Assembly: GCA_004144595.1 (NCBI GenBank) | Contig: SEEM01000020.1 | Span: 1 to 53,110 of the forward strand | Length of the DNA stretch: 53,110 nucleotides | From: Hyphomicrobiales bacterium | GTDB lineage: Bacteria > Pseudomonadota > Alphaproteobacteria > Rhizobiales > Beijerinckiaceae | Direction: 5' to 3' | Shown here: positions 1-53,110 of the stretch, piece after piece | Layout of the letters: the number at the start of each line of letters is the position of its first letter | Position numbering within the stretch: the stretch's first letter is position 1 | The notes under the pieces: model-generated | Told to the model about the DNA's origin: nothing | The model's input: the letters and a program-made list of their open reading frames with translations, nothing else | Database searches by the model: none | Translations under genes and position numbers: made by a program

Positions 1-1
1 G

Positions 2-922
2 CCGCCCCCCGCAGCACAACCTCCCACCACGCAACCACAGGCGGGGCAGCAGCAGCAGCCATCGCGACCGCAACGCCCGCCCCCGTCAGGCACATCGGGA
101 TCGCAGGTGGCGTTGAACACCGAACCACCGCAGCAACAGGCGCCGATGCGTCCCCCTGCGACCGAGCCCGTCAAGCCGCCTCCGGCCGTCGAGGTCAAGC
201 CGCCTGAACCGCCGCCCGTCGCCGTCGTCATTCCGACGCCTCCAGCCAGCCAGAGCGTCTCGCCGCCGCAGGTCGCCGCCATGGTTCCGGAGCCCGAGCC
301 GCGCACTCCGGCCGAGCGGATCGAGCGCTATGTCCGCGACTATGACGGCGGCTCCTGCTTCTTCCTCTGGCCGCTGGAGATCGGCGACCGCAAGGCGACG
401 CTGGAGGGATTTGGCAGCGCGTCGGCGCCCTTCGTCGCCTTCGACGGCGCCTTCAAGGCTGCGCAGGGTTTCGAGGCCCAGATTCACCTGCGGCCGATGA
501 CCGAGGCGCAGTGTCCGATGGTCGATTTCCTGCGCCGGCCCGGCATCGGTATCGACCGCAGCCCGCGCGTCCAGATCGGCGCCTTCAACATGAAGAGCGG
601 CGAGATCCTCAACGGCTCGGTCGAGGCCGGCGGCGGCCAGAATCTCGACGTCGTCCTGATCGGCGACGATGGCCTCGTCTACAACCTCGCCAGCTTCGCG
701 AAGCGCGAGGGCGGCAAGGTCACATTCAACCTCAAGCTCGAATCGACCGGCGGCGCCGCTCGCCCGCAGACAGTGCTCGCGCTCGTCACCAAGGAGGCCT
801 TGCCGGCGCTGTCGGGCCCCAATCCTTCACCGGCATCGGAGTTCTTCGCCAATCTCAAACTCGACCTTGCTCGCCAGACCGGCAAGCTCGGCCTGGGGAT
901 CAAATATTTCCGGATCGAGTGA
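2..922 (+). CDS. C-terminal part of a proline-rich exported or kinase-associated protein (5' partial)
   Basis: The frame is open from base 2, so the gene begins before the window; a GTG at 107 is in frame but need not be the start. The visible protein opens with a Pro/Gln/Ala-rich stretch of about 90 residues, typical of an unstructured linker. A compact domain of about 200 residues follows, with YDGGSCFFLW near its start, QCPMVDFL in the middle and a final GLGIKYFRIE. From memory, this type of domain occurs at the C-terminus of some rhizobial Ser/Thr-kinase-like proteins, where it would lie in the periplasm beyond a proline-rich linker. No kinase motif is visible here, so that assignment is inference. 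It ends just before a palindromic repeat. Confidence 0.6.
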   Translation, partial: PPPAAQPPTTQPQAGQQQQPSRPQRPPPSGTSGSQVALNTEPPQQQAPMRPPATEPVKPPPAVEVKPPEPPPVAVVIPTPPASQSVSPPQVAAMVPEPEPRTPAERIERYVRDYDGGSCFFLWPLEIGDRKATLEGFGSASAPFVAFDGAFKAAQGFEAQIHLRPMTEAQCPMVDFLRRPGIGIDRSPRVQIGAFNMKSGEILNGSVEAGGGQNLDVVLIGDDGLVYNLASFAKREGGKVTFNLKLESTGGAARPQTVLALVTKEALPALSGPNPSPASEFFANLKLDLARQTGKLGLGIKYFRIE

Positions 923-1003
923 GGCAACGGCCCCTCCCGTCTCCCGTTGCGGCAGAAGGTGGCTCAGCGAAGCCGAGACGGATAAGGGGTTGCACGACCT
1001 TCT

Positions 1004-1091
1004 CGTCATGCGAGCGAAGCGAAGCAATCCAGGAGCGGCAGCGCTCTACGTCCCCCTGGATCGCTTCTTCGCTCCGCTTTTCGCAATGACG
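1004..1091. repeat. Imperfect palindromic intergenic repeat
   Basis: The left part CGAGCGAAGCGAAGCAATCC is mirrored on the right by GATCGCTTCTTCGC and TCGCAATGACG, giving a long imperfect inverted repeat. It lies between the partial gene ending at 922 and the convergent small gene ending at 1164. Repeats with cores of this type (GTCATTGCGAGCGAAGC and its complement) are common in genomes of this order. It may be a mobile REP-like element and may also act as a transcription end. Confidence 0.6.
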
Positions 1092-1163
1092 GATAGCGCA
1101 GCGCGACCCATCATCCGGCGCTTCGCGGCACCGTCTCCCGCAAGGGAAGATGGACGATCCCGC

Positions 1164-1442
1164 TCAGTCCTCGCGATACAGAACGCCCCACTCGTCCTGC
1201 CAGATTCCAGCTCTGTCCTCGACCACGATCGGCGCCTGGATTTCGTTGGCGAGGCGGATCGCAGTGCGGAAGGCGTCTTTCGCCGGCAGTTCGTCGCTGA
1301 CGAAATCATTGACCAACTGCCCGCCGGAGAGGTCGGCCGGGCATAGCACATGCCCGAAGGCTTCTCCGCCGCGCTCCGACAGCTTGAGCGTGATCGCATC
1401 GGTCGGCGGTTCGTCGACCTGCTCGAAACGGTTGGCCGGCAT
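1164..1442 (-). CDS. Small hypothetical protein (92 aa)
   Basis: The start is placed at the ATG reading MPANRFEQ because AAAGGAGAAAGC, a strong ribosome-binding site, lies directly upstream; longer versions of the frame have no such site. The 92-residue product is soluble, with no signal peptide or membrane segment. It reads as a real protein (ITLKLSERGGEAFGHVL, IRLANEIQAPIVVED). I do not recognise a family. The gene lies 57 bases downstream of the zinc-ribbon/transglycosylase gene on the same strand and could be cotranscribed with it. Confidence 0.65.
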   Translation of the reverse strand: MPANRFEQVDEPPTDAITLKLSERGGEAFGHVLCPADLSGGQLVNDFVSDELPAKDAFRTAIRLANEIQAPIVVEDRAGIWQDEWGVLYRED

Positions 1443-1499
1443 TAGCTTTCTCCTTTCGCTGCTCCTGGGAGCGGATCGGCGCGGGCAGATTCGCACGCG

Positions 1500-3287
1500 T
1501 CATTTCTTCGGTGGCGGCCGGGCGATGCCCCCGCCTCCGCCGGGCCTGACCGCGCTGTAGCGGTCGAGCCTGATCTTGATCATGTCGTTGAACTTCTTGT
1601 GGACTTCGGAGACAGAGAGCACCTTGGTCTCGCCGCCGGCATCGGAATAGAAGATCGGGCGGTTCGCCTGGGCCGGCCGCGGCAACAGCTCCGCCGCCTT
1701 GACGCCCGGCGTCTCTTCCATCGTCTCGATGAAGGTCTGCGCCGCGTCGGGACCGAGGAAATGGATCAGGTAGATTTCGCCCCCGGTAAGGTGGCGGCCC
1801 AGCGCCCGCTCCAGCCTCAGCGTATCGCGCTTCAACATCTCGGCCGCCAGCAGCGCCGAGATATAGGGCTCGCGCCGCATGTCGAGGATGCGCTGACGCT
1901 GGGACCCGTCGGTCACGACGAATTGCCGCCCGGACCGGCCGATCAGCTTCACGTCGGCGGCGAGTCCGTGCTTGGTCCCAAACTCGTAGATCACGCCCAG
2001 CCAGGTCTGCTCGATGAACTGGTAGAGCCCGGTCGCCGAGGAGGTCTGCGCCTTCACCGCCGTCGAGAACGACGATTCCTTGTCGGCCACGGCCATCAGC
2101 AGGGTCGGGTCCGCGCCCACGACCTTGCTCGCGCGCACGATCAGGTCGACGAGATGGCGGCGGATCTTGATCGGCCCGAAAGCCAGGATCTGGTCGGGAT
2201 CGCCGCTGGAAATCTGCGGCGGTGGCTGGGGCGCGCCGCTCGGCGAGACCGGTCCCGGCGGTGGCCCGCTCTGCATCTTCGGCGGCACCAGCAGGATGTT
2301 CGAGGGCAATTGCAGCTGGTTGACCGGCATCTGCTGGGCCGGCGCGTCGTCCTGCGGCTTGATCGCCGCCAGCGACGGATCATTGTCGAGGGCGAACTGG
2401 GCGGCCTGCCGCGCGCCCTCCAGATCCTGCTCCACCGAGGACAGGATCAGCGAGGGCCGTGCCGGTGCATCCTTCAACGCCGGCGCCTCGAAGGCCGCGA
2501 TCTCGATGCCCCGCTCGGGCTGCGGCCGCTCCTGCTGCTGCAGCCGGGCATAGGCGAGGCCAAGCACGCCAGCCGTCAGACAAGCCACGCCAGCCGCCAC
2601 GACCGCAATCGCCCTGCGTCCGGAAGCGGTCTTCTTTGGCCGCGCATCAACCAGGCCGGCCGCATCCGCAGGCTTCGCCGGAAGCGCTTGCGGAGCTGTC
2701 GCCGAAGCGGCCGCCCGAGGCGAAACCGGCTGCGCGGCGGAAACGGAAGGCTGGACCGGAGCACCGCGTGCCGGCTCAACCGGCCGCCTTCGCGAGGGAG
2801 CGGAAGCCAACGGCGCCGGAGCAGGCGATGGCGCCGGCGGTGGTGCGGGAGCCGCAGGCACCGCTGCCGCCTCCGGCTTTCCTGTCACCGCGCTCCGCAA
2901 CCTCTCCAGCCAGCCGGCATCTCCCTTCCCCGCAAGCGTCGTCAGGTCATCGGCAAGACGCTGAGCCATCACTTGCGGCACGCTCGCCTCGCGCGCAATC
3001 ATGCTGACGGCGGCCTTGCCGGGTTGCTCCGACACCACCTTCAGCGCGTAGAACCAGAGCTGGAGCGGGGTGCGCCGGCTTTCCAGCGGCGTCCCGGCCG
3101 CCGGATGGATCATGTAGTTGCAATGCTGGCAGGCGAAGCCGCGCAACTTCGGGCGCGGCTCGAACTGCGCCGGCCGGCCGCAGGCGGGGCAGGTCATGCT
3201 CGTCCCGCCATGGCGCAGGCGCATCAACGCGGCGAGGCAAGCCTCCTCCGGAAACAGCGCCTGGAATTGACGGAAGCGCTCGCTCAT
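1500..3287 (-). CDS. IS1595-type zinc-ribbon / single-pass membrane / lytic transglycosylase fusion
   Basis: This 595-residue protein has three parts. Residues 28-80 form a zinc ribbon (CPAC at 33-36, CQHC at 53-56) followed by AGTPLESRRTPLQLWFYAL, the signature of the zinc ribbon in IS1595-type transposases. After a Pro/Ala-rich linker, residues 226-246 form one membrane segment. Residues 380-520 resemble a lytic transglycosylase SLT domain: ADKESSF carries the expected catalytic glutamate (Glu404), followed by SSATGLYQFIEQTW. The topology would put the ribbon in the cytoplasm and the transglycosylase in the periplasm, where it would cut peptidoglycan. No transposase catalytic core is present, so this is not a transposase. 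The ribosome-binding site is weak. Confidence is high for the domains and low for the joint role. Confidence 0.85.
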   Translation of the reverse strand: MSERFRQFQALFPEEACLAALMRLRHGGTSMTCPACGRPAQFEPRPKLRGFACQHCNYMIHPAAGTPLESRRTPLQLWFYALKVVSEQPGKAAVSMIAREASVPQVMAQRLADDLTTLAGKGDAGWLERLRSAVTGKPEAAAVPAAPAPPPAPSPAPAPLASAPSRRRPVEPARGAPVQPSVSAAQPVSPRAAASATAPQALPAKPADAAGLVDARPKKTASGRRAIAVVAAGVACLTAGVLGLAYARLQQQERPQPERGIEIAAFEAPALKDAPARPSLILSSVEQDLEGARQAAQFALDNDPSLAAIKPQDDAPAQQMPVNQLQLPSNILLVPPKMQSGPPPGPVSPSGAPQPPPQISSGDPDQILAFGPIKIRRHLVDLIVRASKVVGADPTLLMAVADKESSFSTAVKAQTSSATGLYQFIEQTWLGVIYEFGTKHGLAADVKLIGRSGRQFVVTDGSQRQRILDMRREPYISALLAAEMLKRDTLRLERALGRHLTGGEIYLIHFLGPDAAQTFIETMEETPGVKAAELLPRPAQANRPIFYSDAGGETKVLSVSEVHKKFNDMIKIRLDRYSAVRPGGGGGIARPPPKK

Positions 3288-3353
3288 TCCGCTGGCCCGC
3301 GCTCCATCGCCCCCTGCCGCAACGTTATTCCTCGGAGGGGCGCTTCACAATCG

Positions 3354-4907
3354 TCACGCACGCAGCAGCCCAAGGCGCGCGACATCCTTCAGATGCATCG
3401 CGACCTCCTCCGCCGTCGCCCGCTCCGGTAGGGCGGGAATGGTGATGCCGGCGCTGCGGGTTTCGTCGAGGAAGGCGTTCATCGCCTCGAGCAGCATGCG
3501 CTGGTCGCGCGAGCCGTCGAGCAGGCTGATGAATTTGCGCACGACGACGCCGTCGAGCTGGACGGTGCGATGGCGCAGGTCCGTGACCTCGGCGGAAGTC
3601 GAGGCCTGCCAGCGCGCGATCTCGCTGGCCGCCGGCTTCTCGCTGATCGCAGTCGTCAGCGGCGGCGCTTCCAGCCGGATGTCGAGCAACCCCGCCTTGA
3701 AGATCGCGATCAGCGCTTCGTCGAGCCTCGCGATCTCGTGCGCCCGGTCCGGCCCCAGCTCGGGCGCCGCGCCGTGGCAGGACTGTTCGACCAGTTCCTC
3801 CCAGGCGATGCTCGCCGGCCAGAGCGTGCTGAGGATCACGAGCGCGGCCTTGCAGAGCGGCAGGTCCACCGCGAGTTGCACGCCCTCGTCGAAGCTGAAA
3901 CGCTGGACACCCGGCTTCTCATCGGCTTTGGCCGGCGCTTGCCGCACATTGGCGGCGAGATGATAGGGCTTGAGCGAGCCCGGCCGCACGCCACGCCTCA
4001 GCGGGATATCAGCCCGGCACAGCAGCGTCTCGCGAAAGGCCCGGCCGATCAGCAGGTCGAGCGTCTGCTCGCGCAGCGCCATCTGCTCCAGCGGCATCCT
4101 GTCGAGCATCTGCTGGGCCGGCCCCTTGGCGGCGCCGTAGAGGTTGGGAAACGATGCCTCGGCCAGGAACTGCAGGCCACGGCCCTCGGCGACCGAGAGC
4201 ACCTCGTGCAGCGCGAAGGCGCGCGCGCCGGGGTTGAGGTCGTCGTGATAGAGGACGTTGTCGGGGACTTCGTCGATCTGCTTCAGCCGTTGCCGCAGCG
4301 CCGCGCCGTGGAAGCTGTCCGGGTCGCTGGCTTCGGCGATCTCCTTCAGGGCGGCGCGCGCGACCCTGACCCGCTCGCGCGGCTCCTCGATATCCTTGAC
4401 CGCGAAGAGCATCACGTCGCGCGCGAGGTCGCGCAGACGGCATCCGGGCAGCGCGTTGTAGCTGACATAGGCGACGCCGTGCGGCGCCAGCAATTGCCCG
4501 AACAGCGCGATGATCCGCTCGCGCACCACATCCGGCACCCAGGAATAGACACCGTGGACGATGACGTAGTCGAAGATCCCGATCTCCTCCCCCAAAGCGA
4601 GGATATCGCGCTGCTCGAAGGCGAGATTGCTTAGGCCCAGCTCCGAAGCATTGGCGCTCGCCTGCCGGATCGAATCGCCGCTGAGATCGATGCCGAGGAA
4701 GCGGCTGCCGGGATATTGCGCCGCCATCGGGATGAGATTGCCGCCGCGCCCGCAGCCGAGTTCGAGCACGCGCATCGCCGTCGGCAGGGCCGGGTCCATG
4801 CCGTGGAAATGAGCGATGGTCGCCAGCCGCGAGGGATGGGTCTGCGAAAAGGAATGGCCGGGATAGGCCACGGCATCATAGGGATTGATGGCAGGATCGC
4901 TCGTCAT
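3354..4907 (-). CDS. Class I SAM-dependent methyltransferase with methyltransferase regulatory domain
   Basis: The 517-residue protein begins with a Rossmann methyltransferase domain. The SAM-binding motif is VLELGCGRGGN (about residues 47-57), followed by FLGIDLSGDSI for the ribose-binding acidic residue and QRDI. The middle part (NALPGCRLRDLARDVMLFA, then about 80 residues) matches the methyltransferase regulatory domain. The C-terminal part (about residues 330-517) resembles the extra region of protein-lysine methyltransferases of the rickettsial PKMT type. The target is unknown; protein methylation, perhaps of surface proteins, is an inference from that resemblance. A GGAAG site six bases upstream of the ATG supports the start. 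It is transcribed divergently from the caspase-barrel gene. Confidence 0.85.
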   Translation of the reverse strand: MTSDPAINPYDAVAYPGHSFSQTHPSRLATIAHFHGMDPALPTAMRVLELGCGRGGNLIPMAAQYPGSRFLGIDLSGDSIRQASANASELGLSNLAFEQRDILALGEEIGIFDYVIVHGVYSWVPDVVRERIIALFGQLLAPHGVAYVSYNALPGCRLRDLARDVMLFAVKDIEEPRERVRVARAALKEIAEASDPDSFHGAALRQRLKQIDEVPDNVLYHDDLNPGARAFALHEVLSVAEGRGLQFLAEASFPNLYGAAKGPAQQMLDRMPLEQMALREQTLDLLIGRAFRETLLCRADIPLRRGVRPGSLKPYHLAANVRQAPAKADEKPGVQRFSFDEGVQLAVDLPLCKAALVILSTLWPASIAWEELVEQSCHGAAPELGPDRAHEIARLDEALIAIFKAGLLDIRLEAPPLTTAISEKPAASEIARWQASTSAEVTDLRHRTVQLDGVVVRKFISLLDGSRDQRMLLEAMNAFLDETRSAGITIPALPERATAEEVAMHLKDVARLGLLRA

Positions 4908-5277
4908 GGCCGCTTCCGCCCCGCTCCGTCCGCATCATTCCAGCCGAAGCGCCGCCCGGACGCCTCATTCATTTGAAGGAGCGGGCCCCGAGAGTGCCCG
5001 TCCGGCGCGTGCGAAACAAACCCCGCCGATCCGACAATTAAGTCACACCGGAGCGATTATACTTGCGACAGCGCTACGACTGCTGAGGATAACGCAAGGC
5101 AGGAATTGAACAAATAGGCCTTCGGCTCCGCTCTTCTCCATGGTTTTTTCGTGTCGATTTGATGTTGCTTCAACCGCCCGGTTTCTGGAAATCTCCATCA
5201 TATGACGGATGCCCGTTTGAATCGCGGGCGCCAGACAGGTCCAGCGAGTCGCTTTGCTCGCGCGCAGGAGAAGCAGC
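4908..5277. other. Intergenic region between divergent genes
   Basis: About 370 bases separate the methyltransferase from the caspase-barrel gene, so promoters for both directions should lie here. A TATACT-like sequence at 5058 and an A/T-richer stretch at 5100-5170 are the only promoter-like features I can see. I find no convincing gene, tRNA or strong inverted repeat. Confidence 0.4.
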
Positions 5278-7425
5278 ATGCGGATTCAAGCCCGGGCCTA
5301 TGCGTATCTCGTCGCTGCATTGGCTGCGGTCTTCGTCACGTTCAGCCTCGGTGCCACGCCCGCTCTTGCGCAAAAGCGCTTCGCCTTCGTCGTCGGCAAT
5401 GGCGAATATGCGAATGTCACCAAGCTGCCCAACGCACTGAACGACGCCAATGCGACCCGCACCATGCTGCAGGAAGCTGGCTTCGACATCACGCCGGCCC
5501 TCGACCTGTCTCTCGCCGGCCTGCGCAGCGCGCTCGACGTCTTCGTCGACAAGGTGCGCCGGGGTGGCCCTGACGCGACGGCGCTGGTCTATTACGCCGG
5601 TCATGCTGTCCAGCTCGACGGCGCCAACTACATCCTGCCGACCGACGTCCGCCCGCAGATCGCAACCCGGATCGCCGATCAATCGCTGTCGCTGAGCGAT
5701 ATCCTGAAGCGGCTCGACGGCGCCGGCGCCAAGTCCAAGATCGCGATCCTCGACGCCTGCCGCAATAACCCCTTTGCGGACCGCCCGACCGCCCGGGGTC
5801 TCGCCCTGCAGATCGTCGACGGCGCCAATGAAGGCATCAACAGCGAAGCCGGTCTTGCCCGCATCGACTCCAATAGCGGCACTTTCGTCGCCTTCGCGAC
5901 TTCTCCGGGCTCTACCGCTGCGGACGGCACCGGCGCCAACAGCCCCTTCACCACGGCATTCCTGCGCGAGGCGCGCGAGCCGGGTCTCGCCGTCGAGCAG
6001 ATTTTCCGGCGCATCCGCCTAGCCGTCTACGATTCCACCAACGGCACCCAGATCCCCTGGGATACCTCCTCGCTGATCACCGAGTTCAGCTTCTTCCAGC
6101 GCCCTGCCGGTGCGCCGGCGCCGCAGTCTACCACGGCCGGCAACGTGCCTCTGGCGGCCCGCCCGACCCTTGCCTCGCTGCGCGGCATGGCCCCGGCCGA
6201 TGCCGCCCGCACCGCGATCGCCTGGGATCGCAGCGACATCTACGGCAACGCGCTCGCCTTGAATCCCGACGCCCAGGACGCACTGCGCCTGAACCGCATC
6301 CTCGCCCAGCGGACAGATGAGCGGGCCTGGTCCGAAGCCATCCTCGCCGGTGATGCCGAATCCCTAAAGCTCTACGCACGGCTCTATCCGGTATCGGATC
6401 ACACCGCTGCGGCCTTGCGCCTGGCGGCGACTGCGCCGAGCCGCAACCGCGTCCAGGTCGCGCAGACCTGCCCGGTCTGCCCGGCCGTCCAGCAGCCCCG
6501 CTCGCGCCGGGCCGACTATACACCGCGCGGCGTCTCGCCGGCACGGTCCGGTATGCCGCGCCAGGCGCCCGTGACACCGCCCTACGCCCCCCCTCCGCAG
6601 GAACGGCAGGCTCAGGCGCCGGATGTGCCGATGCTCTACCCCGAGCGGCCGCGCTGGACGGGTTTCTATGCCGGCGGCTCGCTCGGCGGCGGCCGGCAAA
6701 GTGACCGCACGACCGTTGCTGGCCCGTTCGGCAGCCCGACCTTCACGCCAACGACAACGACGACCACTACCACGACGCTGCCAACGACCCCGTTCCCGAC
6801 GACGGTCGTGACGACCACCACGACGACCGGCGCACCGACCCCCACCGCGAGCGCGATCAATCCTCTGGCCGTGCCGCGCAGCCTGTCGCCAGATGGCAGC
6901 GGCATGGTCGGCGGCGCGCAGTTCGGCTTCAACTATCAGATCGGCGCGGTCGTCATCGGCGCCGAGACCGACCTGTCCGCGACGCGGCTCGGCGGCAGCC
7001 AGACGACTTCCGCCAATCCCGGCGGGACCCGCTTCACCACGCGCGCCGAGAACGAGGTCTCGATGCTCGGAACAGTCCGCGCCCGCGCCGGCTTCGTGCT
7101 CGGCGATTTCATGATCTATGGCAGCGGTGGCTACGCCTACGGCCTTGTCGACCAGAAGGGCTCGATCACGCCCGACAATCCCGCTACCACCTCTGGCGCC
7201 ACGGGCTCGCGTTCCGGCCTCGCTAGCGGCTGGGTGCTCGGCGGCGGCGTGGAATACGCGATCATGCCCGGCATGACGCTGAGGCTCGACTACGCGCATT
7301 ACGACCTCGGCAATCAGAAGCTGACCCTGCAGGACTATACCGGGCTCGCCCCCACGCAATACGCGACCATGCGCGCTCGCACGGCCGGGGATATCGTCAA
7401 GGCCGGCTTCAATTTCGGGTTCTGA
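5278..7425 (+). CDS. Caspase-like (peptidase C14) domain fused to an outer-membrane beta-barrel
   Basis: The start is the ATG at 5278, preceded by CAGGAGAAGCAGC; it gives a clean signal peptide ending ATPALA-Q. Residues 33-275 form a caspase-like domain with the catalytic pair in YYAGHAV (His109) and ILDACRNNPF (Cys161). A helical linker follows, with a CPVCP motif near 398-402 and a Pro-rich stretch. Residues 459-715 resemble an Omp25/OmpA-type eight-strand barrel: it opens with WTGFYAGGSLGGG, continues with VGGAQFGFNYQIG, and ends in the aromatic residue of GFNFGF, as expected for Bam-dependent insertion. Between the first two strands lies a Thr-rich insert of about 60 residues. This predicts a periplasmic caspase-like domain tethered to an outer-membrane pore or anchor. 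Proteolytic activity is inferred from the two residues only. Confidence 0.85.
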   Translation: MRIQARAYAYLVAALAAVFVTFSLGATPALAQKRFAFVVGNGEYANVTKLPNALNDANATRTMLQEAGFDITPALDLSLAGLRSALDVFVDKVRRGGPDATALVYYAGHAVQLDGANYILPTDVRPQIATRIADQSLSLSDILKRLDGAGAKSKIAILDACRNNPFADRPTARGLALQIVDGANEGINSEAGLARIDSNSGTFVAFATSPGSTAADGTGANSPFTTAFLREAREPGLAVEQIFRRIRLAVYDSTNGTQIPWDTSSLITEFSFFQRPAGAPAPQSTTAGNVPLAARPTLASLRGMAPADAARTAIAWDRSDIYGNALALNPDAQDALRLNRILAQRTDERAWSEAILAGDAESLKLYARLYPVSDHTAAALRLAATAPSRNRVQVAQTCPVCPAVQQPRSRRADYTPRGVSPARSGMPRQAPVTPPYAPPPQERQAQAPDVPMLYPERPRWTGFYAGGSLGGGRQSDRTTVAGPFGSPTFTPTTTTTTTTTLPTTPFPTTVVTTTTTTGAPTPTASAINPLAVPRSLSPDGSGMVGGAQFGFNYQIGAVVIGAETDLSATRLGGSQTTSANPGGTRFTTRAENEVSMLGTVRARAGFVLGDFMIYGSGGYAYGLVDQKGSITPDNPATTSGATGSRSGLASGWVLGGGVEYAIMPGMTLRLDYAHYDLGNQKLTLQDYTGLAPTQYATMRARTAGDIVKAGFNFGF

Positions 7426-7429
7426 GACC

Positions 7430-7466
7430 GACGAGACGCCCGCTGCTGTGAACTGCGGGCCTCGTC
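7430..7466 (+). terminator. Candidate transcription terminator hairpin after the caspase-barrel gene
   Basis: Five bases after the stop codon, GACGAG and GCCCGC pair with GCGGGC and CTCGTC. This gives a 12-bp stem with a two-base bulge and an 11-base loop. There is no clear T-run, so intrinsic termination is likely but unproven. Confidence 0.5.
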
Positions 7467-7492
7467 AGGCCTGACGACAGTGCCATGCCCCC

Positions 7493-7521
7493 TTGACACC
7501 GGCAGGTGCGATGGGGAATTT
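7493..7521 (+). promoter_or_regulatory. Candidate sigma-70 promoter for tRNA-Gly
   Basis: A perfect TTGACA at 7493-7498 lies 33 bases before the tRNA 5' end. A weak -10 element (GAATTT at 7516-7521) follows at 17 bases. The spacing would start transcription a few bases before the mature tRNA. This is inferred from position and motif only. Confidence 0.5.
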
Positions 7522-7531
7522 GGCGCCCGAT

Positions 7532-7605
7532 GCGGGTGTAGCTCAATGGTAGAGCAGCAGCCTTCCAAGCTGAATACCCGGGTTCGATTCCCGGTACCCG
7601 CTCCA
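7532..7605 (+). tRNA. tRNA-Gly (anticodon UCC)
   Basis: The 74-base sequence folds as a full cloverleaf. The acceptor stem is GCGGGTG with TACCCGC, ending T-CCA, so the CCA tail is encoded. The D arm is GCTC/GAGC. The anticodon loop CTTCCAA carries TCC, which reads GGA and GGG codons. The T arm is CCGGG-TTCGATT-CCCGG. The first anticodon-stem pair (G-A) is a mismatch. It stands alone between the caspase-barrel gene and the convergent GGDEF-EAL gene. tRNA genes are common integration sites, but I see no integrase nearby. Confidence 0.97.
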
Positions 7606-7722
7606 CCTTCCTCTGTCGCCCTGCTGCACAGGTTCCCCCGCTCATGCGCGCCCGGTCGAACCGCGTCTGCCGGCGGGATGCCGCAATCGTATGCCGCTAC
7701 GGGGCACGCCCCTCCAGAGGCG

Positions 7723-10449
7723 CTATAACATGTCTGACGAATCGTGCGCCCGCCCCCCGCCCCGCTGCCCCCCACGGCTCCGGCTGGGGCGCCTGAACAG
7801 CGTCGTATGGAGCGCCTGCAGGATCGGTTGCGGTTTTCCCAGAAGGTAGCCCTGAGCTTCCGTGCAGCCTGCCCGATCCACCGCATCGAGCTGATCCGGT
7901 GTCTCGATGCCTTCCGCCGTGGTCGCCATGCCGAGTTCGGCAGCCAAGGCGGCAACCGCGGTGACGATGGCGGCGCTCTCGGAATGGGCCGTCATGTCGC
8001 TCACGAAAGAGCGGTCGATCTTGACCTTGTCGAGCGGAAACAGCCGCAGATGGCTCAGGCTGGAATAGCCAGTGCCGAAATCGTCGAGCACGATGCGGAC
8101 ACCGAGATCCTTCAGGCTCCTCAACGTTCCAAGATTGCGATTGTCGTTGGCGAGCAGCGCGGTCTCGGTGATCTCGAGTTCGAGCCGCGCCGGATCGAGC
8201 CCGGTCTCTGCGAGGATATCGCGCACGGTCGCGACAGCGTCGCCGAAGATCAATTGCACCGGCGAGAGGTTGACGGCGATGCGAAGATCGCCCGGCAGCT
8301 GAGCCGCATCCGTGCAGGCTTGCCGAATGACCCATTCGCCGAGATCGACGATCAGCCGCGTCTCCTCCGCCAGCGGCACGAAATCAGCCGGCCCGACCAG
8401 TCCCCGCTCCGGATGGTGCCAGCGCAGCAGCGCCTCGAAACCGCAGAGCTTGCTCGATTTAAGGTCGAAGATCGGCTGGTAGGCCAGTTCGAACTGCTGC
8501 TCTTCGATCGCCTTGCGGAGGTCCATTTCCAGGGCGAGGCGAGCGCGCAACTGCTCGTCCATCGCGGCCGTGAACACGCAGCAACCGCCGCGTCCCTGCG
8601 CCTTGGCCTGATAGAGCGCAAGATCAGCCTGCTTCAGCAGGAGGTCGGGATCGAAACCCGGCCCCTCGGCGACGGCGATGCCGATGCTTGCGGAAATCGA
8701 GATCGTCCGATCCTGGATGAAATAGGGCTGGCTCAGGACTTCGATGATGCGGGCACCCAGCGCCTCGGCCTGCTGCGGCTGCTCCTGGCCGAGACTGAGA
8801 ACCGCGAACTCGTCCCCGCCCAGCCGGGCCACGCATTCGGTATCCCGCACGCAGGTCGCCAGCCGCTCCGCGACCAGGAGAAGCAGCAGGTCGCCGACGG
8901 GATGCCCGAGCGTGTCGTTGACGTCCTTGAAGCGATCGAGATCGAGGAAGAGCAGCGCTACCGGTGCAGGATCGTCCCCCTTCCGCAGCAGCGACTTGGC
9001 GATCTGGCCACGGAAGGAAAAGCGGTTCTGCAAGCTCGTCAGGTCGTCGTGATGCGCCAGGAAGCGAATACGGCTTTCCTGTTCGAGCAGGGCCGCATTC
9101 TGCTGCCGCGCCTCTTCAGCCGCTTCGTTCGCACGCATGTTGGCGACGGCGAGTTCCGTTAGCGCTGCCTTGAGCGCCGTGATGTCGGTGCGGATGCCGA
9201 CGGTCCCGCCATCACGCATCTTTCTCTCGGTGATGAGAAGCCAGCGATCATCCGGCAGCAGGCGCTCGATCGAGCCGCTGCCCTGCCGGTGCCAGGCGGC
9301 GACATCCCGGACGAATTCATCGAGATCGCCGGTCGCCTGGGGGTATTGGCCGAGTTCGGCGCCCTTGCGGACGATCTCCTCGAAGGGCGCTCCGGCCGTC
9401 ATGAAGGGCGCGCTCAGGGCATAGAGCTCGCGATAGCGCTGGTTGCACGTCACCAGCCGGTCATCCTCGTCCCACATCACGAAACCGTCGGACATGGCCT
9501 CGATTGCGTTGTCGAGGACGGAGGCGGCCCGCGCGCGCTCGGCATCGGCCTGCTCGCGTTGATGGATGGCCAGCAGGATCGCCGCGGCAAAGGCGCTCAG
9601 CAGCATCACGGCAAAGCCGGCCGCCGCCACCGTCCGGTCGCGGTCACGGCGCCAATCCGCAAGCACCACCGTGCTCTTCGCGCTCAGGACGACCCGGAGA
9701 TCGCCGTAGAGCGAGGCCCTGACCACGTTGAGCGTGCTGGTATCGCTCGTCCTGTCTCCGATCATGAAGGCCTTGCCGCTCGCCGCCCGCTCGATCAGCG
9801 CAGAGGCGCGGGGCTTGCCGATCAGCAGCTCGTCATGCGGCAGCGTGGCGACGATCTGGCCGTTGGCGCGCTCAAGCGAAATCTGCGTGCCGGGGCCGAC
9901 ACCGGCCTCCCCCAGCAGCTTCATCAGGGTGTGCAGCGGCACTTCCGCAACGGGGATGATGCCGTGCCAGGCCGGAATCCGGCGCGCCATATAGAGCGCC
10001 CAGTCGCCGGTGACGGGGTTGCGCAGCGGGCCGATCAGGTTCGTCGGCATGCGCCAGACCATCGCGACGTCGAGCGGCAACGGATGACGCGCGCCGCTCG
10101 CCCTGGCGGAGGCCACGATGCTGCCATCCGGCCCGACCAGCAGCAGGTCGCGGAAAGCCATCGTCTGGAAATTCAGGCCGCGCAGCAGGCGGCTGGCGGC
10201 ATCTCTTTGGCCGGGGCCGATCTGCGCGACGTCGAACAGGGTCGGAAAGCTCGCCAGCGCCCCGTCGACCTGCAGCAATTGCCGGTCGAGCGCATTCTCG
10301 ACGGCTGCGGCCGCGCCTTCCAGGGATTGCTCGGCGGTGCGCCAGGCGGCCTCCTCCCTCTGGCGAACCAGATTGGAGGCGCCGAACGCGGCCACCGCCA
10401 TGATGGCCGCCATCCCCGCTACCACCGTGAGTTTAAGGCGCTTGATCAT
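7723..10449 (-). CDS. Membrane PAS-GGDEF-EAL cyclic di-GMP turnover protein
   Basis: The 908-residue protein has a membrane segment at about 7-25, a periplasmic sensor region of roughly 240 residues, and a second membrane segment at about 275-296. A PAS domain follows (about 310-430, SDGFVMWDEDDRLV), then GGDEF (about 465-625) with an intact active-site motif RLGGDEF (544-548). The EAL domain (from about 640) has FEALLRW, ELEITET and DDFGTGYSS. Both diguanylate cyclase and phosphodiesterase motifs look intact, so the net activity cannot be predicted. It starts at an ATG preceded by GAGGATCA. It lies 25 bases downstream of a TRAP-type binding protein on the same strand, suggesting that a small ligand controls cyclic di-GMP through the periplasmic region. 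Confidence 0.92.
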   Translation of the reverse strand: MIKRLKLTVVAGMAAIMAVAAFGASNLVRQREEAAWRTAEQSLEGAAAAVENALDRQLLQVDGALASFPTLFDVAQIGPGQRDAASRLLRGLNFQTMAFRDLLLVGPDGSIVASARASGARHPLPLDVAMVWRMPTNLIGPLRNPVTGDWALYMARRIPAWHGIIPVAEVPLHTLMKLLGEAGVGPGTQISLERANGQIVATLPHDELLIGKPRASALIERAASGKAFMIGDRTSDTSTLNVVRASLYGDLRVVLSAKSTVVLADWRRDRDRTVAAAGFAVMLLSAFAAAILLAIHQREQADAERARAASVLDNAIEAMSDGFVMWDEDDRLVTCNQRYRELYALSAPFMTAGAPFEEIVRKGAELGQYPQATGDLDEFVRDVAAWHRQGSGSIERLLPDDRWLLITERKMRDGGTVGIRTDITALKAALTELAVANMRANEAAEEARQQNAALLEQESRIRFLAHHDDLTSLQNRFSFRGQIAKSLLRKGDDPAPVALLFLDLDRFKDVNDTLGHPVGDLLLLLVAERLATCVRDTECVARLGGDEFAVLSLGQEQPQQAEALGARIIEVLSQPYFIQDRTISISASIGIAVAEGPGFDPDLLLKQADLALYQAKAQGRGGCCVFTAAMDEQLRARLALEMDLRKAIEEQQFELAYQPIFDLKSSKLCGFEALLRWHHPERGLVGPADFVPLAEETRLIVDLGEWVIRQACTDAAQLPGDLRIAVNLSPVQLIFGDAVATVRDILAETGLDPARLELEITETALLANDNRNLGTLRSLKDLGVRIVLDDFGTGYSSLSHLRLFPLDKVKIDRSFVSDMTAHSESAAIVTAVAALAAELGMATTAEGIETPDQLDAVDRAGCTEAQGYLLGKPQPILQALHTTLFRRPSRSRGGQRGGGRAHDSSDML

Positions 10450-10474
10450 TGATCCTCATCGAGCGGGCGGCAAG

Positions 10475-11575
10475 TCACGGCGTCCGGGCCTCGATGGCGT
10501 GAAGCGGCTTGAGATAGGTGTTCCAGGCCGAGACACAGCCTTGCCCGCAGCGCTCGAACCAGCGCGGCAGGACGACCTCGGCGAGAAGGCGCCGGCGCGT
10601 CGCGTCGTCGGACTGGGCCGGCACCACGGTCATCGGCCGCTCGGGCTTGCCTGCGCAGCTTGCCAAGCCGGCATTGCAGGCAAGGCCGGCTTGCGTATCG
10701 GCTTCCGTCTGCGACCAGATCCGCTCCTCGAGCCGGCCTACGCCCTGCCGGATGACGTCGCGCGCATCGGCGGGCAGCGCGTCCCAATAGGTCCCGTTGG
10801 CTCCAAAGATCGAGACGCCCCAGTTCAGCGCGAAAGCGTGAACCGCGACGGCCACGCGCGGCAGGCCGATCTCGTAGCCGCTCAGCGTGCCGGTGATCGC
10901 GCAGTCCGCCACCCCATCGCGCAAGGATACGGCAATGTCGGCAAAGGGCAGGATGATCGGCACGGCCCCCATCGCGGCCATCAGCTCCGATTGACCAACC
11001 GACGAGGTGCGCACTTTCCGGCCGGTCAGATCGTCGAGCCCCTTGAAAGGCTTGGTGCAGAACAGGACCTGGGCAGGCAGGGCATAGATTCCCAGAAGCT
11101 CGATATCGTAACGCTCGCGCATGACCTCACGCAGATGCGCCCGAAACGCCGAGACCGTGCGACGCAACGTCCCGACATCTGGGTTCAACACAGGCAGATC
11201 GACGGCGCTGAATTCCGGCTCCTCCCCCGCTATGGCGCTGAGCTGGGCCGTGCCGAACGACACCACGCCGAGCCGCAACAGCTGCAGCATTTCCTGATTG
11301 CGCAGACCACCGGTGTCGAGCGGCCGGATCGTTGCACTGATCCGTCCCTTCGACAGCGCATTGATCTCCGATAGCCAGAAGGGCTGCTCGATCTTGGTGT
11401 ACTGGGTGATGCCGCCGAGACCGCCGATGATCTGAAGTTTGATCGGTTCTTCGGGACGCGGCTGGGCCTGAGCCGCGAAACCTGCGAAGGCGAGCAGCGC
11501 GGCGACAACCGCAATCACGGGCTGCGCGCCCCGGCGCGGGCGAGAAGCGAGGGCGTCGTCGCAGGTCTTGGCCAT
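10475..11575 (-). CDS. TRAP-type (DctP family) solute-binding protein without a permease
   Basis: The 366-residue protein has an N-terminal signal sequence (VIAVVAALLAFAGFAAQAQ). Its DctP-like fold shows conserved stretches such as FKGLDDLTGRKVRTSS, which includes the arginine that usually contacts a substrate carboxylate, and DGVADCAITGTLSGYEIGLP. The family captures organic acids in the periplasm for TRAP transporters. Here no DctQ or DctM permease gene is adjacent. Instead a GGDEF-EAL membrane protein follows after 25 bases, so it may act as the ligand-sensing partner of that enzyme. Four cysteines in the C-terminal part (CNAGLASC and CGQGC) could form disulfides. The start ATG directly follows a G-run, so the true start is slightly uncertain. 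Confidence 0.88.
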   Translation of the reverse strand: MAKTCDDALASRPRRGAQPVIAVVAALLAFAGFAAQAQPRPEEPIKLQIIGGLGGITQYTKIEQPFWLSEINALSKGRISATIRPLDTGGLRNQEMLQLLRLGVVSFGTAQLSAIAGEEPEFSAVDLPVLNPDVGTLRRTVSAFRAHLREVMRERYDIELLGIYALPAQVLFCTKPFKGLDDLTGRKVRTSSVGQSELMAAMGAVPIILPFADIAVSLRDGVADCAITGTLSGYEIGLPRVAVAVHAFALNWGVSIFGANGTYWDALPADARDVIRQGVGRLEERIWSQTEADTQAGLACNAGLASCAGKPERPMTVVPAQSDDATRRRLLAEVVLPRWFERCGQGCVSAWNTYLKPLHAIEARTP

Positions 11576-12118
11576 CTCCCCCCCGGTTGTGGCGCCGTCC
11601 GATCAGCGCAATATTCATCCCCGGTGGTTAACCGCGGTTGAATCGGACGCCCGCACTCAAGCCAAAGGCGCATCTTTTCGCTGCATTCTGCACGCAAGCC
11701 GCGCGTTCAGTCGGAGGAAGCGGCTCGCGCCTGCCGATAAGGCCGAAACACCGGGCAGCGCCCGCTTTCGGAGGAGCGCGTCCAAGGGCCGGATGTCGCC
11801 GCGTGGGGGAAGCTTCTCAGATGTATACTTGAGAGTTATTCCAGATCCCGCCGCGGCTATATTGCAGATGCGAGATACCGCTGAATCCGTTCATAACAAC
11901 GCCCCTGTAGGATTCTGCTGTTGCCGGGCAAGCGGAGCTTGCTATGCTCGGTAATATATCGCTCCCTCGGCAGGGGCATGACCGGTCCTCCAAAGCTTTT
12001 TCCGCCGCGCGCGTCAGGCGACAGCACGCGAGCACAGCGGACAAGGCCGTCGAGCCATAAGCCGGCAGAGCCTGGGATCGGGAGCGGCCGAGCGGCGGCA
12101 ACGGTACGGGGTGGGGAG
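11576..12118. other. Long intergenic region
   Basis: About 540 bases lie between the divergent TRAP binding protein and the small exported protein. Positions 11820-11970 are A/T-richer and include GTATACTT and TAATATAT, so promoters may be here. Open frames in this stretch lack ribosome-binding sites and read like random high-GC sequence. I see no RNA gene. Confidence 0.35.
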
Positions 12119-12439
12119 ATGATGCGTCTGGGGGCGTTGGCGGCGCTTTGGATTTTCGCCTGTCAGGCATCGGCGACAGGCCAAGTGCTGCGCAAGGGCG
12201 AATTCCTGCAGGACTACATCACCTGCGAAGCCTGGATGGGGCGCGAGGCAGCAGACGCGGAGATGCATGGCCTGATCGGCCGCTGGGTGGTTGACTCCCT
12301 GCGACAGAGCTCGCCGTCGCGATTGTCGAAATATGGCGACGGTGAAGTCCTCGATGCCGTCGAACGGCAATGCCGGGCACAGCCCGAGAAGACGTTGACG
12401 GTCGCCACCTTCCTCGCCGGGCTTCGCTTGCCGGAATGA
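12119..12439 (+). CDS. Small exported protein, possibly HdeA/HdeB-like
   Basis: The start is one of two adjacent ATG codons after GTGGGGAG. The 106-residue product has a signal peptide (LGALAALWIFACQASA). A short mature part has two widely spaced cysteines (ITCEAWMG and ERQCRAQP) and helical segments between them. That size, the cysteine pair and periplasmic export resemble acid-stress chaperones of the HdeA/HdeB family; the resemblance is weak and I hold it as a suggestion only. The gene faces the lipoprotein gene ending at 12492, 52 bases away. Confidence 0.6.
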   Translation: MMRLGALAALWIFACQASATGQVLRKGEFLQDYITCEAWMGREAADAEMHGLIGRWVVDSLRQSSPSRLSKYGDGEVLDAVERQCRAQPEKTLTVATFLAGLRLPE

Positions 12440-12491
12440 CGCCGCTCACGGTCCCAAGCGCCGACCGGCGCAGGGCCTTGCCGCCGAAATC

Positions 12492-12743
12492 TCAGAATGA
12501 GGGCAGCACGCTGCCGCCGAAGCTGTCGGAGCGTCCGGCGAAATCCGTCCGGTTTTCGCGTGCATAGCCCGGCCCGCTCAGCCGCGCCGGGGCCGGGCCG
12601 GCATCAAGATAGCTGCGCTGCTGCGGCTGGATCGTCATGCTCCCGACCGCGGGCGGTTCTGAAAACGCGGCCGGCTCACGGGACGCGCAGCCGCCCAGCG
12701 CCGCAAGGAGGATCGTAGCCGGGCCGAGATGGAGAAGACGCAT
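12492..12743 (-). CDS. Small lipoprotein (83 aa)
   Basis: The start is the ATG reading MRLLHLGP, preceded by GAGGGAACG. The N-terminus is a lipoprotein signal with lipobox LGGC, so the mature protein begins at Cys21 and is lipid-anchored. The rest is short, polar and Ser/Gly/Pro-rich (SMTIQPQQRSYLDAG, NRTDFAGRSDSFGGS). I do not recognise a family. Bacterial outer membranes commonly carry such small lipoproteins. Confidence 0.7.
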   Translation of the reverse strand: MRLLHLGPATILLAALGGCASREPAAFSEPPAVGSMTIQPQQRSYLDAGPAPARLSGPGYARENRTDFAGRSDSFGGSVLPSF

Positions 12744-12925
12744 CGTTCCCTCGTCGAGACAGTGCGGACGGAAAGCGCCGATCTCTGGTGCGAGTCGCGC
12801 CGCTGAAGCCGCATTATCGGGATGGTGTCCGCAAATGTACACCGAGGCCCCGTTCGGCAGGCCCGCGCCCCGGACATGCCGTCGCGCCTGATCCGCCACC
12901 GCTGCCCACGCGGAAGCGGCCCTGT

Positions 12926-13228
12926 TCAGGCTCGCCCGCGGCGGCCGGGAGATGGCACGAATTCGAGCTGCTCTTCCGCGACCGCCCCGTCGGGCAATAT
13001 GACGGCTTGCCAGCAGCGATTGCCGCAGCGGACGGACAGGCGCCAGCGGCCCTCGTCCTCCGCCTCGCCACGCTCGACCCGGCTGGTCACCAGTCCGCGA
13101 CGCATCAATTCGCGCAATTCCGCCGCCGACCAGCCGAAGCGCTTTGCCAGCCGCGCGGCATCGAGCACGAAGGAGCCTTCCGCATCCCGGACAAAAGGAA
13201 GTTCGGGCATGGTCTCACCGGCGGTCAT
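12926..13228 (-). CDS. Small soluble protein, DUF6522-like
   Basis: The 100-residue protein starts at the ATG reading MTAGETMPEL, with GGAG nine bases upstream. It contains FVLDAARLAKRFGWSAAELRELMRRGLVTSRVERG as consecutive helical segments (quoted here in outline; key residues are the LAKRFGW and LMRRGLV stretches), then a strand-rich end with GRWRLSVRCGNRCWQAVI. The layout looks like a small winged or helix-strand domain and recalls DUF6522 from memory. The function is unknown. It lies upstream of, and on the same strand as, the small lipoprotein. Confidence 0.6.
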   Translation of the reverse strand: MTAGETMPELPFVRDAEGSFVLDAARLAKRFGWSAAELRELMRRGLVTSRVERGEAEDEGRWRLSVRCGNRCWQAVILPDGAVAEEQLEFVPSPGRRGRA

Positions 13229-13555
13229 GACGTTTCGCTCCGCGGCGTCGATCGGTCGGTGTTCCTGTGCACCGAAGGCTGCCGGCATCCAGTGCATTGC
13301 CCTCCTTGCCGGGCAGGATGTGTTGGGTAGCCCCGACAAGATCGCCATAATGACCGCTGCGCTGCGACCAGAGCAAGCGCTGAGCGCCGCACCGCCGAGC
13401 CGAGGGCCCCCTCGGCATGAGCCTGAGGGTCATGGGGGCATCGCCGCTGATCACAGTGGCTCCGGCCCCTGGTCATTCCGGGTCCGCGCCCGCCCACCCG
13501 GAATGACAACGGCGGCGCCAGATAAAAAGGCGACCCCGGCGGTTGCCTACACCAC
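13229..13555. other. Intergenic region with a palindromic repeat
   Basis: About 330 bases lie between the DUF2891 gene and the small DUF6522-like gene, both on the minus strand. The only clear structure is the perfect inverted repeat at 13472-13507, described separately. No convincing coding sequence is visible. Confidence 0.4.
13472..13507. repeat. Perfect 12-bp inverted repeat, REP-like
   Basis: GTCATTCCGGGT at 13472-13483 is the exact complement of ACCCGGAATGAC at 13496-13507, with a 12-base loop. It shares the outer GTCAT/ATGAC ends with the repeats near 15.6 and 18.5 kb, so it is likely one family. It could form a hairpin in RNA of either strand. Confidence 0.75.
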
Positions 13556-14566
13556 CTAGCGCTCCTCGATCGCGAGCACCGCGAAGCTCGCGAGCCAGTG
13601 CTCGCCCATATAGTCGCCGGCGATATGCGGCAGCCCGGTTTCGAGATGCAGCCTCGCCGCATCGGCGATGACCGGGCGCCGCACATCCCACTCCGGCAAG
13701 TCAGCGGCGATTGCGCTCCAGCACCAGGCGCGGCTGAGATTGAGCCCGTCGAGATGCGCGATCTTCCCGTCGGTCCGGTCGGTCACGGTCGCCGGCTTGA
13801 ACAGGATCGCCGGTTGCTGCTGCGCGATGCGCGGCAGGAAGCGCTCGAACCAGGGCAGGAACTGTTCCGCCGGCAACAGGCGGCGCATGCACTCCGCTTC
13901 GATCAGCGCCGAGGATTGGAAATCGTCACCGCTCGGCTCACCCCAGGCCGGGCAATCCTCGTCGTCGCCATACCAGCGCAGGGCTGTCTCGCGCAGCAGC
14001 ATGAGGAATGCGCCGTCCCCGCTCGCATCCGCGTAATCCGCCGCCATCCGCAGGCCGAAGGCGGTATTGAAATGCGTGCCGACGCGCACCGGATAGGTCG
14101 CGATCGGCAGGAATTCCCGGAAGCGCTGGGCAAAGGCCTCTGCGAGCGGCGCCAGCGCCTTGCTCCAACGCTCATCACCGAGCCCCTTCAGCTCGGATGC
14201 GAGCTTCAGCAGCCAGCCCCAGCCATAGGGCCGCTTGAAGCCGCGCGCGGTGGGCTGGGCGAGATAGGCGCATTCGACCGCGATCTTCTCGGGGATGAGC
14301 TGCGCATCGAACAGCGCGACGATATCGGCCGCCGCCTCCATCTTGGGGTAGCGCCGCAGCAGCCGCGCCAGCATCCAGTAGCTGTGCACGCAGGAATGCC
14401 AGTCATAGCTGCCATAGAACACCGGATGCAGCTCGCTCGGCGTGCGCGCATCCTGCGGCCCGGCCAGCGTATGGTCCGGCTTGTTCGGATATTCGCGGCG
14501 GACATGGCCGAGCGCGATCCGGGCGAAGCGTTGGGCGATCTCTTCGGTGAGCGAGGGCGTGGTCAT
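13556..14566 (-). CDS. DUF2891 family protein
   Basis: The 336-residue soluble protein fits the DUF2891 family: HPVFYGSYDWHSCVHSYWML near residue 50, RPYGWGWLLKL, then a helical repeat pattern of alpha/alpha-barrel type ending near HWLASFAVLAI. The His/Asp-rich motif SYDWHSCVH suggests a metal or active site. No activity is established for the family that I can name with confidence. The start is the ATG reading MTTPSLTEE; GGAG lies about 12 bases upstream. It is divergent from the HpcH-type aldolase gene. Confidence 0.8.
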   Translation of the reverse strand: MTTPSLTEEIAQRFARIALGHVRREYPNKPDHTLAGPQDARTPSELHPVFYGSYDWHSCVHSYWMLARLLRRYPKMEAAADIVALFDAQLIPEKIAVECAYLAQPTARGFKRPYGWGWLLKLASELKGLGDERWSKALAPLAEAFAQRFREFLPIATYPVRVGTHFNTAFGLRMAADYADASGDGAFLMLLRETALRWYGDDEDCPAWGEPSGDDFQSSALIEAECMRRLLPAEQFLPWFERFLPRIAQQQPAILFKPATVTDRTDGKIAHLDGLNLSRAWCWSAIAADLPEWDVRRPVIADAARLHLETGLPHIAGDYMGEHWLASFAVLAIEER

Positions 14567-14769
14567 GGCGTGGCTTGTCTCCGATGCCGCGCAACCTACC
14601 AGCGATTCGGCCACGGCAAAGTGCCATGCGTCACTACGTTGCAACCCCGCCATCTCTTCTCGCCGGGTTCCTTCATCGCTTCGCTCTGGTCTAACAAGGC
14701 CGGCGCGCTCCACGCCGATTTCGATCGGCTCGGCAGCATCGCCAATTCATTCGCCCGAGGGGAAACGCC

Positions 14770-15540
14770 GTGGACCTGCCTGCCAACGCCTTCAAGGCCG
14801 CGCTGAAGCGCGGCGAGCTTCAGATCGGGCTGTGGAGCAGCCTGTGCAGCCCGATCGTCTCCGAGATCATCAGCCAGAGCGGCTTCGACTGGATTCTGGT
14901 CGATACCGAGCATTCGCCCAATGAACCGCCGGACGTTCTCGCCCAGTTGCAGGCGCTGAAGGGCGGCACCGCCACCCCGATCGTCCGCCCGGCCTGGAAC
15001 GACGCGGTGCTGCTCAAGCGCCTGCTCGATATCGGCGTGCAGGCCGTGCTCGTGCCCTTCGTCCAGAACGCCGAGGAGGCGCGCAAGGCCGTCGCCGCCT
15101 GTCGCTATCCGCCCGCCGGCATCCGCGGCATCACGGTCAGCGGCCGCGGCAGCCATTACGGTCGCGTGCCGGATTATCTCAAGCGTGCCGATGGCGAGAT
15201 CTGCGTTCTCGTGCAAGTCGAGACCGGCGAGGCTCTCGCCCGCATCGAGGAGATCGCCGCGGTCGATGGCGTCGACGGCGTCTTCATCGGCCCGGCCGAT
15301 CTCTCGGCCTCGCTCGGCCACATCGGCAACCCCGGCCATCCCGAGGTTCAGGCCGCGATCCAGGATGCGGTGAAGCGTCTGACCGCAATCGGCAAGCCGG
15401 CCGGCATCCTGACGCCGTCGGAGCCCGATGCCCGCCGCTATATCGAATGGGGCTATCGCTTCGTCGCGGTCGGCTCAGATCTCGGCCTCATGACCAAGCA
15501 TGCCGACGCGCTGGCCAAGGCTTTCGCCGGGCAGCGCTGA
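14770..15540 (+). CDS. HpcH/HpaI family aldolase
   Basis: The 256-residue protein matches the class II, metal-dependent HpcH/HpaI aldolases that cleave or form 2-keto-4-hydroxy acids. Visible active-site features are His48 in VDTEHSP, Arg73 in IVRPAWN, and the metal ligands Glu151 (QVETGEAL) and Asp177 (IGPADLSAS). The length equals the family norm. Translation starts at GTG 14770, after GGGGAAACGCC. It lies next to Bug, GntR, DHDPS-family, IlvD/Edd and dehydrogenase genes, consistent with catabolism of a sugar acid or hydroxy acid. The substrate cannot be read from the sequence. Confidence 0.9.
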   Translation: MDLPANAFKAALKRGELQIGLWSSLCSPIVSEIISQSGFDWILVDTEHSPNEPPDVLAQLQALKGGTATPIVRPAWNDAVLLKRLLDIGVQAVLVPFVQNAEEARKAVAACRYPPAGIRGITVSGRGSHYGRVPDYLKRADGEICVLVQVETGEALARIEEIAAVDGVDGVFIGPADLSASLGHIGNPGHPEVQAAIQDAVKRLTAIGKPAGILTPSEPDARRYIEWGYRFVAVGSDLGLMTKHADALAKAFAGQR

Positions 15541-15567
15541 CACGGTTCCCGCCGAATCCGCGCCGTC

Positions 15568-15652
15568 ATGGTCGGGCGCGCCCCGACCATCCACGTCTTT
15601 GCTGGTCGAAGGTGGTGTTCAAGACATGGATGCTCGCCCCAAGGGCGAGCAT
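15568..15652. repeat. Two adjacent hairpins of the dispersed palindromic repeat family
   Basis: ATGGTCGGG-N5-CCCGACCAT at 15568-15590 is followed by ATGCTCGCCC-CAA-GGGCGAGCAT at 15630-15652. The unit lies between the convergent aldolase and Bug genes and probably serves both as terminator. The first hairpin is repeated at 18516-18538. Confidence 0.75.
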
Positions 15653-15667
15653 GACGGTTGAGACCTC

Positions 15668-16639
15668 TCACTCGATCTTCACATTCGCCTTTTGCGCGAC
15701 CTCGGCCCAGCGCTTGGTCTCGGAAGCAATATGGGCGGTGAACTGCTCCTGGCTCGACCCGACAGGATCCACGCCGAGCTTCTTGAGCTGCTCGATCACC
15801 GCAGCTTCGCGCATGATCGCCTGCGTCTCGCTTGAGAGCTTGGCGACGATCTCCTTCGGCACGCCGGACGGCGCGAAGAAGCCGTGCCAGGAGCTCGCAT
15901 CGTAGCCTGGAATGAACTCGGCCAGCGCCGGCAGGTCCGGGGCGACCGCGAGCCGCTTCGGCGTCGCGGTGGCGAGTGCGCGGATCTTGCCTTCCTGCAC
16001 ATGCGGCCAGGCGATGGTGATGTTGTCGAAGGTGATCTGGATCTGGCCGCCGAGCAGGTCTTGCGTCACCTGCCCGCTCGACCGATAGGGCACATGCACC
16101 ATGTCGGTCCCCGTCGAGACCTTGAACAGCTCCGCCGCCATATGCGTCGAGGTGCCCGCCCCCGACGAGCCGAACGAGTATTTGCCTGGGTTCTTCTTCA
16201 GGAGATCGATCAGCTCCGGCACGGTCTTCGCCGGCAGGTCGATATTGACCATCAGGATGTTCGGGACGCTCGCCACCTGCGAAATCGGCGCGAAGTCCTT
16301 GATGTGGTCGAAGGGCAGCTTGGCATAGACGGCCGGGTTGATCGCATGGCTCGACACCGTGCCCATGGTCAGCGTGTAGCCGTCGGCGGGCGCACGAGCC
16401 ACGGCAGCGACGCCGGTATTGCCGCCGGCACCGGGCCGGTTCTCGACGATGAACTTGCCGCCGAGCCGCTGGCCCAGCCGGTCGGCGAGGACACGCCCGA
16501 GCAGGTCGGTGGTGCCCCCGGCCGCGAAGGGCACGACGATGGTGACGACCTTGCTGCCGGGATAGTCGCCCTGCGCGAAGGCGGGGCCTGCCGCAGCAAG
16601 GCAAGCGGCGGCGATAATGGTTCTGCGCGTGATGCTCAT
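15668..16639 (-). CDS. Tripartite tricarboxylate transporter (Bug family) substrate-binding protein
   Basis: The 323-residue protein starts at the ATG reading MSITRRT. It carries a signal peptide (TIIAAACLAAAGPAFAQ) and typical Bug-family stretches: VTIVVPFAAGGTTDLLGR, ENRPGAGGNTGV and DGYTLTMGTVSSHAINP. Bug proteins bind organic acids in the periplasm. No TctA or TctB membrane gene lies in the window, which is common for this family. It is divergent from the GntR gene across an intergenic region with a perfect 18-bp palindrome, so it is probably controlled by that regulator and delivers the substrate of the neighbouring pathway. Confidence 0.92.
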   Translation of the reverse strand: MSITRRTIIAAACLAAAGPAFAQGDYPGSKVVTIVVPFAAGGTTDLLGRVLADRLGQRLGGKFIVENRPGAGGNTGVAAVARAPADGYTLTMGTVSSHAINPAVYAKLPFDHIKDFAPISQVASVPNILMVNIDLPAKTVPELIDLLKKNPGKYSFGSSGAGTSTHMAAELFKVSTGTDMVHVPYRSSGQVTQDLLGGQIQITFDNITIAWPHVQEGKIRALATATPKRLAVAPDLPALAEFIPGYDASSWHGFFAPSGVPKEIVAKLSSETQAIMREAAVIEQLKKLGVDPVGSSQEQFTAHIASETKRWAEVAQKANVKIE

Positions 16640-16725
16640 CGGTTCGTTTCCCCGTCGCGGACAATTCCGCCTGCACCTCATGACGGGCGCTTATCCCAAG
16701 CGATAACACAGGATCACGGAATTGA

Positions 16726-16743
16726 AATCTGAAATTTCAGATT
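16726..16743. promoter_or_regulatory. Perfect 18-bp palindrome, candidate GntR operator
   Basis: AATCTGAAATTTCAGATT is identical to its own complement. It sits in the 195-base region between the divergent Bug and GntR genes, 87 bases before the Bug start and 92 before the regulator start. GntR-family proteins bind palindromes of this size, often in their own divergent promoters. The link is inference from position and symmetry. Confidence 0.65.
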
Positions 16744-16834
16744 GCCGGGCGAGGTGCTTTGTGCTGTTTGAAGGCATGGCGCATAAGCCGGCAGCCGCGG
16801 TGGAGCGGCTTCAGCGACGCGCCCCGGAAGGACC

Positions 16835-17536
16835 ATGTTGCAGCCTGCCGTCGAACCCGTTGCGCCCGATCTGCTGCGTTCGCTGCGCGAGCATGTCCAT
16901 GAGCGTCTGCGCCGCGCGATCGTCGCCGGCCGCTTCCGCAATGGCGAGCGCTTGAACGAGCGCCATCTCGCCGAGATGCTCGGCGTCAGCACCACCCCGG
17001 TAAAGGACGCGATCCGCAAGCTGGAGAGCGAAGGCCTCGTCCGCACCGAGGCGCGACGTGGCGTCTTCGTCGAGTTCTCGCCCCGGCAGGCGCTGGAGAT
17101 GGCGCTCGGTCGCGCCGCGCTCGAAAGCGTGATGGCCCATGTCGCGGCCAACCGCTTGACCGAAGCTGGCGCGACCGAACTCGGCGGGCTGATCGCAGAG
17201 ATGGAACAGGCGACCGAGGATGGCGATCTCGAAGACCTCGTCGCGCTGAACGAGGCCTATCATCGCGCCATCCACGGCATCTCCGGCTGCACCTATCTGG
17301 AACGTCGCCTCGACGGCCAGCGCATGTACGACCATGCCCAGCGCATCGCCCTGCATTCGCAAGCCGATGAGCGCCGCCGTGGCCTCCAGGAACATCGCGA
17401 CATCTACGAGGCGCTCCTGGCGCGCGATCCCGCGCGCGCCGAACTCAGGATGCGCCGTCACATCGTCCGCTCGGCGAAGGCCCATGTCAGGCTGGTCTTC
17501 GGCGCGGATGCGGAGGGACTGGACTATGACGAATGA
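16835..17536 (+). CDS. GntR family transcriptional regulator (FadR/FCD type)
   Basis: The 233-residue protein has an N-terminal winged helix-turn-helix (RRAIVAGRFRNGERLNE, LAEMLGVSTTPVKDAIRKLE, EGLVRTEARRGVFV). A C-terminal all-helical FCD ligand domain follows, with the metal- or acid-binding pattern seen in NEAYHRAIHG, EHRDIYEAL and RRHIVRS. Such regulators respond to organic acids. AGGACC upstream supports the ATG at 16835. The gene overlaps the next lyase gene by 11 bases, so the two are co-expressed, and it probably controls the adjacent catabolic genes. Confidence 0.93.
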   Translation: MLQPAVEPVAPDLLRSLREHVHERLRRAIVAGRFRNGERLNERHLAEMLGVSTTPVKDAIRKLESEGLVRTEARRGVFVEFSPRQALEMALGRAALESVMAHVAANRLTEAGATELGGLIAEMEQATEDGDLEDLVALNEAYHRAIHGISGCTYLERRLDGQRMYDHAQRIALHSQADERRRGLQEHRDIYEALLARDPARAELRMRRHIVRSAKAHVRLVFGADAEGLDYDE

Positions 17537-18443
17537 CAAGGTCCGCCGCGCATTGCGCGGTATTTCCGGCGTGCACGTCACCGCCTGGAAGGCGGATGGC
17601 GAGGCCGACTGGGCGCTGACCGGCAAGATCGTCCGGCGCATCGCCGAGGCCGGCATCCACAACATCGTCTCGGCCGGCAATACCGGCGAATTCTACCCGA
17701 TGACGACGGCCGAGGTCGAACGCTGCCACGCAACCGCAGCCGCAGCCGCCGCCGGCAAGGCGCTGGTCACGGCCGGCATAGGCCGCTCGCTGCGCGAGGC
17801 GGTTGCGACGGGCAAACTGGCGGCCAAGGCCGGCTGCGATGCCGCGATGGTGCATCACCCGCTCGACCCCTTCGCCGCCCCGCAATCCCAGGCCGACTAC
17901 ATCCTCGCCATCGCCGAGGCGCTGCCGATCCCGCTCGTCGCCTATATCCGCTCGGACGCGATCGGCGTGAAGGACCTGATCCGGGTCGCGACCCATCCCA
18001 ACGTCGCCGGCGTGAAATTCGCCTCGAACAACATGATGCTGCTCGCCGATTGCGTGCGCGAGACGGAAGGTTCCTCCGCCAACTGGATCTGCGGCCTCGC
18101 CGAGGGCTGGGCCGCGCCCTTCCATGCGCTCGGCGCGCGCGGCTTCACCTCGGGCCTGATCAATGTCGCGCCGGAACGCTCGCTCGCCGTCTGGCGTGCG
18201 CTGGAGGCTGGCGATTACGAGGCGGCGCGCCGCGAGGTCGACGCCATCGCCGGCTTCGAGAAGCTGCGCACCAAATACGGCAACGGCGCCAATGTCACCG
18301 TGGTGAAGGAGGCGCTCGGCCTGCTCGGAACCGATGTCGGACCGGTCCGCCTCCCCGGCCTCCCGGAGCTGAACGAAGCCGAGCGTGCGGAATTGCGCGG
18401 CATCGTCTCGAGCTGGGGTAGCCAGCGGGCCGCGGCCGAGTGA
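17526..18443 (+). CDS. Dihydrodipicolinate synthase (DapA) family lyase
   Basis: The 305-residue protein is a class I aldolase-fold enzyme of the DapA/NAL superfamily. Visible features are the pyruvate-binding loop SAGNTGEFYPM, Tyr140 in LVAYIRSD, and the Schiff-base Lys164 in VAGVKFASNN. The start ATG lies inside the end of the regulator gene (11-base overlap), which implies translational coupling. In this neighbourhood it is more likely a catabolic 2-keto-3-deoxy acid lyase or dehydratase than the lysine-biosynthesis enzyme. The exact reaction is open. Confidence 0.9.
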   Translation: MTNDKVRRALRGISGVHVTAWKADGEADWALTGKIVRRIAEAGIHNIVSAGNTGEFYPMTTAEVERCHATAAAAAAGKALVTAGIGRSLREAVATGKLAAKAGCDAAMVHHPLDPFAAPQSQADYILAIAEALPIPLVAYIRSDAIGVKDLIRVATHPNVAGVKFASNNMMLLADCVRETEGSSANWICGLAEGWAAPFHALGARGFTSGLINVAPERSLAVWRALEAGDYEAARREVDAIAGFEKLRTKYGNGANVTVVKEALGLLGTDVGPVRLPGLPELNEAERAELRGIVSSWGSQRAAAE

Positions 18444-18449
18444 CTAGCC

Positions 18450-18538
18450 GTCATTCTCGGGCGGAGCGTAGCGCAGACCCGAGAATCTCATGACAAGATG
18501 ACACTGGTTTCCGAGATGGTCGGGTCAAGCCCGACCAT
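18450..18538. repeat. Two hairpins of the dispersed palindromic repeat family
   Basis: ATTCTCGGG (18453-18461) pairs with CCCGAGAAT (18478-18486), flanked by GTCAT and ATGAC. A second hairpin, ATGGTCGGG-TCAAG-CCCGACCAT, lies at 18516-18538. The second matches the hairpin at 15568-15590. The element lies between the lyase and dehydratase genes, so it may partly separate their transcription. Confidence 0.75.
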
Positions 18539-18582
18539 GACGTCAACAGCAATTAGAACGACAAGAATTCGAGGAAGCACCC

Positions 18583-20316
18583 ATGTCCGCCCGCCCCCGC
18601 AAGACGCCCGAGACCCTGCGCAGCTGGCGCTGGTTCGGGGCGAGCGACCTGCGCTCCTTCGGGCATCGCTCGCGGGCGCTGCAGATGGGCTTCGGCCATG
18701 AGGAGTTCATGGGCAAGCCAGTCATCGGCATCATCAACACCTGGTCCGAGATCAATCCCTGCCACACCCATCTGCGCGACCGCGCCGAGGCGGTGAAGCG
18801 CGCGGTCTGGGCGGCCGGGGGCTTCCCCATCGAAATTCCGGTGATGTCGGTTTCCGAGCAATATCAGAAGCCTACGACCATGCTCTATCGCAACTTCCTG
18901 GCGATGGAGACCGAGGAATCGATCCGCTCCCACCCGCTCGACGGCGCCGTACTGCTCGGCGGCTGCGACAAGTCCACGCCGGCCCTGATCATGGGCGCCT
19001 GCAGCGCCGGCCTGCCCTTCATCTTCGTGCCGGCCGGGCCGATGCTGCGCGGCAACTGGGCCGGCAAGGTGCTGGGCTCCGGCGCCGACGTGTGGAAATA
19101 CTGGGCCGAGAAGGAAGCCGGCAACATCACCGATGGCGACTGGAAGGACATGGAAAGCGGCATCGCCCGCTCCTATGGCACCTGCATGGTGATGGGTACC
19201 GCCGCGACGATGATGAGCCATGCCGAGGTGCTGGGCCTCACCCTGCCCGGCGCCTCCGCCATCCCCGCCGCGGACGCCGCTCATCCGCGCATGGCCGCCG
19301 CCGCCGGCAAGCGCATCGTCGAGATGGTCTGGGAGGACCTGACGCCCGACCAGATCCTGACCCGCAAGAGCTTCGAGAACGCGCTGACGGTGCATATGGC
19401 CGTTGCCGGCTCGACCAATGCGATCATCCATCTCGTCGCCATGGCCGGCCGCGCCGGGGTGCCGCTGACGCCCGATGATTTCGACGCCTTCTCGCGCAAT
19501 GTCCCTGTTATCGCGAACCTGCGCCCCTCCGGCGATTTCCTGATGGAGGATTTCTTCTATGCCGGCGGCCTGCCAGCCCTGCTGAAGCAGCTCGAAACCA
19601 AGCTCCACACCGATGCAATGACCGTCACCGGCAAGCCGATCGCGGAGACGATCGCGCTCGCCAAGGTCTATGACGACAACGTCATCCGCCCGCTCGACAA
19701 GCCCGTATCGACCGCCAACGGCCTCGCCGTGCTCAAGGGCAACCTCGCGCCCGACGGCTGCGTCATCAAGCCCTCCGCCGCCGAGGCGCGCCTGCTCAGG
19801 CATTCCGGCCCGGCCTTGGTCTTCGAGCATTACGATGCGATGATGCAGGCGGTGAACGACGAAAACCTGGACGTCACCGCCGACCACATCATGGTGCTCA
19901 AGAATTGCGGCCCGGTCGGCGGCCCCGGCATGCCGGAATGGGGCATGCTGCCGATCCCCAAGAAGCTGCTGAAGCAGGGCGTGCGCGACATGCTGCGCAT
20001 CTCGGATGCCCGCATGTCCGGCACCAGCTACGGCGCCTGTATCCTGCATGTCGCGCCCGAGGCCTATATCAAGGGACCGCTCGCCGCAGTGCAGACGGGA
20101 GACATCATCAACGTCGATGTCGAGGCGCGCAGCATCTCGGTCGATCTCACCGAGGAAGAGATCGCCGCCCGCCTCGCCGCGTGGACGCCGCCCGATCGCG
20201 ACTATCCCCGCGGCTGGGGCAAGATGTCGGCCGCCCATATCCGCCAGGCCGACAAGGGCTGCGATTTCGACTATCTGGAAGGGACGGCGAAGGTGCCGGA
20301 GCCCGAGATCCACTGA
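18583..20316 (+). CDS. IlvD/Edd family dehydratase, probably sugar-acid (L-arabinonate-type)
   Basis: The 577-residue protein shows the Fe-S dehydratase signature: Cys60 (NPCHTHLRD), Cys128 with Lys129 (GGCDKSTPA) and Cys201 (GTCMVMGTA). Lys129 is the position carboxylated in this family to bind magnesium. The length and the SEINPCHTHLRDRAEAVK and YEHYD-like features fit the sugar-acid dehydratase branch (arabinonate/xylonate type) rather than branched-chain IlvD, though I cannot settle the substrate. The product would be a 2-keto-3-deoxy acid, fitting the neighbouring DapA-family and HpcH lyases. The start ATG follows GAGGAAGCACCC. The stop overlaps the next gene by one base. Confidence 0.92.
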   Translation: MSARPRKTPETLRSWRWFGASDLRSFGHRSRALQMGFGHEEFMGKPVIGIINTWSEINPCHTHLRDRAEAVKRAVWAAGGFPIEIPVMSVSEQYQKPTTMLYRNFLAMETEESIRSHPLDGAVLLGGCDKSTPALIMGACSAGLPFIFVPAGPMLRGNWAGKVLGSGADVWKYWAEKEAGNITDGDWKDMESGIARSYGTCMVMGTAATMMSHAEVLGLTLPGASAIPAADAAHPRMAAAAGKRIVEMVWEDLTPDQILTRKSFENALTVHMAVAGSTNAIIHLVAMAGRAGVPLTPDDFDAFSRNVPVIANLRPSGDFLMEDFFYAGGLPALLKQLETKLHTDAMTVTGKPIAETIALAKVYDDNVIRPLDKPVSTANGLAVLKGNLAPDGCVIKPSAAEARLLRHSGPALVFEHYDAMMQAVNDENLDVTADHIMVLKNCGPVGGPGMPEWGMLPIPKKLLKQGVRDMLRISDARMSGTSYGACILHVAPEAYIKGPLAAVQTGDIINVDVEARSISVDLTEEEIAARLAAWTPPDRDYPRGWGKMSAAHIRQADKGCDFDYLEGTAKVPEPEIH

Positions 20317-21239
20317 TGCAGGTTACCCGCGACATCGAGCACATCGCCGTCATCGGCGCAGGCCTGATCGGCAGCAGCTGGGCGGCGCTGGCCATGGGCC
20401 ACGGCCTGAATGTCTCGGCTTACGATCCCGCTCCCGGCGCGGAGGAAAAGTTCCGCCATGCCGTCGAGCGGGCGCGAGCCCAGCTCGCCGAGCTCGGTTT
20501 GGCGAATACCGGGCAATATCGGTTCACTGATGATCTGGATGAGGCGCTGCAAGACGTTGATTTCGTTCAGGAGAACGGACCGGAGAACGAAGGCGCCAAG
20601 CGCGCTTTGCTCGCCCGGCTCGATGCGGCGCTGCCGCCGAACGTCATCATCGCAAGCAGCACCTCGGCCTTGCTGCGCAGTGCGATCGTCGCCGATTGCC
20701 GAAACAGGCGACGGGTGATCGTCGCCCATCCCTTCAATCCGCCGCATCTCGTGCCGCTGGTCGAGATCGTCGGCGAGGACGAGGCAGTCGTCGCAAAGGC
20801 CGCCGCCTTTTATCGCAGCCTCGACCGGCGCCCCGTCATCCTCCAGCGCGAGATGCCCGGCCATGTCGCCAACCGCTTGGCCTCCGCGCTCTATCGCGAG
20901 GCCGTCCATCTGGTCGAGGAGGGCGTCGCCAGCGTCGCCGAGATCGATGCCGCGCTCTGCAACGGCCCCGGCCTGCGTTGGGCTTTGATGGGGCCGCACA
21001 TGACCTATCATCTCGGCGGCGGCGAAGGCGGCATCGCCGGCTATCTCGCCCATCTCGGGCCGAGCCAGGTCCGGCGCTGGCAGTCGCTCGGTACGCCCTC
21101 GCTGGACGAAAACGTCCAGCACAAGATCATCGAAGGCGTCGCCGAGGAAGCAGCGGGGCGCACGATCGCGCAGCTCGAGGAGCGGCGCGACGAAGGTCTC
21201 TTGGCGCTGCTGCGCGCCCGCAAGCTCGTCAGCGAATAG
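20316..21239 (+). CDS. 3-hydroxyacyl-CoA dehydrogenase family NAD-dependent dehydrogenase
   Basis: The 307-residue protein starts at the ATG overlapping the dehydratase stop (TGATG). It has an N-terminal Rossmann fold with IAVIGAGLIGSSWA (NAD binding) and DPAPG at the end of the second strand. The catalytic segments SSTSALL and VAHPFNPPHLVPLVEIV follow, then a C-terminal helical dimerisation domain. The size and lack of CoA-specific parts match the L-carnitine dehydrogenase, L-gulonate 3-dehydrogenase and lambda-crystallin group, so a hydroxy acid is a more likely substrate than an acyl-CoA. Tight coupling to the dehydratase puts both in one pathway. Confidence 0.9.
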   Translation: MQVTRDIEHIAVIGAGLIGSSWAALAMGHGLNVSAYDPAPGAEEKFRHAVERARAQLAELGLANTGQYRFTDDLDEALQDVDFVQENGPENEGAKRALLARLDAALPPNVIIASSTSALLRSAIVADCRNRRRVIVAHPFNPPHLVPLVEIVGEDEAVVAKAAAFYRSLDRRPVILQREMPGHVANRLASALYREAVHLVEEGVASVAEIDAALCNGPGLRWALMGPHMTYHLGGGEGGIAGYLAHLGPSQVRRWQSLGTPSLDENVQHKIIEGVAEEAAGRTIAQLEERRDEGLLALLRARKLVSE

Positions 21240-21242
21240 GCG

Positions 21243-22637
21243 TTAGAGCTCCGCGTCGAATGCGATGGCGTCGAACGCCGCCCTCACCCGGCCGAGCCCC
21301 AGCGCGGTGACATAGGCATAGGCCCGCTCGGACGACTGCGCGACGACGCCCCGGTCCGTGCCCTGGACGTTGATCTCCAGCGAGACGGAAGCACTTACGC
21401 TGGGCGTCGCCCGCATCGGCACAGGCAGGGTGAGACTCTGGCCGCTCGCCGCCGCCGCGGCCTGATAGGCGTCGATCAGCACCTGCCCGTCCTGCTTCTG
21501 GAAATAGCGCCGGCACAGCATCTGCTCGATGGTGAGCGGGCGTGCCGCCCAGCCGGTTGCGAGCGGCCCGCGTTCAAGCTTGATCCGCGCGAAACTGACC
21601 GCGCCGGCGCTCGGCGCGAGCTGGACCTGCAAAACGCCGGTATCGCCGACCGCCGGCGTCAGCGTCAGCGAGCGACGGCCCGTCCCCGCCGTGATCGTGC
21701 CCGATTGGCTGCCGATCGCGACCGCGAGGCTGCCGCCGCTGAGGTCCTCGATCGAGAGCGTCAAAGGCAGCCCCGCGAAGGCGGCAAGCCCCCATAGAGC
21801 CGGCTCGACCGGCTGCATGATGGCGCCCGACGTCAACGTGATGACGAAACCGCCGAGCGAGAGATCGGCACCGCCGGCCGCCGCCTTCCAGCGATCGAAT
21901 CCGTAGATGCCGGGCGCCAGCGCACCGCCGGCGAAACCGCGCTGGTTGATCGCCATGTCGCCATTGACCAACAGGCTGGCGCCCGCCGCCCAAAGCGAGC
22001 CCGGCAAGGCGACGCCGCCCGAAGCTTGATCGATCGCCAGCGCCTCGTGCCAGGCGGAGCCGTCCGCGCTGACCTTGACCCGGAAATCGTCGTCGCCGGC
22101 GAGGCCGAACTCGGCCCGGCCCGACCAGTTGCTCTGGAACAACAGGCTCGCGGTGTCGCCGGCGGCGTTCTTGTTGATCTTCAGCCGGTGGTCGCTGCCG
22201 GCATGGTTGAACAGGCTCGCCTCCGAGGACACCGCAAGGCGGTTGGTCGTGTCGGCGGTCGCGTTCACGCCCCAAACTTCGGCGCCGAGGCTGCTCAGGG
22301 GGCTGTCGCGGCGCCATTCCGTGCCGGTCCAGAGATTGTGCTCGGCCTCGTCGATCACCCATGCTTGCCAGCCGGCGCGGGGCACGAGGAAGGTCCAGCC
22401 GCCATCCTCGAACAGCGCGACCTGATCGGTGCGTCCCGCGAAGGCGCCGCTGCCGCCGGCGGGCACGATATAGGCCGAGAGCACTGTCGGCGAAGCCGGC
22501 GGCGCGGTCTCGGTCCGGCTGTCGACGGTCAGATGGATCAATCCGTCGAGCCGCATCAGGGCGTCGTTATGGGTGACGTGCTTTTGCGCCTGTCCGGCGG
22601 CGAGCAGCGGCAGGGAAAGACGGGGCGTATCGGTCAT
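21243..22637 (-). CDS. DUF2793 phage-type structural protein
   Basis: The 464-residue protein begins MTDTPRLSLPLLAAGQAQKHV, a typical DUF2793 opening (residues 1-95), with GWQAWVIDEAEHNLWTGTEW near the domain end. The rest is strand-rich with many Gly and Ser residues, as in phage tail fibres. The family is found in prophages and gene transfer agents of alphaproteobacteria. No other phage gene is nearby, so it is an orphan, perhaps a remnant or a domesticated carbohydrate-binding protein. It ends three bases from the convergent dehydrogenase stop. GCGAGG upstream supports the ATG chosen. Confidence 0.85.
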   Translation of the reverse strand: MTDTPRLSLPLLAAGQAQKHVTHNDALMRLDGLIHLTVDSRTETAPPASPTVLSAYIVPAGGSGAFAGRTDQVALFEDGGWTFLVPRAGWQAWVIDEAEHNLWTGTEWRRDSPLSSLGAEVWGVNATADTTNRLAVSSEASLFNHAGSDHRLKINKNAAGDTASLLFQSNWSGRAEFGLAGDDDFRVKVSADGSAWHEALAIDQASGGVALPGSLWAAGASLLVNGDMAINQRGFAGGALAPGIYGFDRWKAAAGGADLSLGGFVITLTSGAIMQPVEPALWGLAAFAGLPLTLSIEDLSGGSLAVAIGSQSGTITAGTGRRSLTLTPAVGDTGVLQVQLAPSAGAVSFARIKLERGPLATGWAARPLTIEQMLCRRYFQKQDGQVLIDAYQAAAAASGQSLTLPVPMRATPSVSASVSLEINVQGTDRGVVAQSSERAYAYVTALGLGRVRAAFDAIAFDAEL

Positions 22638-22727
22638 GGGGCCTCGCGGAAGGGACACGCAGCGCTTTGCTGCCGCGAGGCGATGATGCGGCCGGTTGAG
22701 GTCTCCGGGGATAACTTGGCCTTTGCG

Positions 22728-23477
22728 TCAACCGAAGCGGCGGGGCCGCAAGCCGGCGTGGAACCAGTTGATGAGCGAGTAGATGTCGTGGACCGGCAGT
22801 CCGGTCGCCGCCTGCACATCGGCGGCGTAAGGCGGCATGTTCGTGCATTCCAGCACGATGGCGCCGACATCGGGGTGGCGGGCGACGAGTTCGAGCGCCG
22901 CCTGCACCACGTCCTGTCGGGCAAGGTCGACATCCATGTCGTCCTTCTCGGCCTTGATCAGGACGCGGAAGAACTCGCGCCCGTTCTCGGTGCCGGTGAC
23001 GGGCGTGTCGAGCGGCACGCCGGCCGCCTCCAGATGCTTAGGCGTCAGCGAAGCCGCCGAGACCGTGACGACGCCGACGCGCTTGCCCGGTGGCAGCGTC
23101 GCCTGCACCCAGGGCACCTGCATCAGCGAAGAGGTTGCGACCGGCACGCCGACCGATGCCGCAAGCTCGCGCTGGAACAGCGAGAGGAAGCCGCAATTGG
23201 TGGTGATCGCCTCGGCGCCAAGCCGGACGAGATCGCGCGCCGCGTCGATGAAATCCGGCAGCAGCCCGGCCGCGCCCTTGAGCACCACCTTCTCGGGACT
23301 CGCCCCGCCGACGACGCGGTACAGCACCGGGAAGGGCCAGGTCGTGCCATTGCCCATATCGCCGGGAATCCGCGGAAACCGCGCCTCCAGCATCAGGATA
23401 CCCAGGGGAACGCCGTAGATCGCCTTCCCGCCGCGCGCGATCCGCGCTGCCGAGGGCGCTGTGGAAACATCAGTCAT
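22728..23477 (-). CDS. Aspartate/glutamate racemase superfamily protein
   Basis: The 249-residue protein starts at the ATG reading MTDVSTAPS, after TTGGAGAGACG. It has the two-domain racemase fold with the paired cysteines Cys95 (ITTNCGFLS) and Cys201 (VLECTNMPPY) expected to act as acid and base. Related members include aspartate/glutamate and hydantoin racemases and maleate isomerases. The N-terminal part (GKAIYGVPLGILMLE) matches the less-studied branch rather than MurI. Substrate unknown. Two short palindromes lie upstream (23541-23579). Confidence 0.85.
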   Translation of the reverse strand: MTDVSTAPSAARIARGGKAIYGVPLGILMLEARFPRIPGDMGNGTTWPFPVLYRVVGGASPEKVVLKGAAGLLPDFIDAARDLVRLGAEAITTNCGFLSLFQRELAASVGVPVATSSLMQVPWVQATLPPGKRVGVVTVSAASLTPKHLEAAGVPLDTPVTGTENGREFFRVLIKAEKDDMDVDLARQDVVQAALELVARHPDVGAIVLECTNMPPYAADVQAATGLPVHDIYSLINWFHAGLRPRRFG

Positions 23478-23540
23478 CGTCTCTCCAATAGGCCGGTACG
23501 CAGGCATGCTAACCTGGCAATGAACGCTCCGTCACCGTAT

Positions 23541-23579
23541 GGGATGACCATCCCTCAGACGATGAAAGGAAACTTCATC
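23541..23579. promoter_or_regulatory. Pair of short palindromes upstream of the racemase-family gene
   Basis: GGGATG-AC-CATCCC at 23541-23554 and GATGAA-N7-TTCATC at 23561-23579 lie 64-102 bases upstream of the racemase-family start. They might be operators. The evidence is symmetry and position only. Confidence 0.3.
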
Positions 23580-23724
23580 GACATCGGCTAAAACTCCTGT
23601 TGCTGCCATCGCTTCGTCGTTTTTGAATAGCCATAAGGTTGGCGCCCGCCCTGCTCTCGCGTGATCTCGCCGGCGCTGGTCCGTATCTTGCCTGCACGCA
23701 TCGCCGTTCTTCCGGAGCCCGGTC

Positions 23725-24099
23725 TTGATTCTTTCGCTTGAAAAGCTTCGTCGCCTTGCCGTGTTCGCGGGTTGGGCGGCGCTGCTTACGATCCTGTTCT
23801 CGACGCTGTCGCCGCTGAATGCGCGGCCGCATCTTCCGCTGTTGGGAGCCGATGTCGAACGCTTCCTAGCTTATTTCGGTGCCGGCGCGACCTTCGCCTT
23901 CGCCTATCCGCGGCAGCGCTGGCTCGTATTGGCAGGCATCGTCGCGCTCGCCATCGGCCTCGAATGGCTGCAGACCCTCGAAGAGACCCGCCACGGCCTG
24001 CCGCATGATGCGATCGTGAAGATTGCCGGTGCCACGCTGGGCAGCATCCTCGCCGCCGCCTTCGACACGATGGCGCAACGCCTCCGCAAGCCGGCCTGA
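23725..24099 (+). CDS. VanZ-like membrane protein
   Basis: The 124-residue protein starts at TTG 23725, eight bases after GGAG. It has three to four membrane segments (AVFAGWAALLTILFSTLSP, YFGAGATFAFAYP, LVLAGIVALAIGLEWLQTL, KIAGATLGSILAAAF) and the VanZ-like pattern with a conserved E-Q pair in GLEWLQTLEETRHG. VanZ-like proteins are membrane proteins of mostly unknown role. The exopolysaccharide phosphotransferase follows on the same strand after 188 bases. Confidence 0.8.
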   Translation: MILSLEKLRRLAVFAGWAALLTILFSTLSPLNARPHLPLLGADVERFLAYFGAGATFAFAYPRQRWLVLAGIVALAIGLEWLQTLEETRHGLPHDAIVKIAGATLGSILAAAFDTMAQRLRKPA

Positions 24100-24287
24100 T
24101 TCATCATGGGACATCGCCTCCCGGCGCCTGGCCGGTAGGCGCTCGAGATCCAGCGAAATAAGCCCTCATCCGCGCTATTCCGGCTCACATCGCCGCGGCA
24201 TGCGCCTTGCCACTCTGCTCCCCATCATGGTCCGGCCGCGGCGCAATGTGCCGTAACGGAACATGCACCAGCCGGCTGGGGATAGAG

Positions 24288-25730
24288 ATGAGCGTCAACG
24301 ATATAAGCGGCCTGCCGCAAGCCCTGCCCGACAAACGTTCGGGGATCTGGCGCCTCTGGCTGAGTCCGCTGATGGCGGCAAGCGACGCGGTCGTGGTCGC
24401 AGCCCTCGTCTACGCGGTATCCTTCGCCTATCATCTCGGAACGGTCGGCGCGCCGGGCGTCGATCGCTCGACGCGCGAACTGGCAGCGGTGCTCGCCACC
24501 CTTTTCATCTTCGTCAATCTGATGCGTGGCCGTTACCAGATCGGGAACTATCTCTCGGCGCGGGGACAGATGGGCTCCGCCTTCGCCGTCTGGAACATCA
24601 CCCTGGTCGCTTTCGTGGTCCTCGTGTTCCTTGCCAAGATCGCCGATCATTACTCGCGGGCGGTCATCGTCACCACCTATCTCTCCGGCATCCCGGTCAT
24701 CGCGCTTTGCCGTTCGGCGGTCGTCAGGCTGGTCACGGCCGGCAGCCGCACGGGCCGCATCACCGCAGAGCGCGCCTTCCTCATCGGGCGGGAGGCGAAC
24801 ATCATGTCCTTCGTGTCGCGGCACAGACCCTGGCACATGGGCTTCGCGGTCACCGATGTCGCCTTCCTGAAATCGTCAGGCGAGACCGGATCGGCCGCCC
24901 TGACCGCCGATCTGGCAGCCGCCGTGGCGAATTGCCGGGCGAAGCGGCCGGATGCCGTCTTCATCGCCGTGCCCTGGGCCGAGCAGGAGACCATCTCCGC
25001 CTGCGTCGATGCCTTCATCAACCTGCCGGTCGCGATCCATCTCGCGCCCGAGCCGATCATGGAGCGGTTCAGCGGGACGCATGTCGTCCATACCGGCACC
25101 CTGTCGAGCCTGCGCCTGACGCGTCAGCCGCTCACGGCAGCCGAGATCGCGGTCAAGCGCGCCTTCGACATCGCCGCCGCCTCTTGCGGCATCATCCTGA
25201 CCTTGCCGCTTCTGCTTCTGATCGCTGCGATGATCCGGCTCGATTCTCCAGGTCCAGTGCTCTTCCGCCAGCGACGCTACGGCTTCAACCAGCAGGCCTT
25301 CCGGATCTTCAAGTTCCGCACGATGACGTCGACCGATGACGGCCAGGTCGTCATCCAGGCGAAGCGCAACGATCCGCGGATCACGCGCCTCGGCCACCTG
25401 CTGCGGCGCTACAATCTCGACGAGCTGCCGCAGCTCCTGAACGTTCTCGCCGGCGACATGTCGCTCGTCGGGCCGCGTCCCCATGCGCTGGCGCATGACA
25501 TCGAGTTCGAGCGCAAGATCGCCAATTATGCCCGCCGCCACAACGTCAAGCCCGGCATCACCGGCTGGGCCCAGGTCAACGGCCTGCGCGGCGAAACCGA
25601 TACCGACGACAAGATGGCCAGGCGCGTCGCCTATGACCACTGGTATATCGACAACTGGTCGTTCTGGCTGGATATCACGATCCTGTTCCGGACCGTTCTG
25701 AGCCGGAAGGCCTTTTCCAACGCGCGCTGA
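24288..25730 (+). CDS. Polyprenyl-phosphate sugar phosphotransferase initiating exopolysaccharide synthesis
   Basis: The 480-residue protein starts at the ATG reading MSVNDISG. It has four to five N-terminal membrane segments, a central nucleotide-binding-like domain, and a C-terminal bacterial sugar transferase domain from about residue 280. That domain shows KRAFDIAAA, FRQRRYGFN, FKFRTM, RRYNLDELPQLLNVL, MSLVGPRPHA and KPGITGWAQVNG. This is the layout of WbaP/ExoY/GumD-type enzymes, which load the first sugar phosphate onto undecaprenyl phosphate at the inner membrane. The sugar cannot be read from the sequence. It converges with the WecG-like gene 11 bases away. Confidence 0.93.
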   Translation: MSVNDISGLPQALPDKRSGIWRLWLSPLMAASDAVVVAALVYAVSFAYHLGTVGAPGVDRSTRELAAVLATLFIFVNLMRGRYQIGNYLSARGQMGSAFAVWNITLVAFVVLVFLAKIADHYSRAVIVTTYLSGIPVIALCRSAVVRLVTAGSRTGRITAERAFLIGREANIMSFVSRHRPWHMGFAVTDVAFLKSSGETGSAALTADLAAAVANCRAKRPDAVFIAVPWAEQETISACVDAFINLPVAIHLAPEPIMERFSGTHVVHTGTLSSLRLTRQPLTAAEIAVKRAFDIAAASCGIILTLPLLLLIAAMIRLDSPGPVLFRQRRYGFNQQAFRIFKFRTMTSTDDGQVVIQAKRNDPRITRLGHLLRRYNLDELPQLLNVLAGDMSLVGPRPHALAHDIEFERKIANYARRHNVKPGITGWAQVNGLRGETDTDDKMARRVAYDHWYIDNWSFWLDITILFRTVLSRKAFSNAR

Positions 25731-25741
25731 GCTCTCGGCGA

Positions 25742-26353
25742 TCAGCCCTGGCCGCGGCGCCGGGGCGGAAGCACGGAAGCGCGCGCCGGCCCGGCCCGGC
25801 TCAGGCTCTGTCTCAGAACGATGCAGGCAAACCGCAGGCCGGCTCTTGCCGCAGCGCCGAACCGGCGCAGTCGCGCCGGAACAGCGAGACGGAGCAGGCC
25901 CCGCCTCCGTCGGCCGAAGGCGAACGCGGCAAAGCTTCCCGGCAGGTTGATCCGCGTTGCGGAAATTCCCATCCCGGCACATTGCGCGCAGAACGGCGGG
26001 AAGCGCGTTTCCGGAAGATCGGTGACGATGACATCGGCATGAGCTGCCGCGATATGATCAAGGACGGCGCGGTCGACCGGGCCGGCGAAATCGGCGTCGC
26101 AGATACCGGCGATCCGGACAGCCGGCATCGCCGACGCGATACGCTCCCGCAGCGCGTAGACCGAGCGGCTGTCGCCGCCGAACAGGAAGATCCGGCGGTT
26201 CCGGTTGGCGCAGTCGTGCAGGAGATCGGCCATAACGCCGGCCTCGCCCGCCCCCTCGGGGACCATGCGACTGCCGAACTTGCCGTCAATGATGCTCGCC
26301 TGCACGGTAGCCCCGATACGGATATGTCTGGCGTCCACGGGCGACCGGGGCAC
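25742..26353 (-). CDS. WecG/TagA/CpsF-like glycosyltransferase, N-terminally short or degenerate
   Basis: The 203-residue protein matches the second half of the WecG/TagA family: RRIFLFGGDSRSVYALRERI, RIAGICDADFAG, ADVIVTDLPETRFPPF and NLPGSFAAFAFGRRRRG. Family members are usually 240-260 residues. The first half, with the catalytic Asp and the LPDG-type motif, is absent: the N-terminus here is only about 35 residues before the match. The end is Arg/Ala-rich. It could be a decayed gene or a trimmed member with another role. It lies tail to tail with the exopolysaccharide phosphotransferase, which fits a polysaccharide role. Confidence 0.65.
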   Translation of the reverse strand: MPRSPVDARHIRIGATVQASIIDGKFGSRMVPEGAGEAGVMADLLHDCANRNRRIFLFGGDSRSVYALRERIASAMPAVRIAGICDADFAGPVDRAVLDHIAAAHADVIVTDLPETRFPPFCAQCAGMGISATRINLPGSFAAFAFGRRRRGLLRLAVPARLRRFGAAARAGLRFACIVLRQSLSRAGPARASVLPPRRRGQG

Positions 26354-26397
26354 AGCGCCTCGAAATACCCGCGGCGGCCGCGGATATTTGGTGCGAT

Positions 26398-26424
26398 ACG
26401 GTAAATTTTAGCGATAGTTACCGT
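26398..26424. promoter_or_regulatory. Inverted repeat upstream of the WecG-like gene
   Basis: ACGGTAA at 26398-26404 is the exact complement of TTACCGT at 26418-26424, with an A/T-rich 13-base centre. It lies 45-71 bases upstream of the WecG-like start. It is a candidate operator; no factor is assigned. Confidence 0.4.
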
Positions 26425-26490
26425 TGCGTCAATGCGTTGCGTCGGCCGCTCCGCAGGGATCAGCCGGCACGAGCGGGCCGCTCGTTCCGC

Positions 26491-26712
26491 TCAGGCGAAA
26501 TGACGCCAGACCGTACGGCCGAGCCAGAGGCTCCATCCGGCGACGATGGCCACGGCCAGCAGCGCCGCCCCGACGATAAGGGAACGCCCGATCAGGATGC
26601 TGACGAAGCTCTCCCTGATATCGGGCTTGTTGTCGTTCGCCGCCTGCAGCCGGCCGCCAAAGCTGGGAGCCTTAACAAGCGCTGGAATCTGTCGCACGCG
26701 CTCGGGCCGCAT
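26491..26712 (-). CDS. Small single-pass membrane protein (73 aa)
   Basis: The start is the ATG reading MRPERVRQIPAL, preceded by GAAAGAG. The N-terminal 45 residues are polar (GGRLQAANDNKPDIRESF). One membrane segment follows (LIVGAALLAVAIVAGWSLWLG), then a short basic tail. The AANDNK motif is common in small rhizobial proteins. Function unknown; it lies between the cupin and WecG-like genes on the same strand. Confidence 0.6.
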   Translation of the reverse strand: MRPERVRQIPALVKAPSFGGRLQAANDNKPDIRESFVSILIGRSLIVGAALLAVAIVAGWSLWLGRTVWRHFA

Positions 26713-26836
26713 GAAACTCTTTCGTAAGGTTACGCAGGCGTTAAACACACAACCTTACTAATGATCGAATTCGCGACAAAATAAAAGCGCTAGATCCCAA
26801 TTTCCCCGGCCGGGCCGCAAGCACATCTGCGGATCG

Positions 26837-27232
26837 TTAACCGCCGTACTGCATGTCGGAGACCTGCTCCATCCAGTCGACGACCTTGCCGTCCTGGACC
26901 TCCTGGATCGCGATATGTGTCATCGCCGTCGCCGGAGAGGCGCCATGCCAGTGCTTTTCCCCGGGCGGAAACCAGACGACGTCGCCGGGACGGATTTCTA
27001 GGATCGGCCCGCCCCAGCATTGCGCGCGACCGAGCCCGGCGGTGACGATCACCGTCTGCCCGAGCGGGTGCGTATGCCAGGCCGTGCGGGCGCCGGGCTC
27101 GAAGGTGACGCTGGCCCCCTGAACCCGCTCGGCTGCATGGGCATTGCAGAGGGGGTCGATGCGGACCGTTCCGGTGAACCAGTCCGAGGGGCCTTTTCCC
27201 GAGGGTCTTGATCCGGCACGCGTGATATCCAA
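26837..27232 (-). CDS. Single-domain cupin, hydroxynitrile-lyase-like fold
   Basis: The 131-residue protein is a metal-binding cupin. [14 protein letters not shown] supplies His53, His55 and Gln59, and GEKHWHGA supplies His94. From memory, length, spacing and wording match the Granulicella tundricola cupin with R-selective hydroxynitrile lyase activity, which binds manganese through the same four residues. The natural role of these proteins is unknown, and annotation as carboxymuconolactone decarboxylase-like cupin is also common. It is not obviously linked to neighbours. Confidence 0.88.
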
Positions 27233-27589
27233 GACACCTCTCCTCGCTTCGACTCAGGCTTTGGGAATGATGACGCCGCCGGCCCCGGGAATCCAGCGCG
27301 ATGCGCCCTGGCCCTTGCGCCGGTCTCATCTCCTAATCGAGGCAGGCGTGGCCCGCGGCGAAGACGTCTACCGGTTCCGGGAAGGCGCCGGACAGCAACC
27401 GGGCATGCACGGGTAACGATCTTCGCCTGCGGTCACCAAACCGTCTGAGCGCTGTTGCGGGAGCGGCCCGCCTGACACCGGGACATCCGCTCGGACCGAG
27501 CGCAAATGGCTACCGCGGCCATCCGGCGCGGCTCCGGGCGGGGAAGACCGGCAGGGAAGCGGCGCGAGGCTTGAACCAGCCTCGCGAGA
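27233..27589. other. Intergenic region with a terminator-like hairpin
   Basis: About 357 bases lie between the histidine kinase and the cupin, both on the minus strand. CGCGAGGCT-TGAACC-AGCCTCGCG at 27563-27586, four bases past the kinase stop, is a perfect 9-bp hairpin. The rest is uniformly GC-rich with no gene I can support; it should include the upstream region of none but the kinase tail, and the cupin promoter lies at its other end only if transcription starts beyond 27232. Confidence 0.4.
27563..27586 (-). terminator. Terminator-like hairpin after the histidine kinase gene
   Basis: A perfect 9-bp stem with a six-base loop (TGAACC on the plus strand) starts four bases after the kinase stop codon. 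No T-run follows on the minus strand. Confidence 0.5.
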
Positions 27590-28999
27590 TCAGGCCGCGG
27601 CCACCTTCGGCGCGTTATCGAGAGCGGCCTCGGGCTGGCGCGTCTCGCTCGTTGCCCGGGCGGCCGCCGGCAGGCGCACGATGAAGCAGGAGCCCTTGCC
27701 GAGTTCGCTCGTCACCGAAATGCTGCCGCCCATCAGCACGCAAAGCTTCTGGCTGATCGATAGTCCGAGGCCGGTCCCACCATATTGACCGGAGATTCCG
27801 GCGGTGGCCTGGCCGAAATTCTGGAAGAGCCGGGCGATGCCCTCCGGTGCGATACCGATGCCGGTATCGCGGACCTGGAATTCGATCCAGTCGCCGCCCG
27901 GCTTCGCCTCCCGCCGCACCGCCAGGGTCACCGTCCCGTTCGTGGTGAATTTGGCGGCGTTGCCGAGCAGGTTGAGGATGACCTGCCGGACCTTGGTGGG
28001 ATCGGACTGCATCGCTCCGAGCTTGCCGATGCAGGCCAGCGAAAGCTTGCTGCCGTTATCCTCGACGAGATGCCTGGCCGTCGAGACGACGTCTGCCGCC
28101 AGCCAGTCGACATTGAAATTCGTGATCTTGAACTTGTCGCTCTCGGTCTCGATCCGCGACATGTCGAGCACGTCGGCGACAAGTGCCAGCAGATGCTTGC
28201 CTGCTGCGTTGATGCGCTGCAGGTCGGCGAGCTTGCTTTTGCTGCGGCCCTGGTCCTCGAAGCTCTCCAAGAGCATCTCGCTGTAACCGATCACGGCGTT
28301 GAGCGGGGTGCGCAGTTCATGGCTCATCTTGGCGACGAAGATCGACTTCAGATGCGTTGCCTCGTCGGCGGCTTCCTTGGCAGCCTGCAGGCGCTGCGCG
28401 GTTTCGCGGTGGCGCTCCGTCTCGCGCTCGATCTCGGAGCGCTTCGAGGTGATGCTGGCGTAATAAGCCGCCATCCAGGACATGTAGACCGCCGCGGCGA
28501 GGATCGAGATCCAGCCGACCTTCTGCAGCTTGTCGAGAGGAACATGGGTCGGAAAGCCGTAGACCATGTAGGCGGCAGAGAAGGTCAGGATGTTCGCGGC
28601 GAACAGGCCGAGCACCAGCAGCGGCCGGTCGTGCAGATAGAAGAAGCCGAGCAGCAGACTGATGATCAGCCAGGGCAGGAAGGGCGAGCTGACGCCACCG
28701 TAGTGGAAGGCTCCGAACAGCGCCGTGAAGGCAAGAAGCTCGACCGAGATCAACGCTGCCAGCTGCAGCCGCGCCGTCAGCTTCAGCACGAAGGGCAGCA
28801 GCCAGAACAGCCAAGTGGAAACGATGATGGTCCAGCAGGCGAGACCCGGATCGGGGTCGGTCAGGTACAGGAAGACGCCGATCGGCTGGCTCAGCAGGGG
28901 CCCGAACAGATGGGTGAAGACGAAGTTGCGGGCGAGGCCCTGCTCCGCGCGGTCGAATTTCGCCGCATCCGGGAGGAACCAGTCGATAAACTTCATCAT
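27590..28999 (-). CDS. Membrane sensor histidine kinase
   Basis: The 469-residue protein starts at one of two adjacent ATG codons (28999 or 28996). About six membrane segments fill residues 25-185 with short loops, so sensing is probably within the membrane. A short coiled coil follows (SEIERETERHRETAQRLQAAK in part), then HisKA with the phospho-acceptor in MSHELRTPLN (His227). The ATPase domain has an N box (NLLGNAAKFT), G1 (DTGIGIAP) and G2 (GGTGLGLSIS), all canonical. It lacks a receiver domain. It is a paralog of the divergent kinase at 29238: both share the opening (DWF-P, HLFGP or HIFGP, YL/YIFD-DPG). Confidence 0.9.
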   Translation of the reverse strand: MMKFIDWFLPDAAKFDRAEQGLARNFVFTHLFGPLLSQPIGVFLYLTDPDPGLACWTIIVSTWLFWLLPFVLKLTARLQLAALISVELLAFTALFGAFHYGGVSSPFLPWLIISLLLGFFYLHDRPLLVLGLFAANILTFSAAYMVYGFPTHVPLDKLQKVGWISILAAAVYMSWMAAYYASITSKRSEIERETERHRETAQRLQAAKEAADEATHLKSIFVAKMSHELRTPLNAVIGYSEMLLESFEDQGRSKSKLADLQRINAAGKHLLALVADVLDMSRIETESDKFKITNFNVDWLAADVVSTARHLVEDNGSKLSLACIGKLGAMQSDPTKVRQVILNLLGNAAKFTTNGTVTLAVRREAKPGGDWIEFQVRDTGIGIAPEGIARLFQNFGQATAGISGQYGGTGLGLSISQKLCVLMGGSISVTSELGKGSCFIVRLPAAARATSETRQPEAALDNAPKVAAA

Positions 29000-29237
29000 C
29001 CTGTTGCGTGCCTTGATGTCGACACGGCGTGCCGAGCGTGCATTTCCACTTCGAGGATAGGAGGAGGTCGTTAACAATCAGCCTCAGCGTTATCTCATTG
29101 CAAGAGCAGAGATTCACGCTGCCTTAATGCCTTTCCGCCATTGACATTGCTTTCATGCGACGCGGGTTCGCATGATCGCTCCGGCCGGTTGTTTCCGCAT
29201 TCTCCGCCTATTCTCTGGCATCCGGGATTCCATATCG
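29000..29237. promoter_or_regulatory. Divergent promoter region between the two paralogous kinases
   Basis: The 238-base region must hold start signals for both kinases. It is A/T-richer at 29060-29160, with a TTGACA at 29141 facing the plus-strand kinase but no good -10 at normal spacing. Co-regulation of the two kinases is plausible from the shared region. Confidence 0.35.
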
Positions 29238-30713
29238 ATGGCACAAGGCGCAAACCGCCTCGGTACGATGTTGAGCGACCTCGTCGACTGGTTCATCCCG
29301 GCCGAGATAGCGCAGGATCGCCAGAAGCTGAAGCAAGTGCGGATGTTCCTCATCAGCCACATCTTCGGCCCCTTCATCGGCAATACCGTCCCGCTCGCGC
29401 TCTACATCTTCGATCGGGACCCGGGCTTTCCCGTCCTGGTGCTGGCGCTGTCGATCTCCGCCTTTTGGCTCTTCCCCTTCGTGCTCCGGGCGTGGGGGCA
29501 CTACAATGTGCTGGCGCTGGCCTCGATCCAGAACCTGAATTTCTGCATCCTCTGGAGCTGTTATTTCTACGGCGGCGTCACCTCGCCCACCTTGCCCTGG
29601 GTCCTGACGATCCCTCTGCTGGCGCTGTTCTATATCGGCGAGGAGCCCAGGCTGCGCTCGATCGCGCTCAGCATGTTCGCTGCCAATTTCGCGGTTTTCG
29701 GAGCGATCTGGTTCCTCGGCGGCGGGGTGCCGAGCCGCCTGGATGTGGCGGCGCGGGAGGGGCTGGGCCTGGTCTCGACCATCGCCGCCTCGCTCTATGT
29801 CGCCATGATGGCTCTGTTCTACGCCCGCCTCCTCGCCTCGCAGACCGAGCTGGAGACCGCGATGCAGGGCCATCTCCAGACCGCGACCGAACTGCGCGAG
29901 GCCATCGAGGCGACCGAGCGCGCCGGCGCCGCCCGGACGGAGTTCCTCGCCAAGATGAGCCATGAGCTGCGCACCCCGCTGAACGCCGTCATCGGTTACA
30001 GCGAAATCCTGCTGGAGGAGGTCCGCGAGGAAGGCGACGAGGAGACCGCGGAAGACCTGAGCCGGATCCAGAGCTCCGGCCATCTGCTCCTGAAGCTGGT
30101 CAATGAAATCCTCGACCTCGCCAAGATCGAGGCCGGCAGGATGGAACTCCATCTGGAAACGATCGATCCGGCCGATCTCGTCGAGGCCGTCGCGGCAGAT
30201 TTCCGGCTGCGCGCGCAGGACAACGGAACCGAGCTCGTCGTCGACGCCGCCATGGCCCCCGACCGTTTCGTCGCCGATCGCGCCAAGCTGCGGCAAATTC
30301 TGGCGGAACTGCTGGTCAATGCCATCAAGTTCACACGCAACGGCCGGATCGATCTGATCGCCGCGACATCCGCACGGGGCCATCTCACGGTAACGGTCCG
30401 AGATACCGGCGGCGGAATCGATCCCGAATTGCTGCCGGTGCTGTTCGAGCAGTTCATCGATGCCGGCGATGCGAACGGCAGCAAATATGGCGGCGCCCGC
30501 CTTGGCCTCGCCCTCTGCCAGAAGATCGCCAGGCTCTCCGGCGGCGAGATCGCCGTCGAAACCCGGCCCGGCATCGGCAGCAGCCTCACGCTCACCCTCC
30601 CGAACGCGCCGACTGACGCAGCACGCAGCTTCGCCTCCGCTCGCCCCGGCATAGCGTCCGGCGGGGATGCACGCTCCACCTCCACATCACGGTCGGCCAT
30701 TGCCCATGCATAA
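29238..30713 (+). CDS. Membrane sensor histidine kinase, paralog with atypical ATP-lid motif
   Basis: The 491-residue protein has the same plan as its divergent neighbour: a membrane domain of about six segments (residues 30-195), a linker, HisKA (MSHELRTPLN, His242) and an ATPase domain. The N box reads ELLVNAIKFT. G1 is DTGGGIDP and G2 is GGARLGLALC, where the usual Thr-Gly is replaced by Ala-Arg, so nucleotide handling may differ. Start choice between 29172, 29238 and 29268 is uncertain because none has a strong ribosome-binding site. It overlaps the response regulator gene by eight bases, so the two form a two-component pair. Confidence 0.88.
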   Translation: MAQGANRLGTMLSDLVDWFIPAEIAQDRQKLKQVRMFLISHIFGPFIGNTVPLALYIFDRDPGFPVLVLALSISAFWLFPFVLRAWGHYNVLALASIQNLNFCILWSCYFYGGVTSPTLPWVLTIPLLALFYIGEEPRLRSIALSMFAANFAVFGAIWFLGGGVPSRLDVAAREGLGLVSTIAASLYVAMMALFYARLLASQTELETAMQGHLQTATELREAIEATERAGAARTEFLAKMSHELRTPLNAVIGYSEILLEEVREEGDEETAEDLSRIQSSGHLLLKLVNEILDLAKIEAGRMELHLETIDPADLVEAVAADFRLRAQDNGTELVVDAAMAPDRFVADRAKLRQILAELLVNAIKFTRNGRIDLIAATSARGHLTVTVRDTGGGIDPELLPVLFEQFIDAGDANGSKYGGARLGLALCQKIARLSGGEIAVETRPGIGSSLTLTLPNAPTDAARSFASARPGIASGGDARSTSTSRSAIAHA

Positions 30714-31074
30714 GATCCTCCTCGTCGAAGACAACGAGATGAACCGGGACATGCTGACCCGTCGCCTGCAAAGGCAGGGGTTCACCGTGCTCTGCGCTCC
30801 CGACGGCCCGAGCGGCGTCGCCATGGCCAAGACCGAGGCACCCGACCTGATCCTCATGGACGTGGCGCTGGGCGATATGGACGGCTGGGAAGCGACGCAG
30901 CTGATCAAGGCCTCGCCCGCCACGGCGCGGATTCCCATCATCGCCCTGACGGCGCATGCGCTGGCCAGCGATCAGGCACGCAGCGCCGCGGTGGGCTGCT
31001 CGGATTTCGACACCAAGCCGGTCGACCTGCCGCGCTTGGTCGGCAAGATCCAGAACTGCCTCAGCCGGATCTGA
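30706..31074 (+). CDS. Single-domain response regulator (DivK-like)
   Basis: The 122-residue protein is a receiver domain only: acidic pocket in VEDNEMNRD, phospho-acceptor Asp52 (LILMDVALGDMDG), Thr82 (LTAHA) and Lys104 (DTKPVD). It has no output domain, as in DivK and CheY, so it acts by binding a partner or passing phosphate on. The start ATG lies inside the end of the kinase gene (eight-base overlap), suggesting translational coupling and a cognate pair. The other kinase nearby has no regulator of its own and may share this one. Confidence 0.92.
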   Translation: MHKILLVEDNEMNRDMLTRRLQRQGFTVLCAPDGPSGVAMAKTEAPDLILMDVALGDMDGWEATQLIKASPATARIPIIALTAHALASDQARSAAVGCSDFDTKPVDLPRLVGKIQNCLSRI

Positions 31075-31271
31075 ACGCACCGCCCCGTGGGGCTGCTGGG
31101 CGCCAGCCGCTAAACGGTGGACAGGAAGGCCTGCCCTCCTCCGCTGCGGGCGCACCGGCTACTGGGTGTATCCGTCGCCCCCAGGCCCTGCCGCAGCTGC
31201 CTTTGCCGGTGATGTTCGCAGCAGCAGGCCGATGCGGCGCTAACCTTTTGTTAAGGCTAACGGACTATCAA

Positions 31272-31300
31272 CGAGAGACCTCGTTGATCGAGGTCTCTCG
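31272..31300 (+). promoter_or_regulatory. Strong hairpin in the 5' leader of the OmpW-family gene
   Basis: CGAGAGACCTCG at 31272-31283 pairs perfectly with CGAGGTCTCTCG at 31289-31300 around a five-base loop TTGAT. The hairpin ends 19 bases before the start codon, just ahead of the AGGATCG ribosome-binding site. It could set mRNA stability or translation of the porin, or be a protein-binding palindrome in DNA. No T-run follows. Confidence 0.65.
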
Positions 31301-31319
31301 CCGCCACAGGATCGACCCG

Positions 31320-32015
31320 ATGCGCTTCCCTCTCGTTGCCGTGGCCGCCCTTGCCGGCCTCACAGGCACCATTGGTGCGGAAGCCGCCGATCTGATTCGG
31401 GGTCCGATCGCCACGCCTGCCCCCATATTCGAGGAGCCGGCCTTCAAGCGCTTCTTCCTGCATGCCGGCCCGGCCGGACTGTTCTATTCGGAAGGCGCCA
31501 AGATGCATGCCGCCGGCTTCCCGATCCCCGGCGCCGATGTCCGCGTGCCCAACGTCTATACCTTCGCGATCGAGGCCGGCTATCACTTCACGCCGAATTT
31601 CGCGATCGGCCTCGCCGCTGGATATCCGCCGCTGAACAAGGTCGAGGCGCGCGGCTCGCTCACCGGCCTGGGCACGCTCGGCAAGGTCGATGGCGGCCCG
31701 ATGGCGCTGACCGCGCAATACCATTTCACCGGCCTTGGCCGCTTCCAGCCCTATATCGGTGCCGGCCCCGCCCTCATGGTCATCTTCAAGGACCATGACC
31801 ACGCAGTGACCGGTCTCAAGACCGATCACGCCCTCGGCGTCACCGGCCAGGTCGGCTTCAACTACATGCTGGACGACAATTGGGGTTTCTTCGTCGACGT
31901 CAAGAAGGTGTACCTGCGCGCGAAGACGCAAGGATACATGGGCCCCGTCCCGATCAAGGCGACGGTCACGCTCGACCCGATGGTCGTGCACACCGGCGTG
32001 ACCTACAAGTTCTAG
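31320..32015 (+). CDS. OmpW family outer membrane protein
   Basis: The 231-residue protein starts at the ATG after ACAGGATCGACCCG. It has a signal peptide ending AEAA-DL. The mature part forms an OmpW-type eight-strand barrel with strands such as NVYTFAIEAGYHFTPNFAIG, GPMALTAQYHF and FQPYIGAGPALMVIF, and ends in HTGVTYKF with the terminal Phe expected for outer-membrane insertion. OmpW proteins are thought to pass small hydrophobic molecules. It follows the two-component genes and faces the Rec-GGDEF-EAL gene. Confidence 0.9.
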   Translation: MRFPLVAVAALAGLTGTIGAEAADLIRGPIATPAPIFEEPAFKRFFLHAGPAGLFYSEGAKMHAAGFPIPGADVRVPNVYTFAIEAGYHFTPNFAIGLAAGYPPLNKVEARGSLTGLGTLGKVDGGPMALTAQYHFTGLGRFQPYIGAGPALMVIFKDHDHAVTGLKTDHALGVTGQVGFNYMLDDNWGFFVDVKKVYLRAKTQGYMGPVPIKATVTLDPMVVHTGVTYKF

Positions 32016-32214
32016 GATAAGCGCGATCGCGCATCAGCGCCCCGCGCCGGCACCGGCCGACGCGGAGTATTTCGTTGACCGCGTCCGCACGGCCCGCAAG
32101 CTCGGAAGATCGGTCGCGGCACGAATGCCATCGATGCCGCGCCGCGGAACCTCCCGGGAGGCGGGCCGCATGGCGGCGGCACATCCGCCCCGCCCTGCAA
32201 ACCCGAAACCTGTC

Positions 32215-34092
32215 TCAGAAGCTGACGGGGAAGCCTGCCGGATAGCCCGCGCCGTCGAGGGCGTCGAAGACGCCTTCGATCTCGGTGGCCGAGATCGGCT
32301 TTCCGAAGAAGAACCCTTGGACGAGTCCGATCCCGTTCGTCCTGACATGCTGGAGCTGCTCCTCGGTCTCGACGCCTTCGGCCGTGGTGGCGACGCCCAG
32401 CGTATGGGCGAGCTTGGCGATCGAGGCGACGATGGCGCGGGTGCCCTCGTCGGTCGGCAGCGAGCGGATGAAGGACTGGTCGACCTTGATCTTGTCGAAC
32501 TCGAAGTCGCGCAGATAGCTCAGGCTGGAATAGCCGGTGCCGAAATCGTCCATGACGATGCGCACGCCGAGCTTGCGCAGCTGGCGCAGGGCGTCCAGCG
32601 TCTGGGGCGCGCTGAGCAGGATCAGGCTCTCGGTGATCTCGAGCTCGAGGCGCTGGGGCGCCAGGCCGGAGGCCGCGAGCGCGCTCATCACGATCGCGAC
32701 GACGGAGCTGCGCTCGAACTGGATGGCGGACAGGTTGACCGCGACCTTGGCGTCGTTGGGCCAGGTCATCGCGGTGGCGCAGGCCTGACGCAGGACCCAT
32801 TCGCCGATCTGGACGATGACCCCGGTCTCCTCGGCGATCGGGATGAACTCCGCCGGCGAGATGGCGCCGCGCTTGGGATGGTTCCAGCGCAGCAAGGCCT
32901 CGAAGCCGCTGATCGTGTGGTCTTTGAGCTCGACCACCGGCTGGTAGACGATGTTGAACTGCCCGCTCTTAAGCGCGACGCGCAGGTCGCGTTCGAGTTC
33001 GACGCGGCGTCGCGTGGCCTCGGCGAGTTCGGGATCGAACAGGCGAAAGCGATCGCCGCCGTCCTTCTTGGCGCGGTACATCGCAATATCGGCATGGCCG
33101 ATCGTGGTCTCGGCCGGCTCGTGCATGCCGGCGGGCGCGGCGATGCCGATGCTGACGCCGACAGCGACCTCGTGGTTGTCGACAACCAGCGGCTCGGTCA
33201 GCTTGCGGATGATGCGTTCGGCCAGCGTTGCGGTCGGCTCATCGCCCGGCCCGCACGGATGGAGGACGAGGAACTCGTCGCCGCCGAAGCGGGCGAGCGC
33301 ATCCTTGGGCGAGATGATCGCCTGGAGGCGCTCGGCCAGGCCGCGGAGAGCGAGGTCCCCGACGGCATGACCGAAGGTATCGTTGATGACCTTGAAGCGG
33401 TCGAGATCGAGGAAGAGGATATCGTACGGTGAACCGCCCGCGGCATGCGCATCGGACACCGCGGTGGCTGCCTCCAGGAAGGCCGCACGGTTCATCAGCT
33501 TGGTCAGCGAATCGTGGCGGGAGAGAAACTCGGCGCGCAGGGTGGACTGGCGCTTCTGCTCGACCTCGCGAGTGATGGTGGTGGTCGCTTCCGAAAGCGC
33601 GGCCGTACGTTCCCTGACGCGCTGTTCCATCGCATCGGCGGCACGCTTGCGGCTGACCTGCACGACGATGCGGGCGTGTGCCACCTCGAAATCGACGGGT
33701 TTGGTGATGTAATCGTCGGCACCGTACTGCAGGGCCTCGACGACATCGTCGGTGAGCGACTTGGCGGTGACCATGATCACCGGCAATTGCTGGGATGTCT
33801 TCGTCTTGCGGATCTCGCTGACGACAGCCAGGCCGCTGATGCCTGGCATCATCACGTCGAGCAGCACGAGGTCGAAGCTCTCGCGCGCCAGGATCTCCAG
33901 CGCGGCTTCGCCGCAATCGGCCTCGACGATTTCGTAGCCCCGCCGCTGCAGTCTGCGGCCCAGCACGATGCGGTTGTCGAGGACGTCATCGACGAGGAGG
34001 ATACGTCCGGCAGAGGCCGGGCTAGCTCGCTCGTCCTCGATTGCCGTGCGGAACGGAATGCTGATGGCGCTCGCCTTCTGGCTCGGGCTCAT
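32215..34092 (-). CDS. Response regulator with GGDEF and EAL domains
   Basis: The 625-residue cytoplasmic protein has a receiver domain (residues 30-150; acidic VDDVLDN, phospho-acceptor Asp79 in LVLLDVMMPG, Lys131 in ITKPVDF). A coiled-coil linker follows, then GGDEF (about 190-350, RFGGDEF at 269-274) and EAL (about 370-615; FEALLRW, ELEITES, DDFGTGYSS). Both catalytic motifs are intact. It would adjust cyclic di-GMP on phosphorylation, possibly by the kinases at 27.6-30.7 kb, although no kinase gene is directly coupled to it. GAGG lies 11 bases before the start. Confidence 0.93.
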   Translation of the reverse strand: MSPSQKASAISIPFRTAIEDERASPASAGRILLVDDVLDNRIVLGRRLQRRGYEIVEADCGEAALEILARESFDLVLLDVMMPGISGLAVVSEIRKTKTSQQLPVIMVTAKSLTDDVVEALQYGADDYITKPVDFEVAHARIVVQVSRKRAADAMEQRVRERTAALSEATTTITREVEQKRQSTLRAEFLSRHDSLTKLMNRAAFLEAATAVSDAHAAGGSPYDILFLDLDRFKVINDTFGHAVGDLALRGLAERLQAIISPKDALARFGGDEFLVLHPCGPGDEPTATLAERIIRKLTEPLVVDNHEVAVGVSIGIAAPAGMHEPAETTIGHADIAMYRAKKDGGDRFRLFDPELAEATRRRVELERDLRVALKSGQFNIVYQPVVELKDHTISGFEALLRWNHPKRGAISPAEFIPIAEETGVIVQIGEWVLRQACATAMTWPNDAKVAVNLSAIQFERSSVVAIVMSALAASGLAPQRLELEITESLILLSAPQTLDALRQLRKLGVRIVMDDFGTGYSSLSYLRDFEFDKIKVDQSFIRSLPTDEGTRAIVASIAKLAHTLGVATTAEGVETEEQLQHVRTNGIGLVQGFFFGKPISATEIEGVFDALDGAGYPAGFPVSF

Positions 34093-34129
34093 GAAAATGT
34101 AGTCCTCAATCGGGCAGCGCTGTTTCTGA

Positions 34130-34182
34130 CCGGAGCATGAGACGTAAAAGTTGAACGACTCTTACGGTGCGTCATGCTCCGG
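34130..34182. repeat. Long imperfect hairpin resembling a rhizobial intergenic repeat
   Basis: CCGGAGCATGA (34130-34140) pairs exactly with TCATGCTCCGG (34172-34182). Inside, GTAAAAGT nearly pairs with ACTCTTAC. The ends GCATGA/TCATGC and the inner AAAAGT-GAAC pattern recall a repeat family common in rhizobial intergenic regions. It lies between two minus-strand genes, the oxoamine synthase and the Rec-GGDEF-EAL gene. Confidence 0.6.
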
Positions 34183-34219
34183 GGTTTGTTGATTCCGACA
34201 GATTCGTGCCGGCTTTTCG

Positions 34220-35554
34220 TCAGGCCACCGCCTTCAGCGCAGGACGGCCGGCATCCATCGTCGCGAGCGCGATTTCGGCCCTCACCTTGGCGGCGACGAT
34301 GCGCTGCACCGCGTCGGTGACGTTCTGACGTGTGTGCTTCGCCATGACCTGCATGCGGAAGCGCGCAGCGCCCTTGCCGACGGCGGGATATTCGACGAGG
34401 TTGGCGAGCAGGCCCAGCTCGGGCAGTTCCCGGCTGACCAGGCGCGCGAGCCCCTCCGAGCCCATCTTCACCGCGACGATGGCCGAGGGATCGCCATAGT
34501 AGTCGAGCCCGGCTTCGCGGACCTGGCGCCGCAGCTCCAGGACATTGGCCATCAACTCGTCGCGCAGCACCCGGCCCTCATCGGTTTCGATGATCTCGAA
34601 GGCCTTGAGCACGATCGCGGCATTGACCGGCGACATCGCGTTCGAGAACGTCGTCGTCGGGCTGTAGAAGCGCAGGTATTCCTTGACCGGCCGCTCTTTG
34701 ACCGCGACGAAGCCGCCATTCGAGGCGAAGGTCTTCGAGAACGAGCCCATGACGATATCGACCTTGCCGAGCATGTTCTGCGCGCCGATATGGCCGCGCC
34801 CGCCCGGTCCGAGCGCGCCAAGGTCATGGGCGACGTCGACCATCAGCGTGGCGTTGAACTCGTTGCAGAGCTCCTGCATCGCCGCGATGTCGGGCGTATC
34901 GGAGTCCATCGAGAACAGGCCTTCCGTCACCACCATGATGCCGTTCTCGGTATCGGTGGAGCGGATCTTCTCCAGCCAGCGCCGGCAATGGGCGAGGTCG
35001 AGATGGCGGAACAGGTAGATGTTGCGGGTCGCGGCGTTGGCGCCCTCCTGCAGGCAGGTATGCGCTAGCGCGTCCATGACGATGTGGTCGGAGGAACGCA
35101 CCAGGCCGCGGATCACGCCATAGCCGGCGCCCCAGCCCGTCGGATAGAGCAGGCAGTCCTCCATCTGGAGGAATTCGGCGATCTTGCGCTCCAGAGCGAC
35201 CGAATGCGTGGTGTTGCCGACGAGCGCGGCCGAGCCGGCGCTATGAACGCCGTAGCGTTCGATCGCCGCCAGTGCCGTCTCCTTGATGGCAGGGTGCGAG
35301 GACATGCTGAGATAGTCCTGCGAAGCGAAGTTCACGCCTTCCATGTTGATGCCACGATCGTCGGTGGCCAGAACTTCGGTGCGCGGGCCGAAATCGGTCG
35401 CACGGGAGAACGGCCAGAGGCCGTTCTGGCGCCGCAGATTCTGCCACTTGAAGAAATTGCCCACGCGCCGCTCCAGGTCGGCACCGCCCGGCACCCGGAA
35501 ATCGCGCATGCTTCCCGTCAGCGCCGCACTCGGCAGCTTCTCGTCCGTGATCAT
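34220..35554 (-). CDS. PLP-dependent alpha-oxoamine synthase (serine palmitoyltransferase/KBL/BioF type)
   Basis: The 444-residue protein matches fold-type I alpha-oxoamine synthases, which join an amino acid to an acyl thioester with loss of CO2. Visible are NFASQDYLSMSSHP, the GVHSAGSAALVGNT loop, MVDVAHDLGALGPGGRG (Asp and His of the PLP site) and the Schiff-base lysine in GSFSKTFASNGGFV. The N-terminal extension of about 60 residues and the DVAHD motif (DEAH or DDAH elsewhere) set it apart from BioF. A lipid role with the ACP/ketosynthase genes at 43.1-44.6 kb is possible but unproven. A 16-bp palindrome lies about 100 bases upstream. Confidence 0.88.
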   Translation of the reverse strand: MITDEKLPSAALTGSMRDFRVPGGADLERRVGNFFKWQNLRRQNGLWPFSRATDFGPRTEVLATDDRGINMEGVNFASQDYLSMSSHPAIKETALAAIERYGVHSAGSAALVGNTTHSVALERKIAEFLQMEDCLLYPTGWGAGYGVIRGLVRSSDHIVMDALAHTCLQEGANAATRNIYLFRHLDLAHCRRWLEKIRSTDTENGIMVVTEGLFSMDSDTPDIAAMQELCNEFNATLMVDVAHDLGALGPGGRGHIGAQNMLGKVDIVMGSFSKTFASNGGFVAVKERPVKEYLRFYSPTTTFSNAMSPVNAAIVLKAFEIIETDEGRVLRDELMANVLELRRQVREAGLDYYGDPSAIVAVKMGSEGLARLVSRELPELGLLANLVEYPAVGKGAARFRMQVMAKHTRQNVTDAVQRIVAAKVRAEIALATMDAGRPALKAVA

Positions 35555-36068
35555 TGTCTGAACCCCGAGCCTGTTGTTTGCTTGCGGCTTTATTCGCCGA
35601 CTGCCCGGATGAATACACAGGAACGGATTAAATTTCGGTTCATCGCCCGGAAAATCATGATTTTCTTCTGTATTAACTATAGATTCCGCCGAATGGTTAC
35701 TGAAATATAGACAGAATAGCGGGCCGATTGCTTGACGGTTTTTGCGCTATGCCAGCCGCCGGGAATGCAAGGCCTGGACGCTCCCACGCAAAAAGAGCAG
35801 TGCGCGCCCGCCGCGCGATTACTTTGCGGCAGCGTCAGCCGCGGCCAATGAAGCCAGCGCCCCCCAACGCTACGGAAGGGGTTTTGAATGGGCGCGGATC
35901 ACAGGCTTCTGAGGCGCCTTGCAGACGCGGCCTTGCAACCGCAGGCAGGACTTCGCGCAACCAGATCCAAGCTGCCGATAAGGAAACCTTAACCATATTT
36001 GTGGCAGGAAAGAGCCAGTTAGGGATGCCGGATTGTCCGGCTCGTCCGCGATCTGAGGGCCAGTCGAT
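35555..36068. other. Long divergent intergenic region, partly A/T-rich
   Basis: About 510 bases separate the oxoamine synthase and the Omp25-like gene. Positions 35580-35750 are clearly A/T-richer than the surroundings and contain a perfect 16-bp palindrome, so promoters and operators are likely here. The remainder is GC-rich with no gene I can support. Confidence 0.4.
35650..35665. promoter_or_regulatory. Perfect 16-bp palindrome upstream of the oxoamine synthase gene
   Basis: GAAAATCATGATTTTC equals its own complement and lies 96 bases upstream of the start codon, in the A/T-rich promoter-like stretch. It is a candidate operator for the synthase gene or the divergent Omp25-like gene. Confidence 0.45.
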
Positions 36069-36797
36069 ATGCGTGGCTTCCGCCATTTCCTTCTCGCAGC
36101 AACGCTTCTGAGCGCGTCGTCCGGCGCGATGGCTGCCGACCTGCTGAGCACCCGCAAGGGTCCGCCCCCGATGATGATGCCTCCGGTCATGACCTGGACG
36201 GGCTTCTATGTCGGTGGCCAGGTTGGCTATAGCTCGGGCGTCGACACCACCAAGGAATTTCTCACCGCGACGATGGGCTATGTCGGCCTGAAGAACCGCT
36301 TCGATCCGGATGGCTTCGTCGGCGGCGCCCATGTCGGCGCGAACTATCAGTTCGGCGCGTTCGTCGCCGGTATCGAAGGCGATATCGAGTTCGGCAAGGT
36401 CAAGGGCGGCTTCACCGACCCGCCGGTCGCCCCCTTCAATCCCGGCGGCCGCGGCCAGACCGAGATCGACACGCAAGGCTCGCTGCGCCTGCGCCTCGGC
36501 TATGCGGTCGGACCGGCGCTGTTCTACGCCACCGGCGGCCTGGCCGTCGCCGACATCAAGAGCACCTACTGGAACTGGCCGGGCACCTCCGAAAGCTTCA
36601 GCAAGACGGCGACCGGCTATACGATCGGCGGCGGTATCGAATACGCCTTTACGCAGTCTCTGTCGGCCCGCGTCGAATACCGCTTCACCCAGTTCGAGCG
36701 TATCCAGAACGATTCGCAGCAGGCCTTTCCGGGCTTCAGCGGCACCCAGGAGCCGCGCTATCACACCGGCCGCGCCGGCGTGAGCTACCGCTTCTGA
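36069..36797 (+). CDS. Omp25/RopB-like outer membrane beta-barrel protein
   Basis: The 242-residue protein has a signal peptide ending GAMAA-DL. A Pro/Met-rich short linker is followed by a barrel opening WTGFYVGGQVGYSSG, then GFVGGAHVGANYQFG, LRLRLGYAVGPALFYATGG, YTIGGGIEYAF and a final GVSYRF. This is the pattern of rhizobial and Brucella Omp25/Omp31-type proteins. The ATG follows GAGGG at ten bases. It lies 128 bases upstream of the caspase-Sel1 gene with a strong hairpin between, so the two may be separate transcripts that share location. Confidence 0.92.
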   Translation: MRGFRHFLLAATLLSASSGAMAADLLSTRKGPPPMMMPPVMTWTGFYVGGQVGYSSGVDTTKEFLTATMGYVGLKNRFDPDGFVGGAHVGANYQFGAFVAGIEGDIEFGKVKGGFTDPPVAPFNPGGRGQTEIDTQGSLRLRLGYAVGPALFYATGGLAVADIKSTYWNWPGTSESFSKTATGYTIGGGIEYAFTQSLSARVEYRFTQFERIQNDSQQAFPGFSGTQEPRYHTGRAGVSYRF

Positions 36798-36822
36798 CCA
36801 TCGGCACCTGATCGATCAGCCG

Positions 36823-36856
36823 GAAAGGGCGGGGCCGCTTGCGGCTCCGCCCTTTC
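36823..36856 (+). terminator. Strong terminator-like hairpin
   Basis: GAAAGGGCGGGGCCGC pairs with GCGGCTCCGCCCTTTC across a two-base loop (one G-U pair), a 16-bp stem. It lies 26 bases after the Omp25-like stop. The T-rich arm end (CCCTTTC) may help termination. Confidence 0.7.
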
Positions 36857-36925
36857 AGCATTCGCACCTCGCCATCGTTCAAATGAAGGAAGCCAGGCGG
36901 CTGCCTGACCTGCATCCATCGGCGG

Positions 36926-38641
36926 ATGGCCAGAGACCGCTCTTCGTGGACAGCGTGGATCGCCGGCATTCTGCTGTCGGTTGCCGCCGCCATGGCTCTG
37001 CCCGCCGCGGCCCAGGCCAAGCAGCTCGCCTTCGTCATCGGCAACGACGCCTATCAGGAGATCTCGCCGCTCAGCGCCGGCGTCAACGACGCCCGGGCGA
37101 TGAGCGATGCGCTGCAGCGCGCAGGCTTCGAGATCGAGCTGGTCGAGAACGGCACGCAACGCCAGATCAGCCGCGCCTTGGCCGCCATCGAGGGCCGAAT
37201 CGTCCCCGGCGACACCGTACTCTTCCATTACTCCGGCCATGGCTTCGAGATCGACGGCCAGAACTGGCTGCTTCCGGTCGACGTGCCTGCCGCCCGCGAG
37301 GGCGAAGCCGGGCTCGTCAAGGACGCTGCCTTCAATGCTGCCGAGATCATCGACCGTCTGCGAGCGCGCGGCGCCGGCACCGTCGTCGCCATCCTCGACG
37401 CCTGCCGCAACAATCCCTTCGCCCGCCCCGGCACGCGCGCGCTCGTCGGTTCGCAGGGACTCGCCCGCATGGACGCCTCGAACGGCGTCTTCATCATGTT
37501 CTCGGCCGGCTCCAAGCAGCAGGCGCTGGACAAGCTTTCGCCGAGCGACGTGGCGACGACCTCGATCTTCGTCCGCAGCTTTTTGCCCCTGGTCGAGCGG
37601 ACCGACCTCAGCCTGATCGACATCGCCAAGGAGACGCAGGCCAAGGTCCGCGACCTCGCCCGCAGTATCGGCCACGAGCAGATCCCGGCCTATTACGACG
37701 GCATCGTCGGCCGCGTGAACCTGACCGGGACGCTGCCGGCCGGCAAGCCCGGGATCATCGCCAAGCCGGATCAGGTCGCCGTCCCCCCGCCCCAGCTTGG
37801 CGCCGCCGAGGATGTATTCTGGCAATCGATCGAGGGCAGCACCCAGCCCGCCATGTTCGAGGCCTATCTGGCGCAGGTGCGCGGCAACACCTTCAGCGGC
37901 ACCTATCGCAAGCTCGCCGAACTGCGCCTTGCCGCGTTGCGCGGCGGCGCGCCCTCTCCGCCGGTTCGCACAGAAACGGCACCGCCGAAGCCGCCCTCGG
38001 CCGCTTCATCCCCGCCCCAGTCCTCCAGTCCCGATCTGGCCGCCTGCGACCGAGCGGCCGCTGACAGCCGCGACAACGAGAAGCCCGCCGGCATCGAAGG
38101 CGCAGACCTGAGTGCGCGCAGCATCGTGGAGGCCGTTTTCGCCTGCGCACGGGCCGCCGACGCGGATGCAGCGCCCCGGCGGGTCTTCTACCAGCTCGCC
38201 CGCGCCCATGAGGCCAACGGCAATCGCATCGACGCGAGCCGCTTTTTGCAGAAGGCTGTCGATCTCGGCCACCCGCTCGCCCTCTATGTCCTCGCCGACA
38301 AACTCCTCTCGGGCCAGGACGGGCCGCGCGACGCCTCCCGCGCGCTCGCCCTGTTCTATCGCGCCGCCGATGCCGGCATCAGCGGCGCGGTGGTCCGGAT
38401 CGGCCTGATCTATGCGAACGGACAAGGCACCGGGCGCGACCATGCCAAGGCCGTCGCTTTCTACAATCTCGCGCTCAAGCTCGACGAGCCGACGGTCTAT
38501 CCGGAACTGGCCGCCGCCTATCTCGCCGGCCGTGGCGTCCTCAAGGACATCGACAAGGCCTGCCAATTGTTCAGGCAGGGAGCAGCGGCAGGAAATGCCG
38601 CCTCCATCGCCGGAGAGAAAGCCAACTGCGCCGGGCGGTAG
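36926..38641 (+). CDS. Exported caspase-like (peptidase C14) protein with Sel1 repeats
   Basis: The 571-residue protein has a signal peptide ending AAAQA-K. Residues 32-270 form a caspase-like domain with His105 (HYSGHGFEIDG) and Cys160 (ILDACRNNPF). Residues 292-340 hold a short module (EDVFWQSIEGSTQPAMFEAY) that is repeated in the next gene. After a Pro/Ser linker, residues 415-565 carry Sel1-like repeats (GHPLALYVLADKL, GAVVRIGLIYANGQG) that usually bind partners. Export suggests action in the periplasm. The catalytic pair is intact. The ribosome-binding site is weak. It is followed after 66 bases by a paralog of its C-terminal half. Confidence 0.9.
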   Translation: MARDRSSWTAWIAGILLSVAAAMALPAAAQAKQLAFVIGNDAYQEISPLSAGVNDARAMSDALQRAGFEIELVENGTQRQISRALAAIEGRIVPGDTVLFHYSGHGFEIDGQNWLLPVDVPAAREGEAGLVKDAAFNAAEIIDRLRARGAGTVVAILDACRNNPFARPGTRALVGSQGLARMDASNGVFIMFSAGSKQQALDKLSPSDVATTSIFVRSFLPLVERTDLSLIDIAKETQAKVRDLARSIGHEQIPAYYDGIVGRVNLTGTLPAGKPGIIAKPDQVAVPPPQLGAAEDVFWQSIEGSTQPAMFEAYLAQVRGNTFSGTYRKLAELRLAALRGGAPSPPVRTETAPPKPPSAASSPPQSSSPDLAACDRAAADSRDNEKPAGIEGADLSARSIVEAVFACARAADADAAPRRVFYQLARAHEANGNRIDASRFLQKAVDLGHPLALYVLADKLLSGQDGPRDASRALALFYRAADAGISGAVVRIGLIYANGQGTGRDHAKAVAFYNLALKLDEPTVYPELAAAYLAGRGVLKDIDKACQLFRQGAAAGNAASIAGEKANCAGR

Positions 38642-38707
38642 TTCCACCGACCGCTGCGAATGAGACGCCGGCCCCGCGCGGGGCAGCCGATGCCGAAGGA
38701 AGCGCCC

Positions 38708-39655
38708 ATGTCATCCGCACGTTCGCTCGCCCTGATCCTCGCCGCGCTTGCCGGCGGCACCCTCCCCCTCGCCGCCGCCCCGGCGCCCTTTCGCGTCGCG
38801 CAGGCACAGCTTTCGGCCGAGGATATCTTCTGGCAGAGCATCCAGAGCAGCAGCGACCCCGCCATGTACCAGGCCTATCTCGACCAGGTCGGCGCAGGCC
38901 GCTTTAACGGTGTCTACAAGGCGCTCGCCGAAATCCGGATCGCGAGCCTGAAGGGGGCGGCCCCTGCCCCCAAACCCGCCGACCAGGCGCCGGGCCGTGC
39001 TGTCGTCATCGGCAATGCCGATCCGACGGCTGGTTCTTCTCTCGACATGGAAGCCTGCGACCGCGCCGCAGCAGCAGCGGCGGACGTCGAAAAACCGGCA
39101 AGCGTAGCTGGTGTCACATTCACAGCGATCGATGCCGGCGCCGCCATCCGCGCTTGCCGCAAGGCGGTGGACACCGGCGGCGCCCCGCGGCGGGCCTATT
39201 TCCAGCTCGGCCGCGCCATCCAGAAAAGCGGAAACACCGCCGACGCCGTCACCTATCTGCGAAAGGCGGTCGAGCTCGGCCATGCCGGCGCGATGCACGA
39301 CCTGGCGAGCATCCTGCGGCGCGGCACGGCCGGGGTGAAGCGCGATCCCGGTCTCGCCATGGCGCTCTATGAGCGCGCCGCCGGAACCGGCCTCGGCGAG
39401 TCGCTGGTCCAGCTCGGCGCGATGTATGCCGAAGGCAACGGCGTGCGGCGCGACTATGCCAAGGCGCGCGACTACTACCAGCGCGCCATCGACGCGAAGA
39501 CGCCAGGTGCCTACACCAACATGGGCGTGCTCTATGCCAACGGTCACGGCGTCCCGCGTGACCGTACCAAGGCCTGCGAATACTGGCGCGAAGGCTCGAC
39601 GCTTGGAGACGATGTCGCGGCAAAGAACCTGAGGCGCTCCTGCCGTATGCGATGA
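38708..39655 (+). CDS. Exported Sel1-repeat protein, paralog of the caspase-Sel1 C-terminal half
   Basis: The 315-residue protein starts at the ATG after AAGGAAGCGCCC and has a signal peptide ending RVAQA. It opens with EDIFWQSIQSSSDPAMYQAY, the same module seen at residues 295-315 of the preceding caspase protein. A Cys-containing helical part (MEACDRAAAAAADVEKPA, matching LAACDRAAADSRDNEKPA upstream) and Sel1 repeats follow (HAGAMHDLASILRRG, ESLVQLGAMYAEGNG, GAYTNMGVLYANGHG). It lacks a peptidase domain. It most likely arose by duplication and could act as a partner, substrate or inhibitor; these roles are inference. Confidence 0.88.
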   Translation: MSSARSLALILAALAGGTLPLAAAPAPFRVAQAQLSAEDIFWQSIQSSSDPAMYQAYLDQVGAGRFNGVYKALAEIRIASLKGAAPAPKPADQAPGRAVVIGNADPTAGSSLDMEACDRAAAAAADVEKPASVAGVTFTAIDAGAAIRACRKAVDTGGAPRRAYFQLGRAIQKSGNTADAVTYLRKAVELGHAGAMHDLASILRRGTAGVKRDPGLAMALYERAAGTGLGESLVQLGAMYAEGNGVRRDYAKARDYYQRAIDAKTPGAYTNMGVLYANGHGVPRDRTKACEYWREGSTLGDDVAAKNLRRSCRMR

Positions 39656-39745
39656 TACCGAAAATTCAATAATATCATCCACTTGGATGATGTTTTCTCC
39701 AGCAGGAAGGCACAGCATTTCGGCCTTCACAGGAGAGATGCAGCC

Positions 39746-40003
39746 ATGCAACGCCGTCATTTTCTGATCGCCCTCGCCGGGCTTGTTGCCGGAGGCACAA
39801 GCGCGACGCTGGTCACGCAAGCCGAAGCCGCGCCCTCGGCACTGTCCCTCGACCAAGCCTTGGCGGCGGTGCCTGAAACCGATGCCGAATTCTCATTGCT
39901 GGTCGGGCGCCTCACTCATCGCCGGCGTGCCGGAGGGTGGTGGCGTCAGCGGACCGCAGCTGCGCGCCGCTGGGGGCGTCGAGGCCGGCCCGGCAGGCGC
40001 TGA
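39746..40003 (+). CDS. Small exported protein with Arg/Trp-rich end, possibly frameshifted
   Basis: The 85-residue product starts at the ATG reading MQRRHFLIALAGLVAG, after AGGAGAGATGCAGCC. It has a clear signal peptide (TSATLVTQAEAA) and a short mature part, then turns Arg/Trp/Gly-rich. In another frame the same end reads as Gly/Ala/Pro-rich sequence without Arg, so a frameshift near 39905 is possible. I do not recognise a family. It faces the OmpA-family gene ending at 40030. Confidence 0.5.
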   Translation: MQRRHFLIALAGLVAGGTSATLVTQAEAAPSALSLDQALAAVPETDAEFSLLVGRLTHRRRAGGWWRQRTAAARRWGRRGRPGRR

Positions 40004-40029
40004 GGCAGGCGGTGAAGCGCCGGCGAACG

Positions 40030-41019
40030 CTAGCGCTTCACCAGCTCCACCCGGCGGTTCTGCGCGCGCCCCGCTTCGTCGGTATTCGAGGCGATCGGCT
40101 GGTCCATGCCCTTGCCGACGGCGTTGAGGCGCGTGCGGTCGATGCCGTGGCGCATCGCCAGATCGGCCACCACTGCGAAGGCGCGCGCATCGGAGAGCTT
40201 GAGGTTGTAGGCCGCCCCACCCTGCCCGTCGGTATGGCCGACGACGTCGAGCCTGAGCGCCGGGTTTCGCTTCAGCAATGCGGCGATCTGTTCGAGCTGC
40301 GGCTGCGATTCCGGCCTGATCTCGGCCTTGTCGAAATCGAACAGGATTCCGTAGAGGTTGATCCGGCCCTGGGCATCGAGATTGCGGCTCATCTCGTCGG
40401 CCTCGACGACCTTGATCATGCCGGTATCCATCTTGGTGGTCTCGATGACGCGCGCGATGACGACGCGGCCCCGGTTGGCATCGTCGGAGAAGGCCAGGCT
40501 GACATGGACCGTGCCGGCGGGCCGGCTCAGCTTCGCGTAGAGATAGCGGCCATTGCCGTTGCCGAAGAAGTTGCGGACGTAGTCGCCGAGCTGCAGCTTG
40601 GGCAGGTCGGTCCGGCCGTCGAGCGCCAGCCCCAGGAACAGGCCCGGATAGCCCTGGCCTTCGGTGAAGCAGGTTCCGGCCTCGGTCGAGCAGGTGAAGG
40701 CGATATCGAAGCCTTTTTCCTTGAGGCTCGCCTCATAGTTGCGCAGCGCCTCCAGGCTCGTCCGGCCGACCGGAAGCTTGTAGTACAGCGTCGTGATCTT
40801 GCCCTCGACAACGGTCCAGCCGGGGCCCTGCTGCTGCGTCTTGGTGCGCTCGGCGAAGGGACCGGTGATGATGCGGGCCTCGTCATAGGCGTCGACCTTG
40901 TAACCGACCTGCTTGGAATCGCCGTAGCGGCCGAGCAGCGGATGATCCTGCGCGGCGGCTGCGAGCGGCGCGAAGAGGAGCGCGCAAAGGAGCGTGAAGA
41001 GCTTCATCGAACGGGACAT
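40030..41019 (-). CDS. OmpA-family envelope protein with N-terminal DUF4892-like region
   Basis: The 329-residue protein starts at the ATG reading MSRSMKLF because AAGGAG lies at the right distance upstream. It has a signal peptide ending AAAAAQ, then about 190 residues (YGDSKQVGYKVDAYDEARI, CSTEAGTCFTEG) that resemble DUF4892. The C-terminal OmpA-like domain shows INLYGILFDFDKAEIRP, VVGHTDGQGG and LKLSDARAFAV, which binds peptidoglycan. It ends the DUF3137-LemA-OmpA operon, 20 bases after LemA. Confidence 0.88.
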   Translation of the reverse strand: MSRSMKLFTLLCALLFAPLAAAAQDHPLLGRYGDSKQVGYKVDAYDEARIITGPFAERTKTQQQGPGWTVVEGKITTLYYKLPVGRTSLEALRNYEASLKEKGFDIAFTCSTEAGTCFTEGQGYPGLFLGLALDGRTDLPKLQLGDYVRNFFGNGNGRYLYAKLSRPAGTVHVSLAFSDDANRGRVVIARVIETTKMDTGMIKVVEADEMSRNLDAQGRINLYGILFDFDKAEIRPESQPQLEQIAALLKRNPALRLDVVGHTDGQGGAAYNLKLSDARAFAVVADLAMRHGIDRTRLNAVGKGMDQPIASNTDEAGRAQNRRVELVKR

Positions 41020-41039
41020 CGTTTTCATCTCCTTGCGGA

Positions 41040-41612
41040 TCACAGATGGTCGGCGGCGGAGACCGGTGCACGGCTCGCAGCGTCTGCTTCGTAGAACGGC
41101 GGCAGGGTGCCGACCCCGGCCGCGCCGGCGAGCAGCCCGCCCGGAAAGATCTGCACGGCATTGCGCAGGTCGCCGACGGCGCTGTTGTAGAAGCGCCGGG
41201 CGGCGGCGATATTGGCCTCGACCTCGGCATAGCTGCGCTGGGCCTCCATCATAGGCCCCGACGAGGTCAGTGCGGGGTAGCTCTCGGCCACGGCGAACAG
41301 CCTGGTCATGTCGGCACCGAGCGAAGCCTCCGCCTTGAATTTCTCGGCGATGCGCCCGAAATCACGCTCGCCGATCTGCGGCAGCGCCTGTGTCCTGAGC
41401 GCTGTGATCTGGTCGAGCAGCGTCTTCTCATGCTCGAGAAAACGGCCCGCGATGATGAGCACGTTGGGAATCAGGTCGTGGCGCTGCTGAAGTTGCGCAT
41501 CGATGCCACCCAACGTCTCCGCGACCTTGTTACGCCGCGTCACGATCGCCGCGTACCAGACATAGAGGACAATCCCCGCGGCTAGCACGAGCAGGATCAG
41601 GAACAGGGTCAT
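41040..41612 (-). CDS. lemA: LemA family membrane protein
   Basis: The 190-residue protein starts at the ATG that overlaps the DUF3137 stop by four bases. One N-terminal membrane segment (LFLILLVLAAGIVLYVWYAA) precedes the LemA core: RRNKVAETLGGIDAQLQQRHDLIPN, with helical coiled-coil arms (split here by a conserved QRHDLIP turn), YPALTSSGPMMEAQR and the ending ARRFYNSAVGDLRNA. LemA proteins are envelope proteins of unclear role, some linked to peptide presentation or stress. The coupling to DUF3137 is a recurrent pairing. Confidence 0.93.
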   Translation of the reverse strand: MTLFLILLVLAAGIVLYVWYAAIVTRRNKVAETLGGIDAQLQQRHDLIPNVLIIAGRFLEHEKTLLDQITALRTQALPQIGERDFGRIAEKFKAEASLGADMTRLFAVAESYPALTSSGPMMEAQRSYAEVEANIAAARRFYNSAVGDLRNAVQIFPGGLLAGAAGVGTLPPFYEADAASRAPVSAADHL

Positions 41613-42934
41613 GGCAGGCTCCCGGCTGGGTGCGAGTACGGAGTCGATAGCGTCTCGTGCGGCGCCCGCACCGCGACATGCATGTCGATCATCGCGTCGA
41701 TGAGTGCGAAGACGCGGGCAAAATCGGCTTCGAGGCTGGCAAGCTGCTGAGCCGCGACATGGGTTTCGAGGCCGGGCGGCTCGAACAGCGCGCCGGGAAT
41801 GATGGTCGGAAGCGCGAACACCATCCTGTCTTGGCTGATCAGAAAGAGCGGCGGCAGGAACGATTTTCCATCGGCGATCACCAACAGGCGCTCCATCACG
41901 GCAGGCGTCAGCACCGCCCGGCCCTCGACCTGATCGCTCGACCATGTCGCGTAGATCTCCTCGAAAACCGGGTCCTCGAGACGCAGCCTTTGCAGGCCGT
42001 TGCCGGGCTGCTCGGCGTCCCGGTCGCGCAGGATCGTCGTGCCGCGAAACGGAGTGGAGACGCCGATTTCGACATAGAGCCCCTGGAAGAGCGTCCGGTC
42101 GTTATCGTTCACCTTGCGGGTGAGAGTGATCTCGCTGATCGTAACCGGACGGCCGCGATACCGGCCGGCAAGGCCATCATCGGCATCGAGGTCGCTATAG
42201 GCGGGCAACAGGCCGAGCGTGACGGCGCGGCTGAGATCGGGCTTCGCCCCGACGCTGTGGGTCAGTTCACCATGGGCCGCCAGCAGGCGCGGAATCAGGC
42301 TCTCCTTGAAGGCCTTCCGATAGCGCCCTCCGGGGCCGCCGACCGCCCAGATCCAGGCCCCGCCCCCGCCGATCACCACGAAGATGACGAAAGCAACGAA
42401 GGGCGAGCCTTCCGACGAGCCGCCTCTCCCGATCATCAGCCAGTACAGCAGCAGAGCCGCAGCAAGGCCCAGCGGAACGAAGAGGATCGTCCGGCGCCGT
42501 GCTTCCGTCGCGAGCTTGCCGCGCAGGGCCTCCAGCAGGGCTACTTCTGCCGCTAACGGCGAAACCGGTTGCTGAGCCACCTCGGTGGAGGCCGAGAGCG
42601 TTGCAGTGGAAGCAGGCGGCTTCTTGTAATAGCTGCGGAAGAGAGCCCAGGCTCCCAGCACGAACAAGGCCGGCACGAGCAACGGCAGCGCCAGCGATGT
42701 CAGGATCGCGATTGCGATCAGTGGAAGCCCCACCAGAAACGACCAGCCAGAGCCCGAGCCGAGCTCGAAGATCAGGATGGCGAGCAGCGCGAGGCCGACA
42801 GGACCGGCGATCACGAAGAGCGCGACGCGTTGGACGATGCGCTTTGCCCGGCGCTGCTGGCGCGCGAGTGCGACCGCCGAGGACGGCCAGCCCTCTTCCG
42901 GCGGCGTTGCGGCAGGGCGGTCGGGCCGTTGCAT
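41609..42934 (-). CDS. DUF3137 membrane protein
   Basis: The 441-residue protein has two N-terminal membrane segments (VALFVIAGPVGLALLAILIF, then IAIAILTSLALPLLVPALF), two more near 150-200, and a cytosolic C-terminal part with YSDLDADDGLAGRYRGRP, FQGLYVEIGVSTPFRG and LRLEDPVFEEIYATWSSD, typical of DUF3137. The conserved end suggests recruitment of other proteins. The gene overlaps LemA by four bases, so the two are translated together. The function is unknown; the family commonly sits beside LemA. Confidence 0.88.
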   Translation of the reverse strand: MQRPDRPAATPPEEGWPSSAVALARQQRRAKRIVQRVALFVIAGPVGLALLAILIFELGSGSGWSFLVGLPLIAIAILTSLALPLLVPALFVLGAWALFRSYYKKPPASTATLSASTEVAQQPVSPLAAEVALLEALRGKLATEARRRTILFVPLGLAAALLLYWLMIGRGGSSEGSPFVAFVIFVVIGGGGAWIWAVGGPGGRYRKAFKESLIPRLLAAHGELTHSVGAKPDLSRAVTLGLLPAYSDLDADDGLAGRYRGRPVTISEITLTRKVNDNDRTLFQGLYVEIGVSTPFRGTTILRDRDAEQPGNGLQRLRLEDPVFEEIYATWSSDQVEGRAVLTPAVMERLLVIADGKSFLPPLFLISQDRMVFALPTIIPGALFEPPGLETHVAAQQLASLEADFARVFALIDAMIDMHVAVRAPHETLSTPYSHPAGSLP

Positions 42935-43134
42935 CCAGCGCGTGTCCGTTTGGTTAAGCTCGCGCGATCACGCCCGAAACCCGCGCGGCTTACGTCCACC
43001 ATTTGAGGGACCGGCCATAGGCGCCTGCCGATGCCATGCCGCACGACCCGCGTAGCGACCGATAAACGGTTTACGGCCCGGCTGAACTCAAGCAAGGGTA
43101 TGGCAGCCGTTTCGAACGAGGATAGCACTCAGCC

Positions 43135-43434
43135 ATGACGAGTGAGGCGCCGACGATCACGATCGATTTCCTGATCGGGATGCTCAAGCAGGTCATCGAG
43201 GAGAACCCCTCGCGCGATCGCGGGAAGACGATCGAGGCCGTCTGGGGACCAGAGACTCTGCTGGAGGATACCGGCTTCAACTCCTATGATTTCGTGGAGA
43301 TCATCTTCAAACTGGAAGATCATTTCGGCATCGAGATCGATTACAACGCCAACAACGCCATCAACGACGTCAAGACGATCGGCGAGCTCTGCGACGAGAT
43401 CGCCAAGCTGCTGGCCAAAAAGCAGGTGGCATGA
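43135..43434 (+). CDS. Acyl carrier protein, NodF-like in context
   Basis: The 99-residue acidic protein has the carrier fold with the phosphopantetheine serine Ser50 in TGFNSYDFVEIIF; the usual DSL is NSY here. The length exceeds housekeeping AcpP (about 78 residues), as in specialised carriers such as NodF. It overlaps the ketosynthase gene by four bases (ATGA), so the two work as a pair. It is divergent from the DUF3137 gene. Confidence 0.9.
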   Translation: MTSEAPTITIDFLIGMLKQVIEENPSRDRGKTIEAVWGPETLLEDTGFNSYDFVEIIFKLEDHFGIEIDYNANNAINDVKTIGELCDEIAKLLAKKQVA

Positions 43435-44624
43435 CCCGGATCGTCGTCTCGGGCCTCGGCATCGTCTCCCCGGCAGGCTGCGATACCGGTAGCTTCTGGC
43501 AGGCCTTGCTGGAGGGGCACGGATATTTTGGGGAAGCCTCGGCCCTGCCGGGCAAGGGCATCCGCGTGGCGGAAGTGCAGGGCCAGGGCTTCATGGAAGG
43601 GCTCGGCCTGTCGCCCTCGGCCTGCGACCGGAACGCACTCTTTGCCGTCGCAGCCGCGCGTCAGGCGCTGGCCGCCGCCGGCCTCCGTACAGGCCTGCCC
43701 CGCCCGGAGCGCGTCGGCGTCATCCTCGGCAACTCCGCCGGCGGGCAATGCAGCACCGACGACCAGTATGCAAGGCTCTATACCCAGAACAAGCGCCCGC
43801 ATCCGATGACCGTGGCGAAGGTCATGGTGAGCTCTTCGGCAAGCTGGGTTTCGATGACGACGGGCGCGACCGGCCCTTGCTTCGTGACGTCGAGCGCTTG
43901 CGCCTCCTCCAGCCACGCCATCGGCACCGCCATGCAGTTTCTGCGCGCCGGGCTCGCCGACATCGTCATCGCCGGTGGTACCGAAGCTCCGCTCTCGGCC
44001 GGAACGCTGATCGCCTGGGACGCCATGAAGATCATGTCGCGGACCCTGTGTCGGCCTTTCTCCGCCGGGCGCGACGGACTCATACTCGGCGAAGGCGCCG
44101 GCATCATCGTTCTGGAAACCGAGGCACATGCACGCGGTCGCGGCCTCACCCCCATGATCGAGGCCGCCGGCTTCGGCTTCAGCTCCGACGCCGGCGATAT
44201 CGTCGCGCCCAATGTCGACGGCATGACGCGGGCCATGACCCTCGCCCTTGAAGATGCCGGATTGGATCCCGGCGATATCGCCTATGTCAACGCCCACGGC
44301 ACCGGCACACGCGCCAATGACCGGGCCGAAACCCAGGCCCTGAAGCGCCTGTTCGGCAAGCGGCCGGTGCCGCCGACCTCCTCGATCAAGGGCGTGACCG
44401 GCCATGCGCTCGGCGCCGCCGGCGCCTTCGAGGCGATCGCGACGATCATGGCGATCGAGAACGGCATCGCCCCGCCGACCGCCCATTTCGATGCGCCGGA
44501 CCCCGAATGCGATCTCGACTGCGTGCCCAATCAGGGCCGGGCCATGCCGATCCCCGCCGCGATGTCGAACTCCTTCGCATTCGGCGGCCTCAATACGGCG
44601 CTGATCTTCAAGGCGCTGGAATAG
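43431..44624 (+). CDS. Beta-ketoacyl-ACP synthase (KAS II / NodE-like)
   Basis: The 397-residue thiolase-fold enzyme has the full Cys-His-His set: Cys157 (VTSSACASSSHAI), His289 (NAHGTGTRAND) and His325 (VTGHALGAAG), with the conserved lysine in SSIKG. FSAGRDGLILGEGAGI and the ending SNSFAFGGLNTALIF are typical. Wording such as CRPFSAGRDG, GGTEAPL and HGTGTRAND resembles NodE, which elongates special acyl chains on NodF in rhizobia; there is no nod cluster here. The gene is translationally coupled to its own carrier, so it likely makes a specialised fatty acyl chain for a lipid or surface molecule. Confidence 0.92.
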   Translation: MTRIVVSGLGIVSPAGCDTGSFWQALLEGHGYFGEASALPGKGIRVAEVQGQGFMEGLGLSPSACDRNALFAVAAARQALAAAGLRTGLPRPERVGVILGNSAGGQCSTDDQYARLYTQNKRPHPMTVAKVMVSSSASWVSMTTGATGPCFVTSSACASSSHAIGTAMQFLRAGLADIVIAGGTEAPLSAGTLIAWDAMKIMSRTLCRPFSAGRDGLILGEGAGIIVLETEAHARGRGLTPMIEAAGFGFSSDAGDIVAPNVDGMTRAMTLALEDAGLDPGDIAYVNAHGTGTRANDRAETQALKRLFGKRPVPPTSSIKGVTGHALGAAGAFEAIATIMAIENGIAPPTAHFDAPDPECDLDCVPNQGRAMPIPAAMSNSFAFGGLNTALIFKALE

Positions 44625-44702
44625 CCCGCGCCCGGCCTGGCGACACGACTGATAGCGCGGTGGAATCAAAAGGCACCGCGCTTGCATCGATCGTGCCTTA
44701 GC

Positions 44703-44754
44703 TTGACAGCCTATGACCCGGATGTTTTGTTATTATGGCCTACATATCATAATA
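44703..44754 (+). promoter_or_regulatory. Candidate promoter and operator for the peptide-binding protein gene
   Basis: A perfect TTGACA at 44703-44708 is followed at 19 bases by TGTTAT (44728-44733). Overlapping the -10 region, TATTATG (44731-44737) and CATAATA (44748-44754) form an exact inverted repeat with a ten-base centre. This layout suits repression by a dimeric factor. No factor is assigned. Confidence 0.5.
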
Positions 44755-44770
44755 GCGGAATAAAGTGGCA

Positions 44771-46297
44771 ATGAGAAAGTTCCTGGCTCTCGTGGGGATC
44801 GCGGCGTCGATCACGCTTTCATCCGTCTCGCCGGGCCAAGCCCAGCAGGCCGGCAGTATCGTCAATGTCGCGGTGATCGGCGAGCCCGCTTCGCTCGACC
44901 CCGGCATCAGCGGGACCGACCTCGTCGGGATGATCTCGCAGCATGTCTTCGAGACGCTGTTCACTTTCGACAGCAAGTGGAACGTCACGCCGCTCCTGGC
45001 CGAAGCGATGCCGACTGTCGCCGACGGCACCGTCTACAAGATCGCCCTGCGGCAGGGCATCAAGTTCCATAACGGTCGCGACATGACCGCCGAGGATGTC
45101 GTCGCCTCGCTGAAGCGCTGGATGGAAGTCGCCTCCCGCGGCAAGCAGACGGCGCTTTACGTCAAGTCGGTCGCCGCGACCGGGCCGAGCGAGGTCACCC
45201 TGACCCTCAGCCAGCCTTATGCGCCGCTGCTCTCGCTGCTCGCCTTCAACAATTCGGCCGCCGCGATCATGCCGGCCGAGGCTCTGGCGACGCCGCTCAA
45301 GGAGGTCATCGGCACCGGCCCCTACAAGCTCAAGGAGCACAAGCCGGACCAGTATGTTCAGCTCGTCCGCTTCGACGGCTACAAGCCGCGCAGCGAGAAG
45401 GCCGACGGCTTCGGTGGCGCCCGTGTCGCCAAGTTCGACGAAATTCGCTTCGTCCCGGTGCCGGACGCCAATACCCGCGTCGAGGCCGCCATCGCCGGCC
45501 AGTTCGACTATGTCGATTCCCTTCCCGTCGAAGCCTTCGCGCGGCTGGAGAAGGGCAAGGCCAGGCCCGCCCTGCTCAATAATTTCGGCTGGCCGATCTT
45601 CGTGATGAACAACAAGGAAGGTCCGCTCAAGAACGAAAAGATCCGCAAGGCGGTGCAGGCGGCGCTCAGCGAGACGGACATGCTGGCCGCAGGCTTCGGC
45701 GACCAGAAGTTCTACGCCGTCGACGGCGCGATGTACCCGGAAGGCTATGCCTGGCGCAGCGATGTCGGCGTCGCCGGCAACTACAACATCGCCGACGACA
45801 AGAAGGCCGCCGCACTGCTCAAGGAGGCCGGCTACAAGGGCGAGCCGATCCGCATCCTGACCAGCCGCCAGTACGAGTTCCACTATAAGATGGCGCAGGT
45901 CGCGCAGGTCTATCTCGAGCAGGCCGGCTTCAAGGTCGATCTCCAGGTCAGCGACTGGGCGACGATGATCCAGCGCAACAAGAAGCCTGAGCTCTGGGAA
46001 GTCTTCATCACCCACAGCCCGTTCCTGCCGGAACCCGCCCTGAACTTCATCATGTCCAAGACGGCCGGCGGCTGGTGGGACACGCCTGAAAAGGAAAAGG
46101 CGCTTGAGGCCTTCAACAGCGCGACCAGCCAGGATGCCCGCGTCAAGCACTGGGTCGCGTTGCAGAAGCTGATCTTCGAGCAGGCTCCCATCGTCAAGAT
46201 CGGCAACTTCAGCGCGCTTTCGGCGGTCTCCCCTGGTCTTACGGGCTTCACCCCTTCGCCCTGGCCAGCCTTCTGGAACGTCGAGATCAAGCGTTAA
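44771..46297 (+). CDS. ABC transporter substrate-binding protein, family 5 (oligopeptide/dipeptide type)
   Basis: The 508-residue protein starts at the ATG reading MRKFLALVG and has a signal peptide ending SPGQAQ. The family 5 pattern is clear: VAVIGEPASLDPGISGTD, LAEAMPTVADGTVYKIALR, GIKFHNGRDMTAEDVVASL, and ATGPSEVTLTLSQPYAPLL. These proteins bind peptides or related compounds in the periplasm. No permease or ATPase gene follows; a D-aminopeptidase-like hydrolase is next after a terminator-like hairpin, which suggests a role in uptake of D-amino-acid peptides. Confidence 0.93.
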   Translation: MRKFLALVGIAASITLSSVSPGQAQQAGSIVNVAVIGEPASLDPGISGTDLVGMISQHVFETLFTFDSKWNVTPLLAEAMPTVADGTVYKIALRQGIKFHNGRDMTAEDVVASLKRWMEVASRGKQTALYVKSVAATGPSEVTLTLSQPYAPLLSLLAFNNSAAAIMPAEALATPLKEVIGTGPYKLKEHKPDQYVQLVRFDGYKPRSEKADGFGGARVAKFDEIRFVPVPDANTRVEAAIAGQFDYVDSLPVEAFARLEKGKARPALLNNFGWPIFVMNNKEGPLKNEKIRKAVQAALSETDMLAAGFGDQKFYAVDGAMYPEGYAWRSDVGVAGNYNIADDKKAAALLKEAGYKGEPIRILTSRQYEFHYKMAQVAQVYLEQAGFKVDLQVSDWATMIQRNKKPELWEVFITHSPFLPEPALNFIMSKTAGGWWDTPEKEKALEAFNSATSQDARVKHWVALQKLIFEQAPIVKIGNFSALSAVSPGLTGFTPSPWPAFWNVEIKR

Positions 46298-46302
46298 GCC
46301 TG

Positions 46303-46337
46303 AAGCGCCGCGTCCTCCCGGGGGCGCGGCGCTTTCC
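46303..46337 (+). terminator. Terminator-like hairpin after the binding protein gene
   Basis: AAGCGCCGCG (46303-46312) pairs exactly with CGCGGCGCTT (46325-46334), with a 12-base loop and a short T-containing tail. It lies five bases after the stop. Some read-through into the hydrolase gene is likely because the gap is short. Confidence 0.65.
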
Positions 46338-46364
46338 TATCAGCCTCGAGCCTAAAAGCCTGCC

Positions 46365-47972
46365 ATGCCCCGCGCCGCTCTCGCCCTCGATCCCGCAACG
46401 ATCTCTGCCCGCATTGCCCCGCATGTCGCGGCCTGGAACAGCGAGACCTCGCCGGGGATGATGATCGCCGTCCTCTCCGGCGGAGAGGTCGTGCACGAGG
46501 CCGCCTATGGCATGGCCGATCTCGCCAACGGCATCCCGCTCTCCAGCCGCTCGGTCGTGCGCATCGCCTCGCAGAGCAAGCAGTTCACCACCTGGCTGCT
46601 GCTGGCGCTGGAACGCGAGGGGCGTCTGTCGCTGCAGGACGACGTCCGCACCCATCTGCCCTGGCTGCCCGATTACGGCCGGACGATCACCCTGCATCAT
46701 CTCGCCTCGAATACATCCGGCCTGCGCGACATCCTGGAGATGATGACGATCGGCGGCGTACCGATCCTCGCGCCCTCCTCGCGTCAATACGCGCGCAGCG
46801 TCGTCGGCCGGCAAAGCGAGCTCAATTTCGAGCCGGGCTACGATCTGCTCTACAGCAACAGCAATTTCCTGCTGCTCTCCGAAATCCTGGAAAAGGTCTC
46901 GGGGCTCAGCTTCAACGAACTCCTGAAGGAGCGCATCACCGGCCCGCTCGGCATGCACGACACGGCGCTGATGCCGCGCGACGACGTGATCCTGCCGCGG
47001 CTCGCCGGGCATCACCGGCGCGCGCCGGACGGCAACTGGCTGAAAGCCGCCTGGGGCATCGCCATCGGCGGCGAGGGCGGCATGGTCTCGACGCTGCACG
47101 ACATGGTCATCTGGCAGCAGAACCTGCGCCAGCCGAAGATCGGCGACGCCGCGATGATCGCGCGCATGGAAAATGCCGGCGTGATGATCAACGGTGTCGC
47201 CTCGCCCTATGGTTACGGTCTGGTGCGCGATCACGGCGATCTCGGCGATGCTGTCGGCCACGGCGGGTGGATCGCGGGCGCGCGCTCGGAGTCGGTCCGC
47301 TTCAAGGAGGCCGATCTCGGCATCGTCCTTCTCGCCAACCACGACGATTGCGCGCCTTATGTGCTGGCTCGTTCGATCGCACGCGACCTGCTGGAGGCAG
47401 CCAATGAAGGCCCGAAAGAGCAGTTCGACCTTCCCGCCGGCACCTATCGCGACGAAGCCGGCGAGGACGTGTTCCAGATCGAGTTGCGCCAGGGTCAGCC
47501 TTATCTTGTGATGAACATGGGCGGCGCGCCACTACTGCCCGTAGGCAGCGGAAGCTGGCAGCCGCAGGCCTCGATCCCGGCCTTTGCGCTCAAAGCCGAG
47601 GCCGGCGGCGCCCTCTCGGCGACACGCTTCGGCCGGACCCGCCGCTTTATACCGATCCTGCCGACCGCGACCCCGATCGATCGCTTCGCGGGGAGAAGCT
47701 TCGCGGCGCAATCCGGCGCCTTCCGCGGAGAGACCGGCAAGGCCGGCTCGGAATTGCATCTCACCCTGTCATCGCCCGAGGGCAGCCAGCGCGTGAAGCT
47801 CATCCCCCACGGCGATGACTTCTTCTTCGCCCATCCCGTCAGCACCGAGGTCCATGACCAGTGGCGCGTCTGCCCGTGGGTGCTGCCCTGGCTCTTTACC
47901 GTCCGGATCACGAATGATCGCCTGATCATCAACAGCGACCGTACCAAGAGGCTCGTTCTGGAGAAAGGCTGA
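46365..47972 (+). CDS. S12 serine hydrolase, D-aminopeptidase-like
   Basis: The 535-residue protein has the class C penicillin-binding fold with SxxK (SQSK, Ser69/Lys72), YxN (YSNSN, Tyr163) and HGG (GHGGW, His299). A C-terminal extension of about 200 residues (FDLPAGTYRDEAGED, GRSFAAQSGAF) resembles the two extra domains of Ochrobactrum anthropi D-aminopeptidase, a 520-residue enzyme with Ser62, Lys65, Tyr153 and His287 at equivalent places. It would release N-terminal D-amino acids from peptides. No signal peptide is visible, so it acts inside the cell on imported peptides, probably delivered through the preceding binding protein. Confidence 0.85.
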   Translation: MPRAALALDPATISARIAPHVAAWNSETSPGMMIAVLSGGEVVHEAAYGMADLANGIPLSSRSVVRIASQSKQFTTWLLLALEREGRLSLQDDVRTHLPWLPDYGRTITLHHLASNTSGLRDILEMMTIGGVPILAPSSRQYARSVVGRQSELNFEPGYDLLYSNSNFLLLSEILEKVSGLSFNELLKERITGPLGMHDTALMPRDDVILPRLAGHHRRAPDGNWLKAAWGIAIGGEGGMVSTLHDMVIWQQNLRQPKIGDAAMIARMENAGVMINGVASPYGYGLVRDHGDLGDAVGHGGWIAGARSESVRFKEADLGIVLLANHDDCAPYVLARSIARDLLEAANEGPKEQFDLPAGTYRDEAGEDVFQIELRQGQPYLVMNMGGAPLLPVGSGSWQPQASIPAFALKAEAGGALSATRFGRTRRFIPILPTATPIDRFAGRSFAAQSGAFRGETGKAGSELHLTLSSPEGSQRVKLIPHGDDFFFAHPVSTEVHDQWRVCPWVLPWLFTVRITNDRLIINSDRTKRLVLEKG

Positions 47973-48372
47973 GCCCGATCGAAGAGGATGGAACCGGTCA
48001 CGACACCCGCCACGGCCAGCGCGCATGCAACGCACTCGCAAAGGCCGGCGCCTGCTCTCGCCCGGATAGCCCACCTGGCCGAATCGGAGGCTGCAAGCGC
48101 GGATCCATTCCCCGCAGCGCATCGCGCGGCACAGGCAAACCTGCAGAAAAATCAGGACATTGGAAGGGTCGTGGTGGGCCGGGCCGGACAAATCTGCGAA
48201 CACTTATACGATTGAAATATCTCTGTAATTTCCTCAGACAACTCTTCTGCGCAAGGGGCATGAGCCAGGTCTCCGACGCCCGCTGTCGCCATTAGGGCAT
48301 ACGGCTTCGTGACGAGCGTTGCCCGGGGGACACCCTTAGCTGCGCCTCTCAGTATGGCGTGGCCGCGCGCGC
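47973..48372. other. Non-coding stretch before an IS remnant
   Basis: These 400 bases contain only short frames without ribosome-binding sites. Base composition falls toward the end (48200-48260). No RNA gene or strong repeat is visible. The stretch may hold decayed DNA linked to the IS remnant that follows. Confidence 0.4.
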
Positions 48373-48630
48373 CTAGGGCTTATCCATCTTTGCTTGATCG
48401 AAATGCATCGGCCATCGACCGGGCTCGTCCCCTCGGCGCCATGAGCTGACCTTGGCCGGCCCATAGCCAGGCGGCGCATCGATCCACCGGCCGCTACGCT
48501 TCAGGAAATGGACGATGCCGCTGATTACCCGGCCGTCGTCATCACCCGGCCTGCCATGCGCATCCGTCGACAGATGTAGCTCAATCTGCGGGAATTTTGG
48601 GTCCGTGAGCCAGAAGCGATCCGCATTCAC
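48373..48630 (-). pseudogene. IS5-family transposase remnant (N-terminal part)
   Basis: The 85-residue frame matches the N-terminal (DUF4096) part of IS5-family transposases: RFWLTDPKFPQIELHLSTD, GRPGDDDGRVISGIVHFLK, SGRWIDAPPGYGPAK. In intact proteins the next residues are of the type YNRFVRW, followed by the DDE catalytic domain; here the sequence shifts at SSWRRGDEPGRW and stops after 15 more residues. No catalytic residues or clear terminal inverted repeats remain, so it is a dead fragment. It marks past insertion at the edge of a compositionally different region. Confidence 0.75.
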
Positions 48631-48908
48631 CCCAGGGTTTTCTCTTGGAAGACGGGAATCACGTCAAACCGGCGAAGCCAACCAGTTTATCGATCCGAGC
48701 CCTGAAACCTGATCGCTTTGAAGGCGCAATTGAAGCGCCCTTGCTTTTAGATGAGCCAATCTCGATGACAGAAAGCAAAATTATAATGAAACAAAGAATA
48801 CTGTCCTAAATTGCAAACCGCAACTCTACGTCTTATAATCATAATCCGCGAGTAGTTATGTAATGCACCGATCTAAATTAATATTATTCCTTCGAACGGT
48901 GAAAAATA
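48631..48908. other. A/T-rich stretch at the edge of an accessory region
   Basis: Positions 48720-48900 are far richer in A and T than the rest of the window (for example ATTATAATGAAACAAAG and TTAATATTATTCC). It precedes the small membrane protein and LtrA genes and probably holds their promoter. The composition suggests transfer from elsewhere. Confidence 0.45.
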
Positions 48909-49175
48909 ATGCATGTCGCGATGGTTCTTGGTTGCGGCGTTCTGCTGCTTATAATCTTTTTATTATTCGGAAAATTGTGGGGAGGGGCGGAGCCTGCCTA
49001 TGGGCTAGCCGCCAAGGCGTTCTTACCCGTCTGGCTCGTTATCGCTTTGATGAATATGTGGATCGGCGTTACGAAGGCGGGCTACTCGGTTCGTGATGAA
49101 TTTCCTATTTTCCTGGTCGTGTTGGCCGTGCCTGCATTGTTGGCCTGCCTCGCAATCTGGCGTTTCGCACGATGA
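48909..49175 (+). CDS. Small membrane protein (88 aa) coupled to LtrA
   Basis: The 88-residue protein has three likely membrane segments (VLGCGVLLLIIFLLFG, AFLPVWLVIALMNMWIGV, FPIFLVVLAVPALLACLAIW). It overlaps the LtrA gene by four bases (ATGA), so the two are co-translated. I do not recognise a named family. Its codon use is more A/T-tolerant than that of genes upstream of 48 kb. Confidence 0.7.
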   Translation: MHVAMVLGCGVLLLIIFLLFGKLWGGAEPAYGLAAKAFLPVWLVIALMNMWIGVTKAGYSVRDEFPIFLVVLAVPALLACLAIWRFAR

Positions 49176-50359
49176 GCGGCCCAGCGCAGAGCGGCTATTC
49201 GCTACTGCGCCGGCGCGATGGGCATCATGCACGCGTTAGTTATGCGGAACTCTTCTTCGACCTGGTCTATGTCTTCGCCGTCACGCAGCTCTCGCACGAG
49301 CTACTGCAGCACCTCACCGTCGTCGGTGCGGTTCAGACGCTGATCCTGTGGCTCGCGGTCTGGCTCGGGTGGCAATACACCTGCTGGGTCACAAACTGGT
49401 TCGACCCGGAGACGCCGCAGATCCGGAACCTGCTGTTTGTGGTGATGCTTGCAGGCCTGGTCATGGCGGCCGCAATTCCCGGCGCGTTCGGCGAGCGCGC
49501 CGTGGTGTTCGTTTCAGCCTATGTCACCATTCAAGTGGGGCGCACCGCCTATATCGTCTACCAGTTGGGGAGCGAGCATCCGCTTGCCGCAAACTACCGG
49601 CGGATGCTCGGTTGGCTCACCATCGCGGCGGTATTCTGGATATCAGGAACTCTTGCGGAAGGCTGGCTTCGCGCTGGCTTTTGGGTTTTTGCCTGTATTT
49701 GCGAATATGCCTCGCCGATGTTTGGTTTCGCGTTGCCCGGTCTCGGCCGATCCCGGACTAGCGACTGGACCATAGAAGGCGGACATCTGGCGGAGCGCTG
49801 TCAGCTATTCGTGATCGTTGCTCTCGGCGAAACGCTTCTCGCGACCGGCGCCACCTTCGGCACCGCGAAGGTGTGGGATGCAACGATGCTGTCGGCTCTG
49901 CTCGCCACATTTCTCGGGGCGCTGGCGATGTGGTGGCTGTATTTTGGCACGTCGAGCAGCGACGCGACCGACACAATCACGCATTCCGACGATGCGGGTC
50001 GCATCGGCGCCTACTTCCATTACGTCCATGCCGTACTCGTCGCGGGCATCATCGTGAGCGCTGTCGGGAACGATCTGATTTTGGCGCATCCTCACGACCC
50101 GGTGAAAATGGCTTATGCCGTAACGCTTGCCAGCGGCCCCGCGATCTACCTGCTCGGCAGCGCGATCTACAAAAAGATCGTCTATGGCGCTGTTCCATTC
50201 TCCCATATCGCGGGCGCCATGGCGCTGCTGCTTCTCATACCACTAAACGGCACGCTGGACCTACTGACCCTGGGCTGGCTCAGCACAGCCATCGTGCTTG
50301 GCGTGTCGTTCCGGGAAGCTCGATTGCTTCGTCGGCGCCGCGTGCCCGCCCGATCATAG
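49172..50359 (+). CDS. Low temperature requirement A (LtrA) family membrane protein
   Basis: The 395-residue protein has about ten membrane segments and the LtrA signature: RVSYAELFFDLVYVFAVTQLSH at the N-terminus (quoted as the segment from RVSYAELFFD to FAVTQ), GHLAERCQLFVIVALGE in the middle and WWLYF later. LtrA was named for growth of Listeria at low temperature; its transport or other activity is not established. It is coupled to the small membrane protein before it. Confidence 0.9.
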   Translation: MSGPAQSGYSLLRRRDGHHARVSYAELFFDLVYVFAVTQLSHELLQHLTVVGAVQTLILWLAVWLGWQYTCWVTNWFDPETPQIRNLLFVVMLAGLVMAAAIPGAFGERAVVFVSAYVTIQVGRTAYIVYQLGSEHPLAANYRRMLGWLTIAAVFWISGTLAEGWLRAGFWVFACICEYASPMFGFALPGLGRSRTSDWTIEGGHLAERCQLFVIVALGETLLATGATFGTAKVWDATMLSALLATFLGALAMWWLYFGTSSSDATDTITHSDDAGRIGAYFHYVHAVLVAGIIVSAVGNDLILAHPHDPVKMAYAVTLASGPAIYLLGSAIYKKIVYGAVPFSHIAGAMALLLLIPLNGTLDLLTLGWLSTAIVLGVSFREARLLRRRRVPARS

Positions 50360-50429
50360 GCCCCCGCTTTCAAGGCTCTGCCCGATCCGGGCCGCGCTCG
50401 TTGCAATGTTGAAAAGGAGGAGATGACCG

Positions 50430-51203
50430 ATGTCTGAGCATAGCCTGAACGGTAAGGTTGCCATCATTGCAGGTGGCGGGAAAAACCTCGGCGCGTTGAT
50501 TGCAAACCAGTTTGTCGACGCTGGCGCGCGTGGCATCCTCGTCCATTACAACAGCGAGGGTTCGAGGGCGGAGGCCGAAAAGACCGCATCCGCCTTGAAG
50601 GCCAAGGGCGCGGAGGTCATGCTATTCCAAGGCGACCTGGCCTCCCAGGCCACCAACATCAAAATGTTCGACCAAGCGAAGAACCAGTTCGGTGGTATCG
50701 ACGTCGCCATCAACACGGCCGGCGTGGTGATCAAGAAGCCCTTCCTCGAGATCACCGAAGACGACTACGAAAAATCCATGAATGCCAATGCCAAGGCTGC
50801 ACTGTTCTTCATGCAGCAGGCGGGTCGTACCCTGAACGAGCGAGGAAGCATCGTCACGATCGTTTCCTCGTTGTTGGCTGCATACACACCCTACTACGGC
50901 ATCTATCCCAGCACGAAAGCGCCGGTCGAGCATTTCACCCGGGCTGCGTCGAAGGAATTCGGCGACCGCGGGATTTCAGTCAATGCGGTCGGCCCCGGAC
51001 CGATGAACACACCCTTCTTCTTTGGTCAGGAAACCCCGGATTCGATCGCATACAACAAGGCAGGCGCTGCCCTAGGCAAGTATTCAAAGACCGGCCTCAC
51101 CGACATCGAAGATATCGCGCCTCTGATCAAATTCCTGGTCACAGACGGGTGGTGGATCACCGGCCAGACCATTTTCGCCAATGGCGGCTACACGACGCGC
51201 TGA
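50430..51203 (+). CDS. Short-chain dehydrogenase/reductase (SDR) family oxidoreductase
   Basis: The 257-residue protein starts at the ATG nine bases after a strong AAGGAGG. It has the classical SDR cofactor site (GGGKNLG, residues 15-21), INTAG (94-98), and the catalytic Ser147, Tyr159 and Lys163 (YPSTK). The end FANGGYTTR is typical. The N-terminal HYNSEGSRAE after the second strand suggests preference for NADP. Substrate unknown. An aldehyde dehydrogenase gene follows after 63 bases, so the pair may oxidise an alcohol or aldehyde in steps. Confidence 0.92.
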   Translation: MSEHSLNGKVAIIAGGGKNLGALIANQFVDAGARGILVHYNSEGSRAEAEKTASALKAKGAEVMLFQGDLASQATNIKMFDQAKNQFGGIDVAINTAGVVIKKPFLEITEDDYEKSMNANAKAALFFMQQAGRTLNERGSIVTIVSSLLAAYTPYYGIYPSTKAPVEHFTRAASKEFGDRGISVNAVGPGPMNTPFFFGQETPDSIAYNKAGAALGKYSKTGLTDIEDIAPLIKFLVTDGWWITGQTIFANGGYTTR

Positions 51204-51266
51204 TGCGATCGGCGCCCGGGACGAACGCTCCCGGGCCAACCCCCTTATTGCCAGCGGAGCAGGTCC

Positions 51267-52748
51267 ATGGCTCGTACGGTACTGGTGCCCTATGAAGGCT
51301 GGACAAAGCAGTTCATCGCAGGGGAGTGGCGCGCCGGGCGTTCGGCAACGACCGTCATCGTCGACAAGAACCCATACGACGATTCTGAAATCGTCCGTAT
51401 TAGAGGCGCCTCGGTCGACGATGTGGATGATGCCTACGCCGCAGCCGTGAAGGCACAGGTTGCATGGGCCGCCTTGATGCCACGTGAGCGCGCTGACGTC
51501 CTGATGAGGGCATCACAGGTGTTCAAGGAGCGGTTCGACGAAATTGTCGCACTCCTGGCGCGGGAAGCTGGTGCGACCTCATTCTGGGGCCGCCAGATAT
51601 CCCGTCATGCGGCCATCTGCTGCAGCGAGGCCGCAGGCTACGCACAAAGGGCAGCCGGTGTGATTCTGCCATCCCTCCAACCGGGGCAGCAAAGTCAAGT
51701 TTATCGCAAACCCGTTGGCGTGCTCTCCCTGATTACCTCCTGGAATTCTCCAATCAATCTGACGCTACGCGCGCTCGCGCCGGCTCTTGCCCTCGGCAAC
51801 GCCGTCGTTCTCAAACCCGCCAGCGAAACCCCAATTACAGGCGGGCTCTTTCACGCCAAGGTATTCGAGGAAGTCGGGCTGCCAAAGGGGCTGTTCAGCG
51901 TGCTTGTCGGAGCCAGCACCGAGATCGCTGAGAGGCTGACTGGCCATGATGATGCCGCAGCCATATCCTTCACGGGCTCCACCCGTATCGGTCGTTCCTT
52001 GGTTGCCCAGAACGCCAATAACGCCCGCATGAAACGGATCGGCCTGGAGTTGGGAGGCAACGCCCCACTGGTGGTTCTAGACGACGCCGATCTCGAACAG
52101 GCCGCCAAAGCCATCGTATTCGGGCGTTTCCTGCATCAAGGCCAGATCTGCATGAGCACCAACCGCGTGATTGTTGACGCCGCGGTGCACGATGCCCTCG
52201 TCGACAAGCTCGTGCCACTTATCAAAGCACTGCCATTCGGTGATCCAGCCAACCCCCAGACAGTCGTTGGCCCGTTGATGACAAAGAAGGCAGTTGAAGG
52301 GGTGATCGAGAAGATCGAGAAAGCGAAGTCTGAAGGCGCCCGCATGCTGATTGGCGGACAGGTTGCAGGAAACGTAGTTCCCCCTCATCTATTCGTCGAT
52401 GTCATGCCGGAGCACGAGTTATCGAATGTAGAGATATTCGGACCCGTCCTGCCGATCATCAAAGTATCTGGCGACGCCGAGGCACTTGACTTGGCCAACA
52501 ATACTGAATTCGGACTAGCCAGCGCCGTTTTCAGCCGCGACATACGTCGCGCCGAACGCTTTGCCAACGGAATCGTGGCAGGTATGACCAATATCAACGA
52601 CCAGACGGTGCAAACCGATATCTACGGGCCGTTCGGAGGAGAGAAGAATTCTGGTTTTGGCCACTTCAATGGCGAATGGATCATCGAGGAATTCACGCGT
52701 CCACACTGGATCACCAAGCAAGTATTATCCCGCGATTACCCCTTCTAA
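51267..52748 (+). CDS. Aldehyde dehydrogenase family protein (aromatic-aldehyde type likely)
   Basis: The 493-residue protein has the complete catalytic set: Asn160 (TSWNSP), Lys183 (LKPASETP), Glu261 (LELGGNAP) and Cys295 (HQGQICMS). The length fits the family. Wording such as HQGQICMSTNRVIVD and IYGPFGGEKNSGFGHFNG is close to benzaldehyde or vanillin dehydrogenases, so an aromatic aldehyde substrate is likely but not certain. It follows the SDR gene on the same strand. Codon use is less GC-biased than in the core part of the window. Confidence 0.92.
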   Translation: MARTVLVPYEGWTKQFIAGEWRAGRSATTVIVDKNPYDDSEIVRIRGASVDDVDDAYAAAVKAQVAWAALMPRERADVLMRASQVFKERFDEIVALLAREAGATSFWGRQISRHAAICCSEAAGYAQRAAGVILPSLQPGQQSQVYRKPVGVLSLITSWNSPINLTLRALAPALALGNAVVLKPASETPITGGLFHAKVFEEVGLPKGLFSVLVGASTEIAERLTGHDDAAAISFTGSTRIGRSLVAQNANNARMKRIGLELGGNAPLVVLDDADLEQAAKAIVFGRFLHQGQICMSTNRVIVDAAVHDALVDKLVPLIKALPFGDPANPQTVVGPLMTKKAVEGVIEKIEKAKSEGARMLIGGQVAGNVVPPHLFVDVMPEHELSNVEIFGPVLPIIKVSGDAEALDLANNTEFGLASAVFSRDIRRAERFANGIVAGMTNINDQTVQTDIYGPFGGEKNSGFGHFNGEWIIEEFTRPHWITKQVLSRDYPF

Positions 52749-52933
52749 AAGCCCGTTCATAATTCAAATTCAATTAGACCCCTGCAAATCATAGACTGAG
52801 CGCAGTACGTCGCTGGGCGATTTGCTCGGCTATATCTCGTTCCAAAACAGCCCTCGCGATCGGCCGCCTCAAACTATCTTATCAGCGTGATGCACGGCGG
52901 GTCGCTTCTCCGGCTGAATCATTTCGATAGCAC

Positions 52934-53110
52934 TCAATTACCCATGCTATCTGGCTGCGCTTCCTCGCGTCGGTCAGGATGCATTTCCTCCCAAATATCT
53001 ATTGCGGCTAGAAGTTCTGCAAACTCGGACTCTTCGGGACCATAACCGGCAGTTTGGGCGAAGACAACGTCCGTTTCCGCGTCTTTGGTTGCGGCGATCG
53101 TGCGGCGATC
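52934..53110 (-). CDS. C-terminal end of a hypothetical acidic protein (5' partial)
   Basis: A minus-strand frame enters from the right edge and runs 58 codons to a TGA at 52934-52936. It reads as acidic, protein-like sequence (TDVVFAQTAGYGPEESEFA, then IDIWEEMHPDRREEAQ). The start lies beyond the window. I do not recognise it. The alternative is a chance open frame; the codon pattern favours a gene but only weakly. Confidence 0.4.
   Translation of the reverse strand, partial: DRRTIAATKDAETDVVFAQTAGYGPEESEFAELLAAIDIWEEMHPDRREEAQPDSMGN

What the first reader, a model, noticed from the sequence alone, without database searches (positions are those of the whole stretch)
5278..7425. Caspase-like domain fused to an outer-membrane barrel
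One polypeptide carries a signal peptide, a caspase-like domain with intact His109 and Cys161, and a C-terminal Omp25-type barrel ending in Phe. Exported caspase-like proteins are known in this order, but tethering the peptidase to an outer-membrane barrel is unusual and would place it at the inner face of the outer membrane.
Basis: partly seen in the sequence, partly recalled or inferred. Interest (0 to 1): 0.7.

Follow-up and report, generated by a model that had tools for sequence, protein, structure and literature searches.

The report
Caspase tethered to outer-membrane barrel
Some species of the bacterial genus Bosea make one protein that joins an exported caspase-like protease to an outer-membrane barrel on a flexible leash, and the barrel end appears to have been swapped during evolution, which points to a membrane-anchored protease whose outer face meets the cell's surroundings.

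Summary
One 715-residue frame (5278-7425) encodes a signal peptide (by eye), a complete caspase fold with His109 and Cys161, a helical domain, a disordered leash and an eight-strand OmpA-like barrel ending in Phe. It is not a sequencing artefact: 111 of the 120 best listed database entries carry both domains, and 27 of 67 genomes of the genus hold the fusion in one frame, one more on two contigs. I found no such fusion outside Bosea; the nearest relatives keep the caspase and helical part with another tail. Most likely it is an outer-membrane-tethered periplasmic Arg/Lys-specific protease. Activity, location, trigger and substrates are untested.

The parts
5278..7425 (+). fusion gene: exported caspase, helical domain, leash, outer-membrane barrel (715 aa)
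5278..5370 (+). presumed Sec signal peptide, residues 1-31
   Evidence: by eye: helix 2-24 in the model, ALA before Gln32; not tested with a program
5371..6102 (+). caspase domain, residues 32-275
5443..5445 (+). Asp56, aligned with the MALT1 aspartate recalled as D365 of the S1 pocket; 61 of 61 rows
5602..5604 (+). His109, catalytic dyad
5758..5760 (+). Cys161, catalytic dyad
6160..6462 (+). helical domain, residues 295-395
   Evidence: model; shared with unfused relatives
6463..6651 (+). disordered Pro/Arg-rich leash, residues 396-458
   Evidence: pLDDT under 50 for 391-456
6469..6480 (+). CPVC: Cys398 (also in the unfused relatives aligned) and Cys401 (fusions only)
6496..6528 (+). conserved PRSRRADYTPR in the leash, candidate self-cleavage site
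6652..7422 (+). eight-strand barrel, residues 459-715, C-terminal Phe
6721..6894 (+). extracellular loop 1, Thr-rich here, hypervariable (20 to 90 aa in the measured columns among 56 fusions)
3354..4907 (-). divergent neighbour: relative of outer-membrane protein-lysine methyltransferases (PKMT)
   Evidence: PDB 5dnk E 3.6e-61 and 5doo E 6.8e-61; PF10119, PF21782
4908..5277 (.). 370-bp region between the divergent PKMT and fusion genes, possible shared promoter region
   Evidence: no promoter was tested

Best explanation
A Sec-exported protein. Shown by sequence and predicted structure: caspase head, helical domain, disordered leash, eight-strand barrel. Inferred: the barrel is inserted in the outer membrane with both ends in the periplasm, so the caspase hangs on its inner face. 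Inferred from the intact dyad and the acidic S1 residue: it cleaves after Arg or Lys. Inferred, less sure: it is held latent, and the CPxC pair plus the arginine motif in the leash act as a redox and self-cleavage switch that frees or activates the head, which then cuts envelope proteins. The barrel is anchor and surface-facing part; because loop 1 varies and whole barrels seem to have been exchanged while the head was kept, the surface part appears to be under a different pressure from the enzyme.
For: Both Pfam domains in one frame. 111 of the 120 best listed hits (of 411 in all) have both domains, the window's own included. 27 of 67 genus genomes have them in one frame, one more on two contigs. 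Model and fold matches. Cys intact in 111 of 111 fusions and His in 111 of 111 (110 by pattern; P0056 with YHAGH read by eye). Asp56 in 61 of 61 rows, aligned with MALT1. Exactly three cysteines after residue 35 in 111 of 111; Cys401 in 56 of 56 fused and 0 of 5 unfused rows. R408, R410, R411 in 55 of 56 and P416, R417 in 56 of 56 fused rows, in a leash whose mean pairwise identity is 52%. Barrel exchange.
Against: No activity, localisation or expression data. The signal peptide was not tested with a program. Model confidence is low (block means 26-58) over residues 161-220, next to the catalytic Cys, and the whole-chain pTM is 0.48, so head-to-barrel geometry is unknown. The redox and self-cleavage steps rest on conservation alone; the leash is disordered in the model, so no contact of Cys398 or Cys401 with Cys161 was seen. 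No match to the fusion was found in 39 of 67 genus genomes, so it is not needed by every species. The 111 entries are not all independent genes (P0043 and P0044 lie on contigs of the same length and look like one gene with two starts).
Confidence: 0.6

Rival explanations
1. The barrel is only an anchor. Exported alphaproteobacterial caspases carry assorted envelope-holding tails, and Bosea happened to use a barrel; the protease is constitutive housekeeping and senses nothing.
For: Relatives carry glycine-zipper-like tails, PF01471 peptidoglycan-binding domains (P0166, P0169, P0177, P0179, P0180, P0182), an OmpA domain (P0173) or PF01471 plus FGE (P0170). The 2012 survey lists FGE-sulfatase and peptidoglycan-binding domains among caspase partners (PMC3501461, section 8 read).
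Against: A plain anchor does not explain why barrels differ from the caspase lineage while the head is kept, nor the long variable loop 1; but neutral recombination could.
Confidence: 0.25
2. Surface guard: the barrel senses attack at the surface (phage, bacteriocin, predator) and triggers the periplasmic caspase, killing or sealing the cell.
For: Exchanged barrels and a hypervariable loop; presence and absence within the genus and a deletion leaving a relic in G039; a match to a PADLOC caspase model (1e-14).
Against: The PADLOC match covers residues 33-225 and 129 of 453 profile positions, the generic caspase part; only two proteins were scanned with PADLOC. Pfam on nine nearby frames named no defence gene, but four of the nine had no match at all. 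No trigger is known.
Confidence: 0.12
3. Methylate-or-cut pair: the linked PKMT methylates lysines of outer-membrane proteins and so protects them from the Lys/Arg-specific caspase.
For: 28 of 28 fusion genomes have a PKMT hit at E 1e-60 and 0 of the 21 genomes without one have the fusion; the two genes lie within 7 kb in 21 of 28. Some caspase lies in the stretch examined beside the PKMT in 37 of 46 genomes (tallied by hand). Known PKMTs of this kind methylate outer-membrane proteins (PMC11784438, abstract and passages).
Against: Shared descent alone can give the association; no phylogenetic correction was made. 18 of 46 PKMT genomes lack the fusion. In seven fusion genomes the two genes are far apart (two) or on different contigs (five). 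Outside Bosea, genome G101 has both genes 2.3 Mb apart, and the tblastn found a PKMT-like stretch in only one of 80 caspase loci (L064, weak).
Confidence: 0.1
4. Artefact: two genes joined by a sequencing or assembly error.
For: None found.
Against: The same fused frame in 27 genomes and 111 database entries.
Confidence: 0.005

Closest known systems
Bacterial orthocaspases / metacaspases (Peptidase C14, PF00656)
   Same: Fold, His-Cys dyad, acidic S1 residue; export signals occur in other members
   Different: C-terminal eight-strand outer-membrane barrel; no such combination appears in the passages and sections read of PMC3501461 and PMC6426788
MALT1 paracaspase
   Different: Human intracellular signalling protein (recalled); no membrane barrel
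Unfused relatives P0115-P0120 and loci L111-L113
   Same: Caspase and helical domain (47-53% identity over the shared part); Cys398 in the five aligned rows
   Different: Pro/Lys-rich tail, in several with a glycine-zipper-like segment (P0115, P0116, P0117, P0120, L111-L113); no barrel; no Cys401 in the five aligned rows
OmpA / Omp25-like eight-strand barrels (OMP_b-brl)
   Same: Eight strands, C-terminal Phe, Pfam family, fold match to OmpA
   Different: Long Thr-rich loop 1 and a 458-residue enzyme on the N-terminal side
Outer-membrane protease OmpT
   Different: OmpT's barrel is itself the enzyme and faces outwards (recalled); here the enzyme is a separate domain predicted to face inwards

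Membership tests
Peptidase C14 (caspase) | Pfam profile above the curated cut-off | tested here: met
   129.5 bits against 21.4
Peptidase C14 (caspase) | His-Cys dyad intact | tested here: met
   His109 and Cys161 in 61 of 61 aligned rows; 111 of 111 fusions (P0056 read by eye)
Peptidase C14 (caspase) | Caspase fold | tested here: met
Peptidase C14 (caspase) | Peptidase activity after Arg/Lys | not testable with these tools
   only conservation of Asp56 and Asp159
Orthocaspase (p20 without p10) | No p10 domain | tested here: inconclusive
   PF00656 covers 1-232 of 233 profile positions; p20 and p10 were not scored apart
EACC1-associated caspase (NCBIfam NF047832) | Score above NCBI's cut-off | tested here: not met
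   41.1 bits against 140
Eight-strand outer-membrane barrel (OMP_b-brl / OmpA type) | Profile above cut-off | tested here: met
   PF13505 35 bits against 28.7; OmpA_membrane 20.8 against 21, just below
Eight-strand outer-membrane barrel (OMP_b-brl / OmpA type) | Eight membrane strands and C-terminal Phe | tested here: met
   predicted models; Phe ends 111 of 111 fusions
Eight-strand outer-membrane barrel (OMP_b-brl / OmpA type) | Insertion in the outer membrane | not testable with these tools
   needs fractionation
Autotransporter (type V secretion) | 12-strand C-terminal translocator (recalled) | tested here: not met
   eight membrane strands in both predicted models
Outer-membrane protein-lysine methyltransferase (neighbour gene) | Homology along most of rickettsial PKMT1/2 | tested here: met
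   5dnk over 8-481, 5doo over 9-468 of 517; PF10119 and PF21782
Outer-membrane protein-lysine methyltransferase (neighbour gene) | Methylates outer-membrane proteins | not testable with these tools
   needs mass spectrometry

The most novel reading that the evidence does not exclude
A surface-gated caspase: an exchangeable outer-membrane barrel with a hypervariable outer loop senses an event at the cell surface and, through a redox (CPxC) and self-cleavage (PRxRR) leash, releases or activates a periplasmic Arg/Lys-specific caspase, while a linked outer-membrane-protein lysine methyltransferase marks self proteins as uncuttable. It would be a two-compartment sensor and executioner in one polypeptide.
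Probability: 0.1. Interest if true: 0.88.

Novelty: new variant of a known kind. Interest (0 to 1): 0.6.

Why it matters
What the many exported bacterial caspases do is largely open. Here one is predicted to be fixed to the outer membrane, in an environmental genus (recalled), with a small set of conserved features (three cysteines, a leash motif, a linked lysine methyltransferase) that can each be changed and tested. The apparent barrel exchange separates the surface part from the enzyme part in evolution and gives a direct handle on what the surface part responds to.

Tried and rejected
Sequencing error or joined genes: rejected. Autotransporter display of the caspase on the surface: rejected for want of a 12-strand barrel. 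Idea that the CPxC is left over from a caspase-FGE fusion (P0170 has a CxxCPEMV start of its FGE part): dropped, because the nearest unfused relatives have only Cys398 and no FGE domain. Fusion on plasmids: none of 331 plasmid records with a match had one place covering 80% of the query. Fusion elsewhere in the order: 190 of 297 genomes had a barrel match at E 1e-15, only the best rows were listed, and the nine loci among them with frames of 500 aa or more (the window's own aside) were fetched; none had a caspase motif, judged by pattern, not by profile. Protein searches scored only the candidates sharing most words (7,993), so distant fusions could be missed. PADLOC: the fusion matched 'caspase' and the PKMT matched 'mad2', both over generic parts only. 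NCBIfam's EACC1 caspase model scored far below its cut-off. The whole-model comparison with solved structures lists only caspases, so the barrel was folded and searched alone. Literature: searches returned no paper; one search returned seven, of which passages of one (PMC7475262) were read and held nothing on such a fusion; six were seen in the listing only. Searches gave further listings; of these PMC3501461 (passages, section 8), PMC6426788 (passages, sections 13 and 17) and PMC11784438 (abstract, passages) were opened. So 'not described' means not found in these searches of an open-licence library.

Limits of the statistics: the caspase and barrel trees used a quick search with a simple model; the two groups were named from loop length before the trees were built. 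Three short-loop rows (P0033, P0036, P0045) stand next to the long type in the barrel tree (support 96), so 'short' is not one uniform barrel. The Fisher value for fusion and PKMT (5e-7) ignores shared descent. The tally of caspases beside the PKMT was typed by hand; of its nine misses two are on short contigs and one lies about 3 kb from a contig end.

Full report

It is real and, as far as searched, belongs to Bosea. Of 411 proteins found, 120 were listed and 111 of those have both domains, the window's own included; every both-domain row that carries an organism name is Bosea. Not all 111 are independent genes. In 67 genomes of the window's genus the fusion lies in one frame in 27 (in G021 it runs off a contig end) and is split over two contigs in one more. 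A search of 298 family genomes with the caspase-helical part at E 1e-60 found 15: 12 of the same genus and three of others. The three have the caspase, the helical part and the leash cysteine but no barrel, and end in a Pro/Lys-rich stretch with a glycine-zipper-like tail. In the tree of the caspase-helical part the 56 fused rows stand apart from the five unfused ones with support 100, as expected if the fusion arose once. A barrel search over 297 genomes of the order listed long frames in other genera; the nine loci were fetched and none had a caspase motif by pattern.

Catalytic make-up. His109, Cys161, Asp56 and Asp159 are invariant in 61 of 61 rows. The alignment puts Asp56 on the MALT1 aspartate that I recall as D365 of the S1 pocket; two aspartates of this pocket accommodate basic residues in a trypanosome metacaspase and are kept in prokaryotic relatives (PMC6426788, section 17 read). 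So an Arg/Lys-specific protease is the natural expectation. Not tested.

Cysteines and leash. Each of 111 fused entries has exactly three cysteines after residue 35: the catalytic one and a CPxC pair. Cys398 is also in the five unfused rows; Cys401 is in 56 of 56 fused and 0 of 5 unfused rows. A protein with no other cysteine in an oxidising compartment invites a redox role: Cys398 could cap Cys161, and Cys401 could resolve that bond. This is inference; the leash is disordered in the model. Just after the CPxC, a leash that is otherwise poorly kept (mean pairwise identity 52%) holds PRxRR(A/T)D(Y/F)(T/S)PR: R408, R410, R411 in 55 of 56 and P416, R417 in 56 of 56 fused rows; RxRRA within 30 residues of the CPxC in 103 of 111, the eight misses being near variants. 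For an Arg-specific caspase this is a plausible self-cleavage site; binding to lipopolysaccharide or peptidoglycan is an alternative reading.

The barrel has probably been exchanged. The 56 fused rows fall into 29 with a longer, mostly Thr-rich loop 1 (32-90 aa in the measured columns) and 27 with a short one (20 aa). In a tree of the barrel without loop 1 the two types are separated by one branch with support 100. In the tree of the caspase-helical part the same labels need 8 to 9 changes, at least 5 to 6 of them forced by well-supported branches, and forcing the 29 together is rejected (AU p 7e-5, fused rows only). Row P0036 has a caspase 98% identical to the window's and a barrel (loop 1 aside) only 69% identical; P0077 has 74% and 82%. 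P0036 and two more short-loop rows stand next to the long type in the barrel tree, so there are at least three barrel kinds. DNA shows it directly: against genome G001 the window is 79-98% identical in all 150-base blocks from 3201 to 6600 (lowest, 79-80%, in the intergenic and signal-peptide blocks) and 84-91% from 7801 to 10500, but 61-76% in the blocks 6601-7500 that hold the barrel. The block 7651-7800 downstream is also low (73%), so the right-hand edge is not sharp. Loop 1 is the most variable part outside the signal peptide. Recombination, or locally fast change, at the surface-facing domain with the enzyme left alone is what one expects of a part that meets phages, predators or other surface pressures; neutral recombination is not excluded.

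Loss. In genome G039 the methyltransferase is followed by a relic: window 4985-7274 has no counterpart, while 7275-7435 aligns at 82% with L118 4293-4453, and the tRNA-Gly follows at L118 5603. So at least one genome that lacks the gene has lost it.

Linked methyltransferase. The divergent neighbour (3354-4907, minus) is a relative, along most of its length, of rickettsial protein-lysine methyltransferases 1 and 2 (E 3.6e-61 and 6.8e-61), enzymes that methylate outer-membrane proteins; a 2024 paper shows the same for an adhesin of Acinetobacter and reports the family to be widespread (PMC11784438, abstract and passages; the word caspase does not occur in it). In the genus 46 of 67 genomes have a hit at E 1e-60; all 28 fusion genomes do, and none of the 21 others has the fusion. 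Twelve fusions lie 350-473 bp away and divergent; nine lie 2.0-6.8 kb away; two are far off and five on other contigs. In 37 of 46 genomes some caspase lies in the stretch examined beside it (30 by tblastn on fetched loci, seven by coordinates; the stretches differ in size). The neighbourhood of one genome without the fusion, examined in detail (L119), holds a caspase-FGE protein, two DUF4399 proteins, a second caspase, an OmpA-domain protein and the methyltransferase. Against a general link: among 80 caspase loci fetched mainly from other genera, tblastn found a PKMT-like stretch in one, weakly (L064), and in G101 the two genes are 2.3 Mb apart. Shared descent could explain the association in Bosea; the idea that methylation protects lysines from the caspase is a lead, no more.

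How it most likely works. Shown: domain order, predicted fold, intact dyad, conservation. Inferred with good reason: export by Sec, insertion of the barrel in the outer membrane, caspase in the periplasm. Inferred with less reason: latency and release by the CPxC and arginine motifs. Open: substrate and trigger.

Relation to the known. It meets the tested sequence and fold features of caspases, and its barrel is of the OmpA/OMP_b-brl kind. The 2012 survey of prokaryotic caspases describes FGE-sulfatase, peptidoglycan-binding, TPR, WD40 and other partners (section 8 read) and mentions OmpA in 14 operons. No described caspase-barrel fusion was found. I file it as a new variant of a known kind.

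Noticed in passing
L119 5936-14201; L140 2623-13131: Envelope gene cluster in Bosea genomes: caspase-FGE protein, DUF4399 proteins, a second exported caspase, an OmpA-domain protein and a protein-lysine methyltransferase (Pfam on L119; L140 partly by eye); in L140 the caspase-barrel fusion sits at its end.
   Followed up: partly
L118 4282-4453: Relic of the fusion gene in genome G039: relative to the window a 2.3-kb deletion leaves only the last part of the barrel.
   Followed up: yes
P0121 (423 aa, no locus fetched): A protein with the same leash motif and barrel but an unrelated N-terminal part in place of the caspase; possible recombinant or assembly fault on a 1.7-kb contig.
   Followed up: no
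L065 4190-10544: Tandem array of three caspase and four FGE-like stretches in a Hyphomicrobiales metagenome contig.
   Followed up: no
L111 846-3524; L112 681-3383: A second, long caspase gene (892 and 900 aa, with what look like Sel1-type repeats by eye) lies beside the unfused relative in two genomes of another genus of the family.
   Followed up: no
P0123, P0134: FecR-domain proteins fused to similar barrels: other domains of a signalling kind are also joined to this barrel type.
   Followed up: no
window 7532-7605: tRNA-Gly(TCC) just downstream of the fusion; the same tRNA lies in 15 of 26 fusion loci scanned, whose flanks differ in length.
   Followed up: partly
window 7723-10449, minus strand: PAS-GGDEF-EAL cyclic-di-GMP protein converging on the fusion; close to it in several but not all relatives.
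   Followed up: partly
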